This document shows positions 1-64,000 of a DNA stretch of 64,000 nucleotides, piece after piece. The DNA lies in NCBI GenBank assembly GCA_025457915.1, contig JALOTL010000001.1, positions 124,001 to 188,000 on the forward strand, written 5' to 3'. The translations under genes and the position numbers were made by a program. The DNA comes from Spirochaetota bacterium. GTDB lineage: Bacteria; Spirochaetota; UBA4802; UBA5550. The stretch's first letter is position 1. Each line of letters opens with the position of its first letter. The notes beneath the pieces were generated by a model, which was given only the letters and a program-made list of their open reading frames with translations, was not told the origin of the DNA and did not search any database.

Positions 1-542
1 AAGGCCAGAGTGAGCCTTTCCGGAAAAATGCTGATGCAGTCGTAATAAACCGCTGCGCCGCTGAGGTTCTCTCTCTTGACGTTCGGCTCGACGCTCATCA
101 CCTTTTTCGCGGATATGGAACTGTGCAGGGGTATTTTCTTGCTTTTATCCCATGTGAATTTTTTATCATAAGACAGGATATCATAAAGGATCATCCCCAT
201 CTTGATGATCCACTTATTGTTCTTCAGGTTTTTCCTGTTCGTAACTACCATGTTGGCTATCGGGTAAACGAAATTAGGGGCGATATTTTCAAGCGTCTTG
301 CGCTCCCTGAGTGATTCCCTTACAAGACCAAGCTCCAGGTTCACAAGGTATCTCAGCCCGCCATGTATCAGTTTGGACGTTGCGGACGATGTCGCGCCTC
401 CGAAATCAGATTTTTCCACCAGCGCCACGCTGAAACCCCTGCTCGCGGCATCATATGCCACAGCGGCGCCCGTGATCCCGCCACCGATTATCAACACATC
501 AAACTCGCCCTCGATCTTCTTTTCAATAAATCTTTCCATCAT
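1..542 (-). CDS. glpD: Glycerol-3-phosphate dehydrogenase, FAD-dependent (N-terminal part)
   Basis: Oxidises sn-glycerol 3-phosphate to dihydroxyacetone phosphate at the inner membrane and passes electrons to quinone. The gene runs off the left edge, so only about 180 N-terminal residues are visible. A dinucleotide-binding motif GGGITGAAVAYDAASRG lies near residues 19-35, followed by the family signature TSSATSKLIHGGLRYL. Two adjacent ATG codons (542 and 539) follow an AAGGA ribosome site; the choice changes one residue. The visible part shows no frameshift. A plausible sigma70-type promoter lies about 75 bases upstream. No other glycerol genes are in view. Confidence 0.93.
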   Translation of the reverse strand, partial: MMERFIEKKIEGEFDVLIIGGGITGAAVAYDAASRGFSVALVEKSDFGGATSSATSKLIHGGLRYLVNLELGLVRESLRERKTLENIAPNFVYPIANMVVTNRKNLKNNKWIIKMGMILYDILSYDKKFTWDKSKKIPLHSSISAKKVMSVEPNVKRENLSGAAVYYDCISIFPERLTLA

Positions 543-617
543 AGGTCCTTTTTGTCCGCAGCATTCAATATTAAAATTACAAACAGGTAAATACCAGAGA
601 TGTCCGGTTTCTGCAAC

Positions 618-647
618 TAGATAAATTGCCTGTACCGTTTTTTTCAA
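618..647 (-). promoter_or_regulatory. Candidate sigma70-type promoter for glpD
   Basis: On the minus strand TTGAAA (647-642) is followed after 18 bases by TATCTA (623-618), about 75 bases before the glpD start. It is the best -35/-10 pair in that leader, judged by eye only. Confidence 0.4.
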
Positions 648-782
648 TAGTTTTTCAGGATTTGGATAATCAAATGCATGCTGAAATTTCGGAGTGAATC
701 CGATTGCGTGCGGCCGGGATCCCGGCGTGGAAAGATTAATAAAAACAGGAAGTCGCAGGTGAAAGAGGCATGTACTGCCGTT

Positions 783-1133
783 CTATCTCCTGTACCTGAT
801 CACGATTCCCTTAACATGCAGAACCTCGATCATGCCAACAACCCAGTAATCTTTTTTTATCGAGTATTTAACATTTATGAGATTGTCGCCGCCCTTGTCG
901 CTTATGGCTTCGTCAATAGCCTTGTCAAAACTGGTTATCGGCGTGACCGGAAACAGGCCGATCAGCCTGAAGCTGCTGCTCTGCCCTTCCGCCGGTCCGA
1001 GCACCTCGTAATCATCGCTCTCCATGACCCTGGCGTTCGGTTCAAGCCCCCTGTAATGCTCTCCGAAGCTGATACAACCCGACAGGCAGACCGTGAAAAA
1101 CAAAGCCGCTGTTATGATTGTTTTCCCTGTCAT
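783..1133 (-). CDS. Small lipoprotein, second gene of a lipoprotein pair
   Basis: A 116-residue protein with a lipoprotein signal peptide ending in the lipobox LSGC (Cys at about residue 20), so it is probably anchored in an envelope membrane. The mature part has a short D-x-A-I-D-E-A-I segment near its middle and a strand-rich end. The same D-x-A-I-x-E-A pattern occurs in the gene just upstream, which suggests the two are distant paralogues of TRL-like type. Its ATG overlaps the stop of the upstream gene (ATGA), so translation is probably coupled. The molecular function is unknown. Confidence 0.75.
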   Translation of the reverse strand: MTGKTIITAALFFTVCLSGCISFGEHYRGLEPNARVMESDDYEVLGPAEGQSSSFRLIGLFPVTPITSFDKAIDEAISDKGGDNLINVKYSIKKDYWVVGMIEVLHVKGIVIRYRR

Positions 1134-1507
1134 TTTTTCTTTTCCTTCTCTTTTTCTTTCACTTCCGCAAGTATGACAGCCTCTCCCTCAACGGTAACGG
1201 AGTTTATGGTGAAAAGAATGAACCATTTTGTCGTTTCATAGCACTTCACATTGATAAGCGCGGTGCTTCCCTCCTTGTTCTTAAGCGCCTCTTTTATTGC
1301 CTCATCAATATCCGGCTTGTCTATCATGACAAGCCCGAGAATGACGGTAGCGCTGCTGCTCCCGGAGGTTTTACCCAGGTTCTCTGTGATTTTTTTACCT
1401 GCTATGGGCGTATTGGAGGACGTCATGCAGACAGGTGCCGTTATGCATGAAGTAAGCAACGCTGCCGCTAATATTGCCGGGATTATCGCGATTCTGATTT
1501 TTTTCAT
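1130..1507 (-). CDS. TRL-like small lipoprotein
   Basis: About 125 residues, with signal peptide and lipobox LTSC. The segment with GKTSGSSSATVILGLV followed by D-x-D-E-A-I-K-E-A-L resembles the TRL-like lipoprotein family, in which a G-rich stretch precedes an alanine-rich helix; family membership is from memory. The C-terminus is a Lys/Glu run. A TTG and an ATG lie just upstream, but the ATG at 1507 has the ribosome site AAGGAG six bases before it and is preferred. It lies 18 bases after the TonB receptor gene and overlaps the next lipoprotein gene, so the three form an operon. Confidence 0.72.
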   Translation of the reverse strand: MKKIRIAIIPAILAAALLTSCITAPVCMTSSNTPIAGKKITENLGKTSGSSSATVILGLVMIDKPDIDEAIKEALKNKEGSTALINVKCYETTKWFILFTINSVTVEGEAVILAEVKEKEKEKKK

Positions 1508-1525
1508 CATCAACTCCTTGTATGA

Positions 1526-4132
1526 TTAAAATTTAACTTCAACACCGAAATTCGGAAATATCGCAAGGGTGTTCTTCGATCGCTTGATCGAAGGATTGCG
1601 CCCTGGGACAAATGGAGCGTAGGATTTCCAGTTCTGACGATATCGCCTGTAGTTCAGCGCATTGATTATTTCGACATACCAGGTCAGGTAGCCCCAGCTG
1701 TAGTTCGTCTTTCTGCTGTACCTCAGGTCGAGCCTGTGGTACAGCGGAAGCTGTTTTGAATTGGGTTTGCCGTATACGGGCGTGAACCTCGGATAATTCC
1801 CGGTAGAATACTGGTTCCACCAGTCCACGGGGCTGTAGAAAACTATCGGCGTGTAAGGCTGCGGAGTGTATAGCATGAATTTTGCCGTGATGGTATGGGC
1901 TTCAATCTGGTAGCCCGCAATCAACTTGAAGCAGTGGTTCATGCTGAAATCGTAATTGTGCCAGGCCCTTCCCCACACATCGCCGATCTGGTTTTCATAC
2001 GGATTGGCTGTCTTGTTTACGGGATCGTAAACGTATCCCGGATTATTCTGCTGGTATATGATGTCGTATATTGAAATGGGCTTGAATGGCGGGAGCCCGG
2101 ATTTGAATTTGGACTGATTATAAGTATAGCTCGCCCAGCCGAAAAAACCGTTCTCGTCTTCTTTTTTATCTATTTTCATCATGAATTCAAAGCCGTAGCT
2201 TTTCAGCTTTCCCGTATTCAAACCTTCAAGGGGTTTGCCGTCAAGTTCATAGTGGTAATACAATTCAGGCATGTCGTAAAAATTATTGTAAAACCCTTCC
2301 ACCTTGACGGTGAAGCTCTTATAAGCCTGCTCGATTCCGGCGACCCTGTGAATGGCCTTTTCGCTCTTCAGCTTTTTGCCGATTTTACAGATATTGGGGT
2401 AAAGATCGAACAGAAATGGATTCGTCTGGAAAAGATCGCTATATTTGCCGCCTGCCAGTGAAATCGTTGTCTTTGTAGGGAACTCATAGCTGATCATTCC
2501 CCTCGGGTCCCATGTCGCCTCTCCGCTCCTGTTGAGATAATCCGTCCTGCATCCCGGCACGAGTGTAAAACCCGCGTAGGATATTTTAGTTTCAAGGTAT
2601 CCCCCGGCCGTGTAGTTGATGATTTTACTGTTGAGATAAAAAGACTGCATCAGCTTCGGATCATTAATATCAATGGTCAGCCCTTTATTTCCCTGGCTTG
2701 TCATAAGGGCCAGGGATTTACCTTTTACCTTGTACAGGTACGCGGTGCCTTCGGCCCCGCCCCTGATTTCAAAATGGTTTTTCATAATTTCCCATCTGAA
2801 TCTTTCCTTGGCGCCGAATATGTCCGGTCTTGAATCCACGCTGAGTCCCTGCAGGGCCAAGTTTGTCGCCATCGGCGCGTCAAGGCTCTGCACGCTTCTT
2901 GTCAGAGAGCTGAACGCGGTAATCTTATTATAAAAACTTTCGGACGGCTGATAGATATAAGACAGGCCCTGGCTGTGGCACTGCTTGTTGTAATTGAGCC
3001 TTACGCCTAACATCAAGGGGTCCACCCCGTCCCTGAATTCCTGCTCGTAATTTCTGTCGACAAAGGTCAGGTAATCCTTTGCTCCGAACAGCAGCACTGT
3101 CAGCGAATGATGGCTGTTGAAAGCGTATTTGGCCTTTAACTGATAATCATAATAATTCGGGACTGCATCCACTCTCTGGCCAAAAGACTTCATCATGGGC
3201 ACCAGAAAAACATCCCAGTAGGCCCGTCTTCCGGAAAAAATTACATAACCTGCATTTGTGTATTTGCCGATCTCCCTTTTTGAAGGGATATCAAACACCA
3301 CCGATCCGTTGCCGTCCTTTAGAATGGGGGTCTGCATCAATAAAGATGCCGATAAAAGCGATATGTCCGTATAACCGCTGAATTCTTTCACATTGTCCGT
3401 AGTATTGATATTGACTACGGCGGATGTTGCGGACCCGAACTGTGCCGGGAAGGCGGATGAATAAACATCAACCTCGCTGATAAGGTTGCTGTTGACAATT
3501 GAATGAAGCCCGCCGAAATGAAGCGGGCTGTAGACCGGTATCTCATCTATTGAATAATAAACCCCGAGAAAATCGCCGCCGCGGATTACAAGCGGGCCGA
3601 AAAGGTCTCCGCCCATTCTCATGATTCCCGGCAGTGAAGTCAGCGCGCTTACCGAATCGTTGAAGGACGCAGGGACCTCTTTTATCTCCTTTTTATCCAT
3701 GGTAATCCTTGATACTTTCTGCAGATCCCTGTTCCCGATAACGGTAACCTCCCCCTTTCTGGATAACACCGGGTTGAGGCTGAAATCACGATTAAGATTC
3801 TTGTTGATGGTGAGGGTGGTTTTGAGGGTCTTCATGTCCTCGGATTGAATTATCACGGTATAATCTCCGGCTTCCGGAATGTTTATCCTGTAATAACCGC
3901 CGGCGTCCGTCTTGGTTCTTTTTCCGGCCTCAAGAACGTTGACCGTGGCAAAATCAAGAGCTTTTTTTGTCGCGCTGTTGTATATCCTTCCCTCGAGAAT
4001 GTATCCCTTTTTTTGCGCAAATGAAGGCGTCCCCGTTACAAACACGAGCATTGCGGCAAGAAACATCATAACACAGCCGTATACTGGTGCAATTTTTATA
4101 AAATTTTGCCTTTCGGCATAAACAACTCTCAT
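1526..4132 (-). CDS. TonB-dependent outer-membrane receptor with carboxypeptidase-regulatory-like N-domain
   Basis: An 868-residue outer-membrane beta-barrel of the ligand-gated porin type, which imports a scarce ligand using TonB energy. After a signal peptide (cleavage probably after about residue 39, ...PSFAQ) come a CarboxypepD_reg-like beta domain (about 43-120, motif TDAGGYY), a plug domain (about 150-250, including LTSLPGI, IRGGDF and YSSAFPAQFG), and a long barrel ending in phenylalanine, the usual assembly signal. The annotated ATG lacks a clear ribosome site and the leader is long, so the exact start is uncertain. The upstream neighbour is a flavin-binding lipoprotein and the downstream neighbours are small lipoproteins. 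No siderophore or vitamin genes are near, so the ligand is unknown. Confidence 0.9.
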   Translation of the reverse strand: MRVVYAERQNFIKIAPVYGCVMMFLAAMLVFVTGTPSFAQKKGYILEGRIYNSATKKALDFATVNVLEAGKRTKTDAGGYYRINIPEAGDYTVIIQSEDMKTLKTTLTINKNLNRDFSLNPVLSRKGEVTVIGNRDLQKVSRITMDKKEIKEVPASFNDSVSALTSLPGIMRMGGDLFGPLVIRGGDFLGVYYSIDEIPVYSPLHFGGLHSIVNSNLISEVDVYSSAFPAQFGSATSAVVNINTTDNVKEFSGYTDISLLSASLLMQTPILKDGNGSVVFDIPSKREIGKYTNAGYVIFSGRRAYWDVFLVPMMKSFGQRVDAVPNYYDYQLKAKYAFNSHHSLTVLLFGAKDYLTFVDRNYEQEFRDGVDPLMLGVRLNYNKQCHSQGLSYIYQPSESFYNKITAFSSLTRSVQSLDAPMATNLALQGLSVDSRPDIFGAKERFRWEIMKNHFEIRGGAEGTAYLYKVKGKSLALMTSQGNKGLTIDINDPKLMQSFYLNSKIINYTAGGYLETKISYAGFTLVPGCRTDYLNRSGEATWDPRGMISYEFPTKTTISLAGGKYSDLFQTNPFLFDLYPNICKIGKKLKSEKAIHRVAGIEQAYKSFTVKVEGFYNNFYDMPELYYHYELDGKPLEGLNTGKLKSYGFEFMMKIDKKEDENGFFGWASYTYNQSKFKSGLPPFKPISIYDIIYQQNNPGYVYDPVNKTANPYENQIGDVWGRAWHNYDFSMNHCFKLIAGYQIEAHTITAKFMLYTPQPYTPIVFYSPVDWWNQYSTGNYPRFTPVYGKPNSKQLPLYHRLDLRYSRKTNYSWGYLTWYVEIINALNYRRYRQNWKSYAPFVPGRNPSIKRSKNTLAIFPNFGVEVKF

Positions 4133-4279
4133 GGATTGATACCGGTTCCTTCAAGGGTCTTCCATTCGCATAGGCCATTACCGCATGCTGCCCGTACGTG
4201 ATAACAGCTTTCATGGAATTGCGTTATAAAATCAAATTCTTAAAATAGAGCTTGTTATAATCAATCTTTTTATTTACAG

Positions 4280-4666
4280 TCAGCGGTTCGCCGGACCTGC
4301 ATCCAGGGCGTTTTCAACCGCCTTCATGAGCGCCTTGCTGGTAGTGGTCGCGCCTGTCACTGCATCCACGTCGAGGGAATTGGATTTCCTGATTCTGCCG
4401 GTCACCCCCTCCGCCAGCCTTGCATATTCAGTGTCCCTGTTTTTCAATACAAGTATGTCCCTGATCACACCGCCTTTAAGGACCACTTCGACCTCGTAAG
4501 TAAAACCACCGTATGTGAAGGCGCCCCTGTATTTTCCATCGGGCTTCACCGCGGGATTTATTTTTTTGATTGGCATTTCCCTGGCCCTTTTTATCTCCTC
4601 ATAACTGGAACAGGAAAAAAACACAAGAATAAAGGCGATCGATAACAATCCCCTGAAATTTTTCAT
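4280..4666 (-). CDS. FMN-binding domain lipoprotein (probably flavinylated)
   Basis: A 128-residue lipoprotein (lipobox FFSC, Cys at about residue 19) carrying one FMN_bind domain. The C-terminal motif DAVTGATTTSKAL (about residues 100-112) matches the ApbE flavinylation site, in which a Thr of (S/T)-G-A-T carries covalent FMN. In this family such proteins pass electrons outside the cytoplasm, as in Rnf/Nqr subunits and extracellular reductases. A good ribosome site, AAAGGA, precedes the ATG. It is the first gene before the TonB receptor, 147 bases away on the same strand. No ApbE gene is in the window. Transfer of electrons to a substrate of the receptor is inference. Confidence 0.85.
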   Translation of the reverse strand: MKNFRGLLSIAFILVFFSCSSYEEIKRAREMPIKKINPAVKPDGKYRGAFTYGGFTYEVEVVLKGGVIRDILVLKNRDTEYARLAEGVTGRIRKSNSLDVDAVTGATTTSKALMKAVENALDAGPANR

Positions 4667-4870
4667 TTGTCCTTTTCTGTTGATTCTATTATACAGGATC
4701 AGTCCGGTATATTTATATTTATTGAAACAAATAAAACATTGTTTTGTGACACTTAATAATATCCTTTATTCTGATTTTTTTTTATACGACAACTGATTTT
4801 TTAAAACAAAGTTGATTTTATTTGAATATTTAATTATTTCTTATTCCGCATTTCAATGTCTGGAGGAAGT

Positions 4871-6115
4871 ATGAAATATCTCATTATTGGATCAGGCGGC
4901 AGGGAACACTGCATAGCATGGAGGCTCATTTCTGACGGCAGCGCGGATGAAGTTTTTGTCGCCCCGGGAAACGGCGGCATAGACCGGCGGTACCGCGCAG
5001 ATATACAGCCGAACGAATTCAAAAAAATAGAAGCATTCTGCAGGGAAAAAGGCATGGACATGGTTATAGTCGGACCTGAAGCCCCCCTGGTCGGAGGTCT
5101 TGTCGACCACCTTGAGGCGTCCGGGATAAAGGCCTTCGGACCATCAGGTAAAGCAGCCATGCTAGAAGGCAGCAAGCTGTTCGCTAAATCAATAATGAAA
5201 AAATACGGGGTCCCTACGGCAAACCACTGGGATTTTACCGGCAGAATAAAAGTCCTGGAATTCATCGAAACCGTTTCCTCATATCCTATAGTGATCAAGC
5301 TTGACGGCCTGGCCGCGGGAAAGGGCGTTGCGGTTCCGTCTGACAAAAATGAAGCGGTTGAATTCATCCGGTCAAACGTAAAGGACGATTCCCGTGTGTT
5401 CATAGAAGAATACCTTGAAGGCGAGGAAGTCTCGGTCCTCGGAATTTCGGACGGAGAAACCGTCATACCCCTCATAGCCGCGCAGGATCATAAAAGGATA
5501 TTTGACGGGGATGCGGGCCCGAACACAGGCGGCATGGGCGCTTACTCTCCGGCGCCGGTATTAACCGGGGCATTAATGGAAAAGGTGAAAAGGGAGGTAC
5601 TTGTCCCAACGATAAACGGAATGAAAAAAGAGGGCGCGCGATTCAGGGGAATTCTTTACGCGGGCCTCATGATCAGGGACGGCAAAATCAATGTTCTTGA
5701 ATTCAACGCGCGTTTCGGCGATCCGGAAACCCAGGTAATACTTCCCCTTCTTGAAGGAAAACTCGGGGATCTCTTCCGGGCCTCCGTTGACGGCAACCTG
5801 TCAAAGACGGATATCTCATTTAAAAATTCCCACGCGATAACAGTGGTTATGGCCTCGCGGGGATATCCCGGGAGCTATGAAAAGGGAAAGGAGATAACCG
5901 GGCTTGATCAGGTCGCCGGGGACATTACTGTTTTCCACGCTGGAACTGAAAACACGGACGGCAAAATAATCACGTCAGGCGGCAGGGTCCTTAATGTTAC
6001 GGCCGTCGGAAACAGCCTGAAATCGGCAAGGGACAGGGTATATTCAGAAATTGAAAAGATAAAATTTGACGGAGCTTATTTCAGAAAAGACATAGCCTAC
6101 AGGGCCCTGAAATAA
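4871..6115 (+). CDS. purD: Phosphoribosylamine-glycine ligase
   Basis: Joins phosphoribosylamine and glycine using ATP to give GAR, the second step of purine synthesis. The protein has the GSGGREH start motif, an ATP-grasp core (KLDGLAAGKGV near residues 138-148) and the metal/ATP signature LEFNARFGDPETQ (about 276-288). An in-frame ATG lies 15 bases upstream, but GGAGG sits four bases before the ATG at 4871, which also gives the usual N-terminus MKYLIIGSGG. The resulting 414 residues are normal for PurD. It is a single plus-strand gene flanked by minus-strand genes. purN and purA are elsewhere in the window. Confidence 0.96.
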   Translation: MKYLIIGSGGREHCIAWRLISDGSADEVFVAPGNGGIDRRYRADIQPNEFKKIEAFCREKGMDMVIVGPEAPLVGGLVDHLEASGIKAFGPSGKAAMLEGSKLFAKSIMKKYGVPTANHWDFTGRIKVLEFIETVSSYPIVIKLDGLAAGKGVAVPSDKNEAVEFIRSNVKDDSRVFIEEYLEGEEVSVLGISDGETVIPLIAAQDHKRIFDGDAGPNTGGMGAYSPAPVLTGALMEKVKREVLVPTINGMKKEGARFRGILYAGLMIRDGKINVLEFNARFGDPETQVILPLLEGKLGDLFRASVDGNLSKTDISFKNSHAITVVMASRGYPGSYEKGKEITGLDQVAGDITVFHAGTENTDGKIITSGGRVLNVTAVGNSLKSARDRVYSEIEKIKFDGAYFRKDIAYRALK

Positions 6116-6164
6116 ATAATTTCATCATGGGTTGTTCATTTTTCAAAAATTTGGAAGGAATGCA

Positions 6165-7979
6165 TCACCTGGTTTTTTCGATCGCCGAAATCACGTCCGC
6201 TTCAGAATAAATGTCCCTCAGGCAGACAGGATTGGCAAACGAACCGCCGGAAGGGAAAATCGCAAGGAAAGGAATTGATTTTGACCCGAGCTTCGCGAGC
6301 AGCACCTCGGCCTGCGGATTTTTTTTCGTGAGATCCGCCACAATGAAATCGATATTTTTTTTGTTCATTGCTTCCGATACATTCTTTGTAAACAGAGCGG
6401 TTTTTTCCACATACCTGCAGTTGGGGCACCAGTCGGCGGTAAAATCAACTACCGTAATCCTTCCCGTTTCCCTGTTGGCGAGCAATCTATCCGCGGAAAA
6501 CAAATTTTTTTTGAACTCCTGCCTGGATTCCACATAAAGATAATTGAAAGACAGATAATAACCGCCGATTATCAAAAGAACAAGAACCGATGAAGAAATA
6601 ATCCTCTTCAGCGCAGTCTGATCTATTGCGCCGAATATCCCGTACTGCCACAGGCCCGCTGCAAAAATCCCCAAAAAAGTCATGGTCGGCAGAATGTAAG
6701 CCGTTTCAAGTATGCCGATAAGATATATGGCAGTAAAAATCAGCAGGAAGCCCATTACCCTCTCAAGATTTTTCATCCAGTTCCCCGGCCTGGGGATGAA
6801 CCTGATCAGCCTTTTATCTGCACTCAGTATTATATAGGGAATCGCCATCCCGACACCTATGCTTATGAATACCGTAAATATTACGGCAGGCGGCCGTGAG
6901 AGCGTCCATGCCAGGGTGCCTCCGAGAAACGGGCCGCTGCAGGGAGTCGCGAGAAGCGTCGCCAGCAACCCCTTAAAGTATGAATCAAGGTACGGGTTCT
7001 CAGATTCCAGGCCGTGCCTCCCCAGGAATGAAGGCACGTTGACAATGAATAGATCAAACATCGACATCGCGAGGGCGAATACAAGCGCTATCATGGCTAT
7101 AAGAAATCCCGTTCTCTGAAAAAGACCGCCCCATGAATATCCGAAATAAGCCGCCAGCACCGCAAGAGTGAAAAAACTCGTCATGATCCCGGCGGAAAAT
7201 AAAATCCCCATTTTGAAGGAATCGCTTCTGTTTTTTTCGGCCTGCTTTACGAATCCCATGACCTTGAGACTGACCACCGGCAGAACGCAGGGCATGAAAT
7301 TAAGTATAAATCCGGCCAAAAACCCGAAAATTATGGCTTGCGCCAGCCCGGTGACCTGGCCCTCCATGTAGACCGGCTGAAATTCTATGGCCTCTAAACC
7401 GTCCCTGTTGCCCTGGTCAACGGGCGTTTTAATGATTGCCACAGGTTCTGAAGGTTTAGAATCATTAAATTTATCAAGAACAGAAGCATCCACGGAAGCA
7501 GTTCCTCCGGATCGCACCACTCTCACCGGATAGGAAAATTCCTGAAATTTCGGAACGCAGGTACCGGTCATGCAAAGAAGACTATCCAGCGAAAGTTTGA
7601 GGATATATTCGCCGGGAGCCGTATCTTTTTTAGCTGAAAAAGGAAGGAACATATAAGTTTCATGTTCATATATCCAGACGAAATCCTTATCACCCGAGGC
7701 GGTATATTTTTTTGCCGGAAGGTACTGCGGCTCCCTGAAATAAAACCTGTCATCCCTTGAGTAGGATAAAACAGTCGGTTTGCCCGTTCCCGGACCTTTC
7801 GGGTTTCCGTATATATGCTGTCCGGATGGAATCTCAATCTTCAACGCAAGTATATATTCCCTGCCCGGTACAATTTCAAGATTTCCCGGTACGGGCACGG
7901 CCCTGAACTCGTCATATTTCTTTCCGCAAGAGAGCAGGAGGATAATTGCGGACAGCGCAATAAATAGACTTTTATACAT
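6165..7979 (-). CDS. DsbD-like thiol:disulfide interchange protein (lipoprotein form)
   Basis: Moves reducing power from cytoplasmic thioredoxin across the membrane to extracytoplasmic thiols. Order of parts: signal peptide with lipobox LLSC; an N-terminal DsbD-alpha-like beta domain to about residue 170; eight predicted membrane helices of the CcdA/DsbD-beta core with cysteine motifs NFMPCVLP and TPCSGPF; and a C-terminal thioredoxin domain with WCPNC. A start at 7991 is possible, but the ATG at 7979 has GGTGA before it and gives a normal lipoprotein signal. A lipid anchor on DsbD is unusual compared with enterobacterial DsbD. It converges on purD. Confidence 0.9.
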   Translation of the reverse strand: MYKSLFIALSAIILLLSCGKKYDEFRAVPVPGNLEIVPGREYILALKIEIPSGQHIYGNPKGPGTGKPTVLSYSRDDRFYFREPQYLPAKKYTASGDKDFVWIYEHETYMFLPFSAKKDTAPGEYILKLSLDSLLCMTGTCVPKFQEFSYPVRVVRSGGTASVDASVLDKFNDSKPSEPVAIIKTPVDQGNRDGLEAIEFQPVYMEGQVTGLAQAIIFGFLAGFILNFMPCVLPVVSLKVMGFVKQAEKNRSDSFKMGILFSAGIMTSFFTLAVLAAYFGYSWGGLFQRTGFLIAMIALVFALAMSMFDLFIVNVPSFLGRHGLESENPYLDSYFKGLLATLLATPCSGPFLGGTLAWTLSRPPAVIFTVFISIGVGMAIPYIILSADKRLIRFIPRPGNWMKNLERVMGFLLIFTAIYLIGILETAYILPTMTFLGIFAAGLWQYGIFGAIDQTALKRIISSSVLVLLIIGGYYLSFNYLYVESRQEFKKNLFSADRLLANRETGRITVVDFTADWCPNCRYVEKTALFTKNVSEAMNKKNIDFIVADLTKKNPQAEVLLAKLGSKSIPFLAIFPSGGSFANPVCLRDIYSEADVISAIEKTR

Positions 7980-8279
7980 TTCATTCACCATGATGATAAT
8001 TTCATAATAATAATGATGCTGCTTGAAAAATGATTAATATAATTAAAAAACGCTCCCGGTTCAAACAAAAAATTCATCCGCATAATTATTTCAACAATCA
8101 ATTCACTTCGTTTATGGAAGCAACAAAAATAACTGATCATAAACGTTTTTCAAAAAATATTGATCCATCATTTAATGTTTTTTACTTACGAAACACCGGA
8201 TTGTTATTTATTTATTGACACCGGCCTCCCTGCGATCTTTCTATTATCCAAATTTAAATATTAGCGGGCTGGTGGCTTA

Positions 8280-9044
8280 ATGGGCGAATTTTTTTTCTAT
8301 GACATCATTCTGAAAGTCTTCGTTTTCGTGGCTCTGATCATATTCATATCCCTTTTCTTCATAACGGCCCCTTACGGCCGTCATACGAAATCCGGATGGG
8401 GCCCCATGATAAACAGCAGGCTGGGCTGGCTTATAATGGAATCGCCGGCTTCGCTCATGATGTTCCTTTACTTCATAATCGGCACCAGGACCACGACAGT
8501 CACCCTTGCCGCCCTATTGATCGTCTGGCAGATCCATTATCTTCACAGGTCTTTTATCTATCCATTCCAGATCAGAAGCAACACGAAAATGCCCGTGTCA
8601 ATAATGTTCTCCGCTGTTTTTTTCAATATCGTAAATACCTATATCCAGGGCCGCTGGCTTTTCAGCCTTTCCCCCGATTCGGCCTATTCTTCAGAATGGA
8701 TTTATGATCCAAGGTTCATCGCTGGCATGCTGATATTCGTGATTGGATTTTATATCAACAAAAAGGCGGATTTTATTCTAAGGCGCCTGAGAAAACCTGA
8801 TGAATCCGGATATAAAATTCCCGGCGGATGGCTGTACGAGTATATTTCCTGTCCCAATTATTTCGGGGAGATGCTGGAATGGCTGGGATGGGCAATCGCA
8901 ACCTGGTCCTTTGCAGGGCTTTTTTTCTTCATATGGACTGTCGCGAACCTCGCGCCCAGGGCCGTTTCGAACCATGCATGGTACAGGGAAAAATTTCCTG
9001 ATTATCCGTCGAAAAGAAAGGCGCTTTTGCCCTTGCTTTATTGA
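8280..9044 (+). CDS. Steroid 5-alpha-reductase-like integral membrane protein
   Basis: A 254-residue polytopic protein matching the 3-oxo-5-alpha-steroid 4-dehydrogenase family along its whole length, with the NADPH-side signature YISCPNYFGEMLEWLGWA near residues 195-212 and a C-terminal AWYREKFPDYP. In eukaryotes the family reduces the enone double bond of steroids. Bacterial members have mostly uncharacterised lipid or terpenoid substrates. The ribosome site GGTGG lies four bases before the ATG. It is monocistronic and converges with the cyclophilin-like gene. Family assignment is strong; the substrate is unknown. Confidence 0.88.
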   Translation: MGEFFFYDIILKVFVFVALIIFISLFFITAPYGRHTKSGWGPMINSRLGWLIMESPASLMMFLYFIIGTRTTTVTLAALLIVWQIHYLHRSFIYPFQIRSNTKMPVSIMFSAVFFNIVNTYIQGRWLFSLSPDSAYSSEWIYDPRFIAGMLIFVIGFYINKKADFILRRLRKPDESGYKIPGGWLYEYISCPNYFGEMLEWLGWAIATWSFAGLFFFIWTVANLAPRAVSNHAWYREKFPDYPSKRKALLPLLY

Positions 9045-9057
9045 CGCTGCGCCGGCA

Positions 9058-9396
9058 TCACGCCTTTTTTATTAAGATGGTTTCCGGGATCGCGGCCCGT
9101 GAAAGGAGTTTCCATTCCCCGTCCAGTATGTTCCCGATATGGTCCACCGGCCATGCCGGGGTCTGTCCGAAAAAAATACATACGTATCCGCCTTTTCTCG
9201 AATAGGCGATGCCCCCTGGCGGTATATCCGGTACGGGATTGTGTTCACCGAGGTCTGCCTGTATCGGTCCGTACAGCTCTTCTCCCCACCTGGTAATTTT
9301 TATCTCGCAAGGCAGTTTTTCCAGGAACCTCTTCGATACCGGACCGTCAAAAATTTCAGCCCTTAATTTCAATTCCCCGAGTTCTATTATCACCAT
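9058..9396 (-). CDS. Cyclophilin-like fold protein (TM1367/DUF369 type)
   Basis: A 112-residue protein resembling the small bacterial cyclophilin-like family exemplified by Thermotoga TM1367. Characteristic pieces are TRWGEELYGPI, PPGGIAYS, IFFGQTPA and a hydrophobic C-terminal strand. The fold resembles peptidyl-prolyl isomerase, but the family lacks the usual active-site residues and no enzyme activity is established. No signal peptide. It is separated by 24 bases from the APC permease gene upstream on the same strand and may share its message. Confidence 0.8.
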   Translation of the reverse strand: MVIIELGELKLRAEIFDGPVSKRFLEKLPCEIKITRWGEELYGPIQADLGEHNPVPDIPPGGIAYSRKGGYVCIFFGQTPAWPVDHIGNILDGEWKLLSRAAIPETILIKKA

Positions 9397-9420
9397 GAAT
9401 GCGCTCCGAAATCCTTTAAA

Positions 9421-10836
9421 TCATGCAGATGAAGGCTTTTTCCGTATCTTGAAATAATAATAAACGAGACCGGATGATGTAAGGAGAATCCCGATTATTG
9501 AATATTCTAATGCCGTTATCAGGGTCACCACAAGGTATAGAGCATAGACTGCTATGATCAGTATCATGCTGTAAGGATACAGCCACGCCCTGTAAGGCCG
9601 CGGAAGGTCCGGATATTTTTTCCTCAGGATGTATATTGAATAGAAAGTCATGATGTTGAATATCGCCCCGTTTGCCGCGAAAAAATCTATTATCGCTTCA
9701 TATGAATTTTTTGCTATCCCGGCAAACACCAGCAGCACGGACGCCCAGATGGCCTGGCCTATAAGCGAATTGTTGGGTGTGTTGTATCTTTTGCTGATCG
9801 GGGCCAGGATGCCGAAAAAAAGGCCGTCTGCGGCCATAACCTGCCATCCCCTTGCCTTCGTCAGAATCTGCGTCCCCACGTTACCGAAGGTGTTGAGCAT
9901 GACCGCGAAGGATATAAGAATGCCCCCTGCGCCCCCGATTGCCGCCTTCATCGCGTCCGTAGCTACCCATTTTGAAGATTTTACGGCATCCACGGGCAGC
10001 TGGTAAATATACGCGGCATTCGCACCGAAATAAAGCAGCAGCACCCCGCAGATTCCCAGCAGCATCGAAAGCGGAAGGTTCCTGTCCGGGTTCTTTACCT
10101 CATCGGCAAGATAGCTCGCGCCTTCCCATCCGCTGAATGCGAAAAACGAGTACCTGAGTGCCGCCCCGAAGGCGAAAAGGGTCTCCCATCCGAACGAAGC
10201 TGGCCAGAAGCTATCCGTAAAATGCGATACCCTGCCGCCCGAAACGAAGGATACTCCGATTATGCTCCCGATGGCGATAATCTTCAAAAAACTGAAGACG
10301 TTCTGTACTATTCCGCTCAAGTGTATTCCGAAACAGTTGATTGCTGTAAGAACCCAGATTGCTGCAAGCGCAATAATAATTACCATGTATTTGGGGATGA
10401 CCGTATTGAATATTAGGCCCATGAGGGCACTCAGATATTCGGAAAAAACGAGGGCCACGGCTGAAATGGCGGCCGTTTCGGATACGAAAAACATCGCCCA
10501 TCCCCGGAGAAAAGCCCATATGGGATGATAGGCCTCCTTGAGATATACGTACGGGCCGCCAGATTTCGGCATCATTGAGACAAGCTCGGCATAGCACATG
10601 GCGCCGAGAAGGGCTACGGCCCCGCCAATCAGCCATACGAGCCCGAATAGCGAAGTGCACATAGTCAGCGCCATGATGGGCCCGGGGGTCCTGAAAATCC
10701 CGGATCCAATGATCTTCCCGATAACTATAGAAACTGATTCAAGAAGACCCAGCTCCTGCCGGTATGAAATTGTTCCGTTTTGATTATTTATTTTAGGTTC
10801 TTCCACTTTATGAGGCCGGATCACATTGCCGTGCAA
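9421..10836 (-). CDS. APC-superfamily amino acid permease
   Basis: An inner-membrane secondary transporter of about 470 residues with roughly twelve predicted helices. The first helix carries the APC signature GKIIGSGIFRTPG, and helix 3 has YAELVSMMPKSGGPYVYLKE as in LAT-type amino acid exchangers and permeases. FSGWEGASYLADEVKNP, conserved in helix 6 and its loop, supports the assignment. The longest frame begins at TTG (10836) without a clear ribosome site; a GTG four codons later is an alternative. An AAGGA-ATG pair just upstream only encodes a two-codon peptide. Substrate cannot be told from sequence. Confidence 0.88.
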   Translation of the reverse strand: MHGNVIRPHKVEEPKINNQNGTISYRQELGLLESVSIVIGKIIGSGIFRTPGPIMALTMCTSLFGLVWLIGGAVALLGAMCYAELVSMMPKSGGPYVYLKEAYHPIWAFLRGWAMFFVSETAAISAVALVFSEYLSALMGLIFNTVIPKYMVIIIALAAIWVLTAINCFGIHLSGIVQNVFSFLKIIAIGSIIGVSFVSGGRVSHFTDSFWPASFGWETLFAFGAALRYSFFAFSGWEGASYLADEVKNPDRNLPLSMLLGICGVLLLYFGANAAYIYQLPVDAVKSSKWVATDAMKAAIGGAGGILISFAVMLNTFGNVGTQILTKARGWQVMAADGLFFGILAPISKRYNTPNNSLIGQAIWASVLLVFAGIAKNSYEAIIDFFAANGAIFNIMTFYSIYILRKKYPDLPRPYRAWLYPYSMILIIAVYALYLVVTLITALEYSIIGILLTSSGLVYYYFKIRKKPSSA

Positions 10837-10878
10837 TACACTGGATCTTAATCCATATTTTTCCTTTTGCTTAAAAGC

Positions 10879-11385
10879 TTATTTTTCCATGGCGGATATT
10901 ATCTCACCGATATACATCCTGTGATAATCGCCTCCCGGGTAGTTTTCGTCAATCCTTGCGTCCAGGAAATTCCTGTGGTCTATGTCCTGATAGTATATTT
11001 TCCTGCACTCGATAACAAGCCTGGCTTCGTCGAAATAAACCGAGCCGCTTTCAGTCTCCCGGGGCGATATCCCGGTTTTTTCAATTTTATTGACTTCCCG
11101 GCCGGATTTAGTGCCGCAAAAATTCAGGACGTTTTTATATTTATCAGAAAAAAAACACAGCGTGAAATTCATATGCTCCTGGAGAAATTCATATGTATAT
11201 CTCTGTGGCCTGACGAATATGTAGCATACGTTTTTATGCCAGAGGACTCCCAATCCGCCCCATGACGCCGTCATGGTATTGAAGGAATCGATGGTCCCTG
11301 ATGTTATCAGCATCCAATCGGTGCCGATAAGCTTGAAAACGTTTTCCCGTATGTCTTCGGGTTTTATTGATTTGAATTCTTCCAT
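10879..11385 (-). CDS. Flavin reductase-like FMN-binding protein
   Basis: 168 residues of the flavin reductase-like split-barrel family. The FMN-binding stretch NTMTASWGGLGVLW lies near residues 36-49, and VRPQRYTYEFL and FCGTKSGREVNK follow as in the family. It is probably a cytoplasmic flavoprotein that reduces free flavin or iron chelates. The start is two bases after the stop of map, so the pair is co-transcribed. The electron acceptor is not known. Confidence 0.85.
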   Translation of the reverse strand: MEEFKSIKPEDIRENVFKLIGTDWMLITSGTIDSFNTMTASWGGLGVLWHKNVCYIFVRPQRYTYEFLQEHMNFTLCFFSDKYKNVLNFCGTKSGREVNKIEKTGISPRETESGSVYFDEARLVIECRKIYYQDIDHRNFLDARIDENYPGGDYHRMYIGEIISAMEK

Positions 11386-11387
11386 GA

Positions 11388-12254
11388 TTACTCCGTCAAT
11401 ATTTCCGCGCCTGCATCAGTCACCCTGATGGTGTGTTCCCACTGTGCGGAAAGCGAATCATCTATCGTCACCGCGGTCCACCCGTCGGCCAGGAGCCGGG
11501 TCTCATACCTGCCAGCGTTTATCATCGGTTCTATCGTGAATACCATGTTCGGAACCATTACATATCCCCTGTTCCTGCTGCCGTAGTGGTGTATATGCGG
11601 TTCCTCATGAAACTTCAATCCTATGCCGTGTCCGCCGTAATCCCTCACTACGCTGAAGCCGTTTTTTCTGGCGTGCTGTTCTATTGCGTAGCCGATTTCA
11701 CCGAGATTGCCGTAAGGTTTAACCTTCTCGATTCCCAGGTAAAGGCATTCCCTGGCGACCCTGACTAATTTTTCCGCTTCGCCGGACGGAGTGCCTATCA
11801 TGAACATCCTTCCGGAATCACCGAAATATCCGTCTACTATGCACGTTACATCGACATTGATTATATCCCCTTCCTTTAAAACGGTATCATCCGGTATGCC
11901 GTGGCAGATGACATTATTCAAGGACGTGCAAACGCTTTTAGGAAATCCATTATAATTTAGCGGGGCCGGAACGGCGCCACGGGATATGATAAGATCATGG
12001 ACCCATCCGTTTATTTCATTCGTCGAAATCCCGGCCCTTATCCGTTCACCCACCATATCCAGGGTCTCTTTTACCAGCCTGCAGCTTTTCCTGATCCCGC
12101 TGATCTGGTCTTCCGTTTTTATTATGACCCCGGGAGGCGGTATCAGGCTTTCATCTTTCTTTTTACCTGCCTCCAGGTCGTTTTCCATATGACACTTTTT
12201 ATATTTCTTGCCGCTGCCGCACCAGCAGGGATCGTTTCGTGATAAGCTTCTCAT
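11388..12254 (-). CDS. map: Methionine aminopeptidase with N-terminal SEC-C zinc motif
   Basis: Removes the initiator methionine from nascent proteins. Residues 9-21 form a SEC-C zinc motif (CWCGSGKKYKKCH), found in a subset of bacterial type I enzymes and thought to help ribosome contact. The catalytic domain follows, with the metal ligands in NVDVTCIVDGYFGDSG (two Asp), GHGIGLKFHEEPH (His), TIEPM (Glu) and QWEHTI (Glu). The total of 288 residues fits a SEC-C-bearing form. It leads a two-gene unit with the flavin reductase. The 160-base space to the divergent secreted-protein gene should hold both promoters. Confidence 0.95.
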   Translation of the reverse strand: MRSLSRNDPCWCGSGKKYKKCHMENDLEAGKKKDESLIPPPGVIIKTEDQISGIRKSCRLVKETLDMVGERIRAGISTNEINGWVHDLIISRGAVPAPLNYNGFPKSVCTSLNNVICHGIPDDTVLKEGDIINVDVTCIVDGYFGDSGRMFMIGTPSGEAEKLVRVARECLYLGIEKVKPYGNLGEIGYAIEQHARKNGFSVVRDYGGHGIGLKFHEEPHIHHYGSRNRGYVMVPNMVFTIEPMINAGRYETRLLADGWTAVTIDDSLSAQWEHTIRVTDAGAEILTE

Positions 12255-12414
12255 TATACCCGACTATATTGAAATTTGTTATAATTATATTTATATTATA
12301 ATATATGAGTCAAGCATTCAACTGTATTTTAATAATATTATTTAATGTTCGTCTTTTTGATTTACTTGTTTAAATAAATACTGTTTACTGACAATAATAA
12401 GCACGGCCATTGAA

Positions 12415-12837
12415 ATGAAACTGTATAATAAAATTCTTTTCGTTCCATTAATTATACTTGTGCATCAAATATGTCTTTGCGATGAAATTTTTTTCAAGGA
12501 CAGCAGGGTTTGCACCGGAAAAATTACGGAACAGACAAGCGAGTATGTAAAATACCTCCCGGAAGGAAAGGATATTATTGTTACTGTTTTAAAAAAGGAC
12601 ATAGACAGGATAATTCATTCAGATGTAAAAGAAACGGCGCCCATTAAGGAAAACGGCAATACCAGCCCGGATACGATATATCTGGCAGATGGAAGCAATA
12701 TAAAAGGAAAAATCAACAGGATAGCCAGTAAATATATATTGTTCACTCCGGAAGACGCCCGGATCCAGGTTGTTATTCCGCGGGAAGCAGTAAGTAAAAT
12801 AATTTCTTTCGACGGAAAAACAATTGTAATAAAATAG
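12415..12837 (+). CDS. Secreted protein with two tandem beta repeats
   Basis: 140 residues with a signal peptide (about 1-22). The mature part consists of two related units of about 50 residues: the first starts DEIFFKDSRVCTGKI and ends VLKKDIDRIIHSD, the second starts DTIYLADGSNIKGKI and ends IPREAVSKIISFDG. The pattern (D-x-I-x-L-x-D-G...K-G-K-I...I-x-x-E-x-V-x-x-I) resembles short SH3-like or PEGA-type surface domains of spirochaete and Deltaproteobacteria proteins, but I cannot name a family. It is followed by a strong terminator shared with the tRNA genes. Confidence 0.7.
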   Translation: MKLYNKILFVPLIILVHQICLCDEIFFKDSRVCTGKITEQTSEYVKYLPEGKDIIVTVLKKDIDRIIHSDVKETAPIKENGNTSPDTIYLADGSNIKGKINRIASKYILFTPEDARIQVVIPREAVSKIISFDGKTIVIK

Positions 12838-12856
12838 CACCCGGCCCGGCTTCCAT

Positions 12857-12886
12857 AAAAAAAGCAGCCCGGAAGCCGCTTTTTTT
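12857..12886. terminator. Bidirectional rho-independent terminator
   Basis: AAAAAAAGC and GCTTTTTTT flank a GC-rich hairpin; a second pairing CGGCTTCC (12847-12854) with GGAAGCCG (12871-12878) serves the plus strand. It ends the secreted-protein gene on one strand and the tRNA unit on the other. Confidence 0.8.
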
Positions 12887-12890
12887 GATG

Positions 12891-12963
<73 letters not shown>

Positions 12964-12974
12964 AAAATATACAA

Positions 12975-13047
12975 TGAGTCGCCGGGGAATTGAACCCCGG
13001 ACCCACTGCTTAAAAGGCAGTTGCTCTACCGACTGAGCTAGCGACTC
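12975..13047 (-). tRNA. tRNA-Lys (anticodon TTT)
   Basis: 73 bases with acceptor stem GAGTCGC/GCGACTC, D arm GCTCAGTCGGTAGAGC, anticodon loop CTTTTAA, and T arm around GGGGTTCAATTCCCC. CCA is not encoded. It precedes tRNA-Glu on the same strand. The nearest gene upstream on that strand is purA, about 180 bases away, so either an own promoter or read-through is possible. Confidence 0.95.
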
Positions 13048-13225
13048 TAGTGCCTTGATTGTTTGTACGTTGCTTGAATCAAAAAAAATCTAATTCGCAA
13101 CTGAAAATACCACAAGGCGTTAAAGGAACAGTACTGCTTCCGTATTTATAAAAAACCAAACAGGAGCAACACTAATTAAAGCATCCACCAGATACTTAAA
13201 TGACCCATGACTGTCAATAAAAAAA

Positions 13226-14824
<1,599 letters not shown>

Positions 14825-15232
14825 ATGAATATTATCCGGTTCGGTGTTTCAATTGAAGAAAGGCTTCTGAAAAAGTTCGATTCAGTTATTGCCGGCAAGG
14901 GGTATGTGAACCGATCGGAAGCTGTAAGAGATCTCATACGCGACCTTCTTGAAACAGACGACCTTGCTGACGCAGAAGCGGAAGTTATCGGGACCCTGAC
15001 GTTCATCTACAGCCACGAGGTTAGGGAAATATCCGACAAGCTCAACGATATACAGCACCATCATTATACCGTCATCATATCATCGACGCACATACACATG
15101 GATGAGCATAACTGCATGGAAGTACTGATACTCAGAGGTAAAGCCGGCGTGATCCAGACAATAGCCGACAACCTCCTTTCATTAAAAAATATCAAGCACG
15201 GCAAACTTACTACTACCGCAGCTTCATCATGA
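14825..15232 (+). CDS. nikR: Nickel-responsive regulator NikR
   Basis: A 135-residue ribbon-helix-helix/ACT-like repressor that senses Ni(II) and controls nickel uptake genes. The N-terminal strand and helices (RFGVSIEERLLKKFD, YVNRSEAVRDLIRD) form the DNA-binding half. The nickel site is intact: HHH at 78-80, H89, H91 and C97 align with H76, H87, H89 and C95 of the E. coli protein. The longer frame starts at a TTG, but the ATG at 14825 has GAGG six bases upstream. No nickel transporter, urease or hydrogenase gene lies in the window, so its targets are distant. Confidence 0.95.
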   Translation: MNIIRFGVSIEERLLKKFDSVIAGKGYVNRSEAVRDLIRDLLETDDLADAEAEVIGTLTFIYSHEVREISDKLNDIQHHHYTVIISSTHIHMDEHNCMEVLILRGKAGVIQTIADNLLSLKNIKHGKLTTTAASS

Positions 15233-15395
15233 TTTAAGTAATTCCGTCAGCCTCCGTCGCCGTCTATCTTTTAAAAACGCCATTATTTGACGGCTTAACC
15301 CCTAAAAAAAAAATTAATGCTAAAGAATAAAGCCACCGAAACCGAAATGTAGAATAGGGATAGTTATGGACTAAATTCTGGATCCTGGAATAACC

Positions 15396-16118
15396 TTGAA
15401 CAAAAAAGTAATAACATTGTTTTTTCTGGCTGTCATAACGGCGTGTTTTACAATGGAAACACATGCGCGCCCGTCTTCAAAAAAGACACAGAAAAAAACC
15501 CAACCCCTGCATGAACAAACAGGTAAAACCTGCAGGATCCATATAATCAGGGAAGGGGACACTCTTTATAGCTTATCAAAAAAGTATAAAATGCCGGTTG
15601 ATGAAATAATCGACGCCAATAATATAAGTGATCCCGGATCAATCAAAAAAGGAATGAAAATACGGATACCCGGCAAACAGAAAAAACATATAATTGCCGC
15701 ATCTGAATCCCGCGCTGACAAGTATGAAACTGAAGCAAGTAAAAAAGGCATCAATCCTAGATTCCAGTGGCCCTTAAAAAAAATCATCGAATTTAAAAGG
15801 GACGGAGGAAACGGCGTAAATCCGATAGGCATAATAATAACTGCCAATCCCGGTTCATCAGTCGTTTCATCGGCATCTGGAAAAGTTGAAAAAATCGGAG
15901 AAATGCGCGGCTTCGGCAAATACGTGGTCGTGAAGCACGGTGACAGGTTTGCCACTGTATATTCAAATCTTGAAAGGGTATCAGTTACCGAAGGAGAACA
16001 GATTCCCGCAGGAAGGATGATCGGCAGGATTGATTGCATGAACAACACCCTGCACTTCCAGATAGATATTGAAGGAAAGCCCGAAAACCCTCTGAGATAT
16101 CTCCCCAAAAAAAGCTGA
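15396..16118 (+). CDS. LysM and degenerate LytM (M23) domain protein, NlpD-like
   Basis: A 240-residue secreted protein: signal peptide (1-24, needing the TTG start at 15396), a LysM peptidoglycan-binding domain (about 48-92, REGDTLYSLSKKY), then an M23 fold (about 140-238). The metal ligands of active LytM enzymes are missing: the usual H-x-G-x-D is replaced by NPIGIIITANPG and the HxH motif by LHFQID. The ending NPLRYLPKK resembles NlpD. This pattern is that of EnvC/NlpD-type activators of cell-wall amidases rather than of a peptidase. Secreted or periplasmic location is inferred; the signal ends without a clear lipobox. Confidence 0.85.
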   Translation: MNKKVITLFFLAVITACFTMETHARPSSKKTQKKTQPLHEQTGKTCRIHIIREGDTLYSLSKKYKMPVDEIIDANNISDPGSIKKGMKIRIPGKQKKHIIAASESRADKYETEASKKGINPRFQWPLKKIIEFKRDGGNGVNPIGIIITANPGSSVVSSASGKVEKIGEMRGFGKYVVVKHGDRFATVYSNLERVSVTEGEQIPAGRMIGRIDCMNNTLHFQIDIEGKPENPLRYLPKKS

Positions 16119-16184
16119 TGACTGCAGTTATTGACGGAAAACTCAGGATGCATCGGGCGGTTAATTTGAGAACTGGAGAAAAGC

Positions 16185-16469
16185 ATGGAATTAAAAAAAA
16201 TTAATAAAACTGCTTTGAAAAAAATATTTGACGATGTTGAAATCGAATCTGATTCCGTAATTGGAAGCTATCTTTACAGGGGCTTCAGGATCCAGATAAG
16301 CAGATATAATTCCCCGGTGAACGAAAGATACATGCGACTTTATAAAAAAAGAAGGGAACTTGGAATCTGTATAAGATGCGGGAAAAAAGTGACAAATAAA
16401 AATTCCCGCACCGGGAAACTCTACAGGCTATGCGAATTCCACCGCAGCATGACCGACAAAAAAAAATAA
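16185..16469 (+). CDS. Small protein with zinc-ribbon-like C-terminus
   Basis: 94 residues, highly basic. An N-terminal helix is followed by RLYKKRRELGICIRCGKKV and a second metal pair CEFH about 20 residues later, giving C-x2-C...C-x2-H. This layout suits a single zinc ribbon that could bind nucleic acid. It starts 66 bases after the LytM gene on the same strand and ends one base before the convergent nadC stop. I do not recognise the family. Confidence 0.65.
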   Translation: MELKKINKTALKKIFDDVEIESDSVIGSYLYRGFRIQISRYNSPVNERYMRLYKKRRELGICIRCGKKVTNKNSRTGKLYRLCEFHRSMTDKKK

Positions 16470-17312
16470 TTACAGGAATTCCATTGAAAAATCAAAAGCC
16501 CTGACTGAATGTGTGAGCGCACCTATAGATATATAATCAATTTCCAGAACAGATAACTCCTTAATCCTCTCCTCGTCAACGTTGCCTGATACCTCTATCA
16601 GCGCCCTTTTTGAAATTATACCCGTCGCCTTGCTCATCGTTTCCATATCCATGTTGTCCAGCATTATAATGTCCACCCCGGAATCGACGGCCTCCAGAAC
16701 CTGGTCAAGGGTCTTGGCTTCAACTTCAATTTTATACTTATCCCCGTGTTTTTTTCTGACTCTCTCTATTGAAGCGCCGACGCCGCCCGCGGCCTTGATG
16801 TGGTTGTCTTTAATGAGCATCATGTCGTACAATCCCATTCTGTGGTTCGAACCGCCGCCTGTTTTCACGGAATACTTATCGAGATATCTGAACCCGGGGA
16901 GCGTTTTTCTTGTATCCAGAATTTTAATGCGGGGAACCCCGAGAATTGAAACGATATTCGATGTCCTGGTCGCAATTCCTGACATCCTCTGGATGAAATT
17001 CAAAACGGTCCTCTCCCCGGAAAGAAGGCTTATTGTCGGTCCGGTCATCTCGCAGACGATCGTCCCTTCCCGTATTTTATCCCCGTCGTGCGGTATCGCA
17101 GACACCGATACCCTTCTGTCTATCAATGAGTAGACGTATAAAACCATTTCTATACCGCACAGGACCCCATTGTCCTTTGATTTAATGACCGCCCTGGAGA
17201 TATCGCTTTTCCCGAATATGGCCTTTGACGTTATATCGCCCGGACCGATATCCTCTTTGAGCGCCATCAATATCAGCTTTCTGACGCGCTTTTTATCTAT
17301 TCCCTTTATCAT
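16470..17312 (-). CDS. nadC: Nicotinate-nucleotide pyrophosphorylase (carboxylating)
   Basis: Converts quinolinate and PRPP to nicotinate mononucleotide in NAD synthesis. The protein has the N-terminal alpha/beta domain ([12 protein letters not shown]) and the barrel motifs [38 protein letters not shown] and IMLDNM, all with the expected basic residues. The 280 residues are normal. Its start overlaps the end of uvrB by 20 bases, so the two are probably translationally coupled, although they share no pathway. nadA and nadB are not in the window. Confidence 0.96.
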
Positions 17313-19317
17313 CTTTGACCTTCTTTAAAACATCGATTCTTTTGTCGATATCGATCATCTGGTCCCTCAGGGTCGCCGCCCTTTCGAACTCAAGACCGTC
17401 CGCCGCTTCAATCATATCGGACTTGAGCCTGTCGCGGAGTTTGATCATGTCCTTCAGACTGCCTTTTCTGTATTGCGATGAATAATCTGCGACAAAATCC
17501 GTGTAAGCGTTTTCATTCCTGTATTCCCTTTCAATGATATCTACGATTTCCTTTTTAATGGACTCGGGTTTTATGCCGTGGACCGTATTGAATTCCTCCT
17601 GTATCTTTCTCCTCCTCTCGGTTTCCCTGATGGCCATGTCCATCGAGCGGGTAACGGTATCAGCATACATTATGACCTTCCCGTTAAGGTTCCTGGCGGC
17701 CCTACCGGACGTCTGGATGAGGGATCTTTCCGAACGGAGGAAGCCCTCCTTGTCCGCATCGAGTATCGCCACCAGGGACACCTCCGGTATATCGAGCCCC
17801 TCCCTCAACAGATTTATGCCGATAAGGCAGTCGAACTCCCCCTTGCGCAGGTCCCTGATTATTTCCACCCTTTCTATTGTTTCTATCTCTGAATGAAGAT
17901 ACCTTGCCCTTATGCCAGCGTTTTCAAAGTAACGCGCCAGCTCCTCGGCCATTTTTTTTGTAAGAGTGGTTACAAGCGTTCTTTCGTTCAGCTCCGTCCT
18001 TCTGTTGATCTCCCCTATCAGATCATCAACCTGATTTTTCGCCGGACGGACCTCGATCTCGGGATCAATAAGCCCGGTGGGCCTGATCACCTGCTCCACA
18101 ATCCTTCCGGATTTCTGCATCTCGTATTCCGCGGGAGTTGCTGAAACAAAAACGGCACTGTCGATGATATTTTCAAATTCATTGAATTTAAGCGGCCTGT
18201 TATCAAGAGCAGACGGCAGCCTGAATCCGTACTCGACAAGGTTTTCCTTTCTTGACTTGTCCCCCTCGTACATTCCCCTTACCTGGGGCACGGTTACATG
18301 GGATTCATCCATGAACATAAGATAATCGCCCTTGAAGTAATCGAGAAGACAGGCAGGCCGCTCCCCTTTATTTCTCCTTGCAATTATCCTGGAATAATTT
18401 TCTATCCCGCTGCAATACCCCATCTCGAGGAGCATTTCCATGTCATATCTTGTTCTGCTTTCAAGCCGCTGCGCCTCTACAAGTTTGCCTCTTCTTTTAA
18501 GCTCATCCAGCCTGGATGCAAGCTCATCCTGTATAAGGCTTACAGTTAAATTCATTTCATCCATGGAAGACACAAAATGCTTCGCCGGGTAGATATGCAG
18601 ATTCTCGGTTTTATCAATTGTCGTTCCGCTGATCGGGTTTATTCTGCTTATGGCTGCGATCTCTTCTCCGGAAAACTCGACCCTGTAGGCCTCGTCTCTC
18701 AGATAAGCGGGGTATACCTCGACAGAATCCCCCCTTACACGAAAAATCCCCCTTTCGAATGCGATGTCATTTCTTTCGTAATATATCGAGACCAGCCTTC
18801 TGAGAAAATCATCCCTGTCCATTTCCCCGCCCGTACGAAGACTGATATGGGATTTCTCAAAATCCTCCGGCGTCCCGAGGCCGTAAATGCAGGAAACGGA
18901 CGAAACAACAATGACGTCTTTCCTCTCGACAATCGATGAAGTAGCCTTAAGTCTGAGCCTGTCAATCTCATCGTTGATCGAAGCGTCTTTTTCAATATAC
19001 AGGTCTGATGATACAACGTAAGCCTCAGGCTGGTAATAATCGTAATATGAAACGAAATACTCGACAGCGTTATCCGGAAAAAATTCCTTGAACTCCCTGT
19101 AAAGCTGTGCGGCAAGGGTCTTGTTGTGGGTCAATACGAGCGTTGGCTTCTGCACCGCTTCGATGATTTTCGCCATGGTGAATGTTTTACCGGAACCGGT
19201 AACTCCAAGAAGGCACTGGAACTTCAGATCGCCCCTGATGCCGTCGGCCAGCTCCCTGGCGGCCCTTTCCTGGTCATCAGAAGTTTTGAAACTTGAAACG
19301 ATCCTGAATCCCGGCAT
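17293..19317 (-). CDS. uvrB: UvrABC excinuclease subunit B
   Basis: The damage-verification helicase of nucleotide excision repair. The Walker A motif GVTGSGKT lies at 38-45, the beta-hairpin region near [18 protein letters not shown], then [16 protein letters not shown] and the C-terminal UvrB/UvrC contact domain. The open frame extends 25 codons further upstream, but the family N-terminus matches [16 protein letters not shown] and GAGG lies nine bases before the ATG at 19317, giving 674 residues. That ATG is one base after the stop of the broken upstream gene, which suggests an old coupled operon. Confidence 0.96.
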
Positions 19318-19318
19318 G

Positions 19319-19983
19319 CTAAAAAACCTCTTCATGTAAACCAATAAAAACATCCACGATAGCCGGATCGAACATTTGTCCCTTTTCATCAATCATGAAG
19401 GCAACGGCCTTGTTCCTGTCCATAACATTCCTGTTTGGCCTGTCCGCCTCAAATGTAATTGCATGCCTGTTTCTGTCGATTGATCTTGTTACATCCATGA
19501 AAATCCGGATCCTGCCTTCAGTACCAAGAAAAAATTTATCCGGGGAATATACCCTGTATCTGCTCGCTTTTTCAGGGCCTTCGTGATCTTCAGTCGATAT
19601 GCCCGCGTCCCTGAAATAATCAGCGTCATCAAGAATCCATCTTCTCCATTCCTTGCTCCCTGCATTACGTTAATACAGCCTTATCCCGGAAAAATTATTC
19701 ATTGAAAGGCTTTCCATGAACCTTATGGCGCTTGCGGAATTAGTATTCTTTTTGCCCACGAGCCTGGAAATATGATCTCCTTCTTTGAATTCTTTCAGTT
19801 TGAAAAAATTTTCCTTTATGTTGTTATATGTTGTAAAAAAAAGATCATGGATTGATCGCATAGCAAAAAAACACAAGTGACATAACCTATAATAATTCCA
19901 AAAAGGATAAAGTAAAGGGTCAGCTTCTGGGTAAGAGAGAGGCCGAGCGGAAACACGAAATGTTTTTTTAACTTTTTTTTCAT
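19319..19983 (-). pseudogene. Decayed membrane-anchored HD-GYP phosphodiesterase gene
   Basis: Three pieces of one former gene read in order on the minus strand. From ATG 19983: a basic start and one membrane helix (LTLYFILFGIIIGYV), then the frame is lost at a run of seven T (19871-19865); one more T would restore it. Next comes a sensor-like segment in the other frame (SIHDLFFTTYNNIKENFFKL...), ending in an in-frame TAA at 19672-19670. After it the same frame continues with RNAGSKEWRRW and finishes with DRPNRNVMDRNKAVAFM and [12 protein letters not shown], which is the C-terminal end of an HD-GYP domain. The HD and GYP core between sensor and tail is absent. Frameshift, nonsense codon and internal deletion together indicate a real pseudogene. 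Confidence 0.78.
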
Positions 19984-20003
19984 TTCTTTTATGGCTACCT
20001 CTA

Positions 20004-20049
20004 AAAATCAGGAGTTTCGCTGGTATTATGAATTAAAACTCCTGATTTT
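20004..20049. terminator. Perfect 14-base inverted repeat with flanking A and T runs
   Basis: Left arm 20004-20017 and right arm 20036-20049 are exact complements with an 18-base loop. Runs of A before and T after give it terminator form on both strands. No intact gene ends here on the plus strand, so it may belong to the decayed locus or to an unannotated transcript. Confidence 0.5.
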
Positions 20050-20086
20050 ATCAGATATTATGCCTGATGTGCACGGAAACACTAAT

Positions 20087-20213
20087 GCCGCGACTACATG
20101 ATTGTAAAGAAGCGGCCACAAGGGAACATCGAGCAACAGAAGGTTGTGAATGCCGATTTAAACATGGATATTTATTAAAAATCGGCAAAAATACTATTTA
20201 TAGAGGTTCCCTT
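20087..20213. ncRNA. Candidate structured RNA (nested helices), strand unknown
   Basis: Helices found by eye: GCCGC (20087-20091) with GCGGC (20112-20116); then AAGGGAAC (20120-20127) with GTTCCCTT (20206-20213) enclosing CAAC-AGAAG-GTTG (20134-20146) and TGCCGATTT (20151-20159) with AAATCGGCA (20179-20187). The second group has the form of a three-way junction. I match it to no known riboswitch or ncRNA class. It is a hypothesis from base pairing in a single sequence. Confidence 0.3.
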
Positions 20214-20523
20214 ATCCTGCTCAAATCAATAAAAAACTAACAAATATGCAAGAATATTTTAATGCAAATCAATCATAGGAATAAATACACTTTTATTTTT
20301 TTTATGCATTAATCCGGTCTAAACCATTTCTGAACCTCTTGTGTGAAATAAACACGGCATATGCAGAATTTTAAAGTGAATTACTGACCATAAATAATCT
20401 TGTCTTCGGATAAATCCACCATTTAAGACTGATTTTTGAAATAACATTGTTTTTTAAACAAGAAAAAACTTGAAATAATTTTTTTTATTTTTATAATCTT
20501 GATAAAATTAAGGCATAATCACA

Positions 20524-21174
20524 ATGAAAAGGACAATAGGACTTCTTACCAACAGCGGTGAATTAATCGATGACTTTTCAATCAATCTGCCCAATTCAGA
20601 AGTCACCCATTACAGAACTGTCGATTCAATTAAAAAAGAGAATCATGCCGTTTTCGCGATAGACTGCGAAATCTTCGAATCAACAGACCAGATCCAGTTT
20701 TTCCTTTCAAAAATCCGAAAAAAAATAAATGAAATACCGGCCCTGCTGATAATAAAGCTGAACCTGGTCCCTGAGATAAAATCCGACTGGTTCATTAATG
20801 ATTTCATTATATACCCGTTCAGAAAAGAAGAGCTCCGGACGAGAATCGACAGAATAATGCTTGATAAGGATACCGGAAATACGATACTTCAAATTGGAAA
20901 TTTAAAGATAAATCTAACCGAATACAAGATATATCTGAATAACCAGAAAATGGAGCTGACCTTCAAGGAATTTGAGCTTATAAGGCTTCTGGTTGAAAAC
21001 AGGGGAACGGTTTTCTCCCGGAAAGAACTTCTCAACAGGATATGGGGCATGGAGTATATAGGTGGAACAAGAACGGTTGATGTCCATATACGAAGGCTCA
21101 GGGGAAAGCTGGGTGACGATTTCAATTCAATAATTGAAACGGTTAGAAATGTCGGATATAGATGCAAGGATTGA
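20524..21174 (+). CDS. OmpR/PhoB-type regulator with degenerate receiver domain
   Basis: 216 residues. The C-terminal half (about 118-215) is a typical OmpR winged helix, with LTFKEFELIRLLVENRG, SRKELLNRIWG and RTVDVHIRRLRGKL. The N-terminal half has receiver size and strand pattern but lacks the phosphorylation chemistry: no acidic pair after strand 1, a lone D47 in VFAIDCEIF, no Thr/Ser after LLIIKL, and Tyr instead of Lys in the final YP pair. It therefore probably works without phosphorylation. No partner kinase is adjacent. Targets are unknown; the structured region upstream may affect its expression. Confidence 0.88.
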   Translation: MKRTIGLLTNSGELIDDFSINLPNSEVTHYRTVDSIKKENHAVFAIDCEIFESTDQIQFFLSKIRKKINEIPALLIIKLNLVPEIKSDWFINDFIIYPFRKEELRTRIDRIMLDKDTGNTILQIGNLKINLTEYKIYLNNQKMELTFKEFELIRLLVENRGTVFSRKELLNRIWGMEYIGGTRTVDVHIRRLRGKLGDDFNSIIETVRNVGYRCKD

Positions 21175-21418
21175 TTTTGGGTTATTGCATTTTTCATACA
21201 AGACGGCTATTGATCAGAAATTTTATCTGATGAATTCTTCTGATTGGGAAGACCGGTGTTCTGAAATAATATTTCAGACGCAGGGTTGTCAGCATTTATA
21301 GAAAAAAATCAAAAAGAAATTTACTTGATCTTTTTTTACATAATTCAGATTCTGTACGCCGTGTTTTAAAAGCATATTTTGAATTTTGATAATAAGAAAA
21401 CCATTTACGAGGACCTTT

Positions 21419-21907
21419 ATGAATCCGGAAAAAAAGCTTGAAAAGATTCTTGACGTAGCACTGAACGAAGAACTTGAAAGTTATGAAGAACTGGTAAAAA
21501 TTCTGAAGAAAAAACTGCCTCTTTTCAACGGCGCCAAAAGAATTGCGGCCGCGGCTCTCAAGGAATACCTGGGGGACATTTCCAAGATGGAATTGACCCA
21601 GAAAACCATATCCAAACCCGAAAAAAGCAAGGGCAAAGTGGTTTTTGAAGACATCAAAAACGGAAGAGCGAGATTATTCATCAATATCGGGAAAAATCAG
21701 CACGTATCCACCGGCGACCTTATCCGGGAAATTGTAAAAAAATCCGGCATTGACGGAAAGCTCATAGGGAAAATAGACGTTCATTCCACCTATTCTTTCT
21801 TCGAGGTCCCGGAGCAGAACGCGGAATTGGTCCTTCACTCTTTCGAAAACGCGAAGATCAAGGGCCTTCCCGTGATAGTTGAACCAGCCAAGAAAAAGAA
21901 GCCGTAA
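21419..21907 (+). CDS. Free-standing DbpA-type RNA-binding domain protein
   Basis: 162 residues. The C-terminal 80 or so (RLFINIGKNQHVSTGDLIRE, IGKIDVHSTYSFFEVP) match the DbpA/CsdA C-terminal domain that tethers DEAD-box helicases to ribosomal RNA. Here no helicase domain is attached; the N-terminal 70 residues are a charged helical segment. The frame opens at a TTG upstream, but ATG 21419 follows GAGGA at proper spacing. It overlaps the methyltransferase start (TAATG). Cytoplasmic, with a presumed role in RNA handling or ribosome assembly. Confidence 0.82.
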   Translation: MNPEKKLEKILDVALNEELESYEELVKILKKKLPLFNGAKRIAAAALKEYLGDISKMELTQKTISKPEKSKGKVVFEDIKNGRARLFINIGKNQHVSTGDLIREIVKKSGIDGKLIGKIDVHSTYSFFEVPEQNAELVLHSFENAKIKGLPVIVEPAKKKKP

Positions 21908-22731
21908 TGGCCGAAAAGGCCCCGTCATGTCCGGTCTGCGATAATCCTCTCGGAAAGACCGGCGGGAATTTATTTTTATGTAATTCATGCGAGATCGCAT
22001 TCAACGCATCCTACCGAAAGATATCATATTCCGATTCATATTTCCTTGATGATTACAGGAATCAGTACGGGAAAACATATTTTGAAGACTTCAATAGCAT
22101 ATACTCTCTGTCAAAAAAACGCCTGGAAAAAATAATCTCCCTCATGCCTTCAGGGACAGTTCCCGGCAGGCTTAAACTGATGGACATCGGTTCGGCTGCC
22201 GGGTTCTTTTTGAAATGCGCACTTGATGCGGGAATACAGAACCTGGTAGGCGTGGAAATATCTGATTTTGTATCCGATTACTGCAAAAGGGAATTCGGTA
22301 TAAACGTACTCAAGGGACCTTTCGATAAGCAGGATCCGGGATTGGATTTTGATATTATCACCGCCTGGCTCTTTATCGAGCATTGCGAAAATCCCATGGC
22401 AGTATTATTAAAGATCTTCAATGCCTTAAATGACGGCGGCGTATTTGCTTTTTCAACCGTGTCCATACACGGCCCTCTTTTCAGGCTGCGCCAGGATGAA
22501 TGGATTCAAACCCACCCGGTCGACCACAGAATTGATTTCTCCCCTAAAGGTGTTAGGATCGCATTGAAAAAGGCGGGTTTTAGAAAAATTTACATTTACC
22601 CGTCCGGTTTTCATCCGGAAAGGGTGATGGATAAAGAATCCCCTTTTTTCGGTTTATTCTCCCGTGTATATCGCATCTATTCAAAAATGGCGGTGTATTC
22701 GGATACAATTGAAGTTTTTGCGGTTAAATGA
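21907..22731 (+). CDS. Class I SAM-dependent methyltransferase with N-terminal zinc ribbon
   Basis: 274 residues. An N-terminal CPVC...CNSC pair 18 residues apart suggests a zinc ribbon. The Rossmann methyltransferase core follows, with motif I LMDIGSAAGFFL (about 95-106), VGVEIS as motif II and ITAWLFIEHCENP as the region after motif III. This arrangement resembles SAM methyltransferases that act on sugars or small molecules. It is coupled to the DbpA-domain gene and its end overlaps convergent ftsK by eight bases. The substrate is unknown. Confidence 0.82.
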   Translation: MAEKAPSCPVCDNPLGKTGGNLFLCNSCEIAFNASYRKISYSDSYFLDDYRNQYGKTYFEDFNSIYSLSKKRLEKIISLMPSGTVPGRLKLMDIGSAAGFFLKCALDAGIQNLVGVEISDFVSDYCKREFGINVLKGPFDKQDPGLDFDIITAWLFIEHCENPMAVLLKIFNALNDGGVFAFSTVSIHGPLFRLRQDEWIQTHPVDHRIDFSPKGVRIALKKAGFRKIYIYPSGFHPERVMDKESPFFGLFSRVYRIYSKMAVYSDTIEVFAVK

Positions 22732-25144
22732 GAACTTCCCTTGGTTTGCTGCCCTGCTGCGGGCCTACATATCCCCTTACTTCCATAAGTTCGATCATTC
22801 GCGCAGCCCTGTTATAACCTATGCTCAACCTTCTCTGCAGGTAGGAAGCGGAGGCCTTCCTAGTTTCCTCAACGATTTTGAGGGCCTCCACGAACAGCTC
22901 ATCCTCTCCTTCGCCATCCAGCTCTCTCTCCGCCTCGGCATCGAAGAGGGTCTTTTCAATATCTATATAATTCGGGGAACCCATCTTCTTAAGATGGGTG
23001 ACGATATTTAAAATCTCCTCTTCAGAGATGAAAGCGCCCTGCACCCGTATTGGATAGGAGCTGACCGGGGACTGGTAAAGCATATCGCCCTTGCCCAGAA
23101 GTTTTTCAGCCCCGTTCTGGTCTATTATGGTCCTGGAATCTGTTTTTTGCGGGACCTGGAACGCAATTCTGGCCGGGAAATTCGCCTTTATTATTCCTGT
23201 GATAATATCCACGGAAGGCCGCTGCGTAGCCAGCACCATGTGGATCCCAACCGCCCTCGCCTTCTGGGATATCCTGGTGATGTATCCCTCGATCTCCTTT
23301 GATGCAACCATCATCAAATCGGCAAGTTCATCTATTATGATAACTATAAATGGAAGCTTCTCGAGATCGTACGCATTATGTTCTATCTTATCATTGTATT
23401 TCTCGATATCCCTCGAGCTTATTTCCGACAGCAGCCTGTATCTTCTCTCCATTTCATAAGTCGCCCATTTCAGCACCATCGGCGCCAGATAGGGTTCTGT
23501 TATCACGGGAGTCAGAAGATGCGGAAGCCCGTTATAAAGCTGCAGCTCCACCATTTTCGGATCAACTAGGATGAATCTCACGTAATTCGGGTCGTAGTTG
23601 TAAAGCAGGCTGGTCAGTATTACGTTGACGCAGACTGATTTTCCCGAACCGGTCGCCCCGGCGATAAGCAGGTGGGGGAGTTTCTTCAGATCAAGCATAA
23701 CCGGATTGCCCAGGATGTCCTTTCCGAGGGCCACCTTCAGGCTGCCTGATTTCTTGGAATACTCACCGGACTTTACTATATCGCCGAGCGTCACTTCCTC
23801 TCTTTCGGTGTTGGGGATTTCAATGCCTATCGCCGACTTCCCCGGTATAGGGGCGACTATCCTGACCCTGGATGCCGCGAGCGCCATGGCGATATCGTCA
23901 GAAAGGCTGACTATTTTATTGACTTTGATGCCTGGCGCGATCTGCAATTCATAAAGTGTTATTACCGGCCCCCTGTTGACGTTTACAACCTTGGATTCTA
24001 TGCAGAAATCCGCAAGGGTGTTCACCAGGAGAAGGGAATTTTTTTTGACCTCGCTCTTCCAGTTTTCCGCGTCGACCGGTTTCGCTGAATTGAGGAAAGT
24101 CGTAGGTATTATATAATCCTTGTTTATCCTTATCTCGTCGTAAATCCTGTCTTCAATCGAAGGAATGACCTCCTGGCTGCCCAGCTCATCCGGAAAATTT
24201 TTACCGGTAATTTTCAAGCGTTCAGCAGCGTATTCCATTTCCTCACCCGGGTATATTTTCATTTCCACAGGTCCTTCGGCAGAAACAAAATCCTCATCTT
24301 CAAAATCTTCTTCAATTGCATTTTCTGCTTCAGTTATGCACGGGATACCCTTCGGCAGATCCTGGTTGGGCCCGATCACTTCGCATTTTAACGAACCGGA
24401 CCTGTCTCCAACTGGAACTAGGTCCGTTGAAGGAGGATAATAGGACAGTTCCATCCGCTCGCAAGCTTCCGGTATGTTGTTGATCGGGATATCCTCTTCA
24501 TAAACAACTATCCTCTTTTTTGTAATCCAGGGCATGCGGCTCTTTTTCAATATCGAATCTTCTTCAATCACATCGATCCGTCTTTTTTTGCCTGCCGCCC
24601 TGAGAATGACGTCAACCGCTTTTTCAAAAAAATCCCGCAATCCGTGGTCGCCATTGACGATCGCTGTTATTGAAAAAACCCCGACCAGGACGAGCCCGAT
24701 CAGATTCAGCATAAAAACAATTAGAATTGATCCGGCGCTCCCGGTAGTACTTCGCAGAAAATTGAGAAGATGCTGGCCGAGCAAGCCCCCTGAATACTGC
24801 GGTATGACGTTCCTGGCAAGAGTAAATATCATGGATGTCGTGATGCACAGGAATAAAAGAGAGGAGAGCCTTTCAATAATTTCTATAAAATCCCCGCGTT
24901 TTATTACCGACCAGCCCGATATGAGGAAAATCAGAGGCAGGATGAATGATGACAATCCGAATGCTGTTCTTAAGCCATGACCAATCCATACTCCGGCAAT
25001 GCCCACGAGGTTGGATACCGGATGACGCGCAGTCATCCTCGCATAATCATATATATCATAACTGGAAATGGACAACAGCAGAAGAACTGAAGTGATGACC
25101 AGTATTATCCCGAGGATTTCCTGATATCTTCTATCCCTGAACAC
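22724..25144 (-). CDS. ftsK: DNA translocase FtsK/SpoIIIE
   Basis: Pumps chromosomal DNA at the division septum. Four membrane helices at the N-terminus (to about 165), an acidic linker, then the motor with Walker A GATGSGKSV near residue 498, Walker B VIIIDELADLM and ATQRPSVDIITG. The winged gamma domain that reads orienting sequences closes the protein (SASYLQRRLSIGYNRAARMI). At 806 residues it is of the short-linker SpoIIIE size. The start is GTG with AAGGAG upstream. uppP lies 46 bases upstream on the same strand, so they may share a message. Confidence 0.96.
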   Translation of the reverse strand: MFRDRRYQEILGIILVITSVLLLLSISSYDIYDYARMTARHPVSNLVGIAGVWIGHGLRTAFGLSSFILPLIFLISGWSVIKRGDFIEIIERLSSLLFLCITTSMIFTLARNVIPQYSGGLLGQHLLNFLRSTTGSAGSILIVFMLNLIGLVLVGVFSITAIVNGDHGLRDFFEKAVDVILRAAGKKRRIDVIEEDSILKKSRMPWITKKRIVVYEEDIPINNIPEACERMELSYYPPSTDLVPVGDRSGSLKCEVIGPNQDLPKGIPCITEAENAIEEDFEDEDFVSAEGPVEMKIYPGEEMEYAAERLKITGKNFPDELGSQEVIPSIEDRIYDEIRINKDYIIPTTFLNSAKPVDAENWKSEVKKNSLLLVNTLADFCIESKVVNVNRGPVITLYELQIAPGIKVNKIVSLSDDIAMALAASRVRIVAPIPGKSAIGIEIPNTEREEVTLGDIVKSGEYSKKSGSLKVALGKDILGNPVMLDLKKLPHLLIAGATGSGKSVCVNVILTSLLYNYDPNYVRFILVDPKMVELQLYNGLPHLLTPVITEPYLAPMVLKWATYEMERRYRLLSEISSRDIEKYNDKIEHNAYDLEKLPFIVIIIDELADLMMVASKEIEGYITRISQKARAVGIHMVLATQRPSVDIITGIIKANFPARIAFQVPQKTDSRTIIDQNGAEKLLGKGDMLYQSPVSSYPIRVQGAFISEEEILNIVTHLKKMGSPNYIDIEKTLFDAEAERELDGEGEDELFVEALKIVEETRKASASYLQRRLSIGYNRAARMIELMEVRGYVGPQQGSKPREVLI

Positions 25145-25190
25145 AAATCACTCCTTGAAAAACGCGTTACAGGCGAAATCCTCATCCAGG

Positions 25191-26030
25191 TTATTTCATC
25201 AGATACATGACCGTCCCCATTGTTCCCAGTAAAACGGTGTAGATGCCGAAAATATAAAGTCGTATTCTCTGCATCATCCTGTCAAGTATCCAAAGGGCCA
25301 GCAGACCGAATGCAAATGCGAGTGTCATGGAAATAAGCACCGGGAATGCAATTTCTCCCGGCAGCCCTGACCTGACGGCCTTTACGCCTTCTAAAATACC
25401 CGCCCCCAGAATGACCGGTATGGCCATTAGGAACGAAAACCTGAAGGCTTCCTCCGGCTTCAGTCCATTTGCAAGCCCCCCGGTTATGGTCATTCCCGAC
25501 CTGGAAATTCCAGGGAGTATGGCCACAGCCTGAAAAAAACCGATGAATAATGACCTGAGCGCGCCTGTCTCATATAATTTTCGGTCTTTCAAGGTCATTT
25601 TATTAGCGAATATCAATATGATTCCGTTGATAATAAGCAGAATGAAAACAACTATATCTGAAGAAAAAGTTTGTTCAATCAAATCGTGAAATATAATGCC
25701 AATCAACCCTGCCGGCAATGATGCTATTATGATATATCCTGCCGCCTTCATTTCCGGTGTTTTGAAGTCCCTTTTCAATAAGCCTGAAAACACTCCCGTT
25801 ACAATCCGGATAATCTCCTTCCTCAGATAAATCATCACCGCGGCTAATGTGGCCATATGCAGGGCGACATTGATAAACAGGTTGATATTCTTCTCGAAAG
25901 AACCGAGCACATTTTTAAAATATGCAATCTGTTCGAGAATTGCAAGGTGACCTGAAGAAGATACGGGCAGGAACTCCGCAAGTCCCTGAACGACTCCCAG
26001 GACAATTAAAACAATGTATAAATCAGCCAA
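25191..26030 (-). CDS. uppP: Undecaprenyl-diphosphatase
   Basis: Recycles undecaprenyl pyrophosphate to the monophosphate carrier for cell wall synthesis. An integral membrane protein of 279 residues with the two BacA signatures: QGLAEFLPVSSSGHL near residue 15 and PGISRSGMTITGGL near 175. The start is TTG, supported by GGAGG seven bases upstream inside the end of rnj. Only two bases separate it from the rnj stop, so translation is probably coupled. Confidence 0.95.
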   Translation of the reverse strand: MADLYIVLIVLGVVQGLAEFLPVSSSGHLAILEQIAYFKNVLGSFEKNINLFINVALHMATLAAVMIYLRKEIIRIVTGVFSGLLKRDFKTPEMKAAGYIIIASLPAGLIGIIFHDLIEQTFSSDIVVFILLIINGIILIFANKMTLKDRKLYETGALRSLFIGFFQAVAILPGISRSGMTITGGLANGLKPEEAFRFSFLMAIPVILGAGILEGVKAVRSGLPGEIAFPVLISMTLAFAFGLLALWILDRMMQRIRLYIFGIYTVLLGTMGTVMYLMK

Positions 26031-26032
26031 AG

Positions 26033-27691
26033 TCAGACCTCCAGTATGTCCACGTCTATCAGCGGGTTTCTCTTGGTGACCTTGAATACGAAATTCTTCA
26101 TGGATTTCACAAGAACCGCCTTTATTTCATCCAGTTTCTTTCCTTCCCTGAGCATGTTCTTAACCTTGTTTTCAGATTCATTCTTCAGCAATTCCAGCAT
26201 CTTCGCGTTCCTGCTGTCGATAAAACCTTTTGTAAATATATCCGGCGTCCTTATCAGCATCCCCTCCGAAATGACTATGACGATGATCAATAGCCCGTCA
26301 GACGACATGACGTTCCTTTCCTTGATCACGCTGCTCTCGATGTCGCCCATGTCTATTCCGTCAACATATATCTGCGACAGGTTGATGGAACCGCTTTTAG
26401 AAAACGAGTTTTGGGTCAGATCAAGAATGTCACCGTTATCCGCAAGTATTATGCGGGACGGGTCTATCCCGAGGGACTGAGCGATTTTGGAATGTGCGTA
26501 CAGGTGCCTGTACTCGCCGTGTATCGGCATGAAATACCTGGGCCTTGTGATTGAAATCATGAGCTTGAGTTCCTTTGACGATCCATGCCCTGAAACGTGT
26601 ATGTCGTCATCCTGATCGTAATACACCTCCGCTCCGAGTTTCATGAGGGAATTCACCACGTTCGTCACCATCCTCTCGTTCCCCGGTATAACGGACGCCG
26701 TTATCACCACGGTATCCCCCTTCCTTGTAGAGAAATGCTTGTGGTTTCCCGTCGACATCCTCGATAGAGCGGATAAAGGCTCTCCCTGTGTTCCGGTGCA
26801 TATGATGACAAGCTTTTTGTCCGGCATTTTCCCGGCTTCCTGTATTTCTATGATGAGACCGCTTTTATAGGTAAGATAGCCGAGGTCAGTCGCAATCTCG
26901 ACGTTCTTCTGCATGGTAAGGCCAGAAATCACCACCTTCCTGTTGTATCTCTGGGCGACATCAAGCACCTGCTGGATCCTGTGTATGTTTGAAGCGAATG
27001 TCGCGACAATGATCCTTCCCTTTGAAGAGGAAAATATTTCAATCAGCTTATCCTCCAGGACAGATTCGGATCTGGTAAAACCCTCCCTGGTGGAATTGGT
27101 GCTGTCAGACATCAAAAGAAGCACCCCCTTCTCGCCGTAATCGGCAAAACGGTACATGTCGGTGACCTGGCCGTCCACGGGGGAAAAATCTATTTTAAAA
27201 TCACCGGTATGAATTATGGTGCCGACTGCCGTTTGAATCGCCAGGCCCACTCCTCCGATTATCGAGTGATTTACATTGATGTATTCTATGAGGAACCCGC
27301 CTATTGCCGTGATTACCCTTGGGGCAATTTCTATAAAACGCGGCGTCTTTTTCGGCGGCTTTTCAACAAGTCTGCTCTGGATCAACCCTATTGTCAATTT
27401 TGTCGCGTAGATCGGCGCATCAATCTCTTTAAGGAGATAGGGGATGGCGCCAATATGGTCTTCATGACCGTGGGTTATTATAATCCCCTTTATTTTAGAT
27501 TTGTTCTCCCTGACATAAGTGAAGTCCGGGATTATAAAATCAACTCCAGGCATTTCATCGTTTGGAAACATGATTCCGCAATCCACAATGATGATGTCAT
27601 TGTTGTATTCAAAAAGCGTCATGTTTTTACCTATTGCGCCAAGTCCGCCTAAAGGTATGATTCTTATTTTGTTGTCTTTTTTCTTTTTCAT
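26033..27691 (-). CDS. rnj: Ribonuclease J
   Basis: Metallo-beta-lactamase family exo/endoribonuclease for RNA maturation and decay. 552 residues with PLGGLGAIGKNM at the start, zinc motif THGHEDHIGAIPY, HTGDFKID and SDSTNSTREG, and a beta-CASP region with PIHGEYRH. The frame opens ten codons earlier inside dut, but the family N-terminus begins at MKKKKDNKIRIIPLGG; that ATG is one base after the dut stop, so coupling replaces a strong ribosome site. No RNase E gene was seen in the window. Confidence 0.95.
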   Translation of the reverse strand: MKKKKDNKIRIIPLGGLGAIGKNMTLFEYNNDIIIVDCGIMFPNDEMPGVDFIIPDFTYVRENKSKIKGIIITHGHEDHIGAIPYLLKEIDAPIYATKLTIGLIQSRLVEKPPKKTPRFIEIAPRVITAIGGFLIEYINVNHSIIGGVGLAIQTAVGTIIHTGDFKIDFSPVDGQVTDMYRFADYGEKGVLLLMSDSTNSTREGFTRSESVLEDKLIEIFSSSKGRIIVATFASNIHRIQQVLDVAQRYNRKVVISGLTMQKNVEIATDLGYLTYKSGLIIEIQEAGKMPDKKLVIICTGTQGEPLSALSRMSTGNHKHFSTRKGDTVVITASVIPGNERMVTNVVNSLMKLGAEVYYDQDDDIHVSGHGSSKELKLMISITRPRYFMPIHGEYRHLYAHSKIAQSLGIDPSRIILADNGDILDLTQNSFSKSGSINLSQIYVDGIDMGDIESSVIKERNVMSSDGLLIIVIVISEGMLIRTPDIFTKGFIDSRNAKMLELLKNESENKVKNMLREGKKLDEIKAVLVKSMKNFVFKVTKRNPLIDVDILEV

Positions 27692-27692
27692 A

Positions 27693-28127
27693 TTAATGGC
27701 CCGAATGGCCAAAACCTCCATTATTTCTTTCAGTATTATTGAGATCAGCAGATGGTAAAAAATCAGCTTTTTCCACCCGCGAAAAAATTATCTGGGCGAT
27801 CCTCATGTGGTTGGCCACAATAAAGTCTTCCTTTCCGAGATTGGTGACGATGATTTTTATCTCGCCCCTGTAATCTGAATCTATGGTTCCTGGCGAATTT
27901 AAAAGGGTGATCCCGTGTTTCAGTGCGAGTCCGCTTCTCGGCCTTATCTGGGCCTCGAATCCTTCCGGCAGCTCAATATACAACCCGGTTGGAACCAGAA
28001 CGGTTTCCCCGCGTTCTATTATCACGGGCTTATTCAGATGCGCAAAAAGATCCGCTCCCGACGCACCCTTGCTCTGGTATTCCGGGAGTCTAGCCCCGGG
28101 TTCAATTTTGATTTTTATCTCAATCAT
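27693..28127 (-). CDS. dut: dUTP diphosphatase
   Basis: Hydrolyses dUTP to dUMP, keeping uracil out of DNA. A trimeric-type dUTPase of 144 residues with motif 1 GASGADLFA, motif 2 RPRSGLALKHG, motif 3 GTIDSDYRGEI, motif 4 RIAQIIF and the C-terminal motif 5 GGFGHSGH that closes over the active site. It is the first gene of the dut-rnj-uppP-ftsK series. No clear ribosome site precedes the ATG. Divergent from the TPR gene across 217 bases. Confidence 0.96.
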   Translation of the reverse strand: MIEIKIKIEPGARLPEYQSKGASGADLFAHLNKPVIIERGETVLVPTGLYIELPEGFEAQIRPRSGLALKHGITLLNSPGTIDSDYRGEIKIIVTNLGKEDFIVANHMRIAQIIFSRVEKADFLPSADLNNTERNNGGFGHSGH

Positions 28128-28344
28128 ATATTAATAATTGCTATGATCCTCAATTGCTTATTCTTGTCAAGACTTCGAATATATTTATGCTTGAAGAAAA
28201 TATTATTTTATGTCATATTAATATAAATCGAGCTTTAAAACTATTATTTAAATTGATGATTTATCCGATTTATTCTTGGATGATAGTTTATACATTTAAT
28301 CTCATGTATAAAAAAGATCAATAAAACGGCCGGTAAAATATTGC

Positions 28345-29184
28345 ATGAATAAAGAAGCTTTAATAAAAAGATTCAACATTGCCGTCGAATTGGAAAAAAG
28401 CGGTGAATATCTTACAGCGCTTAATGAATATCTTTCCATACTCAGGGAAGACAGGAAATACAGGGATGTATATATTAATCTTGGATCCCTTTATTCAAGG
28501 ATGAACCGGCTGGAAGAATCATTAAGATACTTTGAAAAAGCCCTTTCCCTTGAAAAGGATTACATTGTATACTTTAACATAGGCTGTGTTTTTTATAAAC
28601 TGGGAGAATACAAAAAGGCGGTAATAAATCTCGAGAAATCCAGAAATATTAACCAGGGGTTCATCCCTTCAACCCTTATCATGGGATTGAGCTACAGCAG
28701 ACTTAAAAACATAAAGGCCGCGGAAATAAATTTCCAGAAGGTGTTGAAATCCGAACCTGACAACAGGGTGGCAACCACCGCTCTTGCGATTATATACTAC
28801 ACTCAGAGAAGATTCAAGGAATCAATCTCTCTCCTCGATCACATCCTGTTAAAAGAATCCGGCAACATAAAAATACAGGAATTGAAATCGAATATCCTTC
28901 TGAAAGCAGGGAAGATGAAGGAGTCAGCCGAAGAATTTAAAAAGCTGTCAAAGATTTCAGATGGTTACAAGTTTTTTGATGAATTCGTAAAGTCAGTACC
29001 CGTAGAGGCTTATAATGACAAATACGGAACAATAAATGAAAAAATTGAAAATCTTCAAAACAAGGATTCCGTTGACGGCGAAAGTTTGATTTCACTGAGC
29101 CTGTGCCATCTATTGAAAGGCGATACGGATAAAGCCATAGACCTGTTGTTCAGGGCAAAGAAAAAAAACAATACAATTAATTGA
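28345..29184 (+). CDS. TPR repeat protein
   Basis: 279 residues made almost entirely of tetratricopeptide repeats, at least five recognisable (for example SGEYLTALNEYLSILRED, NRLEESLRYFEKALSLE, GEYKKAVINLEKSRNI, KAAEINFQKVLKSEP). No signal peptide, so probably a cytoplasmic scaffold for protein contacts. It lies 15 bases before a small membrane protein gene on the same strand. No specific partner can be proposed. Confidence 0.82.
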   Translation: MNKEALIKRFNIAVELEKSGEYLTALNEYLSILREDRKYRDVYINLGSLYSRMNRLEESLRYFEKALSLEKDYIVYFNIGCVFYKLGEYKKAVINLEKSRNINQGFIPSTLIMGLSYSRLKNIKAAEINFQKVLKSEPDNRVATTALAIIYYTQRRFKESISLLDHILLKESGNIKIQELKSNILLKAGKMKESAEEFKKLSKISDGYKFFDEFVKSVPVEAYNDKYGTINEKIENLQNKDSVDGESLISLSLCHLLKGDTDKAIDLLFRAKKKNNTIN

Positions 29185-29199
29185 TATGGTAAACATAGC

Positions 29200-29523
29200 A
29201 TGAAAAAACACAATGGATACCCCAGTCGATTGTCCGGAAGCAGCAATCCTCATAAACAAATTGAATCCGTCTCAAAGAAAAAAAGGTTATTTTTCATTAT
29301 CATAATCATTTTTTTATTCGTCGGTGCAGTTCTGTTATATTTTAAAAGCTGCACCATGTCATGTTCAAAGGATATGACGCCGGCGAAAAAAAGTCTTAAT
29401 GATTCAATTGAGGACAAAACGAGAGAAAAAAAAGAGAATAAAAAACTTAAAAAAAGAAAGCACCCCAAACCTTTGAATAAAAAGGCAAATATTGAAACGG
29501 GCATTGAATTAATTACTAATTAG
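29200..29523 (+). CDS. Small single-span membrane protein with Lys-rich tail
   Basis: 107 residues. One hydrophobic helix (about 29-48) is followed by two cysteines (SCTMSC) and a very basic, low-complexity tail of Lys and Glu. No lipobox. It follows the TPR gene closely and could be its membrane partner; that is inference. No family recognised and codon content is A-rich. Confidence 0.55.
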   Translation: MKKHNGYPSRLSGSSNPHKQIESVSKKKRLFFIIIIIFLFVGAVLLYFKSCTMSCSKDMTPAKKSLNDSIEDKTREKKENKKLKKRKHPKPLNKKANIETGIELITN

Positions 29524-29558
29524 AATTTCTTTTTTTAAAAAAAATTATATAAAAATAA

Positions 29559-29587
29559 TTGACAAAAAATTAATGCCGTTTTTAATG
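29559..29587 (+). promoter_or_regulatory. Promoter of the 5S rRNA gene
   Basis: TTGACA (29559-29564) followed after 16-17 bases by TTTAAT/TTAATG (29581-29587). An A/T-rich stretch upstream could act as an UP element. Transcription would begin near the 5S 5' end. Confidence 0.55.
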
Positions 29588-29591
29588 GCAA

Positions 29592-29711
<120 letters not shown>

Positions 29712-29731
29712 TAGCAATCATAATAATAAAT

Positions 29732-29761
29732 AAAAAAGGCACCTGTAAAGGTGCCTTTTTT
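29732..29761. terminator. Bidirectional terminator after 5S rRNA
   Basis: AAAAAAGGCACC, a six-base loop, then GGTGCCTTTTTT. It ends the 5S transcript on the plus strand and the lipoprotein gene 29780-30244 on the minus strand. Confidence 0.88.
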
Positions 29762-29779
29762 ATTATATGAGCAGTTCTT

Positions 29780-30244
29780 TTATTTTACTCCGCCTTTCAT
29801 TTTTGTGGATTCAACCATCTTTTTAAGGCCTTTCGCATGGACTACATAGATTACTTCGCAGCCGTTGTCATCGCATTTGGATTCTTCAACTGATCCGCCT
29901 TTGATGGTTCCCTCGATTTCTTCGGAAACAGCAATACCGGCAAGCCTGAAATCTTTCATCCCTGCAGCGCCCTGTATCTTGGCACCAGTGAATTTGCCGA
30001 GTATTTCGTACATGGCCTTAAGCTGGGCAGCTTTAAGAGCGCTTTCTTCCCTTACTATCGGATTGTCTTCATCCTCTTTGGGATAAGCTCCCCTTGCTGA
30101 CAGAGCATAAGTATCTTCATCAATCCACTGGCCCGTTTTATAGGACTGGCCTTTCATAATACCGATTTTTTGGCTGCTGCAAGATACAATAGCCAGCCCC
30201 AATCCCAGCACAAGGGCCATCATCACAATAAAAGTTTTTTTCAT
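29780..30244 (-). CDS. LPP20-like lipoprotein, paralogue A
   Basis: 154 residues, signal peptide with lipobox IVSC. The domain starts with QWIDEDTYALSARG, followed by an alanine-rich helix (ALKAAQLKAMYEILGKF) and ends EVIYVVHAKGLKKMVE. The W-x-D-x-D-T...A-x-G...A-rich helix...Y-V-x-x-K-G-L-K layout is shared with two genes nearby and resembles the LPP20 lipoprotein family. A very strong ribosome site, AAGGAGG, precedes the ATG. Envelope location is clear; function unknown. Confidence 0.78.
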   Translation of the reverse strand: MKKTFIVMMALVLGLGLAIVSCSSQKIGIMKGQSYKTGQWIDEDTYALSARGAYPKEDEDNPIVREESALKAAQLKAMYEILGKFTGAKIQGAAGMKDFRLAGIAVSEEIEGTIKGGSVEESKCDDNGCEVIYVVHAKGLKKMVESTKMKGGVK

Positions 30245-30296
30245 ATATAATCCTCCTTTTTTTTTCTTCTGCCCGGTTTTTCAGAGCATGTATATT

Positions 30297-30316
30297 AAAA
30301 GAGATCGCTCTCTTTT
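30297..30316. terminator. Short bidirectional terminator-like hairpin
   Basis: AAAAGAGA and TCTCTTTT flank a four-base loop (GCGA on the minus strand). Placed just after the stop of the lipoprotein gene 30333-30713. Confidence 0.5.
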
Positions 30317-30332
30317 ATTCCTGTATTGTTGT

Positions 30333-30713
30333 TTAATTAGAAAGCCTTTTCAATCCCGGTCTTTTTACTTCATAAATAATGTTCATCTTTTTTTCAGCCG
30401 CATTATATTGCTTTGAAACCACCCTGCCCTTTTCATACAAATCAAGTACCTCTGACATAGAAAGGGTATTTATGAATTTTTGCTTTATTTTAAACTGTGC
30501 GTTTCTTCTGGCTGCATCAAGAGCTCCGGCCTCTTTCCTGGAATCATCGTTGCCGAACAACTCCTCGCCGTCTGCAGCTATGCGGAATGTATCTTCGTCA
30601 ACCCAACCGGTTTTCTCTGTCGATTTAACCGAAGAGTTGACAGCTTTATCGCTGCAGGACATGAAAATAGGCAATACAATGATAAAAGAAACTAAATATA
30701 AATTTTTCATCAT
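30333..30713 (-). CDS. LPP20-like lipoprotein, paralogue B
   Basis: 126 residues, lipobox FMSC. The core TGWVDEDTFRIAADGEEL, the helix ALDAARRNAQFKIKQKF and the end NIIYEVKRPGLKRLSN match paralogue A. Two adjacent ATG codons begin the frame and neither has a strong ribosome site, unlike paralogue A. A gap of 88 bases with a hairpin separates the two, so they may be separate units. Function unknown. Confidence 0.75.
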   Translation of the reverse strand: MMKNLYLVSFIIVLPIFMSCSDKAVNSSVKSTEKTGWVDEDTFRIAADGEELFGNDDSRKEAGALDAARRNAQFKIKQKFINTLSMSEVLDLYEKGRVVSKQYNAAEKKMNIIYEVKRPGLKRLSN

Positions 30714-30861
30714 TTGTTGAATTTAACTATCATTCCCGGCACAGTCATAAAATATTAATAATATAACACCGCTTAGTCAATATAAAATTACCTTTTTTTA
30801 AAATTTTACATAATACTGCGGGTTTTGATTTTTCCGTTCGCCGGAGGGATTTATGAAATAT

Positions 30862-31392
30862 TTATTCCATTGCCTTTCTGACGGCCATTCCAAGCATTAT
30901 GGTAACCAGAACAATATTAACAAAAAACCATAAAAAATGAATATCTTCCATCGGCCGGAAGTTATAAATAAGCGCACTTCCGTTCCCGGCGCCGAAACCT
31001 ATAACTATTATTTCGCTGTATCTTACGAATATATTGATTGCCGAATCCGCCAGGCTTTCAGAGGTATTAACCTGAGATTGTTCAAAATGCCTTTTTGCCA
31101 TAGGAAGCATAAAAAATACCAAAGCAAAAAACATTGAAGAATTGCCCAGCCAGTTATATATTATCATGGGAATTAAAATGCCAATTATTGACGACACGCC
31201 TAAAATTGTGAAAAAGGTTGTCATCGTATACTTTTTAATGATACTATTCCAATAATTAAGCAAGTACGGCAATATGCTTTTAAGTTCCTCTTTTGTAAAT
31301 TCATCCTTTGTAAGAAACAGATCAACATAATAGGATCCTGCGATAACAAGCAAAAGATAAAAAATAAAAACGAGAATTATCTCTATAATCAC
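30862..31392 (-). CDS. Four-helix membrane protein of unknown function
   Basis: 176 residues with hydrophobic helices at about 1-20, 58-83, 86-100 and 150-172, and a short polar stretch between. No motif recognised. It sits between two LPP20-like lipoprotein genes on opposite strands. An inner-membrane role related to those lipoproteins is possible but unsupported. Confidence 0.6.
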   Translation of the reverse strand: MIIEIILVFIFYLLLVIAGSYYVDLFLTKDEFTKEELKSILPYLLNYWNSIIKKYTMTTFFTILGVSSIIGILIPMIIYNWLGNSSMFFALVFFMLPMAKRHFEQSQVNTSESLADSAINIFVRYSEIIVIGFGAGNGSALIYNFRPMEDIHFLWFFVNIVLVTIMLGMAVRKAME

Positions 31393-31570
31393 TTTATATC
31401 TCCTCCAGGGTGAAATTAAAAAATATCATTTGACATAAAACAAAAAAGTCAACTATTTAATTCAAGTATTTTGGTCCAATTTTATATCTTAAAAAATGCT
31501 AGAATCTTTATCATACAATATTAAAATATCAAAAAATAAGACTCGAATTAATTGCATAAGGAGTGCCGAT

Positions 31571-31972
31571 ATGAAAAAAGCCACCGCCCTTTTATTGTTA
31601 GCCTTTCTTTCCTGCTCATCCAATGATAAAACCACTACCCAGAAAAACGACACAGACATAAAAAAACCTTTATCAGTCAATGACAGCTCTTCTCTGAAAA
31701 TCGGCTGGGAAGACCCTGACACTTATATCGTAGCCGCGACCGGCAGCAATGAAGCGGCTGCCGTAAATAACGCCAAGCATAAAATATTGAAAGACATTGT
31801 AAATATACGGGTCAGAAAAGGGAGCGTATATACAGATATTTCAAAGATAGAAACGGAATTCGAAAACCCGTTGAAAACCGGAAAGGTGCTGGAAAAAACC
31901 AATACTGACGGCGGCATAAAGATCTATTATCAGATCAGGGATAAAGGTTTAAAAAGCAAATTCGAAAGATAA
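31571..31972 (+). CDS. LPP20-like lipoprotein, paralogue C
   Basis: 133 residues, lipobox FLSC. The core IGWEDPDTYIVAATGSNEAA, an alanine-rich helix and the end IKIYYQIRDKGLKSKFE match paralogues A and B. A longer frame opens at 31496, but AAGGAG seven bases before ATG 31571 and the signal peptide fix the start. It is on the opposite strand from its relatives and converges with purN. Confidence 0.75.
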   Translation: MKKATALLLLAFLSCSSNDKTTTQKNDTDIKKPLSVNDSSSLKIGWEDPDTYIVAATGSNEAAAVNNAKHKILKDIVNIRVRKGSVYTDISKIETEFENPLKTGKVLEKTNTDGGIKIYYQIRDKGLKSKFER

Positions 31973-32009
31973 CAGTTTAAAAAATCCTTTTCGCCGGTTC
32001 GTTTTAAAA

Positions 32010-32624
32010 TCATTTATCGATATAAACCTTTCTGCCGTTAATCCTTAATCTGCCTTCACAAAAAAGCTTAACGGACTCGGGCAGAATCCTGTGCTCCTCT
32101 TTTAGAATTCTTGATGAAAGACTCTCTATGCCGTCATCATCCATAACGCTTATCGGCGACTGTATGATGATAGGCCCCGTGTCCGTACCTTCATCGATAA
32201 AATGAGTCGTGCAGCCGGTTATTTTTACGCCGTAATCAAGCGCCTGCTGTTGACTGTGCACCCCAGGAAAAGACGGCAACAAAGCCGGATGAATATTTAT
32301 AATTCGGTTTCTGTATTTCCTGATGAAAAATGCCGTTAAAATCCTCATATATCCGGCTGCGACAACAAGATCCGTTTTATATTTTTCCAGAAGTCTGATC
32401 ATCTCGGATTCGTGGGCCTCTCTTCCCGGAAAATCACGGGGGTTAATGAAATAAGAATCCATCCCGAAATCCCCGGCAATCGTAAGGGCCCTGGCTTCCG
32501 CCTTGTCTGATATTACGATCCCGAGATTTGCTTTTATATAGCCGCTTTTTATTTTTTCGGCAACCGTCTGGAAATTTGATCCACGTCCTGAAACAATAAA
32601 AGATACGGTTTTTTTAAACATCAT
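32010..32624 (-). CDS. purN: Phosphoribosylglycinamide formyltransferase
   Basis: Transfers a formyl group from formyl-THF to GAR in purine synthesis. 204 residues with SGRGSNFQTV at the N-terminus, the catalytic Asn-His pair in NIHPALLPSFPG and the catalytic Asp in HFIDEGTDTGPIIIQ. AAGGAG precedes two adjacent ATG codons. It lies 12 bases downstream of the PP-loop gene, in a unit with moeA that has no pathway link. Confidence 0.95.
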   Translation of the reverse strand: MMFKKTVSFIVSGRGSNFQTVAEKIKSGYIKANLGIVISDKAEARALTIAGDFGMDSYFINPRDFPGREAHESEMIRLLEKYKTDLVVAAGYMRILTAFFIRKYRNRIINIHPALLPSFPGVHSQQQALDYGVKITGCTTHFIDEGTDTGPIIIQSPISVMDDDGIESLSSRILKEEHRILPESVKLFCEGRLRINGRKVYIDK

Positions 32625-32636
32625 GCGGCTCCTTAA

Positions 32637-33635
32637 TCAAATTCTCATTTTATCCAGTTCTTCTTCAAGCGCCTGCCCGTGATAAATAAGCTTTCTTGAC
32701 ACGCCGGAACTATCCGTGACCGTAATAGCACTTTCGCCCGATTCAGGCCTGCCGTACCTGTTGATAATTCTGCATACAAGAGCCAATTCTTCATCGCGTA
32801 ATAATCCCTTCACAAAAACCGAAGGCCCCTTGAAATCCGGAACAAAAAAAAGATCGGAAAAATCCCTGTATTTAACCATCTCGTCATGTTCCAGTCCGTT
32901 TCTTGTTACGATTATCTTCGCGTTATCGCTTAATCTGAAATGCCTTCCAATGGTTAAAAGATATATATCAGATATACTGATTTCCTCATGATGCATGAAA
33001 AGGTCCCTGACCCTTTCCGCAATATAGCGGTCGGTGAGAAGGCACCCCCCGGCCGGGGAGGAGAATTCATTGATGCCGTATTTACCGGCAAGTTCCATCT
33101 GTCTTTTTCTGGATCTGCCGCTGAAGTCCAACAGCATCTCCCGGTTTACAACACCTTCCATTTCTGGGATCGTGGGCTTCAACAGCCTGGCGGACAGAGG
33201 CCTCAGAAGCCTGCCCTTGATCCCGGATTCCTTTTCAATAAGGTTGAGCGTATTTTTCAGTTGCGACATCGGCCTTTGTCCCACTACCTCGCCGGTGGCC
33301 ACGAATTCAGCGCCGATGGATTTCATAAACTCAGCGGCTTTTCTTATAAAATATATTTTACAGTCAATGCAGGGGTTGATGTGCTTTCCGTATCCGTATC
33401 TTGGCTTTCTAAGTATATCGAGATAATCCTTGCCGCATCTAAAATATTCTACATCCAGTGAAATCTGCCCGGCCAGCAGAGAAATGCGCAGGGTTTTCGG
33501 ATCTATATCAGGTTTTACAAAAGGAAGAATGCAGTTGAATCCTATTATCTCCAAACCCTGGTCCTTAAGCACCCTTGCCGCAAGAAGGCTGTCGAGTCCT
33601 CCAGAATACAGGACGACACCCCTGGGTCTATCCAT
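32637..33635 (-). CDS. PP-loop ATPase with NFACT-R-like C-terminus, tRNA-thiolation type
   Basis: 332 residues. The N-terminal half is an adenylating PP-loop domain (LYSGGLDSLLAARVL) with a CIDCK pair and TGEVVGQRPMSQ, as in MnmA/ThiI-like sulfur-transfer enzymes; a later cysteine sits in AGGCLLTD. The C-terminal part (IGRHFRLSDNAKIIVTRN...FKGPSVFVKG) resembles the NFACT-R domain. Such fusions are usually annotated as tRNA thiouridine enzymes without proof. The ATG at 33635 overlaps the moeA stop (TGATG) and has GAGG upstream. The RNA target is unknown. Confidence 0.82.
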   Translation of the reverse strand: MDRPRGVVLYSGGLDSLLAARVLKDQGLEIIGFNCILPFVKPDIDPKTLRISLLAGQISLDVEYFRCGKDYLDILRKPRYGYGKHINPCIDCKIYFIRKAAEFMKSIGAEFVATGEVVGQRPMSQLKNTLNLIEKESGIKGRLLRPLSARLLKPTIPEMEGVVNREMLLDFSGRSRKRQMELAGKYGINEFSSPAGGCLLTDRYIAERVRDLFMHHEEISISDIYLLTIGRHFRLSDNAKIIVTRNGLEHDEMVKYRDFSDLFFVPDFKGPSVFVKGLLRDEELALVCRIINRYGRPESGESAITVTDSSGVSRKLIYHGQALEEELDKMRI

Positions 33636-34873
33636 CAAATTTCCTCGTGCTTTATCAACTGTATGTCAACCTCAGAACCTTCTTCGATATCCCCCGCTTC
33701 CTCCGGCAGAATAATAAGGCAGTTCGCGTCGCTCATTGACTTCAATATGCCGGACCCCTGGGGACCGGTAGTAGTGACATGCAGGGCACCGTTTTTTATA
33801 AAAAAAACGGCCCTGATAAAATGCCTTCTTCCGGGCTTTTTTGGTACAGGGTCAGCGAGAACGGCCTTCATAACGGGCTTATTGATTCTAAAAGCGCCCA
33901 TCATTTTTAAAATCGCCGGCCTTACGAATTCCAGAAAGGATATCATTGTTGAAACCGGATTGCCGGGAAGACCGAAAAACAGAATGTTTTTTTTCACGCC
34001 GAAAACAAGAGGCTTTCCGGGTTTCATCATTATATTTTCTATAATGATGCTGAACCCGGCTTCGACAAGGGCCTCCCTTACAAAATCATATTCGCCCATC
34101 GATACGCCGCCGCTTGTTATTATAATGTCTCCAGTCAACCCGTCGATTATTTTATTTCTAATTTCATCCCTGTTGTCCCTCGCTATCCCAAGATAATCAT
34201 GAACAGCTCCGTACTTCGAAACCTCCGACATCAATGTATACGCATTGCTGTTTCTTATCATACCCGGTTTTAAAGCATCTTCCATATCAGCGATTTCATC
34301 GCCGGTAGACAATATCTTAACCAGCGGTCGCCTGTGGACCTCGACGTTTCTGAGTCCAATCGATACGAGCAGTCCAAGCTCGGCGGATCCGATCCTGCAT
34401 CCCATCGGAAGCACTTTTTTGCCCGACTGTATATCCTCGCCGGCAAACCTGACATTCTCATGCCTGCTTACGCTTCTGGAAACGAAAACGTTTCCTTCTG
34501 ATTCAAAAGTATCCTCGACCTGGATAACCGAATCGGCCCCGGAGGGGATTCCGGCACCGGTCATTATCCTTATCGCGCATCCCGCCTTTAATTTAAATTT
34601 TGAAAAATCATCCCCCGCCTTTATCTCATCGATAACGATTAATTTTACGGGAAAGTCCCGCGAGGCATTTTTCAGATCGTCATGCTTGACCGCATAACCG
34701 TCCATGGCGGAATTGTCAAATAAAGGTATATTGATGTCCGCAATAATATCGGATGATAAAAATCTGCCGCATGATTCGACGACTGAAACCTTTTCCGTTC
34801 CGGTTTTTTCCGCATGGCGAAGTATTTTAGACAGAGCCCCTTCAAAATATGTTTTATTTGATTTATCTTTCAT
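33635..34873 (-). CDS. moeA: Molybdopterin molybdenumtransferase
   Basis: Inserts molybdate into adenylylated molybdopterin. 412 residues with FDNSAMDGYAV and RIMTGAGIPSGADSVI near the N-terminus, STGDEI, TSGGVSMGEYDF (MPT-binding), LPGNPVS and a C-terminal beta domain. First gene of a moeA, PP-loop, purN unit. No other molybdenum cofactor genes or molybdoenzymes are in the window. A 334-base leader lies upstream. Confidence 0.95.
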   Translation of the reverse strand: MKDKSNKTYFEGALSKILRHAEKTGTEKVSVVESCGRFLSSDIIADINIPLFDNSAMDGYAVKHDDLKNASRDFPVKLIVIDEIKAGDDFSKFKLKAGCAIRIMTGAGIPSGADSVIQVEDTFESEGNVFVSRSVSRHENVRFAGEDIQSGKKVLPMGCRIGSAELGLLVSIGLRNVEVHRRPLVKILSTGDEIADMEDALKPGMIRNSNAYTLMSEVSKYGAVHDYLGIARDNRDEIRNKIIDGLTGDIIITSGGVSMGEYDFVREALVEAGFSIIIENIMMKPGKPLVFGVKKNILFFGLPGNPVSTMISFLEFVRPAILKMMGAFRINKPVMKAVLADPVPKKPGRRHFIRAVFFIKNGALHVTTTGPQGSGILKSMSDANCLIILPEEAGDIEEGSEVDIQLIKHEEI

Positions 34874-35130
34874 CAGTCACTTTAATTATATTTTATATTT
34901 TATGGATACTTTTTGAAATATGGAAATTATTTCCTTTTATCATTGCTGAGAAAAAATTACAAAGAATCGTTTGAAATCTGAACATTCTTAATACTTAAAC
35001 ATTTCCACTCGTTTGACAATCAAAAACGGGAATCAAGACTGACAATAAAATTCATTAAACTCAAATCTGCTATTCAACCATGTTGATTAATATTATTAAA
35101 CGGCAAAAAATGCATTAATAATAATTTTTT

Positions 35131-35146
35131 GTCAAAAAATATTGAC
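35131..35146. promoter_or_regulatory. Candidate operator: GTCAA-N6-TTGAC
   Basis: A dyad of two five-base arms that overlaps the -35 box of the XRE gene. The position would let a dimeric repressor block its own promoter. Binding by the XRE protein is inference. Confidence 0.35.
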
Positions 35147-35170
35147 TGCAAGAATTTTTTTATTTAAATT
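35142..35170 (+). promoter_or_regulatory. Sigma70-type promoter of the XRE gene
   Basis: TTGACT (35142-35147), 17-base spacer, TAAATT (35165-35170), about 38 bases before the ATG. Confidence 0.6.
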
Positions 35171-35207
35171 GAGTTAATAACACTATTAGGATACACAAAG
35201 AGGTAAT

Positions 35208-35642
35208 ATGAATTCCAATATTGAAGCAACAAAAAATAAATACTCTGAGAGATACAAGAATCATGAGATTCTTTCTCAAGATATTCTCAATGACGAAAAG
35301 GAGGCGGGTTTTTTCAAGCAGATCAGGTTGAGGCTGAAACAGGTAAGGAAAGATCTGAAAATGACCCAGAGAGAATTCGGCGAAACTTCAGGAATAGATC
35401 GAAGATATGTTGCGAAAGTTGAATGCGGATCTCAAAATCCATCCTTTAAATTCCTGCGAAGCATATCAATTAAACATAAGATTTCACTTGACTGGCTTCT
35501 CTATGGCGTTGCGGATAAATTCGTAGAAACCACCCCGGAAAGCTACGGCGATGAACTGGTTATTTTTAAGAAACTCCTTGATAATGCAAGCAAGGATGAT
35601 ATTGACGTAGTCATCAAGATGATTAAAAAAATCCTCAGCTGA
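35208..35642 (+). CDS. XRE-family transcriptional regulator
   Basis: 144 residues. A Cro/CI-type helix-turn-helix lies at about 43-100 (LRLKQVRKDLKMTQREFGE, IDRRYVAKVECGSQNPSFKF, ISLDWLLYG). The N-terminal 40 residues are polar and the C-terminal 40 helical, perhaps for dimer formation. It has its own promoter, a possible operator and a strong terminator, so it forms a single-gene unit. The closest neighbours are STAS and GGDEF genes on the other strand. A phage origin is not indicated, since no phage genes are near. Confidence 0.88.
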   Translation: MNSNIEATKNKYSERYKNHEILSQDILNDEKEAGFFKQIRLRLKQVRKDLKMTQREFGETSGIDRRYVAKVECGSQNPSFKFLRSISIKHKISLDWLLYGVADKFVETTPESYGDELVIFKKLLDNASKDDIDVVIKMIKKILS

Positions 35643-35652
35643 CATACCGGAG

Positions 35653-35687
35653 GGACGGTATGATTAATAAATCATACCGTCCTTTTT
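35653..35687 (+). terminator. Rho-independent terminator
   Basis: A 13-base-pair stem (35653-35665 with 35670-35682), AATA loop, then TTTTT. Ends the XRE transcript. On the minus strand it lies just after the STAS gene stop and may serve it too. Confidence 0.9.
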
Positions 35688-35692
35688 ACTAT

Positions 35693-36043
35693 TCAATGCT
35701 GAATTATATATTCAATCTCAATATTTTCATTTATATGCTGTAGATTTGATAACAAATCATTCTGCCATGGTACGAATTTCAATGCCAGTATCTTAAATTT
35801 TATCCCGGTATTCCTGATTTTAATAAAAAAAAGACAAAGAGAAGCAATAGCTGAACTGTTGATATACGAGAGATTGGATATATCAATTATCAGATACTCC
35901 TCGGAATTCTTGGCATACCTGTTTAAAAAATTTGAAATTTCATCGTATTCCTCGATAGACTGGTGACGCAGAATGCCCCGAAAAATAACCTTGTTGCAGT
36001 TATCGAGATATTCGATCGAATAATTTTCATTATCAATTTTCAT
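35693..36043 (-). CDS. slr1659-type STAS regulatory protein
   Basis: 116 residues with a STAS-like fold pattern: GILRHQSIEEYDEISNFL, LIIDISNLSYINSSAIASL, then WQNDLLSNLQHINENIEI, which match the slr1659-type family. The SS in YINSSAIASL is at the position phosphorylated in anti-sigma antagonists. Such proteins take part in partner switching, being phosphorylated by kinases and released by PP2C phosphatases; two PP2C proteins are encoded further right. No anti-sigma kinase is adjacent. Role inferred from family. Confidence 0.78.
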   Translation of the reverse strand: MKIDNENYSIEYLDNCNKVIFRGILRHQSIEEYDEISNFLNRYAKNSEEYLIIDISNLSYINSSAIASLCLFFIKIRNTGIKFKILALKFVPWQNDLLSNLQHINENIEIEYIIQH

Positions 36044-36186
36044 ATCTTTTATAAAACTCTATAATTGGTATAGAAATTTTTTCTGTTAAATCATTTGTTT
36101 GTACAGGTTCAATATATAAGTATCATCTTTTATGAGTAAAAGACAAAAAAAAAATAAAATATTATTTATTTAGATTAAAAAAAACA

Positions 36187-37227
36187 TCAGTCCAGCTTAA
36201 GAATTTTGCCTTCTGCATCATATCCGAATATTTCTCCGATTCTTTTTTCCTTCGATGCATACATGGCATGATCTGCGCAACTGATTAACTCGATATGATC
36301 TATGACTTTATTGGGAAACGGATATGTGGCAATGCCGATCGACAGGGAAATTCCTTTGAAGTCTACTTGAGAGCTATCCCCGATTATTTCAGCAATATCA
36401 TATTCTTTGAGCATTTTTTTTATTCGCCTGGCCACCACTAAAGCGTTTTTGTGATCGGTTTCTGGCAAAAATATCGTGAACTCATCACCGCCGAACCTTG
36501 CCGCGATGTCATACGGCCTGATGATATAATTCGTAGCCTGCGGGTTTCCGTCCAAAAATCTGTAAAGGGAATCGTCAACGAAGGAACTGCTGATTTTCTT
36601 CAAAAACTGGTCGCCGATAAGATGGTTGAATTTATCATTAATTTCTTTAAAATTATCTCCATCAAAAAAAATTATCGAAAGGTGGGACCCCTCAACAATC
36701 GAATTTTTTCTAATGACGCGTTCAAATTCAGTTTTAAGCCTTTCCTCGAAGGTTCTTCTGTTAAGAAGGCCCGTCAATCCGTCGAAGCCTGACATCTGGA
36801 ATTTCGTGGCGTTTTTAACTATCGCGGACAGGGACTTTGCTCTTAACGGCTTGTTCAAAAAATAATATGCGCCCTTGTCAAGCAGCCTGTCAGAAAGATC
36901 ATCGTCATTGTGGCCTGTAATCGCGATAATCGGCGTGTTGAGTTTCAATTCAGTGGCGAGAATATCCATGACATATAATCCGTTTTTCGTATCAGGCGCC
37001 TCATTTTCGTTAAACGGGATGCTCAAATCGAGCAGTATGGTATCCCAATAGGTTTTTTTTACCAGTTCAATTGTTTCTGCCACACATTTTGACGTTTGTA
37101 TGTAATAATTCGGATTTGATGCCTTGAGTATTTTTGATATAATTTTTAAAATGGCCTCATCGTCATCGACGATCAATATGTTCTGGTCCCTTAGGTTTTC
37201 TTCAAAATCTGATCTATAAGTAATCAT
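36187..37227 (-). CDS. Response regulator with GGDEF diguanylate cyclase domain
   Basis: 346 residues. An N-terminal receiver (ILIVDDDEAILKI, phospho-Asp in ILLDLSIPF, final Lys in FLNKPLR) is joined to a GGDEF domain (FDGLTGLLNRR; RFGGDEF near residue 245). The active-site loop is intact, and RPYD five residues before GGDEF is a proper inhibitory I-site. It should make cyclic di-GMP in response to phosphorylation. No matching kinase is adjacent; the hybrid kinase at 41316 is the nearest. Confidence 0.93.
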   Translation of the reverse strand: MITYRSDFEENLRDQNILIVDDDEAILKIISKILKASNPNYYIQTSKCVAETIELVKKTYWDTILLDLSIPFNENEAPDTKNGLYVMDILATELKLNTPIIAITGHNDDDLSDRLLDKGAYYFLNKPLRAKSLSAIVKNATKFQMSGFDGLTGLLNRRTFEERLKTEFERVIRKNSIVEGSHLSIIFFDGDNFKEINDKFNHLIGDQFLKKISSSFVDDSLYRFLDGNPQATNYIIRPYDIAARFGGDEFTIFLPETDHKNALVVARRIKKMLKEYDIAEIIGDSSQVDFKGISLSIGIATYPFPNKVIDHIELISCADHAMYASKEKRIGEIFGYDAEGKILKLD

Positions 37228-37303
37228 AATGTCACAATCTATCCAAAAATGTAAAATATATCCGGGTAATTAATAATATACACATAATGCATTGAAAAAA
37301 AAA

Positions 37304-38482
37304 TTACGGCCGTTTTCTTTTCTTTGCGTGGATTTTAAAAAAATCCAAAAATTCATCGGCGATACTCATTGAATAATATCGCTTGATCAATTCAAGATTT
37401 CTTTTACCGAAAGACATGCCCATTTTCTTATCCCCGTAAATCCTTTTAATGGCGGCAGCAAGCATTTCAGGATCCCCTGGAGGGACAAGGAGGCCGTTGA
37501 AGCCGTCTTTGACCAGATCGACCTGTCCTCCATGATCGGTGGCGACGATCGGCAACCCGAATTCCATGGCCTCCTGCAAAACAATCCCCATTCCTTCATG
37601 CACGGAAGACAGAACATAAAGATCAGCGGCATTATAGTATTTGAATTTATCCTCTTCTTTTTCAACGTATCCAAGAAAAATGATCCTTCCCTCCATGCCG
37701 TAAATTTCGGCCAGTTTTTTCAGATGGGGGAGCTCGGGACCGTCCCCGAGAATTATCAGATTAATTTTCGGGTCAAGCTTTTTCATGGCCTCAATAAGGT
37801 AATCGTACCCCTTCCTCCTGACGACCCTCCCGGCCGATAAAAGATAGTACACGCCTTTTTTCAGCCCGAGATCTTTTCTTGTCGCGCCTGGATGGAACGG
37901 TCTTTCAAACGGCAGGGGGATTACGGTTACCTCCCTGACGGTCCTGGTGTATTTTTTGATATTATCCCGCGTGTTCGTCGACTGGCAGGATATGGCCTTT
38001 GTAAAAATATTCTGTATTTTCGCGCTCAACCGTAAAAGAAAGCTCAACGCTCCGGTCCCCGCCGGCGTCTTATTCATCCTGGTTGGATCGTATACGTCTG
38101 CACCATGAATATACAGAACATTCGGTATCCCGGTCAGCAGGGAAAGCACCAGGCCGGTCGGACCCGACGGAGCATAAAAATGCGTGTTGATGATGTCGTA
38201 CCTGTTTCTGAGACAGAGCTTCAAGCCCCTGGGAATGCTCGACAAAGGAAACGTGAACATGGAAAGATTGCTCGCGGTTTTAAGATCCTTCCTGAACAAT
38301 ACTGGAACCCTGAAGACCGATACCCCGTCCTCGATTGATTCTTTAGGAAGAAATTTCGCCCCTGTGGTGAGTATGTGCACAAGGTGGCCTTTTTTTACCA
38401 GGGCTGCAGCGAGATTCTTTGTGCAGACCCCACCGCCGCCGCCGAGGGGCGGGTGCTCATAATTAATTATCAGTATTTTCAT
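37304..38482 (-). CDS. Glycosyltransferase family 4
   Basis: 392 residues, GT-B fold. The N-terminal domain starts ILIINYEHPPLGGGGGV; the C-terminal domain has SAGRVVRRKGYDYLI, LGDGPELPHLKKLA and the retaining-enzyme motif HEGMGIVLQEAMEFGLPIVAT (E-x7-E). It probably adds a sugar to a lipid or polysaccharide at the cytoplasmic face of the membrane. It is the last gene of the DUF4349-DUF5329-PQ-loop operon, four bases after the preceding stop. Confidence 0.92.
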   Translation of the reverse strand: MKILIINYEHPPLGGGGGVCTKNLAAALVKKGHLVHILTTGAKFLPKESIEDGVSVFRVPVLFRKDLKTASNLSMFTFPLSSIPRGLKLCLRNRYDIINTHFYAPSGPTGLVLSLLTGIPNVLYIHGADVYDPTRMNKTPAGTGALSFLLRLSAKIQNIFTKAISCQSTNTRDNIKKYTRTVREVTVIPLPFERPFHPGATRKDLGLKKGVYYLLSAGRVVRRKGYDYLIEAMKKLDPKINLIILGDGPELPHLKKLAEIYGMEGRIIFLGYVEKEEDKFKYYNAADLYVLSSVHEGMGIVLQEAMEFGLPIVATDHGGQVDLVKDGFNGLLVPPGDPEMLAAAIKRIYGDKKMGMSFGKRNLELIKRYYSMSIADEFLDFFKIHAKKRKRP

Positions 38483-38486
38483 GGAT

Positions 38487-38771
38487 CTACTCCGATGATT
38501 GCAGTCTCATGGCCGTTTTTTCCCTCGTGGAATTTCTGATGAACAACAACGAGTCGGCAAGGACCATCAATGAATTTAAACCGTAAAGATAAACTACAGC
38601 ATCGTAATTATTGATTATCTTGTGGATTATCCCGGAGATATAACCTATAAAAACAATAATTAAAAACACCAGGCTCTTGCCTTTCACGGACTCTGACCTG
38701 TATGACCTGTAGATGGAAAACGGCCATGCGGCACCGAAACACAACAGCATGATTATTTCAAAAATACTCAT
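38487..38771 (-). CDS. Three-helix PQ-loop/SemiSWEET-like membrane protein
   Basis: 94 residues with three hydrophobic helices. The stretch AAWPFSIYRSYRSESVKGKS after helix 1 has the form of a PQ-loop, and the size fits SemiSWEET-type half-transporters, though the exact motif is altered (WPF for PQ). It overlaps the DUF5329 gene by four bases and is followed at once by a GT4 gene. A role in moving a small sugar or lipid is only a guess. Confidence 0.65.
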   Translation of the reverse strand: MSIFEIIMLLCFGAAWPFSIYRSYRSESVKGKSLVFLIIVFIGYISGIIHKIINNYDAVVYLYGLNSLMVLADSLLFIRNSTREKTAMRLQSSE

Positions 38772-39145
38772 TTCTTAATATCCAACCTGGATTGCAATTT
38801 CTCATAATCGGCAAGCTTTTCACGAAGCCAGTCTGCAACCTTGTATTCCCGGCCGTTCTTCATCCTGATGAAATATGCTTCGCCTGAAAAGGAAGATTTT
38901 GAAGCTACATGTTCGATAAACTGGCTGGCGGTTTTAATCCTGCCGCCTGCATTTTTCATCTTCAGTTCAAGGTGCCTCCTTGCCTCTGTCGAGGGGTACA
39001 TGCCGTTGTTTCTTATGAAAACGGCTCCGGATTTTTCAATTTCATCCAGGAGATATTTTATTTTTTCAGCTTCTGTATTTTCGGCAAATGAAAACGAAAC
39101 TGCAATCAACTGAAACAAAACAACAAAGGTTTTGAACCGTCTCAT
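38768..39145 (-). CDS. DUF5329-family secreted protein
   Basis: 125 residues with a signal peptide (about 1-21, ending FSFA). The mature part (EIEKSGAVFIRNNGMYPSTEARRHLELKM, here split by eye, and ASKSSFSGEAYFIRM) matches the DUF5329 family of small periplasmic proteins. Function unknown. Its ends overlap both neighbours by four bases, a sign of tight coupling. Confidence 0.8.
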   Translation of the reverse strand: MRRFKTFVVLFQLIAVSFSFAENTEAEKIKYLLDEIEKSGAVFIRNNGMYPSTEARRHLELKMKNAGGRIKTASQFIEHVASKSSFSGEAYFIRMKNGREYKVADWLREKLADYEKLQSRLDIKK

Positions 39146-40035
39146 TTCTTTCCCCTTCTAAGAAGATCCTTTAGCTTTGCCCTGTAATACCATGCCACGC
39201 CGATAATTGCCAGGAAAGGCAGCATCCATACCATTATATAAAGCAAATACAATATTGTATTTACAATGCCAACCAGAGCGTTGAAGAATTTTGGCACGCT
39301 GATCGAATCCTTTCCGACAGGACCCTTCAAATACAGATTGATCTCGGCCCATGAAATTTTGTCTTTAATTTTCCATTTTTCATGTTCCGCGCTATCCAGC
39401 TGGTTTTCACTCCTCTCGATTGAATCTTCTATATCCTTCCAGTTTTTTGCAGCTGCCGCAACCTGCCCAGCGGCGGCATTCCTTCTGGCGCCCCTCAGCT
39501 GTTCCCTTTTAATCTTTCGTTCCGAAAGCGCCATTTCTTCGGTGTGATCCACCACGGAAATCTGTTCACCTACAAGTTTTCCGATGGAATCGAAATCCTT
39601 CAATGCCTCGTAAAGCGATTCAGTCTTGATGAAAATATTAGCGCTCACGGAAGGGTTTCTTCCCTCGGCGTTTGTACTGCTGGACTTCACGAACCCGTAT
39701 TTAGCAGTCAACGCGAGTAGGCTCAATCTCGATTCATGCAGATTTTTCGTATCATAAGTGAGGCTTATCTTGTACTCGAGCAGCCTGTCCTTTGACTTAT
39801 CAAATGGAACGACGAAATGCTCCTTTATTCCATCCTTGATGTCCGCCGATTTATCAGCTCTACGGCCAATCGCTCCCTCAGGCTGTCCAGGAGCCCTGCT
39901 TTCTTCCGATGCCACCTGTGCGGCTTTTTCCGCCTCGGGCTCGGGGGGCTGTTCGCTTTTCTTGCAGGCAACGACAAACAATAAAAGCATCATAACAAAC
40001 AGGGTGATTGCTTTGCCGGCTTTTTTTATAATCAT
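39142..40035 (-). CDS. DUF4349 domain lipoprotein
   Basis: 297 residues: signal peptide with lipobox VVAC, a low-complexity acidic linker, a DUF4349 domain (about 80-235) containing a long coiled-coil hairpin (AAAAKNWKDIEDSIERSENQ), and one C-terminal membrane helix (about 255-283) with a basic end. Lipid anchor and membrane helix on one chain suggest it bridges membranes or loops back. First gene of the operon. The function of DUF4349 is not established. Confidence 0.82.
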   Translation of the reverse strand: MIIKKAGKAITLFVMMLLLFVVACKKSEQPPEPEAEKAAQVASEESRAPGQPEGAIGRRADKSADIKDGIKEHFVVPFDKSKDRLLEYKISLTYDTKNLHESRLSLLALTAKYGFVKSSSTNAEGRNPSVSANIFIKTESLYEALKDFDSIGKLVGEQISVVDHTEEMALSERKIKREQLRGARRNAAAGQVAAAAKNWKDIEDSIERSENQLDSAEHEKWKIKDKISWAEINLYLKGPVGKDSISVPKFFNALVGIVNTILYLLYIMVWMLPFLAIIGVAWYYRAKLKDLLRRGKK

Positions 40036-40217
40036 TTCAACCTCTCCTTCATTCTTTAACAGGATAAAAACATTCTGAAATATTTTAATATTATTATCAA
40101 TTATAAAAAACCATATGATAAAAAATTACCTTCCGTTTTACCCAAACAGGCAAGATAATTATTATTTTTCATGAATAAATGATTGATTAATTGATTTGAA
40201 GTTGTTTTTATTATCGC

Positions 40218-40925
40218 ATGGAAGCAACAAATAAAATTATAATCATCCTCCCCGTAAAAGACAATCTCGAATTCCTGAAGCAGAACCTTCTTGATCTCAA
40301 AGAAATACCCGGAGCGGATATTCTGGTTGTAGACGACGGCTCGGTGGATTCATCATACGAATTTATCAAAGAAATCCACTGGATAAGATATATAAAACAT
40401 GAATTGCCGCTCGGTTATGGCGGTTCTTTAATTTCCGGCCTGGAATATGCTTGCTGTTATGATTATGAAACAGTTGTAACTATCGATCCAGACAACCTGG
40501 AATTCATCAGCGATATTTCAATGATGCTCGGCAACATGGAATACGGATTCGATATCGTGAACTGCAGCAGGATCCTCGAAAACTACAACCATACTTCAAT
40601 CCCGGGAGAAATTGTTGAGATGACTTCATCCCTGTCTTCATCATTGAGGGACATCACCGATATGGACATCACTGATCCGTTTTCCGGTATAAGAGCTTAC
40701 CGGATGGAATCAATAAAAGAGATGAATCTCACCGAATTCACAACAGGTATCCATATCCAGATATGGATACAGGCTTCCTATTTGGGGCTGAATGTTATCG
40801 AAATTCCTTCCCTGTCAGGAAAAAGCTTCGGAAAGGAATTCAGCGAAATTGACGACCCACTCGGGTTCTATCTGTCCCTGATGGAATCGGAGAAATATTT
40901 ATATAAAAACAGCAATATGAATTGA
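40218..40925 (+). CDS. Glycosyltransferase family 2 (GT-A fold)
   Basis: 235 residues. IIILPVKDN begins the nucleotide-binding fold, VVDDGSVDSSYEFI is the donor-binding motif and VTIDPDN takes the place of the usual D-x-D metal site. No membrane helices, so it is of the short soluble type close to dolichol-phosphate-sugar synthases. No ribosome site is evident before the ATG. Divergent from the DUF4349 operon. Substrate unknown. Confidence 0.87.
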   Translation: MEATNKIIIILPVKDNLEFLKQNLLDLKEIPGADILVVDDGSVDSSYEFIKEIHWIRYIKHELPLGYGGSLISGLEYACCYDYETVVTIDPDNLEFISDISMMLGNMEYGFDIVNCSRILENYNHTSIPGEIVEMTSSLSSSLRDITDMDITDPFSGIRAYRMESIKEMNLTEFTTGIHIQIWIQASYLGLNVIEIPSLSGKSFGKEFSEIDDPLGFYLSLMESEKYLYKNSNMN

Positions 40926-40956
40926 CCTTGTCGGATGACCATATAGAAATATATTT

Positions 40957-41301
40957 ATGAACATTCGAAGAATCACAATGCCAATTATTTTTATCATTTT
41001 ACCAATTATACCCTTCTCTTGTTCAGAATACCGCAAGCAGGAAAAAACCGGATCCGCCAGAGTTAAAATAATGCAGGTGGCCCCGAATGATCTCGCCCAG
41101 GTCATGGTATTTACGGTCGATTCTGATAATAAAGAAATATTATTCATCAGAGATTTTTATGAAAAAAATCAAAACCGCGCGCTATTAAAAAAAGAAATGA
41201 ATCAATATCTCGACAGGCTTGAAAAACTCGTCGGAAGGGAAATGACAATTACATACAGCCGGAACAGCACCGGCAGCCTGGTAATTCTGAATATTAAATA
41301 G
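40957..41301 (+). CDS. Hypothetical lipoprotein before the hybrid kinase
   Basis: 114 residues with a hydrophobic signal and lipobox PFSC (Cys at about residue 22). The mature part is strand-rich (VKIMQVAPNDLAQVMVFTVD) and I match it to no family. It ends 14 bases before the kinase gene, so it may be a cofactor of the periplasmic sensor. Function unknown. Confidence 0.65.
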   Translation: MNIRRITMPIIFIILPIIPFSCSEYRKQEKTGSARVKIMQVAPNDLAQVMVFTVDSDNKEILFIRDFYEKNQNRALLKKEMNQYLDRLEKLVGREMTITYSRNSTGSLVILNIK

Positions 41302-41315
41302 CCTTTCGGAAAATA

Positions 41316-44300
41316 ATGAAAGCTTTAATAACATTCGCCGTACTCATATCCGCGTCACTGAACGCTTATTCTCTTGAACCGCTGGTACTTGAACAAAATG
41401 ATTTTTATCCCCTGGGCAAACACATCGAGATCCTCGAGGACGTAAATGGAAAACTTACAATCGATGATATAAAGTTGCCTGAATATGCATCGTCTTTCAT
41501 CAAAAGCGGTATTGAAATTCCGAGTTTCGGTTTTACCTCTTCCGCTTACTGGATAAAATTCAGCATTGATTGCGGAAACCGATGTTCGGAAAACTGGCTG
41601 CTTGAATTTCAATATCCCCTGATGGACGAGATCGAACTTTATACTCCCAAAAAAAACGGCAGTTTCTTACGATATACCACCGGCTACAGTCATCCCTTCT
41701 CGCAGAGGGATGTGCTTCACAGGAATTTCGTTTTCAATCTCGACCTGTCAAAAAATAAAATCACTTATTTTTACTTGAGATTAAAAAACGAAGACCGGAT
41801 GGACATTCCCCTGACGCTCTGGTCGTCAAAAACATTCCAGGAAAAAGACCATGTAGAGCAATATGTTCTCGGTATCTATTTCGGAATAATATTCGTCATG
41901 TTTCTGTTCACCCTTTTGCTTTTCATCCAGCTCAGGGAGATTACCTTCATAAATTACATTTTTTTTATTATCTCATACGGCTTTTTTCAGCTTACGCAGA
42001 ACGGCATCTTTTTCGAATATTTCACTCCGGTTTTTCTTGAAAAATATAATCATTACATCCCCTTTTCAATTTCCATAACTCTTATAGCAACAGTTCTTTT
42101 TTCACAGACATTCCTTAACACTCATAAATATACTCCAAAAATTGATAAATTTCTCATGGGCCTCAAAATACTGCTTGGAATTACGATCCCGGTGAATTTT
42201 TTCCTGAGGTATGATATTTCCATACAGATCCAGGTAGTGCTTTCCCTGGTTACCGTTTCAAGCATTCTTGCGACAGGAGTCATAATATTCTTAAAAAAAT
42301 ACAGGCCGGCAAAATATTTCCTTTTCGCCTGGTCAGTGATACTCATCGGAGCTATGATTTACGCGCTCAAGGTCATAGCAATAATCCCCACAAACCTGTT
42401 CACTACTTACGCCATCCAGGTGGGATCGGTGATACAGTTCTTCATTCTCGCACTGGGCATCGGCGACAGGATAAACCTGATGGCAATGGAAAGAAACGAG
42501 GCTCAGCAGAACGCCATATTAAACCTTGAGAAGGCCGATAAACTTAAGGACGAATTTCTTGCCAATACGTCCCATGAGCTGAAAACGCCGTTAAACGGAA
42601 TTATAGGCATCGCTGAATCACTCCTTGACGGAGCCGGCGGCGCCCTCCCGGATAAGGCCGTACAAAATCTCAAGATGATCATATCAAGCGGAAAAAGGCT
42701 TTCCAGCCTCGTCAACGATATCCTTGACTTTTCCAAAATCAACAACAACGATCTGGAGCTCAATCTTAAATCAACCGATCTCTGGTCTCTTGTCGAAATC
42801 ACGCTTGAACTCTCCAGGCCCCTCACGATGACAAAAAACATAAAACTCGTGAATTCCGTCCAGGGCGATCTTCCGGTTATATCCGTGGACGAAAACAGGT
42901 TGCAGCAGGTTCTTTTTAATCTGATCGGCAACGCCATAAAATTCACAGAATCCGGCCAGATAGAGGTCTCTTCGGAACTAATAAAACACAGGGAAAAAGA
43001 GTACGTGTCTATTCACATTACCGACACGGGAATCGGGATCCCGGAAGACAAGCTTGATGAAATCTTCATGCCGTTCACTCAGGCGGACGGATCCATTTCA
43101 AGAATTTACGGCGGAACCGGACTGGGTCTTTCCATAACAAAAAATCTCATCGAGCTTCACGGAGGGACCATAAATGTAGACTCCAAACCGGGAAAGGGGT
43201 CCAGGTTCACTTTTACACTTCCCATGAAAAATGATAATATCGAAGCAACTGAAATCCTCCTGGATTCGTCAGGAAATGATAAATTGAAAATCAGCATGCT
43301 GGAAGTTAAAAAAACCGAGGAAGAGCGGCCGTCTCACGGCCTGGATATCACAGGGCTCGGCAATATATACGATATGGAAAAAAAAGAAATTTCCACGATA
43401 TTAATCGTCGATGACGATCCCATCAACCTGCAGGTGCTGGAAAACCATCTCACCCTGCATAACTACAGCGTGATCAAATCACTGAGCGGACATGAGGCTC
43501 TTAATAAAATCGAGGAGGGACTCGTCCCCGACCTCATCATCCTTGACATCATGATGCCGAGAATATCCGGATACGAAGTCGCGAGAATCCTAAGGGAAAA
43601 ATATTCCCTGTTCGACCTACCGATAATTATGCTCACAGCGAAGACCCAGATAGCGGACATGATTACAGGACTGGAGGCCGGAGCCAATGACTACCTGTCC
43701 AAGCCGTTTGACAAGCGCGAGCTCCTGGCGAGGGTAAAGACGCTGATCACGCTGAAGGACGCGATAAAGGAAAGTCAGAAACTTTTATCAATCGAACAGG
43801 AACTCGATCTTGCGAAAAAAATACAGCAATCAACGATCCCGAAGGAACTGCCGAGACTTTCAAATTTCGATATCCAGGCAATGTACATGCCCATGGAAAG
43901 CATAGGAGGGGATTTTTACGACTTTCATGTGATTGACGATAAAAGAATCTCGGCCCTTATTACGGATGTCTCCGGTCACGGTATACCGTCGGCGCTTATA
44001 GCCTCCATGGTGAAAATAATCTTCTGCATGCAGAAAAGCCTCGCCGACCGGCCGGACAGGTTCCTTCTCGAGATGAACCAGATACTGATGGGAAACACGG
44101 AAAACCAGTTTTTAACGGCCGGCTATGTATACATAGACCTTGAAAAGAAAAAACTCTACCATGCAAGCGCCGGACATCTTCCGCTTATTATATTCAAACG
44201 AAAGCAAAACACCCTGATCGAGCTGAAACCCCACGGAATGATCATGGGCTGGTTCAGCCAGGTTCGATACGACCTGGCCGACATCAACATTGACTCCGGC

Positions 44301-44516
44301 GACAGAATAATTCTTTATACGGATGGAATAACTGAAGCCTGTAATAAAGAAAAAAAAATGCTTGGCGATTCAATTTTCAAGGATTTGATTCTCCATCATT
44401 CTAACATGAAAGCAGCTGATTTCATCAGCTGCCTGATGATCAGAATCAAGGAATGGATCGGCGTTGAAAATTCCTTCGAAGATGACATTACGATTATCGT
44501 GATAGACATTATGTAA
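41316..44516 (+). CDS. 7TMR-DISM hybrid histidine kinase - receiver - PP2C phosphatase fusion
   Basis: 1066 residues. Order: signal peptide; extracellular 7TMR-DISM extracellular-2 domain (about 25-165); seven membrane helices (about 185-385); HisKA with SHELKTPLNG, phospho-His H420; HATPase (N box near 534; DTGIGIPEDKL; GGTGLGLSI); receiver with phospho-Asp D744 in ILDIMMP and SKPF Lys; a coiled linker; and a SpoIIE/RsbU-type PP2C domain (GGDFYDF 864-870, ITDVSGHGIPSAL, LYTDGITEA, FEDDITIIV). It senses an external signal and ends in a Ser/Thr phosphatase, probably acting on a STAS-type antagonist. Kinase, receiver and output on one chain is an uncommon full-length arrangement, known from spirochaetes. 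Confidence 0.95.
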   Translation: MKALITFAVLISASLNAYSLEPLVLEQNDFYPLGKHIEILEDVNGKLTIDDIKLPEYASSFIKSGIEIPSFGFTSSAYWIKFSIDCGNRCSENWLLEFQYPLMDEIELYTPKKNGSFLRYTTGYSHPFSQRDVLHRNFVFNLDLSKNKITYFYLRLKNEDRMDIPLTLWSSKTFQEKDHVEQYVLGIYFGIIFVMFLFTLLLFIQLREITFINYIFFIISYGFFQLTQNGIFFEYFTPVFLEKYNHYIPFSISITLIATVLFSQTFLNTHKYTPKIDKFLMGLKILLGITIPVNFFLRYDISIQIQVVLSLVTVSSILATGVIIFLKKYRPAKYFLFAWSVILIGAMIYALKVIAIIPTNLFTTYAIQVGSVIQFFILALGIGDRINLMAMERNEAQQNAILNLEKADKLKDEFLANTSHELKTPLNGIIGIAESLLDGAGGALPDKAVQNLKMIISSGKRLSSLVNDILDFSKINNNDLELNLKSTDLWSLVEITLELSRPLTMTKNIKLVNSVQGDLPVISVDENRLQQVLFNLIGNAIKFTESGQIEVSSELIKHREKEYVSIHITDTGIGIPEDKLDEIFMPFTQADGSISRIYGGTGLGLSITKNLIELHGGTINVDSKPGKGSRFTFTLPMKNDNIEATEILLDSSGNDKLKISMLEVKKTEEERPSHGLDITGLGNIYDMEKKEISTILIVDDDPINLQVLENHLTLHNYSVIKSLSGHEALNKIEEGLVPDLIILDIMMPRISGYEVARILREKYSLFDLPIIMLTAKTQIADMITGLEAGANDYLSKPFDKRELLARVKTLITLKDAIKESQKLLSIEQELDLAKKIQQSTIPKELPRLSNFDIQAMYMPMESIGGDFYDFHVIDDKRISALITDVSGHGIPSALIASMVKIIFCMQKSLADRPDRFLLEMNQILMGNTENQFLTAGYVYIDLEKKKLYHASAGHLPLIIFKRKQNTLIELKPHGMIMGWFSQVRYDLADINIDSGDRIILYTDGITEACNKEKKMLGDSIFKDLILHHSNMKAADFISCLMIRIKEWIGVENSFEDDITIIVIDIM

Positions 44517-44532
44517 TGATGCAGGGACAGCC

Positions 44533-45066
44533 ATGAAAATCAACAGGCAATACATTAAGCACCTGTACGTCAAGCAGGGTGACATAACAAAAGAGGAGAC
44601 CGACGCCATAGTCAATGCTGCGAATCCCAGCCTTATGGGCGGCGGCGGAGTTGACGGAGCCATACACGGGGCCGCCGGACCGGGATTGCTCGAAGAGTGC
44701 AGGAAACTCGGGGGATGCGGCCACGGCGAGGCGAGAATCACAGGCGGTCACGGGCTCAAGGCGAAATATGTGATACACACTCCGGGGCCCATTTACCGTT
44801 ACGGCAACAGCGGGGAAAAGGAAATCCTGAAAAACTCATACATGAACAGCCTTCTCCTTGCAAAAAAAAACAACATCAAATCAATCTCCTTCCCCGGGAT
44901 CTCTACTGGCATTTACGGATATCCCAAAAAGGAGGCCTGCGAGGTCGCAGTCACCACGGCCCTTGAATTCATGGAGAAAAACGATTATCCTCTTGACGTT
45001 TATTTCGTGATGTTCGACAAGGAAAACTATCAGATCTATCTCGCTTTTATAGAAAGCATTAAATGA
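44533..45066 (+). CDS. Macrodomain protein, O-acetyl-ADP-ribose deacetylase type
   Basis: 177 residues, a single MacroD-type macrodomain: GDITKEETDAIVNAANPSL, GGGGVDGAIHGAAGP, GEARITGGHGL, and FPGISTGIYGYPKKEA. These are the ADP-ribose-binding loops with the catalytic Asn and Asp present. It removes ADP-ribose adducts or deacetylates O-acetyl-ADP-ribose. The start lies 16 bases after the kinase stop, so the two are probably co-transcribed, although a functional link is unproven. Confidence 0.94.
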   Translation: MKINRQYIKHLYVKQGDITKEETDAIVNAANPSLMGGGGVDGAIHGAAGPGLLEECRKLGGCGHGEARITGGHGLKAKYVIHTPGPIYRYGNSGEKEILKNSYMNSLLLAKKNNIKSISFPGISTGIYGYPKKEACEVAVTTALEFMEKNDYPLDVYFVMFDKENYQIYLAFIESIK

Positions 45067-45122
45067 GCCGTATCTCAAACGGCAATTCTTAATATATACA
45101 ATTTATTTATAAGGGTGTTCTG

Positions 45123-45956
45123 ATGAACTATATAGAACTTCTAAAAAAATCCTCGGAAAAATTTTCAAGCATCGTCTGCATGGGAATGGACCCGGTTGTT
45201 GAAGACATCCCTGAATCCGGAACGACCGGTCAAAAAATCTACTCGTTTTATGAAGCGATACTCGACAGGATGACGAAGCGACAGGTCTACCCGGGAGCGG
45301 TCAAACCCAATTACGCCTTCTACGCACAGTACGGGCTTGAAGGTATTGACGCTCTTTCAAAATTGATTTCAATATACAAGTCGGAAGGCATCCCGGTTAT
45401 ACTCGACGTCAAGAGGGGAGATATAGGCACCACGGCAAAAGCATATTCGAAGGAGGCATATGAGTTTTTCAAGGCCGATTCCGTGACTCTTTCCCCATAT
45501 ATGGGTTATGATTCTATTTCACCCTTCCTGGACGCTTATCCGGACAGGGGATGCTACATCCTGACCAAGACATCCAATAAAAGCTCTTCTGACATTCAGG
45601 ACGTTATGACAGGCGGGGAACCCCTTTATATCCATGTCGCAAAAAAAATACTGGACTGGCATAAGCCGGGAATAGGTTCCGTGGTTGGAGCGACGTTTCC
45701 CGATCAGCTTTTAAAAATATCCGGGATATTCCATTCATCCGGCAGGGAGGTTCCGCTGCTTATTCCAGGGGTGGGATCGCAGGGCGGAAGCGTTGAAGAA
45801 ACAGTAAGGATACTTAAAACGCACGGGGATATCAGAATTCACAGGATCAACTCTTCAAGCGCAATAAATTACGCCTATAAAAAATTACCGGACATGCATT
45901 ATGCAGACGCGGCGGTTGAAGCGCTCAGGGAGCTTAACGGTCAAATAGGCCTGTAG
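45123..45956 (+). CDS. pyrF: Orotidine 5'-phosphate decarboxylase, type 2
   Basis: Makes UMP from OMP in pyrimidine synthesis. 277 residues of the longer PyrF subfamily: CMGMDPVVEDIP, VKPNYAFYAQYG, the catalytic LDVKRGDIGTTAKAYS (Lys and two Asp) and IPGVGSQGG for phosphate binding. No other pyr gene is near. Its end overlaps the convergent radical SAM gene by 16 bases. Confidence 0.95.
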   Translation: MNYIELLKKSSEKFSSIVCMGMDPVVEDIPESGTTGQKIYSFYEAILDRMTKRQVYPGAVKPNYAFYAQYGLEGIDALSKLISIYKSEGIPVILDVKRGDIGTTAKAYSKEAYEFFKADSVTLSPYMGYDSISPFLDAYPDRGCYILTKTSNKSSSDIQDVMTGGEPLYIHVAKKILDWHKPGIGSVVGATFPDQLLKISGIFHSSGREVPLLIPGVGSQGGSVEETVRILKTHGDIRIHRINSSSAINYAYKKLPDMHYADAAVEALRELNGQIGL

Positions 45957-47827
45957 TCCTCTATGCGGAAGGAAAAGGGATATTTAATGTATTCATATTC
46001 CTTTTCCCGGTAAAATTCAAAGCTTTCATCCTCGTCTTCAAAGGCTATGGATTCCGGACCGATCCCGCTTTTAATTATTTTTTCCCTGCTCTTCCCGAAA
46101 AGGCCGGCAGCCACAAGATAAGACTTTTCCGCATCCAGAACTTTCAGCGAACTTAAATTCGTTTCCGTAATCATGTATATAGGCTTGATAAAGGCATATT
46201 CATCCGTAATATCGCTTATCGCAGGATTTTCATATACATGGTATATCCTCACGGATAAACCGTCCGGCCAGCGTCCGAAAACATTCAGTCTTCTCGTAAG
46301 ATTTTCCTTTTCGGTTTGAATTAAAATTTCGCCGATCAATTTTTCATTTATGGCTTCTTCTGTATAAAATATGATATTGAAAAGCCCGCCGTCATTAAGA
46401 TGCCGGAGCAGAGACCGCAGCCCCCTGGTTGCGGACGGGGCATGTTTAAAATATATATGAAAACTAAACACATTCGTATCAATAATATTTTCGTACCTGC
46501 GACCGTCCCATTCCGCCGGATCGTCACCGTTGAATCTAACCCCCTTGCAATAACCGCCGCTTTCAGATGATGAGAAATCCGGGAGAATATCTTCATCGTG
46601 GGAAAAACCCGTTGCGTCTTCAAAATATCTTGTTATATCGACCATTTCATTAAAAGACATGCCCCATCCACCCAGGTAATAATAAGGCGGCTTATGCTGG
46701 AATTCAATTCCTTCCGCCACGGCTCTTTCCCTGAGCGACGTTCCAGGCAGCAGCATCAGCGGATAGAGTTCGATATTCTCTCCCAATCCAAGAGCGATAA
46801 GCCTGTCTATGGTTTTAATAAAACCATCATGGGTATCTCCGGGAAGACCCGGGATTATGCCGATTTTAAGATCCAGCCCTTTTTCCTTGAGAAGCAGTAT
46901 TCCCTTAAGCTCCTCCTCCGGATCAGTGTTGCGTCCGATTTCCTTCAGGGGTCCGGCATTCATCGTCTGGAGCCCGACCTCCATGCTTCTGAATCCTGCA
47001 TCAAACAACAAACCGGCGGTGGATGCATCAATTCCCGCGGCCCTCATCTCGGAATGAAGCGCAACGCCTTTATTCACCCCGGCAAGCGTCTTGAGCCTGT
47101 CCGTAAATCCGCTTGTGCAGTTGAAAGCAGGGGAAAGTATGTATATCTCTTTTACGCCCTCCAATGTGACGGCATCAGTGAGAACCTTGAAGGGCATCTC
47201 CCTGATTATTTTATAATTTTTTGAATAAAGGCAATATGCGCACCTGTATGGACATCCCCTGGCCAGTTCTATAAAAACCGAACCGTCGAGCATCGGACTC
47301 AATCTCTTTCCCGAAAGAGGATCAAAGATCCGGCCGGGGGGCACAAGTTCGTCTTCAGGCTGAACTATTATATGATTTCCCCTCAAACGCTTCGTATATC
47401 TCGCAAGGTCCAATCCGCTCAGGTACCTGCCGAAAAACCATTCACCCTCGCCTGTAACGAATGAATCTATATACCCCCTTTTTTTTTGCAGGGCTGCTGA
47501 TCCGGAGTTTATTTCAGGCCCCCCGAATATGATTTTAATCTCACTGTTTAATGATTTTATTTTCTCGGCTATTTCAAGGCTTCTCTCAATGTTCCAGAGA
47601 TAGGAAGTAAATGCAATAATATCCGGCCGGACATTTTCCAAATATTTCAGAATTACAGAATCAGACGCGAAGGATGATAGAATAAACGGAAGGGATTCAT
47701 ATTCATGTTTTTTTCCGAACCTGGCATGCAGATTGCCGCTGATTACGGCGGAGGCGTATTCGACATTTCCGGCAATATACCCGCATGAATGAACAGTCAG
47801 GGGGAGCTGTATAAAAAGAATTTTCAT
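45941..47827 (-). CDS. B12-binding-like radical SAM protein
   Basis: 628 residues. A cobalamin-binding-like Rossmann domain (about 1-140; IIAFTSYLWNIERSLEIA, IIFGGPEIN) precedes a radical SAM barrel with the 4Fe-4S site CPYRCAYC (about residue 190) and an ELP3-like region (GLQTMNAG, GIIPGLPGDT, LMLLPGTSL). About 230 extra C-terminal residues are unassigned. The D-x-H-x-x-G base-off motif of B12 proteins is not evident, so cobalamin binding is unsure. Similar proteins methylate or rearrange diverse substrates; none can be named. Confidence 0.85.
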   Translation of the reverse strand: MKILFIQLPLTVHSCGYIAGNVEYASAVISGNLHARFGKKHEYESLPFILSSFASDSVILKYLENVRPDIIAFTSYLWNIERSLEIAEKIKSLNSEIKIIFGGPEINSGSAALQKKRGYIDSFVTGEGEWFFGRYLSGLDLARYTKRLRGNHIIVQPEDELVPPGRIFDPLSGKRLSPMLDGSVFIELARGCPYRCAYCLYSKNYKIIREMPFKVLTDAVTLEGVKEIYILSPAFNCTSGFTDRLKTLAGVNKGVALHSEMRAAGIDASTAGLLFDAGFRSMEVGLQTMNAGPLKEIGRNTDPEEELKGILLLKEKGLDLKIGIIPGLPGDTHDGFIKTIDRLIALGLGENIELYPLMLLPGTSLRERAVAEGIEFQHKPPYYYLGGWGMSFNEMVDITRYFEDATGFSHDEDILPDFSSSESGGYCKGVRFNGDDPAEWDGRRYENIIDTNVFSFHIYFKHAPSATRGLRSLLRHLNDGGLFNIIFYTEEAINEKLIGEILIQTEKENLTRRLNVFGRWPDGLSVRIYHVYENPAISDITDEYAFIKPIYMITETNLSSLKVLDAEKSYLVAAGLFGKSREKIIKSGIGPESIAFEDEDESFEFYREKEYEYIKYPFSFRIEDYRPI

Positions 47828-48098
47828 TTACAAATACTGAATTATGACAAGAAGTAAAAAGATGTATTCATGGAAAGTATTAATTTATTCCTTGCATAAA
47901 ATTCAATTATATTACAATTTTATTTTTAATTAATACAATAAAATCAGGATATGCCGGATAATTATTGCATAAACCTCTGCTTTTTAACCATTACGTCCGC
48001 AAGGACGCTTCATGGGCAGATCCTGATAAAATATTATGATTTGCATGTTTTCAAAAATATTTTTCATGAATAAAAATAATAAAAATATATAAATTCCT

Positions 48099-49250
48099 AT
48101 GAACTCCGATTTATTCAACACGACCTGGAACATCCTGGCTATAGACGACAGCAAGCTCAACAGGGCCATAATTAAAAAAGTCCTCTCGCAGTTGAACATG
48201 AATGTCGACGAAGCCAGGGACGGTCTTGAGGGCCTTTCCGCATTAAAAAAAAACAAATACGACCTCGTACTTGTTGACATCATAATGCCGAACCTGGACG
48301 GGTTTGGTTTCCTCGCCAAGTTCAAGGAAGTTGTAAATGAAAACAACTTCATACCTGTTATTTTAATGACCGGCTCGGATGATCTTAATTCAAAAATCAA
48401 GGGCCTTCAAATCGGGGCGGATGATTTTCTACTTAAACCTCTCAATGAAAAAGAGCTGGTGGCGAGGGTTCTATCCCTTCTCAGGTTAAAAAGTGCAAAC
48501 TCCGAGCTCTATGAAAAAAATGAACTGATAAAAAAAGAACTCGAGGTCGCCAAGAGGGTTCAGGAGTTCATCATCCCGAAAGAATTTTCAGCTATAAAAT
48601 ATCCGACCGTTTGCGGAAGGTATCTGCCTATCGAAGATATAGGTGGGGATTATTTCGACTGCTATATTCTTCCCAATGAAAAAATAGGTTTTCTCATCGC
48701 GGATGTTACCGGCCATGGAATCCCTGCGGCCCTTGTGATGGCCATGTCAAAAATGCTCTTCAGCATTTATTCCACCAGAAGCAGTTCATCAAGGGAGCTG
48801 CTGGCCACAGTAAACAACAAAATGAAAGGCCTTCTTCTCGACACGCAGTATATAACTTCCTTTTATGCGATATACGATCATAAGACAAGGGAGCTTCAAT
48901 ACTCCAATGCAGGGCACACAAGGGGACTTTACCTGAAAAGCTCGATGAACAAAGTCCTCGCGCTGGACACTAAAGGATTTTTTATAGGAATATCCGACAG
49001 CCAGTTCTATGAAAATAAGACCGTAAAAGTCGAAAAAGGCGACCGGTTTCTTCTCTATACCGATGGAATCACAGAGCTGAAAAATCATGCGAATGACGAA
49101 TTCGGTGAAAAGCGACTGGCGAGGTTCATGATCGACCATATGGATACAGACGGCGAACAATTCTGTGATTTGCTCCTTAAGGAACTGAAATCGTTCACTT
49201 CGCTGGAAGACAGAAAAGACGACCTTGCCTTTCTTTACATCGAATTTTAA
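48099..49250 (+). CDS. Response regulator with PP2C (RsbU/SpoIIE-type) phosphatase output
   Basis: 383 residues. A receiver (ILAIDDSKLNRAII; phospho-Asp in LVLVDIIMPNLDGF; LLKPLN) is followed by a coiled linker and a PP2C domain (GGDYFDCY, IADVTGHGIPAAL, NAGHTRGLYL, LLYTDGITEL, DRKDDLAFLYI) with all metal-binding Asp residues. It probably dephosphorylates a STAS antagonist upon phosphorylation. It is coupled to the next gene by a two-base gap. The leader has a small hairpin with a GCAA loop at 47994-48007. Confidence 0.95.
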   Translation: MNSDLFNTTWNILAIDDSKLNRAIIKKVLSQLNMNVDEARDGLEGLSALKKNKYDLVLVDIIMPNLDGFGFLAKFKEVVNENNFIPVILMTGSDDLNSKIKGLQIGADDFLLKPLNEKELVARVLSLLRLKSANSELYEKNELIKKELEVAKRVQEFIIPKEFSAIKYPTVCGRYLPIEDIGGDYFDCYILPNEKIGFLIADVTGHGIPAALVMAMSKMLFSIYSTRSSSSRELLATVNNKMKGLLLDTQYITSFYAIYDHKTRELQYSNAGHTRGLYLKSSMNKVLALDTKGFFIGISDSQFYENKTVKVEKGDRFLLYTDGITELKNHANDEFGEKRLARFMIDHMDTDGEQFCDLLLKELKSFTSLEDRKDDLAFLYIEF

Positions 49251-49252
49251 AA

Positions 49253-50686
49253 ATGATTTTCAATCTTTCATCCAGATTGCTCTTCAGCATAATTTCATTC
49301 AATTCCGATGAAAAATTAAACCGGTTTTTTAAAACGCAAAACATCGCAATATCCCCTCTTGTTTTTTCCGAACCAGCTCCCGCCAGCATATATCAGATTA
49401 CCCTGAAAAGCGCATTGAAAAGAATCCAGCTATATATAGCGCTTGAATATCACGACCTGCAAAAATCCCCTCTCTTAAACGATCTGGCCTCTGCAATTAC
49501 ATCCAATCTCCCCGGGATTTTAAACATTATTTTGAAAAAAAAACTGACCGCCGAGTTTTCATCAATTAGTACGGCAGACTTCAAGCGATGCGGGACGATT
49601 TTTATAAACACCGGGGACCGCAATGATCCCATCTCCTTGATGATCATTCTCTCAAACGATTTCCTGAGGTTTTTTTCAAACCAAATCAATTCAGACACCG
49701 AACCCGAAAAAATTGATGAACTGATATTGAAATATTTCATGGATCCATCATGGATGATGCCGGAACTTGATTCTCTTCTTTCAACACTCGACCGGATCGA
49801 ACTGTCGTTTTTAGTCAACAACCTGTTGAAGGAAAACCTGCTGTCAACATATCAAATGCATTTGATCCTTCTTGCCTATCCGGAGCATTCCCTTAAAATA
49901 AAAAAATCATTATCTGAAAACAACATCAGGGACATCATAAATTTTAAAAAAAACTCGGCGTCGATGAAAATAACATCCAGGGACGTGGAGGAAGGAATTT
50001 ATTCTGTCGAGGAATCAATATATCATCTGTGCAGAATTGCGGATTTTTCTTATTCCTCGCTTCTGAAAAAAATCCAGGTGGCAGTAGATCAATCGCGAAA
50101 TGCAGTGCTGCTTTTTTCAAGGGGCTTCGATAGCTGGCTGGATGAAATGATAAACTGGAACCTGCTGTATAACGTGCTTTCCGTTACAGAAGAAAAAGCG
50201 ATCTCGGACTTAATATCCCTGGACGGGAGGTACGAGTGCATCTTCCGGAAATATATATCAGAAAAAAAAATCAACGGCATCCTGTCTCTGAAAAAAAATA
50301 AACCCGGCGATTCATACCTGAATTCACAGGTTGAATTAATTCATAATTACAGGAAAATCAGGGCCGGAAGGGTCAATGTTAATGAAAAAAGCTTTGATTG
50401 CCTGGTATCGAGGATTAAAAACGGCTCCGATATTAAATATCTTCTCCTTGAAACGGGATGGTTTATCCTTTCAACAGCAATGAAAGGAGCCACCTTAAAA
50501 ACAAATCAGCGTATAATAAATAATATACCCCGCCGGGCCGGATATTTAATCGAGGATGTGCTTAAAGGAACCGTTAATCCGAACATTATCCATGACGAGA
50601 TCCAGATAGGAAAGGCAAAGAGGGCCTGTATGAAGAATATAATAGCACTTTATAAAGACGGGATAATCGAACTTGAAAATATGTGA
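49253..50686 (+). CDS. Unrecognised 477-residue protein coupled to the PP2C regulator
   Basis: A mostly helical, probably cytoplasmic protein with no signal peptide, membrane helix, or metal or nucleotide motif that I can see. Basic patches occur throughout and the C-terminal end (IGKAKRACMKNIIALYKDG) is helical. It starts two bases after the PP2C gene, so translation is almost certainly coupled, pointing to a common pathway as scaffold, target or regulator of the phosphatase. I do not recognise its family. Codon composition matches its neighbours. Confidence 0.7.
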   Translation: MIFNLSSRLLFSIISFNSDEKLNRFFKTQNIAISPLVFSEPAPASIYQITLKSALKRIQLYIALEYHDLQKSPLLNDLASAITSNLPGILNIILKKKLTAEFSSISTADFKRCGTIFINTGDRNDPISLMIILSNDFLRFFSNQINSDTEPEKIDELILKYFMDPSWMMPELDSLLSTLDRIELSFLVNNLLKENLLSTYQMHLILLAYPEHSLKIKKSLSENNIRDIINFKKNSASMKITSRDVEEGIYSVEESIYHLCRIADFSYSSLLKKIQVAVDQSRNAVLLFSRGFDSWLDEMINWNLLYNVLSVTEEKAISDLISLDGRYECIFRKYISEKKINGILSLKKNKPGDSYLNSQVELIHNYRKIRAGRVNVNEKSFDCLVSRIKNGSDIKYLLLETGWFILSTAMKGATLKTNQRIINNIPRRAGYLIEDVLKGTVNPNIIHDEIQIGKAKRACMKNIIALYKDGIIELENM

Positions 50687-50696
50687 TGCGATTCCG

Positions 50697-51032
50697 TCAA
50701 TCACTGCTTATGGTGAGTTTAATGCGGTTCCTGTTGAATATTGAATACCAGGGATAAACGTCCCTGATAATTTTCAGCTTGATGGGCTTGTTTAAAAGCT
50801 TGGCGGTCTTTTTATCTATCTCGATCTCCATATCGCTTGTGGTCAATTCGACTTTCTGTACGGTCGGCGGTATTTTATAATCAGACACAATAAGGCCGAT
50901 CCCGATAACCATTATGCACACCAGTACAATGATGGTTTTAGGACGTGGAGGCGAACCGAGTTTCGTATCAAGTATAATGAAACCCGCAAGGGATATGGCT
51001 GCCACAAGAAGTACTATACCGATTAAACCCAT
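50697..51032 (-). CDS. Small two-helix membrane protein
   Basis: 111 residues with hydrophobic helices at about 3-22 and 34-50 and a C-terminal soluble part rich in strands and Lys (VELTTSDMEIEIDKK). No family recognised. It lies downstream of the PC4-like gene on the same strand, 87 bases away, and converges with the unknown gene at 49253. Confidence 0.6.
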   Translation of the reverse strand: MGLIGIVLLVAAISLAGFIILDTKLGSPPRPKTIIVLVCIMVIGIGLIVSDYKIPPTVQKVELTTSDMEIEIDKKTAKLLNKPIKLKIIRDVYPWYSIFNRNRIKLTISSD

Positions 51033-51119
51033 TAATTCCTCCGAAAAAAATGAACCCGACCCTTACTCAAAAAAATAAATCATAACCCGGAAATGTCAAG
51101 ACAATAAACTATATAGTAA

Positions 51120-51380
51120 TCAGGGCTGGCCCGGTGCCGATCCGGCCTCCTTGTCTGACAGATAATTCGCCAGCTTGTCTATCCCATCCTTCAGCTCGGC
51201 AAATTCAGCAATATTAAGGGTTACGCCCTTCTGGGTCGGCTTGTACTCTACATCGCCTCCCGGGAGGATAGACTGAAACCATACCCTTATGTTTATTAAT
51301 TCCCTGCCCTTGAATTCCGAAACCTCAATCCTTATGATTTCATTGTTGTTCTTCTTAATATCCTTGATCAACACCGACAT
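51120..51380 (-). CDS. PC4/p15-like single-strand DNA-binding protein
   Basis: 86 residues. ELINIRVWFQSILPGGDVEYKPTQKG, here read in two parts (INIRVWFQ and YKPTQKGVTLN), matches the bacterial form of the transcriptional coactivator PC4 domain: a four-strand sheet and helix that dimerises and binds single-stranded DNA. The C-terminus is disordered. It follows the SGNH hydrolase gene by 17 bases. A role in transcription or repair is inferred from the family. Confidence 0.85.
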   Translation of the reverse strand: MSVLIKDIKKNNNEIIRIEVSEFKGRELINIRVWFQSILPGGDVEYKPTQKGVTLNIAEFAELKDGIDKLANYLSDKEAGSAPGQP

Positions 51381-51397
51381 GTTTTCACCTCTGGATC

Positions 51398-51958
51398 CTA
51401 TTTTAAAAATTTTTCAATCCTGTTGATAAATGCCTCTGCAAATATTTTATGGCCCTTTTCATTCGGATACCTGTCGTCCTCCTGCAGGTAGTCCGCAAGT
51501 TTTTCGTTTCTATCATAAAGATATCCCATCCAGTAGGTATGCGAAGGAATGAGTTCGCAATCAAGATCCACCGACACCTCTCTTATGGTCCTGTAGTAAA
51601 TGTTCATCATCTCGCAATCATATTGGTTCTCGAACGGATGCGAGGTCAACAAAATTATCCTTGATTCGAAAAGATTTCTCGCGAGCCTGACCATCTGCAC
51701 GAGGTTTTCTTTGAATTCCGACCTGTAAACCGGCCTGTACGCATCGTCCACTCCGAAATGAATCGCAAGTATATCCGGATGGAAAGGCGTGATGTCGTCA
51801 TCAAAAGACCATATGCCGTCAAACGAGGTTTCCCTGTGTCTTGAGCGGTTGATTACCTCTATGCCAGAAGGCCTGAAATAATCCGCCAGAATGTCGACAT
51901 AGGATGATTTCACGCCGTACCCTGCCGGTATGCTGCCGCCCCTTACAACGAGTTTCAT
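51398..51958 (-). CDS. SGNH/GDSL-type hydrolase
   Basis: 186 residues. Block I is GGSIPAGYG (nucleophile Ser), block III is HFGVDDA, where Asp replaces the usual Asn of G-x-N-D, and block V is DDRYPNEKGHKIFA with the Asp/His pair. No signal peptide, so it is probably cytoplasmic. Esterase or deacetylase activity is likely from the family; the substrate is unknown. First gene before the PC4-like one. Confidence 0.85.
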   Translation of the reverse strand: MKLVVRGGSIPAGYGVKSSYVDILADYFRPSGIEVINRSRHRETSFDGIWSFDDDITPFHPDILAIHFGVDDAYRPVYRSEFKENLVQMVRLARNLFESRIILLTSHPFENQYDCEMMNIYYRTIREVSVDLDCELIPSHTYWMGYLYDRNEKLADYLQEDDRYPNEKGHKIFAEAFINRIEKFLK

Positions 51959-52024
51959 ATATGGTTACCGGTTTTGATGAATATCATTTTTAAAACCGGA
52001 AGCTGAAAATTAATCCATAAAAAA

Positions 52025-53032
52025 TCATTCAGAATAGCCAAGGGTGATGAAATAATTTATTTTATCATAAAAAAATATTATCCGGTTGTTAATCTCAAGG
52101 GTGGAATATATCTCGAGCGGCGATGTAAATATTCTACCCTCTACGAGATGCAGCCATAAAGATTTTCTGCTCAGGGCCATAACTGTTATTATATCCGGTA
52201 ATGGAAGACCGGACTCCCTGAATTCCTTTCCGGTTGTCACAAACTCCTCGATGCCCAGGGTATCGCTTTTCCTGTTCAGCCAGTATTGTATGCTCCGCAG
52301 AACTTTTTTGTTCGCGTCTAAAATTATATCCATTTTTGACTTCAGGCCGGGTACCGCGCTGGATATCTCGGCGCACAGCTTGCCGTTGATGCTTTCAATA
52401 TCCGAATCGATAAGCTTGACGAGGACATCTGAAAGAAACGTCCTCTTCCCCTTGGCCCGGAGTGATATTTCATCAAGGGATTTTATTTCCGGGAAAAGCC
52501 TCCTGAATGAATCATACATGGACCAGATGTCCTTATTTAGATCAATATATATCCTGATGGCTTTTTCGTTGGATGTCCATGCGAGCTGCGGTATTTCAAG
52601 GATTGGAAAAAAATCCGCTTCAACGGCATCGTCCCCGGGACGCACTGCACCGCCGATCATCTTCACCTCATAAGTCACGATGGCGAGGCTCCCGTAAAAA
52701 TAATTATCGACGGTATCCACATCAATAATTCTTAATACCTCGCCCTTTACGCCGGCCTCCTCTTCGAGCTCACGCAACGCGGCATCCTTTACCTCTTCAT
52801 CGGCCTCGGCAAATCCTATCGGAAGGCACCACATGTCCTTGTAAGGGTCCTTTTTCCTCTTAACAAGAAGAATTTCTCGGTTTTCATTTACCACGATGCT
52901 GCTTGCAACCGGAAGAGGATTCTCATAAAAAACCGCACGGCAGGAAGGGCAGAAATCGCGGATTTTACCGTCAATATCGCTCCTGTCAATTCTGCTTCCG
53001 CAGAAGCAGCAATACTCTTTTTTTTTCTTCAT
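52025..53032 (-). CDS. Zinc-ribbon Nudix hydrolase with RsbRD-like C-terminal domain
   Basis: 335 residues. A four-cysteine ribbon (CCFCGS, CPSC) at the N-terminus and a complete Nudix box, GFAEADEEVKDAALRELEEE followed by AGV, are as in NudC-like and related enzymes that hydrolyse nucleoside diphosphate derivatives. The C-terminal 150 residues (KRTFLSDVLVKLI, FRESGLPLPDIITVMALSRKS) resemble RsbRD-type N-terminal domains found in stressosome and PP2C proteins. The fusion is unusual and could link a metabolite to stress signalling. The RsbRD similarity is my reading. Confidence 0.82.
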   Translation of the reverse strand: MKKKKEYCCFCGSRIDRSDIDGKIRDFCPSCRAVFYENPLPVASSIVVNENREILLVKRKKDPYKDMWCLPIGFAEADEEVKDAALRELEEEAGVKGEVLRIIDVDTVDNYFYGSLAIVTYEVKMIGGAVRPGDDAVEADFFPILEIPQLAWTSNEKAIRIYIDLNKDIWSMYDSFRRLFPEIKSLDEISLRAKGKRTFLSDVLVKLIDSDIESINGKLCAEISSAVPGLKSKMDIILDANKKVLRSIQYWLNRKSDTLGIEEFVTTGKEFRESGLPLPDIITVMALSRKSLWLHLVEGRIFTSPLEIYSTLEINNRIIFFYDKINYFITLGYSE

Positions 53033-53061
53033 TATTTATTTAACCCTGTTTTTTCATGAGT

Positions 53062-53919
53062 TCATTTGTAGCACCTGAATACAGCGTCATCCTTGTTAAG
53101 CGATATCCCGTTGTTTTTTTTTGCATAATGGTAAATGCTCTGCGCCAGACACGATTCAAGGTCAACAACCCTTTTGGGGTATCTTTCCATCACTTCTTTA
53201 TAGATAAGGTGCCGTTTTTTCTCAAGATAATAAATGCAATCCTCGATGTTTTCAACAGAAAACACCATTTCATTTTGATACAATATCTTATCTACCTTTT
53301 TAAAATACGGCGCCAGCATTTTCTCGCCGTTTTCCAGTGAAAATTGTTCAAAAAGCTTATTCAATGCGATTTCGCCCGGCGGATTGATCCCGATCTTTTT
53401 CATGCACCTGGGAAGAAAATCCGTTGCCTCCGAAAGCGCGTGCCTGCTGTGGGTTACAGATACGAATATACCGCCATCCATTAGAATCCTTGAAATTTCT
53501 TTAATTGCCCAGGGGAAAAAATATAAAGAATAACTTGCTATAATAAGATTATACGCGGAACTTTCCAGACTGCTTATACAGGAAATGTCGTCATTGATGA
53601 ATTGACCCTTATAACCGGTGCTGGCAACGGAATTTATATACACATCCCTGTTGTTTTCAACTATGTCTATCCCGGTAAAACAAGCGGCAGGGGACAGTCT
53701 TTTTTTCAGCTTTTCGATAAAAAAACCATACCCGCAGCCCAGGTCCAGGATCTTGTCGACACCCCTTAAATCCAGGTCCTTAAGTGCGATATCCCTTACG
53801 TCATCTTTGTTCGTGGAATAAGTATTGATTATATGCTTTGTCACAAGGAGATCATAAACCTGCCTGTAGGTTCTTACGACGTCATCACGGGAATATAGTT
53901 TTTCTCCAATGGGTTCCAT
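53062..53919 (-). CDS. Class I SAM-dependent methyltransferase
   Basis: 285 residues. Motif I ILDLGCGYGFFIEKL lies near residue 57, followed by FTGIDIVENN and the post-motif region ASYSLYFFPWAIKEISRIL, as in small-molecule methyltransferases. The C-terminal 100 residues are helical. It lies 29 bases upstream of the Nudix gene on the same strand, so they may be co-transcribed. Substrate unknown. Confidence 0.82.
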   Translation of the reverse strand: MEPIGEKLYSRDDVVRTYRQVYDLLVTKHIINTYSTNKDDVRDIALKDLDLRGVDKILDLGCGYGFFIEKLKKRLSPAACFTGIDIVENNRDVYINSVASTGYKGQFINDDISCISSLESSAYNLIIASYSLYFFPWAIKEISRILMDGGIFVSVTHSRHALSEATDFLPRCMKKIGINPPGEIALNKLFEQFSLENGEKMLAPYFKKVDKILYQNEMVFSVENIEDCIYYLEKKRHLIYKEVMERYPKRVVDLESCLAQSIYHYAKKNNGISLNKDDAVFRCYK

Positions 53920-53995
53920 AGTAAAAAACGCTTGATTAGATGGCTTTTATAACAATATTATGTGAATACATATACAATTTAACAAGGTTGCCAAG

Positions 53996-55633
53996 ATGAA
54001 AAAAGTTTTGTTTGCTTTATTCTTCATATTTATCGCATCCGTAAATCTGTCCGCTGAAAAAATAATCGGCGTCACCGCCTTTAAAAATCTCAGCAATACC
54101 CCCAATCTTACCTGGCTTGAGATAGGAATCGCCGAATCCATATCGCTCAAACTCAGGAACGTTAAAGAATATATAGTAATAGACAGAACCAATGTTGACA
54201 AGGTGATGAAGGAAATCCAGCTCGGGCAATCAGGACTGATAGACGAAAAGACGGCAAAAAAGGCCGGGAAGGCGCTTAATGCCGATGTCCTTGTTGTCGG
54301 CAACTTCCAGTCATTCGGAAACCAGATACGCATATCGGCAAAAATCGTAGAGGTCGAGAGCCACAGGGTATTGAAGCAGGTGCAATCCACGGGATTGCTT
54401 GACAACATTTTCAATCTTGAAGACGATATAGCCCTCAAAATAATAGATGAAAGTAAAATTGAAATAAACAAGCAGATAAAAGACAGGATAAATGAAAACT
54501 ACACGAAAAACCTGACTGCTTACGAATTTTTTTCAAAAGGACAGCAGTTTTATTATCAAACCAATTATGATATGGCGATTGAGATGTTCGAAAAAGCCGT
54601 GGATATCGACAAACAATACAGCCTTGCGTATGCCGGCCTCGGAAAGGCCTATGCCAGCAAGTACTGGCACCTGAAAAATTATTCCAACGAAAGCAATGAA
54701 TCCCTGATGGAAAAATCATTCAAGTACAGCACCAGGGCGCTTGAAATTACGCCGAATCTTGACGAAGCGCACCTCTCGATCGCAAAGTATTATCAGAACG
54801 TAGACGAATCCAGGGTCAGCGGGAAATGGAAAAAATGCGAGGATGCCACAAAAAGGGTCCTTGAGATAAATCCCAACAACGGTGAAGGATATTTTCTCTT
54901 AAGCAGGATATACGGATATGATGATTCAAAGGAGGAAATATATCTCAACAAGTCGCTGAAATTCAACCCGTTTCTTGTGGATGCATACAATAATCTGGGA
55001 ATAATATATACTTCACAAAAAAAGTATATCCAGGCTGAAAAAGCCTTTCGAAAGGCCATCGAGCTTGACCCGGAATATAAAACAGCGTACATGAACATAG
55101 GCGTCATTTACGATCAGCAAAAGCAGTATGCCAGAGCTCTTGATATGTATAAAACAATCGTTGACAAATACCCGAATTACCCACTGGGTCTTGTCAATCT
55201 CGGCATAGGATACAGGCGATTGAATCAGCATGATGAAGCGATAAAATATTTCAAGAAGGCTGTGTTGGTAAAACCGGATTACGGGTTCGCATGGAGCGAG
55301 ATCGGATACTATTATCTTGGCAAAGGAGAATACCAGGAGGCCATTGATAATTATAAAACCGCATTGAAATTCGATCCCAATAATAAATATTCCCTTGCCA
55401 ACACCGGATTATGCTACGGCCGAATCGGCAAATACGACGAAGCCATCCGTTTTCTTACAACCGCTTACAATAACCACAAAGACTATGCATATCCGGCCGG
55501 CGAGCTCGGCAATATATACCGTACAAAACTCAACGACAACGCCTCGGCTCTAGAATGGTACAGAAAAGCATTAGAGCGGGATCCTAAGAATCCTGAATTC
55601 AGGCGCAAAGTTGACGAACTCTCCAGGAGATAA
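53996..55633 (+). CDS. FlgO/CsgG-like domain protein with TPR repeats
   Basis: 545 residues: signal peptide (1-20); a FlgO/CsgG-type domain (about 23-155; VTAFKNLSNTP, GIAESISLKL, KALNADVLVVGNFQS); then about ten TPR units (for example QKKYIQAEKAFRKAIELDPE, HDEAIKYFKKAVLVKPD, EYQEAIDNYKTALKFDP). The protein is exported and probably sits in the periplasm or at the outer membrane as an assembly scaffold. It is the last gene before the origin region. Function in this organism is unknown. Confidence 0.85.
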   Translation: MKKVLFALFFIFIASVNLSAEKIIGVTAFKNLSNTPNLTWLEIGIAESISLKLRNVKEYIVIDRTNVDKVMKEIQLGQSGLIDEKTAKKAGKALNADVLVVGNFQSFGNQIRISAKIVEVESHRVLKQVQSTGLLDNIFNLEDDIALKIIDESKIEINKQIKDRINENYTKNLTAYEFFSKGQQFYYQTNYDMAIEMFEKAVDIDKQYSLAYAGLGKAYASKYWHLKNYSNESNESLMEKSFKYSTRALEITPNLDEAHLSIAKYYQNVDESRVSGKWKKCEDATKRVLEINPNNGEGYFLLSRIYGYDDSKEEIYLNKSLKFNPFLVDAYNNLGIIYTSQKKYIQAEKAFRKAIELDPEYKTAYMNIGVIYDQQKQYARALDMYKTIVDKYPNYPLGLVNLGIGYRRLNQHDEAIKYFKKAVLVKPDYGFAWSEIGYYYLGKGEYQEAIDNYKTALKFDPNNKYSLANTGLCYGRIGKYDEAIRFLTTAYNNHKDYAYPAGELGNIYRTKLNDNASALEWYRKALERDPKNPEFRRKVDELSRR

Positions 55634-56100
55634 TATAAAAGCACCGGTAAAAGCAGCATTTTTATCAATATCCCGTTTTTTTATTTTTCCAATATTTTCA
55701 GGACAGGTTAATGTTCACCAGTTTTTAAAGTAATTCTGAAATCCCTCCATTTAAGGTTTTCAAAATCTAATCAAGATGTTATGAACAATATTAACAGCCT
55801 TATCAACAATTAATTTCAATTATCAACAGGTTATCCATAATTTATTAAGAATTAATAACTTTTTTTCCGCACATTTTTTTTTAATAATTAATTTCTTGCC
55901 AAAAAATATTAAATTAATTACAGAAAAACCATCCTGGCTCATATCATCGTTTTTTTTAAAAAGCCAAATTGTTTATTCTTTTTGTTTTTCATTTTTTATA
56001 AAAATATATAAAAACACGATTTATTTTATAAAATTAAAAACACTGAACAAAAGTGTATTCACAAAGTTATCAACATCTGTGGATAAAATAAGGGGTTGAT
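55634..56100. other. Upstream part of the replication origin (DnaA boxes, AT-rich leader)
   Basis: 467 bases, very AT-rich, between the TPR gene and dnaA. DnaA-box-like sites: TTATCAACA at 55800-55808, 55820-55828 and 56067-56075; TTATCCATA at 55831-55839; and a perfect box TTATCCACA on the minus strand at 56086-56078, only 15 bases before dnaA. Between them lie about 220 bases of A/T runs. The site must also hold the dnaA promoter, so DnaA autoregulation is likely. Confidence 0.8.
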
Positions 56101-57453
56101 GTGCCTAAGGTTCTCTGGAGCAATGTTCTTAATTCGCTGGAATCGAAGATCAATAAGCAGTCCTTCAACATGTGGCTGAAGGACACCGAGCCTTTGTCCA
56201 TTACCGGAAATATAATAAAAATCCGCGTCATGGACGACGTGGCCAGGCGTCATATTTCCGACCAGTATTCCGGCCAGATAAATTCGGTGCTGAAAAATCT
56301 CACCGGGCTGAATTATGAGTGCGAATTCATCGCATCAAATGGTTTTTCCCCGGATAAAAAAGCATCAGATGAGCCCAACGGCAATATTAAAACGAACAGT
56401 GAATCATTAAGAAACGGCTTTAAAAACATGGAATCTTTACTGAATCCCAACTACATCTTCAGCAATTTTGTCGTAGGCCCCAACAATCAGCTGGCCCACG
56501 CCGCTGCGCATTCCGTATCCCGCAGCCCGGGAACCCAGATCAATCCTCTTTTTATCTATGGAGGGGCCGGCCTGGGAAAAACCCATTTGATGCAGGCCAT
56601 AGGACATTACGTGATAAGTGAAAAACCTTATCTTAAAGTTCTTTATGTTCCAAGCGAACAGTTCATAAATGAATTCATATCTTCCATCAGGACCAATACA
56701 ACCGATAGCTTTAAAATCAAGTACAGGGATGTGGACATCCTGTTGATAGACGACATCCAGTTTATTGAAAAAAAAGAGGAAACACAAAACGAATTTTTTC
56801 ATACTTTTAATACTCTTTATGACAACAAAAAACAGATCGTGATTTCCAGCGACAGGCCCCCGAAAGAGCTCTCGACCCTGGCTGAAAGGCTCAAGACGCG
56901 ATTCGAATGGGGGATGATAACGGATATTCAGCCGCCGAATCTCGAAACAAGGGAAGCCATATTGAGAAATAAAGCGGAAAAACTCAATCTGCAATTGCCT
57001 GATGATGTTTTTTACTACATTGCAAAAAGGATCAAATCCAACATCAGGGCCCTGGAGGCTTCACTTACCAGGTTGAACATGGTCGCCAGTCTCTATAATG
57101 AACCCATATCAATCAATCACGCAAAAAACCATCTCAAGGATCTTTTCAACGACGATACGAACAAAAAAGTCACCATCGGCGACATCATGGTAAAGGTGGC
57201 CGATAAAAACGGGGTTTCCATCGAGGAGCTTGTATCGAAAAGCAGACACAGCAGGATCATACAGCCTCGTTTCATCGCAATGTATCTTGCCAGGCAGCTG
57301 ACCGGGATGACGACAATCGACATAGGAAAAGAATTCGGCGACAGGGACCATTCCACCGTATTAAACGCCATCAGTAAAATTGAGGAAGACATGAAAAAAG
57401 ATCCCGATCTTTCTGAAATAATTGAAGACTTTATCGTTGAATTAAAGAGTTAA
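56101..57453 (+). CDS. dnaA: Chromosomal replication initiator DnaA
   Basis: 450 residues. Domain I (1-80) contacts partner proteins; domain II is short; domain III is the AAA+ module with Walker A GGAGLGKTH (about 154-162), Walker B ILLIDDIQF (about 212-220) and sensor motifs (SDRPPKEL, RLKTRFEWG); domain IV ends with the DNA-recognition motif GDRDHSTVLNA (about 411-421). The start is GTG with AAGGGG five bases before it. Boxes that it should bind lie on both sides of the gene. Confidence 0.98.
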   Translation: MPKVLWSNVLNSLESKINKQSFNMWLKDTEPLSITGNIIKIRVMDDVARRHISDQYSGQINSVLKNLTGLNYECEFIASNGFSPDKKASDEPNGNIKTNSESLRNGFKNMESLLNPNYIFSNFVVGPNNQLAHAAAHSVSRSPGTQINPLFIYGGAGLGKTHLMQAIGHYVISEKPYLKVLYVPSEQFINEFISSIRTNTTDSFKIKYRDVDILLIDDIQFIEKKEETQNEFFHTFNTLYDNKKQIVISSDRPPKELSTLAERLKTRFEWGMITDIQPPNLETREAILRNKAEKLNLQLPDDVFYYIAKRIKSNIRALEASLTRLNMVASLYNEPISINHAKNHLKDLFNDDTNKKVTIGDIMVKVADKNGVSIEELVSKSRHSRIIQPRFIAMYLARQLTGMTTIDIGKEFGDRDHSTVLNAISKIEEDMKKDPDLSEIIEDFIVELKS

Positions 57454-57560
57454 TATCCTGTGGATAAGAGTTGATTTTCGTAGATAATTAAGGTTGAAAC
57501 TTACAGAATAATGAACAATAATATTTTTTAAACATTTATTTTAATAAATGAACATGAAAT

Positions 57561-57612
57561 ATACCAGCAGTTTTATTTTATCAACAAAGTGATAAAATGC
57601 AACTGCTGGTAT
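57561..57612. repeat. Near-perfect 52-base hairpin carrying a DnaA-box-like site
   Basis: Outer arms ATACCAGCAGTT (57561-57572) and AACTGCTGGTAT (57601-57612) are exact complements; after a two-base mismatch the inner arms ATTTTATCA (57575-57583) and TGATAAAAT (57590-57598) pair around a six-base loop. No T run follows, so it is not a standard terminator. TTATCAACA at 57578-57586 lies across the tip. Confidence 0.8.
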
Positions 57613-57629
57613 TATCAGGAGTTATACGG

Positions 57630-57696
57630 TTATCAACATAAATGTCGCTCTACTACTACAACCATATATTAATTAATTTTATTATATAATTATAAA
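57630..57696 (+). promoter_or_regulatory. DnaA box, DnaA-trio run and AT-rich unwinding element
   Basis: TTATCAACA (57630-57638), an 11-base spacer, CTACTACTA (57650-57658), then some 36 nearly pure A/T bases. This order of box, spacer, repeated trios and AT tract is the basal unwinding system described for Bacillus subtilis. Confidence 0.65.
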
Positions 57697-57707
57697 AGAG
57701 GTAGCAA

Positions 57708-58829
57708 ATGCAGATAAACGTGGATAAAGAATCTTTATTAAGATCGGTGAATATTGCTGATTCTATCGTTTCTAAAAACATAAACACGGTTTTATCCAAC
57801 TGCCTTTTTAATATCTCAAAAAGCCAGATAGAAATTATTTCAACCGACAATGAAATCGCAATCAGAACGAAAATCGATGCAGTTTCTGACTCAAGTCTTT
57901 CATTTACCGCGAACGGAAAAAAACTTTCCAGCATCCTGAAGGAGCTTCCTGATGACGAGCTGGTCATAGATATCAATGATTCCTTCCTGATCGACCTTAA
58001 AACAAAATCGAAGGATGTAAAAGGGCACTACACTATAATCGGTTCATCATCTGAAGAATATCCGGAAGTGCCTGCTTTCGTTGACGAGAACTCCATAGAA
58101 ATAGAGCAGCATCTGCTTAAGGAAATGATCCGGAAAGTGATATACGCGGCATCGTATGATACCATAAAGCCCGTATTCAACGGCCTCTTCTTCAGCTCGG
58201 ACAACCAGGGGAAAATATCCATAGTCGCCACTGATTCAAGAAGGCTTGCCATAATAACAAGGTCCTTTGAAAAAAATATCGATATAGGCGATGGAATCAT
58301 CATCCCGCTGAAAACAATGAATGAGATTTACAGGCTCCTTGAGTCGACAGGAAAATGCAAGTTTACACTGCAGAAGAACCAGTGCTTCTTCAGAATAGGA
58401 AATACTGAAATCATATCCAGAATAGTCGACGGCCAGTTTCCGAATTACAGGCAGGTTATTCCGCATGACACCATATTTGAAGCTCTAGTCGACACAAAAA
58501 AATTTCTCGGCTCGGTCAGGAGGGCGATGATTTTTACACGGGAACCATCCAATAAAATCGTCCTGAATTTCAGCAAAGACAAAATTCTTATCGAAGCAAA
58601 TACCCCCGAACTGGGAAAGGCCGAAGAGGAAATTCCGATTGATTCTGAAAAGGCCGAAAAGATATCCATTGGAATCAATGCGCAGTTTCTCATAGATTCA
58701 TTGAAAGAAATTGATACTGCGAACATGAAATGCGGAATAACAGGACAGATGAGCCCCGTGACCATATTGCCCGAAGACGATTCGAATTATATCTCTGTGA
58801 TAATGCCAATACAGATAAAATCGTCCTAG
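57708..58829 (+). CDS. dnaN: DNA polymerase III beta sliding clamp
   Basis: 373 residues forming the three-domain clamp that holds polymerase on DNA. Recognisable pieces include ISKSQIEIISTDNEIAIRTK, FNGLFFSSDNQGKISIVATD and SRRLAIITRSF, DGQFPNYRQVIP, and the C-terminal end with VTILPEDDSNYISVIMPIQI in the peptide-binding pocket region. Ribosome site AGAGG lies seven bases before the ATG. It is the first gene after the origin and leads into recF. Confidence 0.97.
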   Translation: MQINVDKESLLRSVNIADSIVSKNINTVLSNCLFNISKSQIEIISTDNEIAIRTKIDAVSDSSLSFTANGKKLSSILKELPDDELVIDINDSFLIDLKTKSKDVKGHYTIIGSSSEEYPEVPAFVDENSIEIEQHLLKEMIRKVIYAASYDTIKPVFNGLFFSSDNQGKISIVATDSRRLAIITRSFEKNIDIGDGIIIPLKTMNEIYRLLESTGKCKFTLQKNQCFFRIGNTEIISRIVDGQFPNYRQVIPHDTIFEALVDTKKFLGSVRRAMIFTREPSNKIVLNFSKDKILIEANTPELGKAEEEIPIDSEKAEKISIGINAQFLIDSLKEIDTANMKCGITGQMSPVTILPEDDSNYISVIMPIQIKSS

Positions 58830-58865
58830 TGCGTTTGATTTTCTCCGGCCGGCTTTTTAATTAAT

Positions 58866-59975
58866 ATGCACGTAAAAGAGCTCTCTCTAAAAAATTTCAG
58901 AAACTACGGCAGCCAGGAGATTGAATTCACCAATGCTGTAAATTTTTTTATTGGTGAAAACGGGACCGGTAAAACGAACATCATTGAAGCCATATCCATT
59001 CTATCCAACATCCGATCTTTCAGAAACACGCCGGATTCGGAAATAATCAAATGGGGGGAATCCGGATATTATTGTTCCCTTCAGGCAGGCGAATGCGAAA
59101 ATAAAAAATTCGAGGTAGGCTGCCTATATCAGAATGACGGCCTTAAAAAGAAAATCAAAATAGACGGCAGGGAGGTTTCCAATTCTTCAGAATACTACGG
59201 TAAATTACTTACGGTTTTTTTTTCACCCTCGGACATAAGCATCATTTACGGGCCGCCGGAAGCCAGGAGGAGATTCATAGACAGCGCCATATCTAAGATA
59301 GATTCTGGTTATATAGCAACGCTTCTGGATTTTAAAAAGGTGCTGGCCAACAGAAACAGCATTCTGAGAAACATCAGGGAGAAAAAAAAATCCGATGACG
59401 GACAACTTGATGTCTGGGACGGTCTTTTTACAGAAAAGGCCTCCGTCATAATCGGAAAAAGAAAAGCTTTCATTGAAAGATACGCTTCAGTTTTCACAGA
59501 ATCTTACAAAAAAATAATGACCGGGACCGGCCATCCGTATATTAAATATGAGCCTTCAATCGAATCCGCGGACCGAGATTATATTTTCAACAGGCTCTTC
59601 AGGGCCAGAAGGTCCGATATTTACAGGGGAACGACAGGCCAGGGCCCCCAGCGGGACGAATATCTTATCATGAATGAAAACGGAAGGATTTTCAATCATT
59701 TTGCTTCCCAGGGCCAGAAACGAATAGCTTCGATTTCCCTCAAAATATCTGAAAATGAAATTATCGAAGAGGATACGGGGCAAAAAAGCATTCTCCTTAT
59801 TGACGATATTTTTTCTGAGCTGGATGAAAAAAGAAGGGGAAACATGATTGAATTTCTCAACAAGGGAAACCAGATAATATTTACAATGGTGAATTCAAAT
59901 TTTACCGGATTGATTAATTTCAATAATCACAGAAATTTTTTTGTTGAACCCGGCGGGATTATTAAAAGACAATGA
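58866..59975 (+). CDS. recF: DNA replication and repair protein RecF
   Basis: 369 residues, an SMC-like ATPase that loads RecA at gaps. Walker A GENGTGKT lies at 30-37, the signature region near FASQGQKRIASISLKISE, and Walker B ILLIDDIFSELDEKRR close to residue 310. The start has no strong ribosome site, typical for the spacing after dnaN here. Its stop overlaps the next ATG by four bases. Confidence 0.97.
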   Translation: MHVKELSLKNFRNYGSQEIEFTNAVNFFIGENGTGKTNIIEAISILSNIRSFRNTPDSEIIKWGESGYYCSLQAGECENKKFEVGCLYQNDGLKKKIKIDGREVSNSSEYYGKLLTVFFSPSDISIIYGPPEARRRFIDSAISKIDSGYIATLLDFKKVLANRNSILRNIREKKKSDDGQLDVWDGLFTEKASVIIGKRKAFIERYASVFTESYKKIMTGTGHPYIKYEPSIESADRDYIFNRLFRARRSDIYRGTTGQGPQRDEYLIMNENGRIFNHFASQGQKRIASISLKISENEIIEEDTGQKSILLIDDIFSELDEKRRGNMIEFLNKGNQIIFTMVNSNFTGLINFNNHRNFFVEPGGIIKRQ

Positions 59976-60304
59976 AATTCAGGTCAAAAGACAAGAGGTA
60001 TAACAGGACGGCAAGCTTCGATAAAGTTCTTCCTGACATTTTAAAAGCTGCGGGTCTTGAAAAATCATTTACAATAGAGGCATTTCGTGATATATGGAGT
60101 GATATTGTTGGAGACATAATATCGACACATAGCAGGCCTGACAGGATTTTTAACGATATGCTTTTCATTGCCGTGGACCATTCAATATACGGCAATGAAA
60201 TCATCATGATGAAAGACTCTATTATAAAAAAGCTGAATGATGATTTTATAATTCTGGGAATTAAAAACATCAAAATCGAGATAAAAAAAATTGTCTGGAG
60301 TTAA
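59972..60304 (+). CDS. dciA: DciA-type replicative helicase loader (DUF721)
   Basis: 110 residues of the DUF721/DciA family, which helps load DnaB in bacteria lacking DnaC or DnaI. The KH-like core reads FRDIWSDIVGDIISTHSRPD and LFIAVDHSIYGNEIIMMKDS. It overlaps recF by four bases (ATGA) and precedes the RemB-like gene. Location in the recF-gyrB interval is common for this family. Confidence 0.88.
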   Translation: MKFRSKDKRYNRTASFDKVLPDILKAAGLEKSFTIEAFRDIWSDIVGDIISTHSRPDRIFNDMLFIAVDHSIYGNEIIMMKDSIIKKLNDDFIILGIKNIKIEIKKIVWS

Positions 60305-60310
60305 TGATAG

Positions 60311-62444
<2,134 letters not shown>

Positions 62445-62501
62445 TTCAGACTTTATTTATAAATATAACTTATTTTCATTGTAGATAAACGGGGTGGTGA
62501 A

Positions 62502-64000
62502 GTGACGTCAAAGAAGGATCAGGGAAGAAACGAAATAAACGAAAATGTACTCGATGCCGAGATAGAAGACCAGATGCGGAGGTCCTACCTTGATTACGCG
62601 ATGAGCGTAATCGTAGGCAGGGCGCTGCCGGATGTAAGGGACGGTTTAAAACCGGTCCACAGGCGCATCCTTCATGCAATGAACGAGAGGGCCTGGAGAA
62701 GCGACAGGCCGTACGTTAAGTCTGCAAAAATAGTCGGGGAAGTTATAGGTAACTATCATCCGCATGGCGACGTTGCGGTATATGATACCATGGTCAGAAT
62801 GGCCCAGGACTTTTCAATGAGGATGCCGATTATCGACGGGCAGGGAAACTTCGGATCGATAGACGGCGACCCTCCGGCGGCCTATAGATACACCGAGGCC
62901 AAGCTCGACAAGCTGGCCGAAGAGCTACTCAAGGATATTGACAAGGAAACCGTTGATTTTAATCCGAATTTTGACGAGACGAGAAGGGAGCCGCAGGTGC
63001 TTCCGTCCGCCTTTCCGAATCTTCTGGTAAACGGATCTGACGGCATCGCTGTCGGCATGGCAACCAAGATACCGCCCCATAATCTCAACGAAGTGATCGA
63101 TGCGACTGTCGCGATGATAGACAATTCAAATATCACCGTAAAGCAGCTGATAAAATTCGTGAAAGGACCGGATTTCCCCACGGGGGCCATGATAATGGGC
63201 TCGGAGGGGATATCTAAAGCGTATTCCACTGGAAGGGGAAGCGTCATTGTAAGGGGTAAACTTGATGTCGAGGAAGACAAGAAGGGCAGGGAAAGAATAA
63301 TAATAACTGAAATTCCATACCAGGTGAACAAGGCCTCGCTGATCACAAGGATAGCCGATCTGGTCAATAACAAGGAAATCGAGGGAATATCCGAAATCAG
63401 GGATGAATCAGATAAATCAGGAATGAGGATTGTGATAGGCTTGAGAAAAGACGCCGTTACAAATGTTATAATCAACCAGCTTTACAAGCATTCCGCACTG
63501 CAGACTTCGTTCGGCGTCATACTCCTGGCTCTTGTTGACAATGTGCCGAAGATCCTGGACCTGAAAGGAATAATATCAAACTATATTCTTCATAGAAAAA
63601 ATGTAGTAACGAGAAGGACCCAGTTCGATCTTAAAAAGGCGCAGGAGAGGGCCCATATCCTCCAGGGATTGAAGATAGCCCTGGACAACATAGACGAGGT
63701 CATAAAAATCATAAGATCGTCCCAGACTGTTGATGAGGCAGAAAAACGCCTGATATCGAGGTTCAAGTTCAGCGTGTTACAGGCCAGGGCCATTCTTGAA
63801 ATGAGACTGCAAAGACTGACGAGTCTCGAAGTGAAAAAGATCGTGGAAGAGCTCAAGGCCCTGCTTAAACTCATCGAGGACCTCAAGGCCATTTTGAAAA
63901 GCGAAGCAAGGATTTACGGCATCATAAAGGACGAGCTGCTTGAAATAAAACAGAAATACGGTGATCCCAGGAGAACTGAAATCGTGGCAGGTGGAGAAAC
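62502..64000 (+). CDS. gyrA: DNA gyrase subunit A (N-terminal part)
   Basis: The DNA-cutting subunit; about 499 residues are visible before the right edge. The start is GTG at 62502 after GGTGGTGAA; no other start fits the frame. SYLDYAMSVIVGRALPDVRD is the N-terminal signature. The catalytic tyrosine is Y130 in AAYRYTEAKL. The quinolone-binding loop reads HPHGDVAVYDTMVRMAQ, with Val91 at the position of E. coli Ser83 and Asp95 kept at that of Asp87. The frame stays open to the edge. 57 bases separate it from gyrB. Confidence 0.97.
   Translation, partial: MTSKKDQGRNEINENVLDAEIEDQMRRSYLDYAMSVIVGRALPDVRDGLKPVHRRILHAMNERAWRSDRPYVKSAKIVGEVIGNYHPHGDVAVYDTMVRMAQDFSMRMPIIDGQGNFGSIDGDPPAAYRYTEAKLDKLAEELLKDIDKETVDFNPNFDETRREPQVLPSAFPNLLVNGSDGIAVGMATKIPPHNLNEVIDATVAMIDNSNITVKQLIKFVKGPDFPTGAMIMGSEGISKAYSTGRGSVIVRGKLDVEEDKKGRERIIITEIPYQVNKASLITRIADLVNNKEIEGISEIRDESDKSGMRIVIGLRKDAVTNVIINQLYKHSALQTSFGVILLALVDNVPKILDLKGIISNYILHRKNVVTRRTQFDLKKAQERAHILQGLKIALDNIDEVIKIIRSSQTVDEAEKRLISRFKFSVLQARAILEMRLQRLTSLEVKKIVEELKALLKLIEDLKAILKSEARIYGIIKDELLEIKQKYGDPRRTEIVAGGE

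Follow-up and report, generated by a model that had tools for sequence, protein, structure and literature searches.

The gap between dnaA and dnaN in this spirochaete raises the question whether the chromosome is opened there for replication, and by which DNA elements. The 64-kb stretch of DNA analysed (the window) comes from contig C26 of a metagenome assembly of 3.66 Mb in 50 contigs, and it encodes, in this order, the initiator gene dnaA (56101..57453, forward strand), the sliding-clamp gene dnaN (57708..58829, forward strand; ATG at 57708), a recF-like SMC_N/AAA gene (58866-59975), dciA, a candidate helicase loader/operator gene (59972..60304, forward strand), and gyrB (60546-62444). The best relatives of the predicted DnaA are found in Spirochaetes metagenome genomes (66% identity).

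The class was sampled with 46 genomes, all of one order, and strong DnaA matches were obtained from about two-thirds of them. Among genomes that are at least 90% complete, 5 of 30 in the class lacked a DnaA C-terminal domain above cut-off (G010, G035, G036 and G039, as well as G033 with a weak match only), compared with 2 of 217 other Spirochaetota searched; since congeners of some of these genomes do have DnaA, assembly gaps are the simplest reading.

The gap between dnaA and dnaN

Basal unwinding systems (BUS) of the Bacillus type have been defined by a DnaA box with at most two mismatches to TTATCCACA, a spacer of 0-16 nt (peak at 10-13 nt) between box and trios, and at least three 3'-NAN-5' trios, with GAT favoured beside the box (PMC8287927). 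In the window, the proximal box is a DnaA box with one mismatch to that sequence (box B, TTATCAACA; 57630..57638, forward strand). Behind it come a spacer of 11 nt (TAAATGTCGCT; 57639..57649, forward strand), read directly like the box, and three DnaA-trios (CTACTACTA; 57650..57658, forward strand), all as described in an earlier note on this DNA. The trios are CTA in the top strand and hence 3'-GAT-5' in the bottom strand; the base after the third is a C, and these three clear trios are the minimum for a BUS. An A/T-only tract before the dnaN leader, the predicted melting region, was also confirmed, at a length of 34 nt (57664..57697) rather than 36; only one other stretch of the window is less stable than the 40-mer that begins at 57664. 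An RBS-like AGAGG and the dnaN start codon follow the tract. The spacer possibly comprises a degenerate second box and a GC-containing end, on the description of such spacers in PMC8287927. One more DnaA box (TTATCCACA; 57459..57467, reverse strand) is located directly behind the dnaA stop codon.

In the structure of B. subtilis DnaA, residues N187, I190, I193, R202 and E228 touch the trio (PMC10721633), and R264 is the arginine finger (PMC8287927). An alignment with 8btg showed N187, I190, I193, E228 and R264 (B. subtilis numbering) to be identical in the predicted DnaA of the window, and R202 to be replaced by K; by this alignment, the protein has most of the single-strand-reading residues, and the arginine finger, that belong to a BUS.

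The conservation set comprised 30 distinct dnaA-dnaN gaps of the class (231 to 376 nt), the window's own included. A module of a distal box (box A), a dyad, box B, spacer and CTA trios was found in 28 of them, with box B placed by eye in eight relatives to replace a wrong automatic choice. Box and trios, the conservation of whose spacing the earlier note had proposed as a check, are separated by 11 or 12 nt in all but two of the 28 species (26), and by 13 and 14 nt in these two; three later species (L218, L219, G029), which had no part in defining the pattern, have the same box-to-trio layout. No such module was found in the dnaA-dnaN gaps of L072 and L073 (one family), although both keep the boxes upstream of dnaA.

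The locus combines the dnaA-dnaN neighbourhood with a DnaA-box cluster and a switch in GC skew. The skew was followed on one complete contig of 291 kb, because the assembly consists of 50 contigs, and its cumulative curve has a clear minimum at window position 59032 and rises afterwards. The scan for further occurrences covered 1.18 Mb of the own genome on both strands, in which CTACTACTA occurs once, the pattern TTAT[CT][AC]ACA, 9-15 nt and CTA[CT]TA occurs once, at this site, and perfect DnaA boxes cluster nowhere but at this locus. AT-rich intergenic regions are typical of this genome, but that box, trios and A/T tract are merely ordinary sequence of this kind, with the origin elsewhere, is highly improbable in view of the single occurrence of the box-spacer-trio combination, the skew minimum at a distance of only 1.4 kb, and the retention of the module in 28 species.

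We therefore interpret the dnaA-dnaN gap as a BUS and as the strand-opening half of oriC, with a probability of about 0.86, and, judged from sequence, it is most likely the site where this spirochaete opens its chromosome for replication. The reading as a Bacillus-style melting site, already put forward in the earlier note, is supported by strand, polarity and spacing, which fit the B. subtilis BUS, and by the retention of most of the trio-reading residues. Neither of the two observations that the earlier note had listed as speaking against it, a skew minimum elsewhere and loss of the box-trio spacing in relatives, was made. As a BUS the module is ordinary, because such modules are predicted in 85% of the bacterial origins examined (PMC8287927); it would add an uncultured class of spirochaetes to the known range of the Bacillus-type system, and our literature search found no origin data for this class. 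The BUS-type origin is thus of a known kind; unexpected are the rigid spacing of the distal box and an apparently undescribed, class-specific dyad.

The distal box and its spacing

The distal box A, the dyad (57601-57623) and the possible degenerate second box had been missed in the earlier note. Box A (TTATCAACA; 57578..57586, forward strand) lies 52 bp upstream of box B. The distal box of B. subtilis is functional from 44 bp upstream onward with helical phasing, for which a loop model has been proposed (PMC6669920); box A of the window falls within this range, close to a permitted phase, and may likewise act through looping. The distance between the two boxes is 52-55 bp in 28 of 28 class species, with a mode of 54 bp, and box A fits TTAT[CT][AC]ACA exactly in 19 of the 28, the others deviating from it at one or two positions.

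Outside the class, one distance was taken for each of 16 Spirochaetota genera, in a small, hand-compiled list drawn partly from a pattern search that allowed 34-64 bp only: eight are at 42-45 bp, six at 52-55 bp, one at 59 bp and one at 63 bp. The list includes two matches not confirmed beside dnaA (g55, g151) and some genera that share ancestry; G294 was left out because its pattern matches are on a different contig from dnaA. A Rayleigh test of these spacings, against a uniform distribution over 36-70 bp, gave p ~0.001 whichever period between 9.5 and 11.5 bp was assumed, so that the list does not resolve the exact period. The clusters are consistent with the helical phasing known from B. 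subtilis. Outside comparison was made with 31 loci from beyond the class; the distance from first to second box is 54 bp in a Clostridiales locus and 54-55 bp in six Bacilli metagenome loci, the gaps of the latter having no CTA trios. These data represent natural evidence, from few genera so far, that the distal DnaA box keeps to two spacings which differ by about one helical turn; the only descriptions of such behaviour that we found concern engineered strains of B. subtilis.

Box A of the window is enclosed by an inverted repeat (57561-57612; 52 nt, with 23-nt arms that are 91% complementary) that is capable of forming a hairpin (folded as DNA, -16.7 kcal/mol, z -7.8). This repeat was not seen in those gaps of relatives that were read.

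The dyad between the boxes

The dyad (AACTGCTGGTATTATCAGGAGTT; 57601..57623; class consensus AAYNNCTGR-N5-YCAGNNRTT) is located between boxes A and B in all 28 module-bearing class species, with 11-14 of its 14 fixed letters; it begins 23-25 nt after box A does, and 6-7 nt separate it from box B. When these segments were dinucleotide-shuffled, a score of 11 was reached in 1.0% and a score of 13 in none of 8400. As these 28 sequences themselves supplied the consensus, a fairer test is provided by the later species L218 and by gaps from elsewhere: L218 matches at 13 of 14 letters (L219 at only 10 of 14, and the left half is weak in G029), and 51 gaps from outside the class scored at most 11, a value reached by three.

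Across the 46 class genomes 128 dyad sites were counted, whereas two matched control dyads gave 3 and 15. These controls were added since a possible role of the flanking A and T made a reversed-pattern control alone unfair. Among genomes at least 90% complete, the 30 of the class contain 104 sites and the 265 others 51 (3.5 versus 0.19 per genome), seven genomes supplying most of the excess. The dyad is class-specific, in that it is absent from the other origins examined and enriched only in this class; we found no paper in the open-access literature on the dyad, or on the distal-box spacing, in this phylum.

The own genome has 14 dyad sites, about half of them in one interspersed repeat, which is present at window positions 20000-20060 and at L138, L140, L143, L145, L148 and L149; several copies share flanks with CACGGAAGCACTAATGCCGCGAC-like stretches. 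Other copies (L147, L150, L155, L157, L115, L132, L134, L130) are found 3' of apparent tRNA genes, or beside apparent cas1-cas2 pairs or an integrase, the genes being judged by eye.

The CTG and CAG of the dyad are centred ten base pairs apart. Its inner N positions pair no more often than in shuffles (8 of 28 versus 7.8, and 5 of 28 versus 10.0), whereas two outer pairs do; in copies outside the origin the inner N positions do not pair either, and some flanking positions do. The lack of covariation at the inner positions places the symmetry in the sequence itself, and the dyad therefore looks more like the site of a dimeric protein than like a hairpin. We suggest, tentatively and at less than even odds, that a class-specific dimeric protein, bound to the dyad at almost all origins of the class, shapes or gates opening; given the other sites, some of them in interspersed repeats, it would then have a global function in the nucleoid or the cell cycle. 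Such a protein, if this reading is true, would be a candidate for a factor acting inside the origin of a whole class. No binder was found, and the neighbours of the other copies share no regulator gene; an approach to the binder through these neighbours was abandoned, as they form a mixed set (apparent cas1-cas2, integrases, tRNA 3' ends, interspersed repeats).

The dyad might instead be an operator through which a transcription factor regulates dnaN, or readthrough from dnaA, and have no part in initiation. The start of dnaN is 85 bp downstream of it, and dyads of the same form elsewhere are mostly intergenic; however, its distances to the two DnaA boxes stay nearly fixed while the gaps vary from 231 to 376 nt in length, and no shared regulator or target gene is adjacent to the other copies, which makes an operator possible but rather doubtful.

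An RNA or DNA hairpin in place of a protein site, i.e. a weak terminator, an attenuator or a cruciform between dnaA and dnaN, is unlikely. The 23-mer of the window alone does fold as DNA (-4.1 kcal/mol, z -6.3), arms of 9-12 bp occur in some relatives, G-T combinations (7) outnumber A-C (1) at one position, and other genomic copies are at tRNA 3' ends. The inner stem positions, however, pair no better than shuffles, also in non-origin copies, shuffled segments often fold equally well (mean p 0.27), most species have no T-run behind the dyad, and a terminator is not expected at fixed offsets to two DnaA boxes.

Proposed course of initiation and a probable two-part origin

With the dimeric protein kept as the preferred reading of the dyad, the following course of initiation can be proposed from the observed sequence, its uniqueness and conservation, the skew, the spacing and the conserved DnaA residues. 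DnaA would bind box B, and an oligomer of ATP-DnaA would spread from there onto the single-stranded 3'-GAT-5' trios, stretch the trio strand and open the A/T tract. The helicase would be loaded at the opened tract, probably aided by the DciA encoded nearby. Box A, about five helical turns upstream, may supply further DnaA via looping, as proposed for B. subtilis, and a dimeric protein bound to the dyad, halfway along the loop segment of 52-55 bp, might fix the path of the loop or gate initiation.

The gap resembles the B. subtilis BUS in its location between dnaA and dnaN, the orientation of the box, the spacer of 11-12 nt, the 3'-GAT-5' trios with an A/T tract downstream, and a distal box whose upstream distance is close to one that permits function. 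It differs in that the second box is degenerate or absent, only three trios are clear, and in the class the distal box lies at 52-55 bp (44 bp in B. subtilis) with a dyad between the boxes. In the oriC of E. coli, sites for IHF and Fis are located between DnaA boxes; the dyad, if a protein site, would similarly be a non-DnaA site at fixed distances between DnaA boxes, but its sequence is different. In a comparison by eye, the invariant G of its CTGR lies outside what we take to be the Fis consensus.

The cluster of boxes upstream of dnaA that the earlier note had reported is present, with two DnaA boxes 20 bp apart (55800 and 55820; 55800..55828, forward strand) as an upstream part of the origin, and an inverted pair (56067-56075 / 56078-56086; 56067..56086) just before the dnaA start codon. 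The inverted pair, 11 bp start to start, precedes dnaA in all 27 class gaps with a complete upstream region (27 of the 30; in L070, L075 and L077, which were left out of this count, the contig begins inside dnaA), and further boxes are found about 250-450 bp upstream in most class species. The inverted pair and these further boxes agree with a two-part origin, as the earlier note had suggested. As far as the contigs extend, dnaA is flanked by box clusters on either side throughout the class, apart from L072 and L073 with their missing downstream module. Boxes both upstream and downstream of dnaA, with the opening site downstream, are also a feature of the bipartite origins of B. subtilis and of H. 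pylori (oriC1 and oriC2, with boxes on both sides of dnaA; PMC8235120), from which the class differs in the inverted pair just before the dnaA start. A motif, AATTAATTTCTTGCCAAAAA, was also observed at 55886-55905 of the window, with close counterparts (AATTAATTKGTTGCCAAAAA) about 200 bp before dnaA in most of the relatives whose upstream regions were printed in full; it is perhaps a promoter -35 region.
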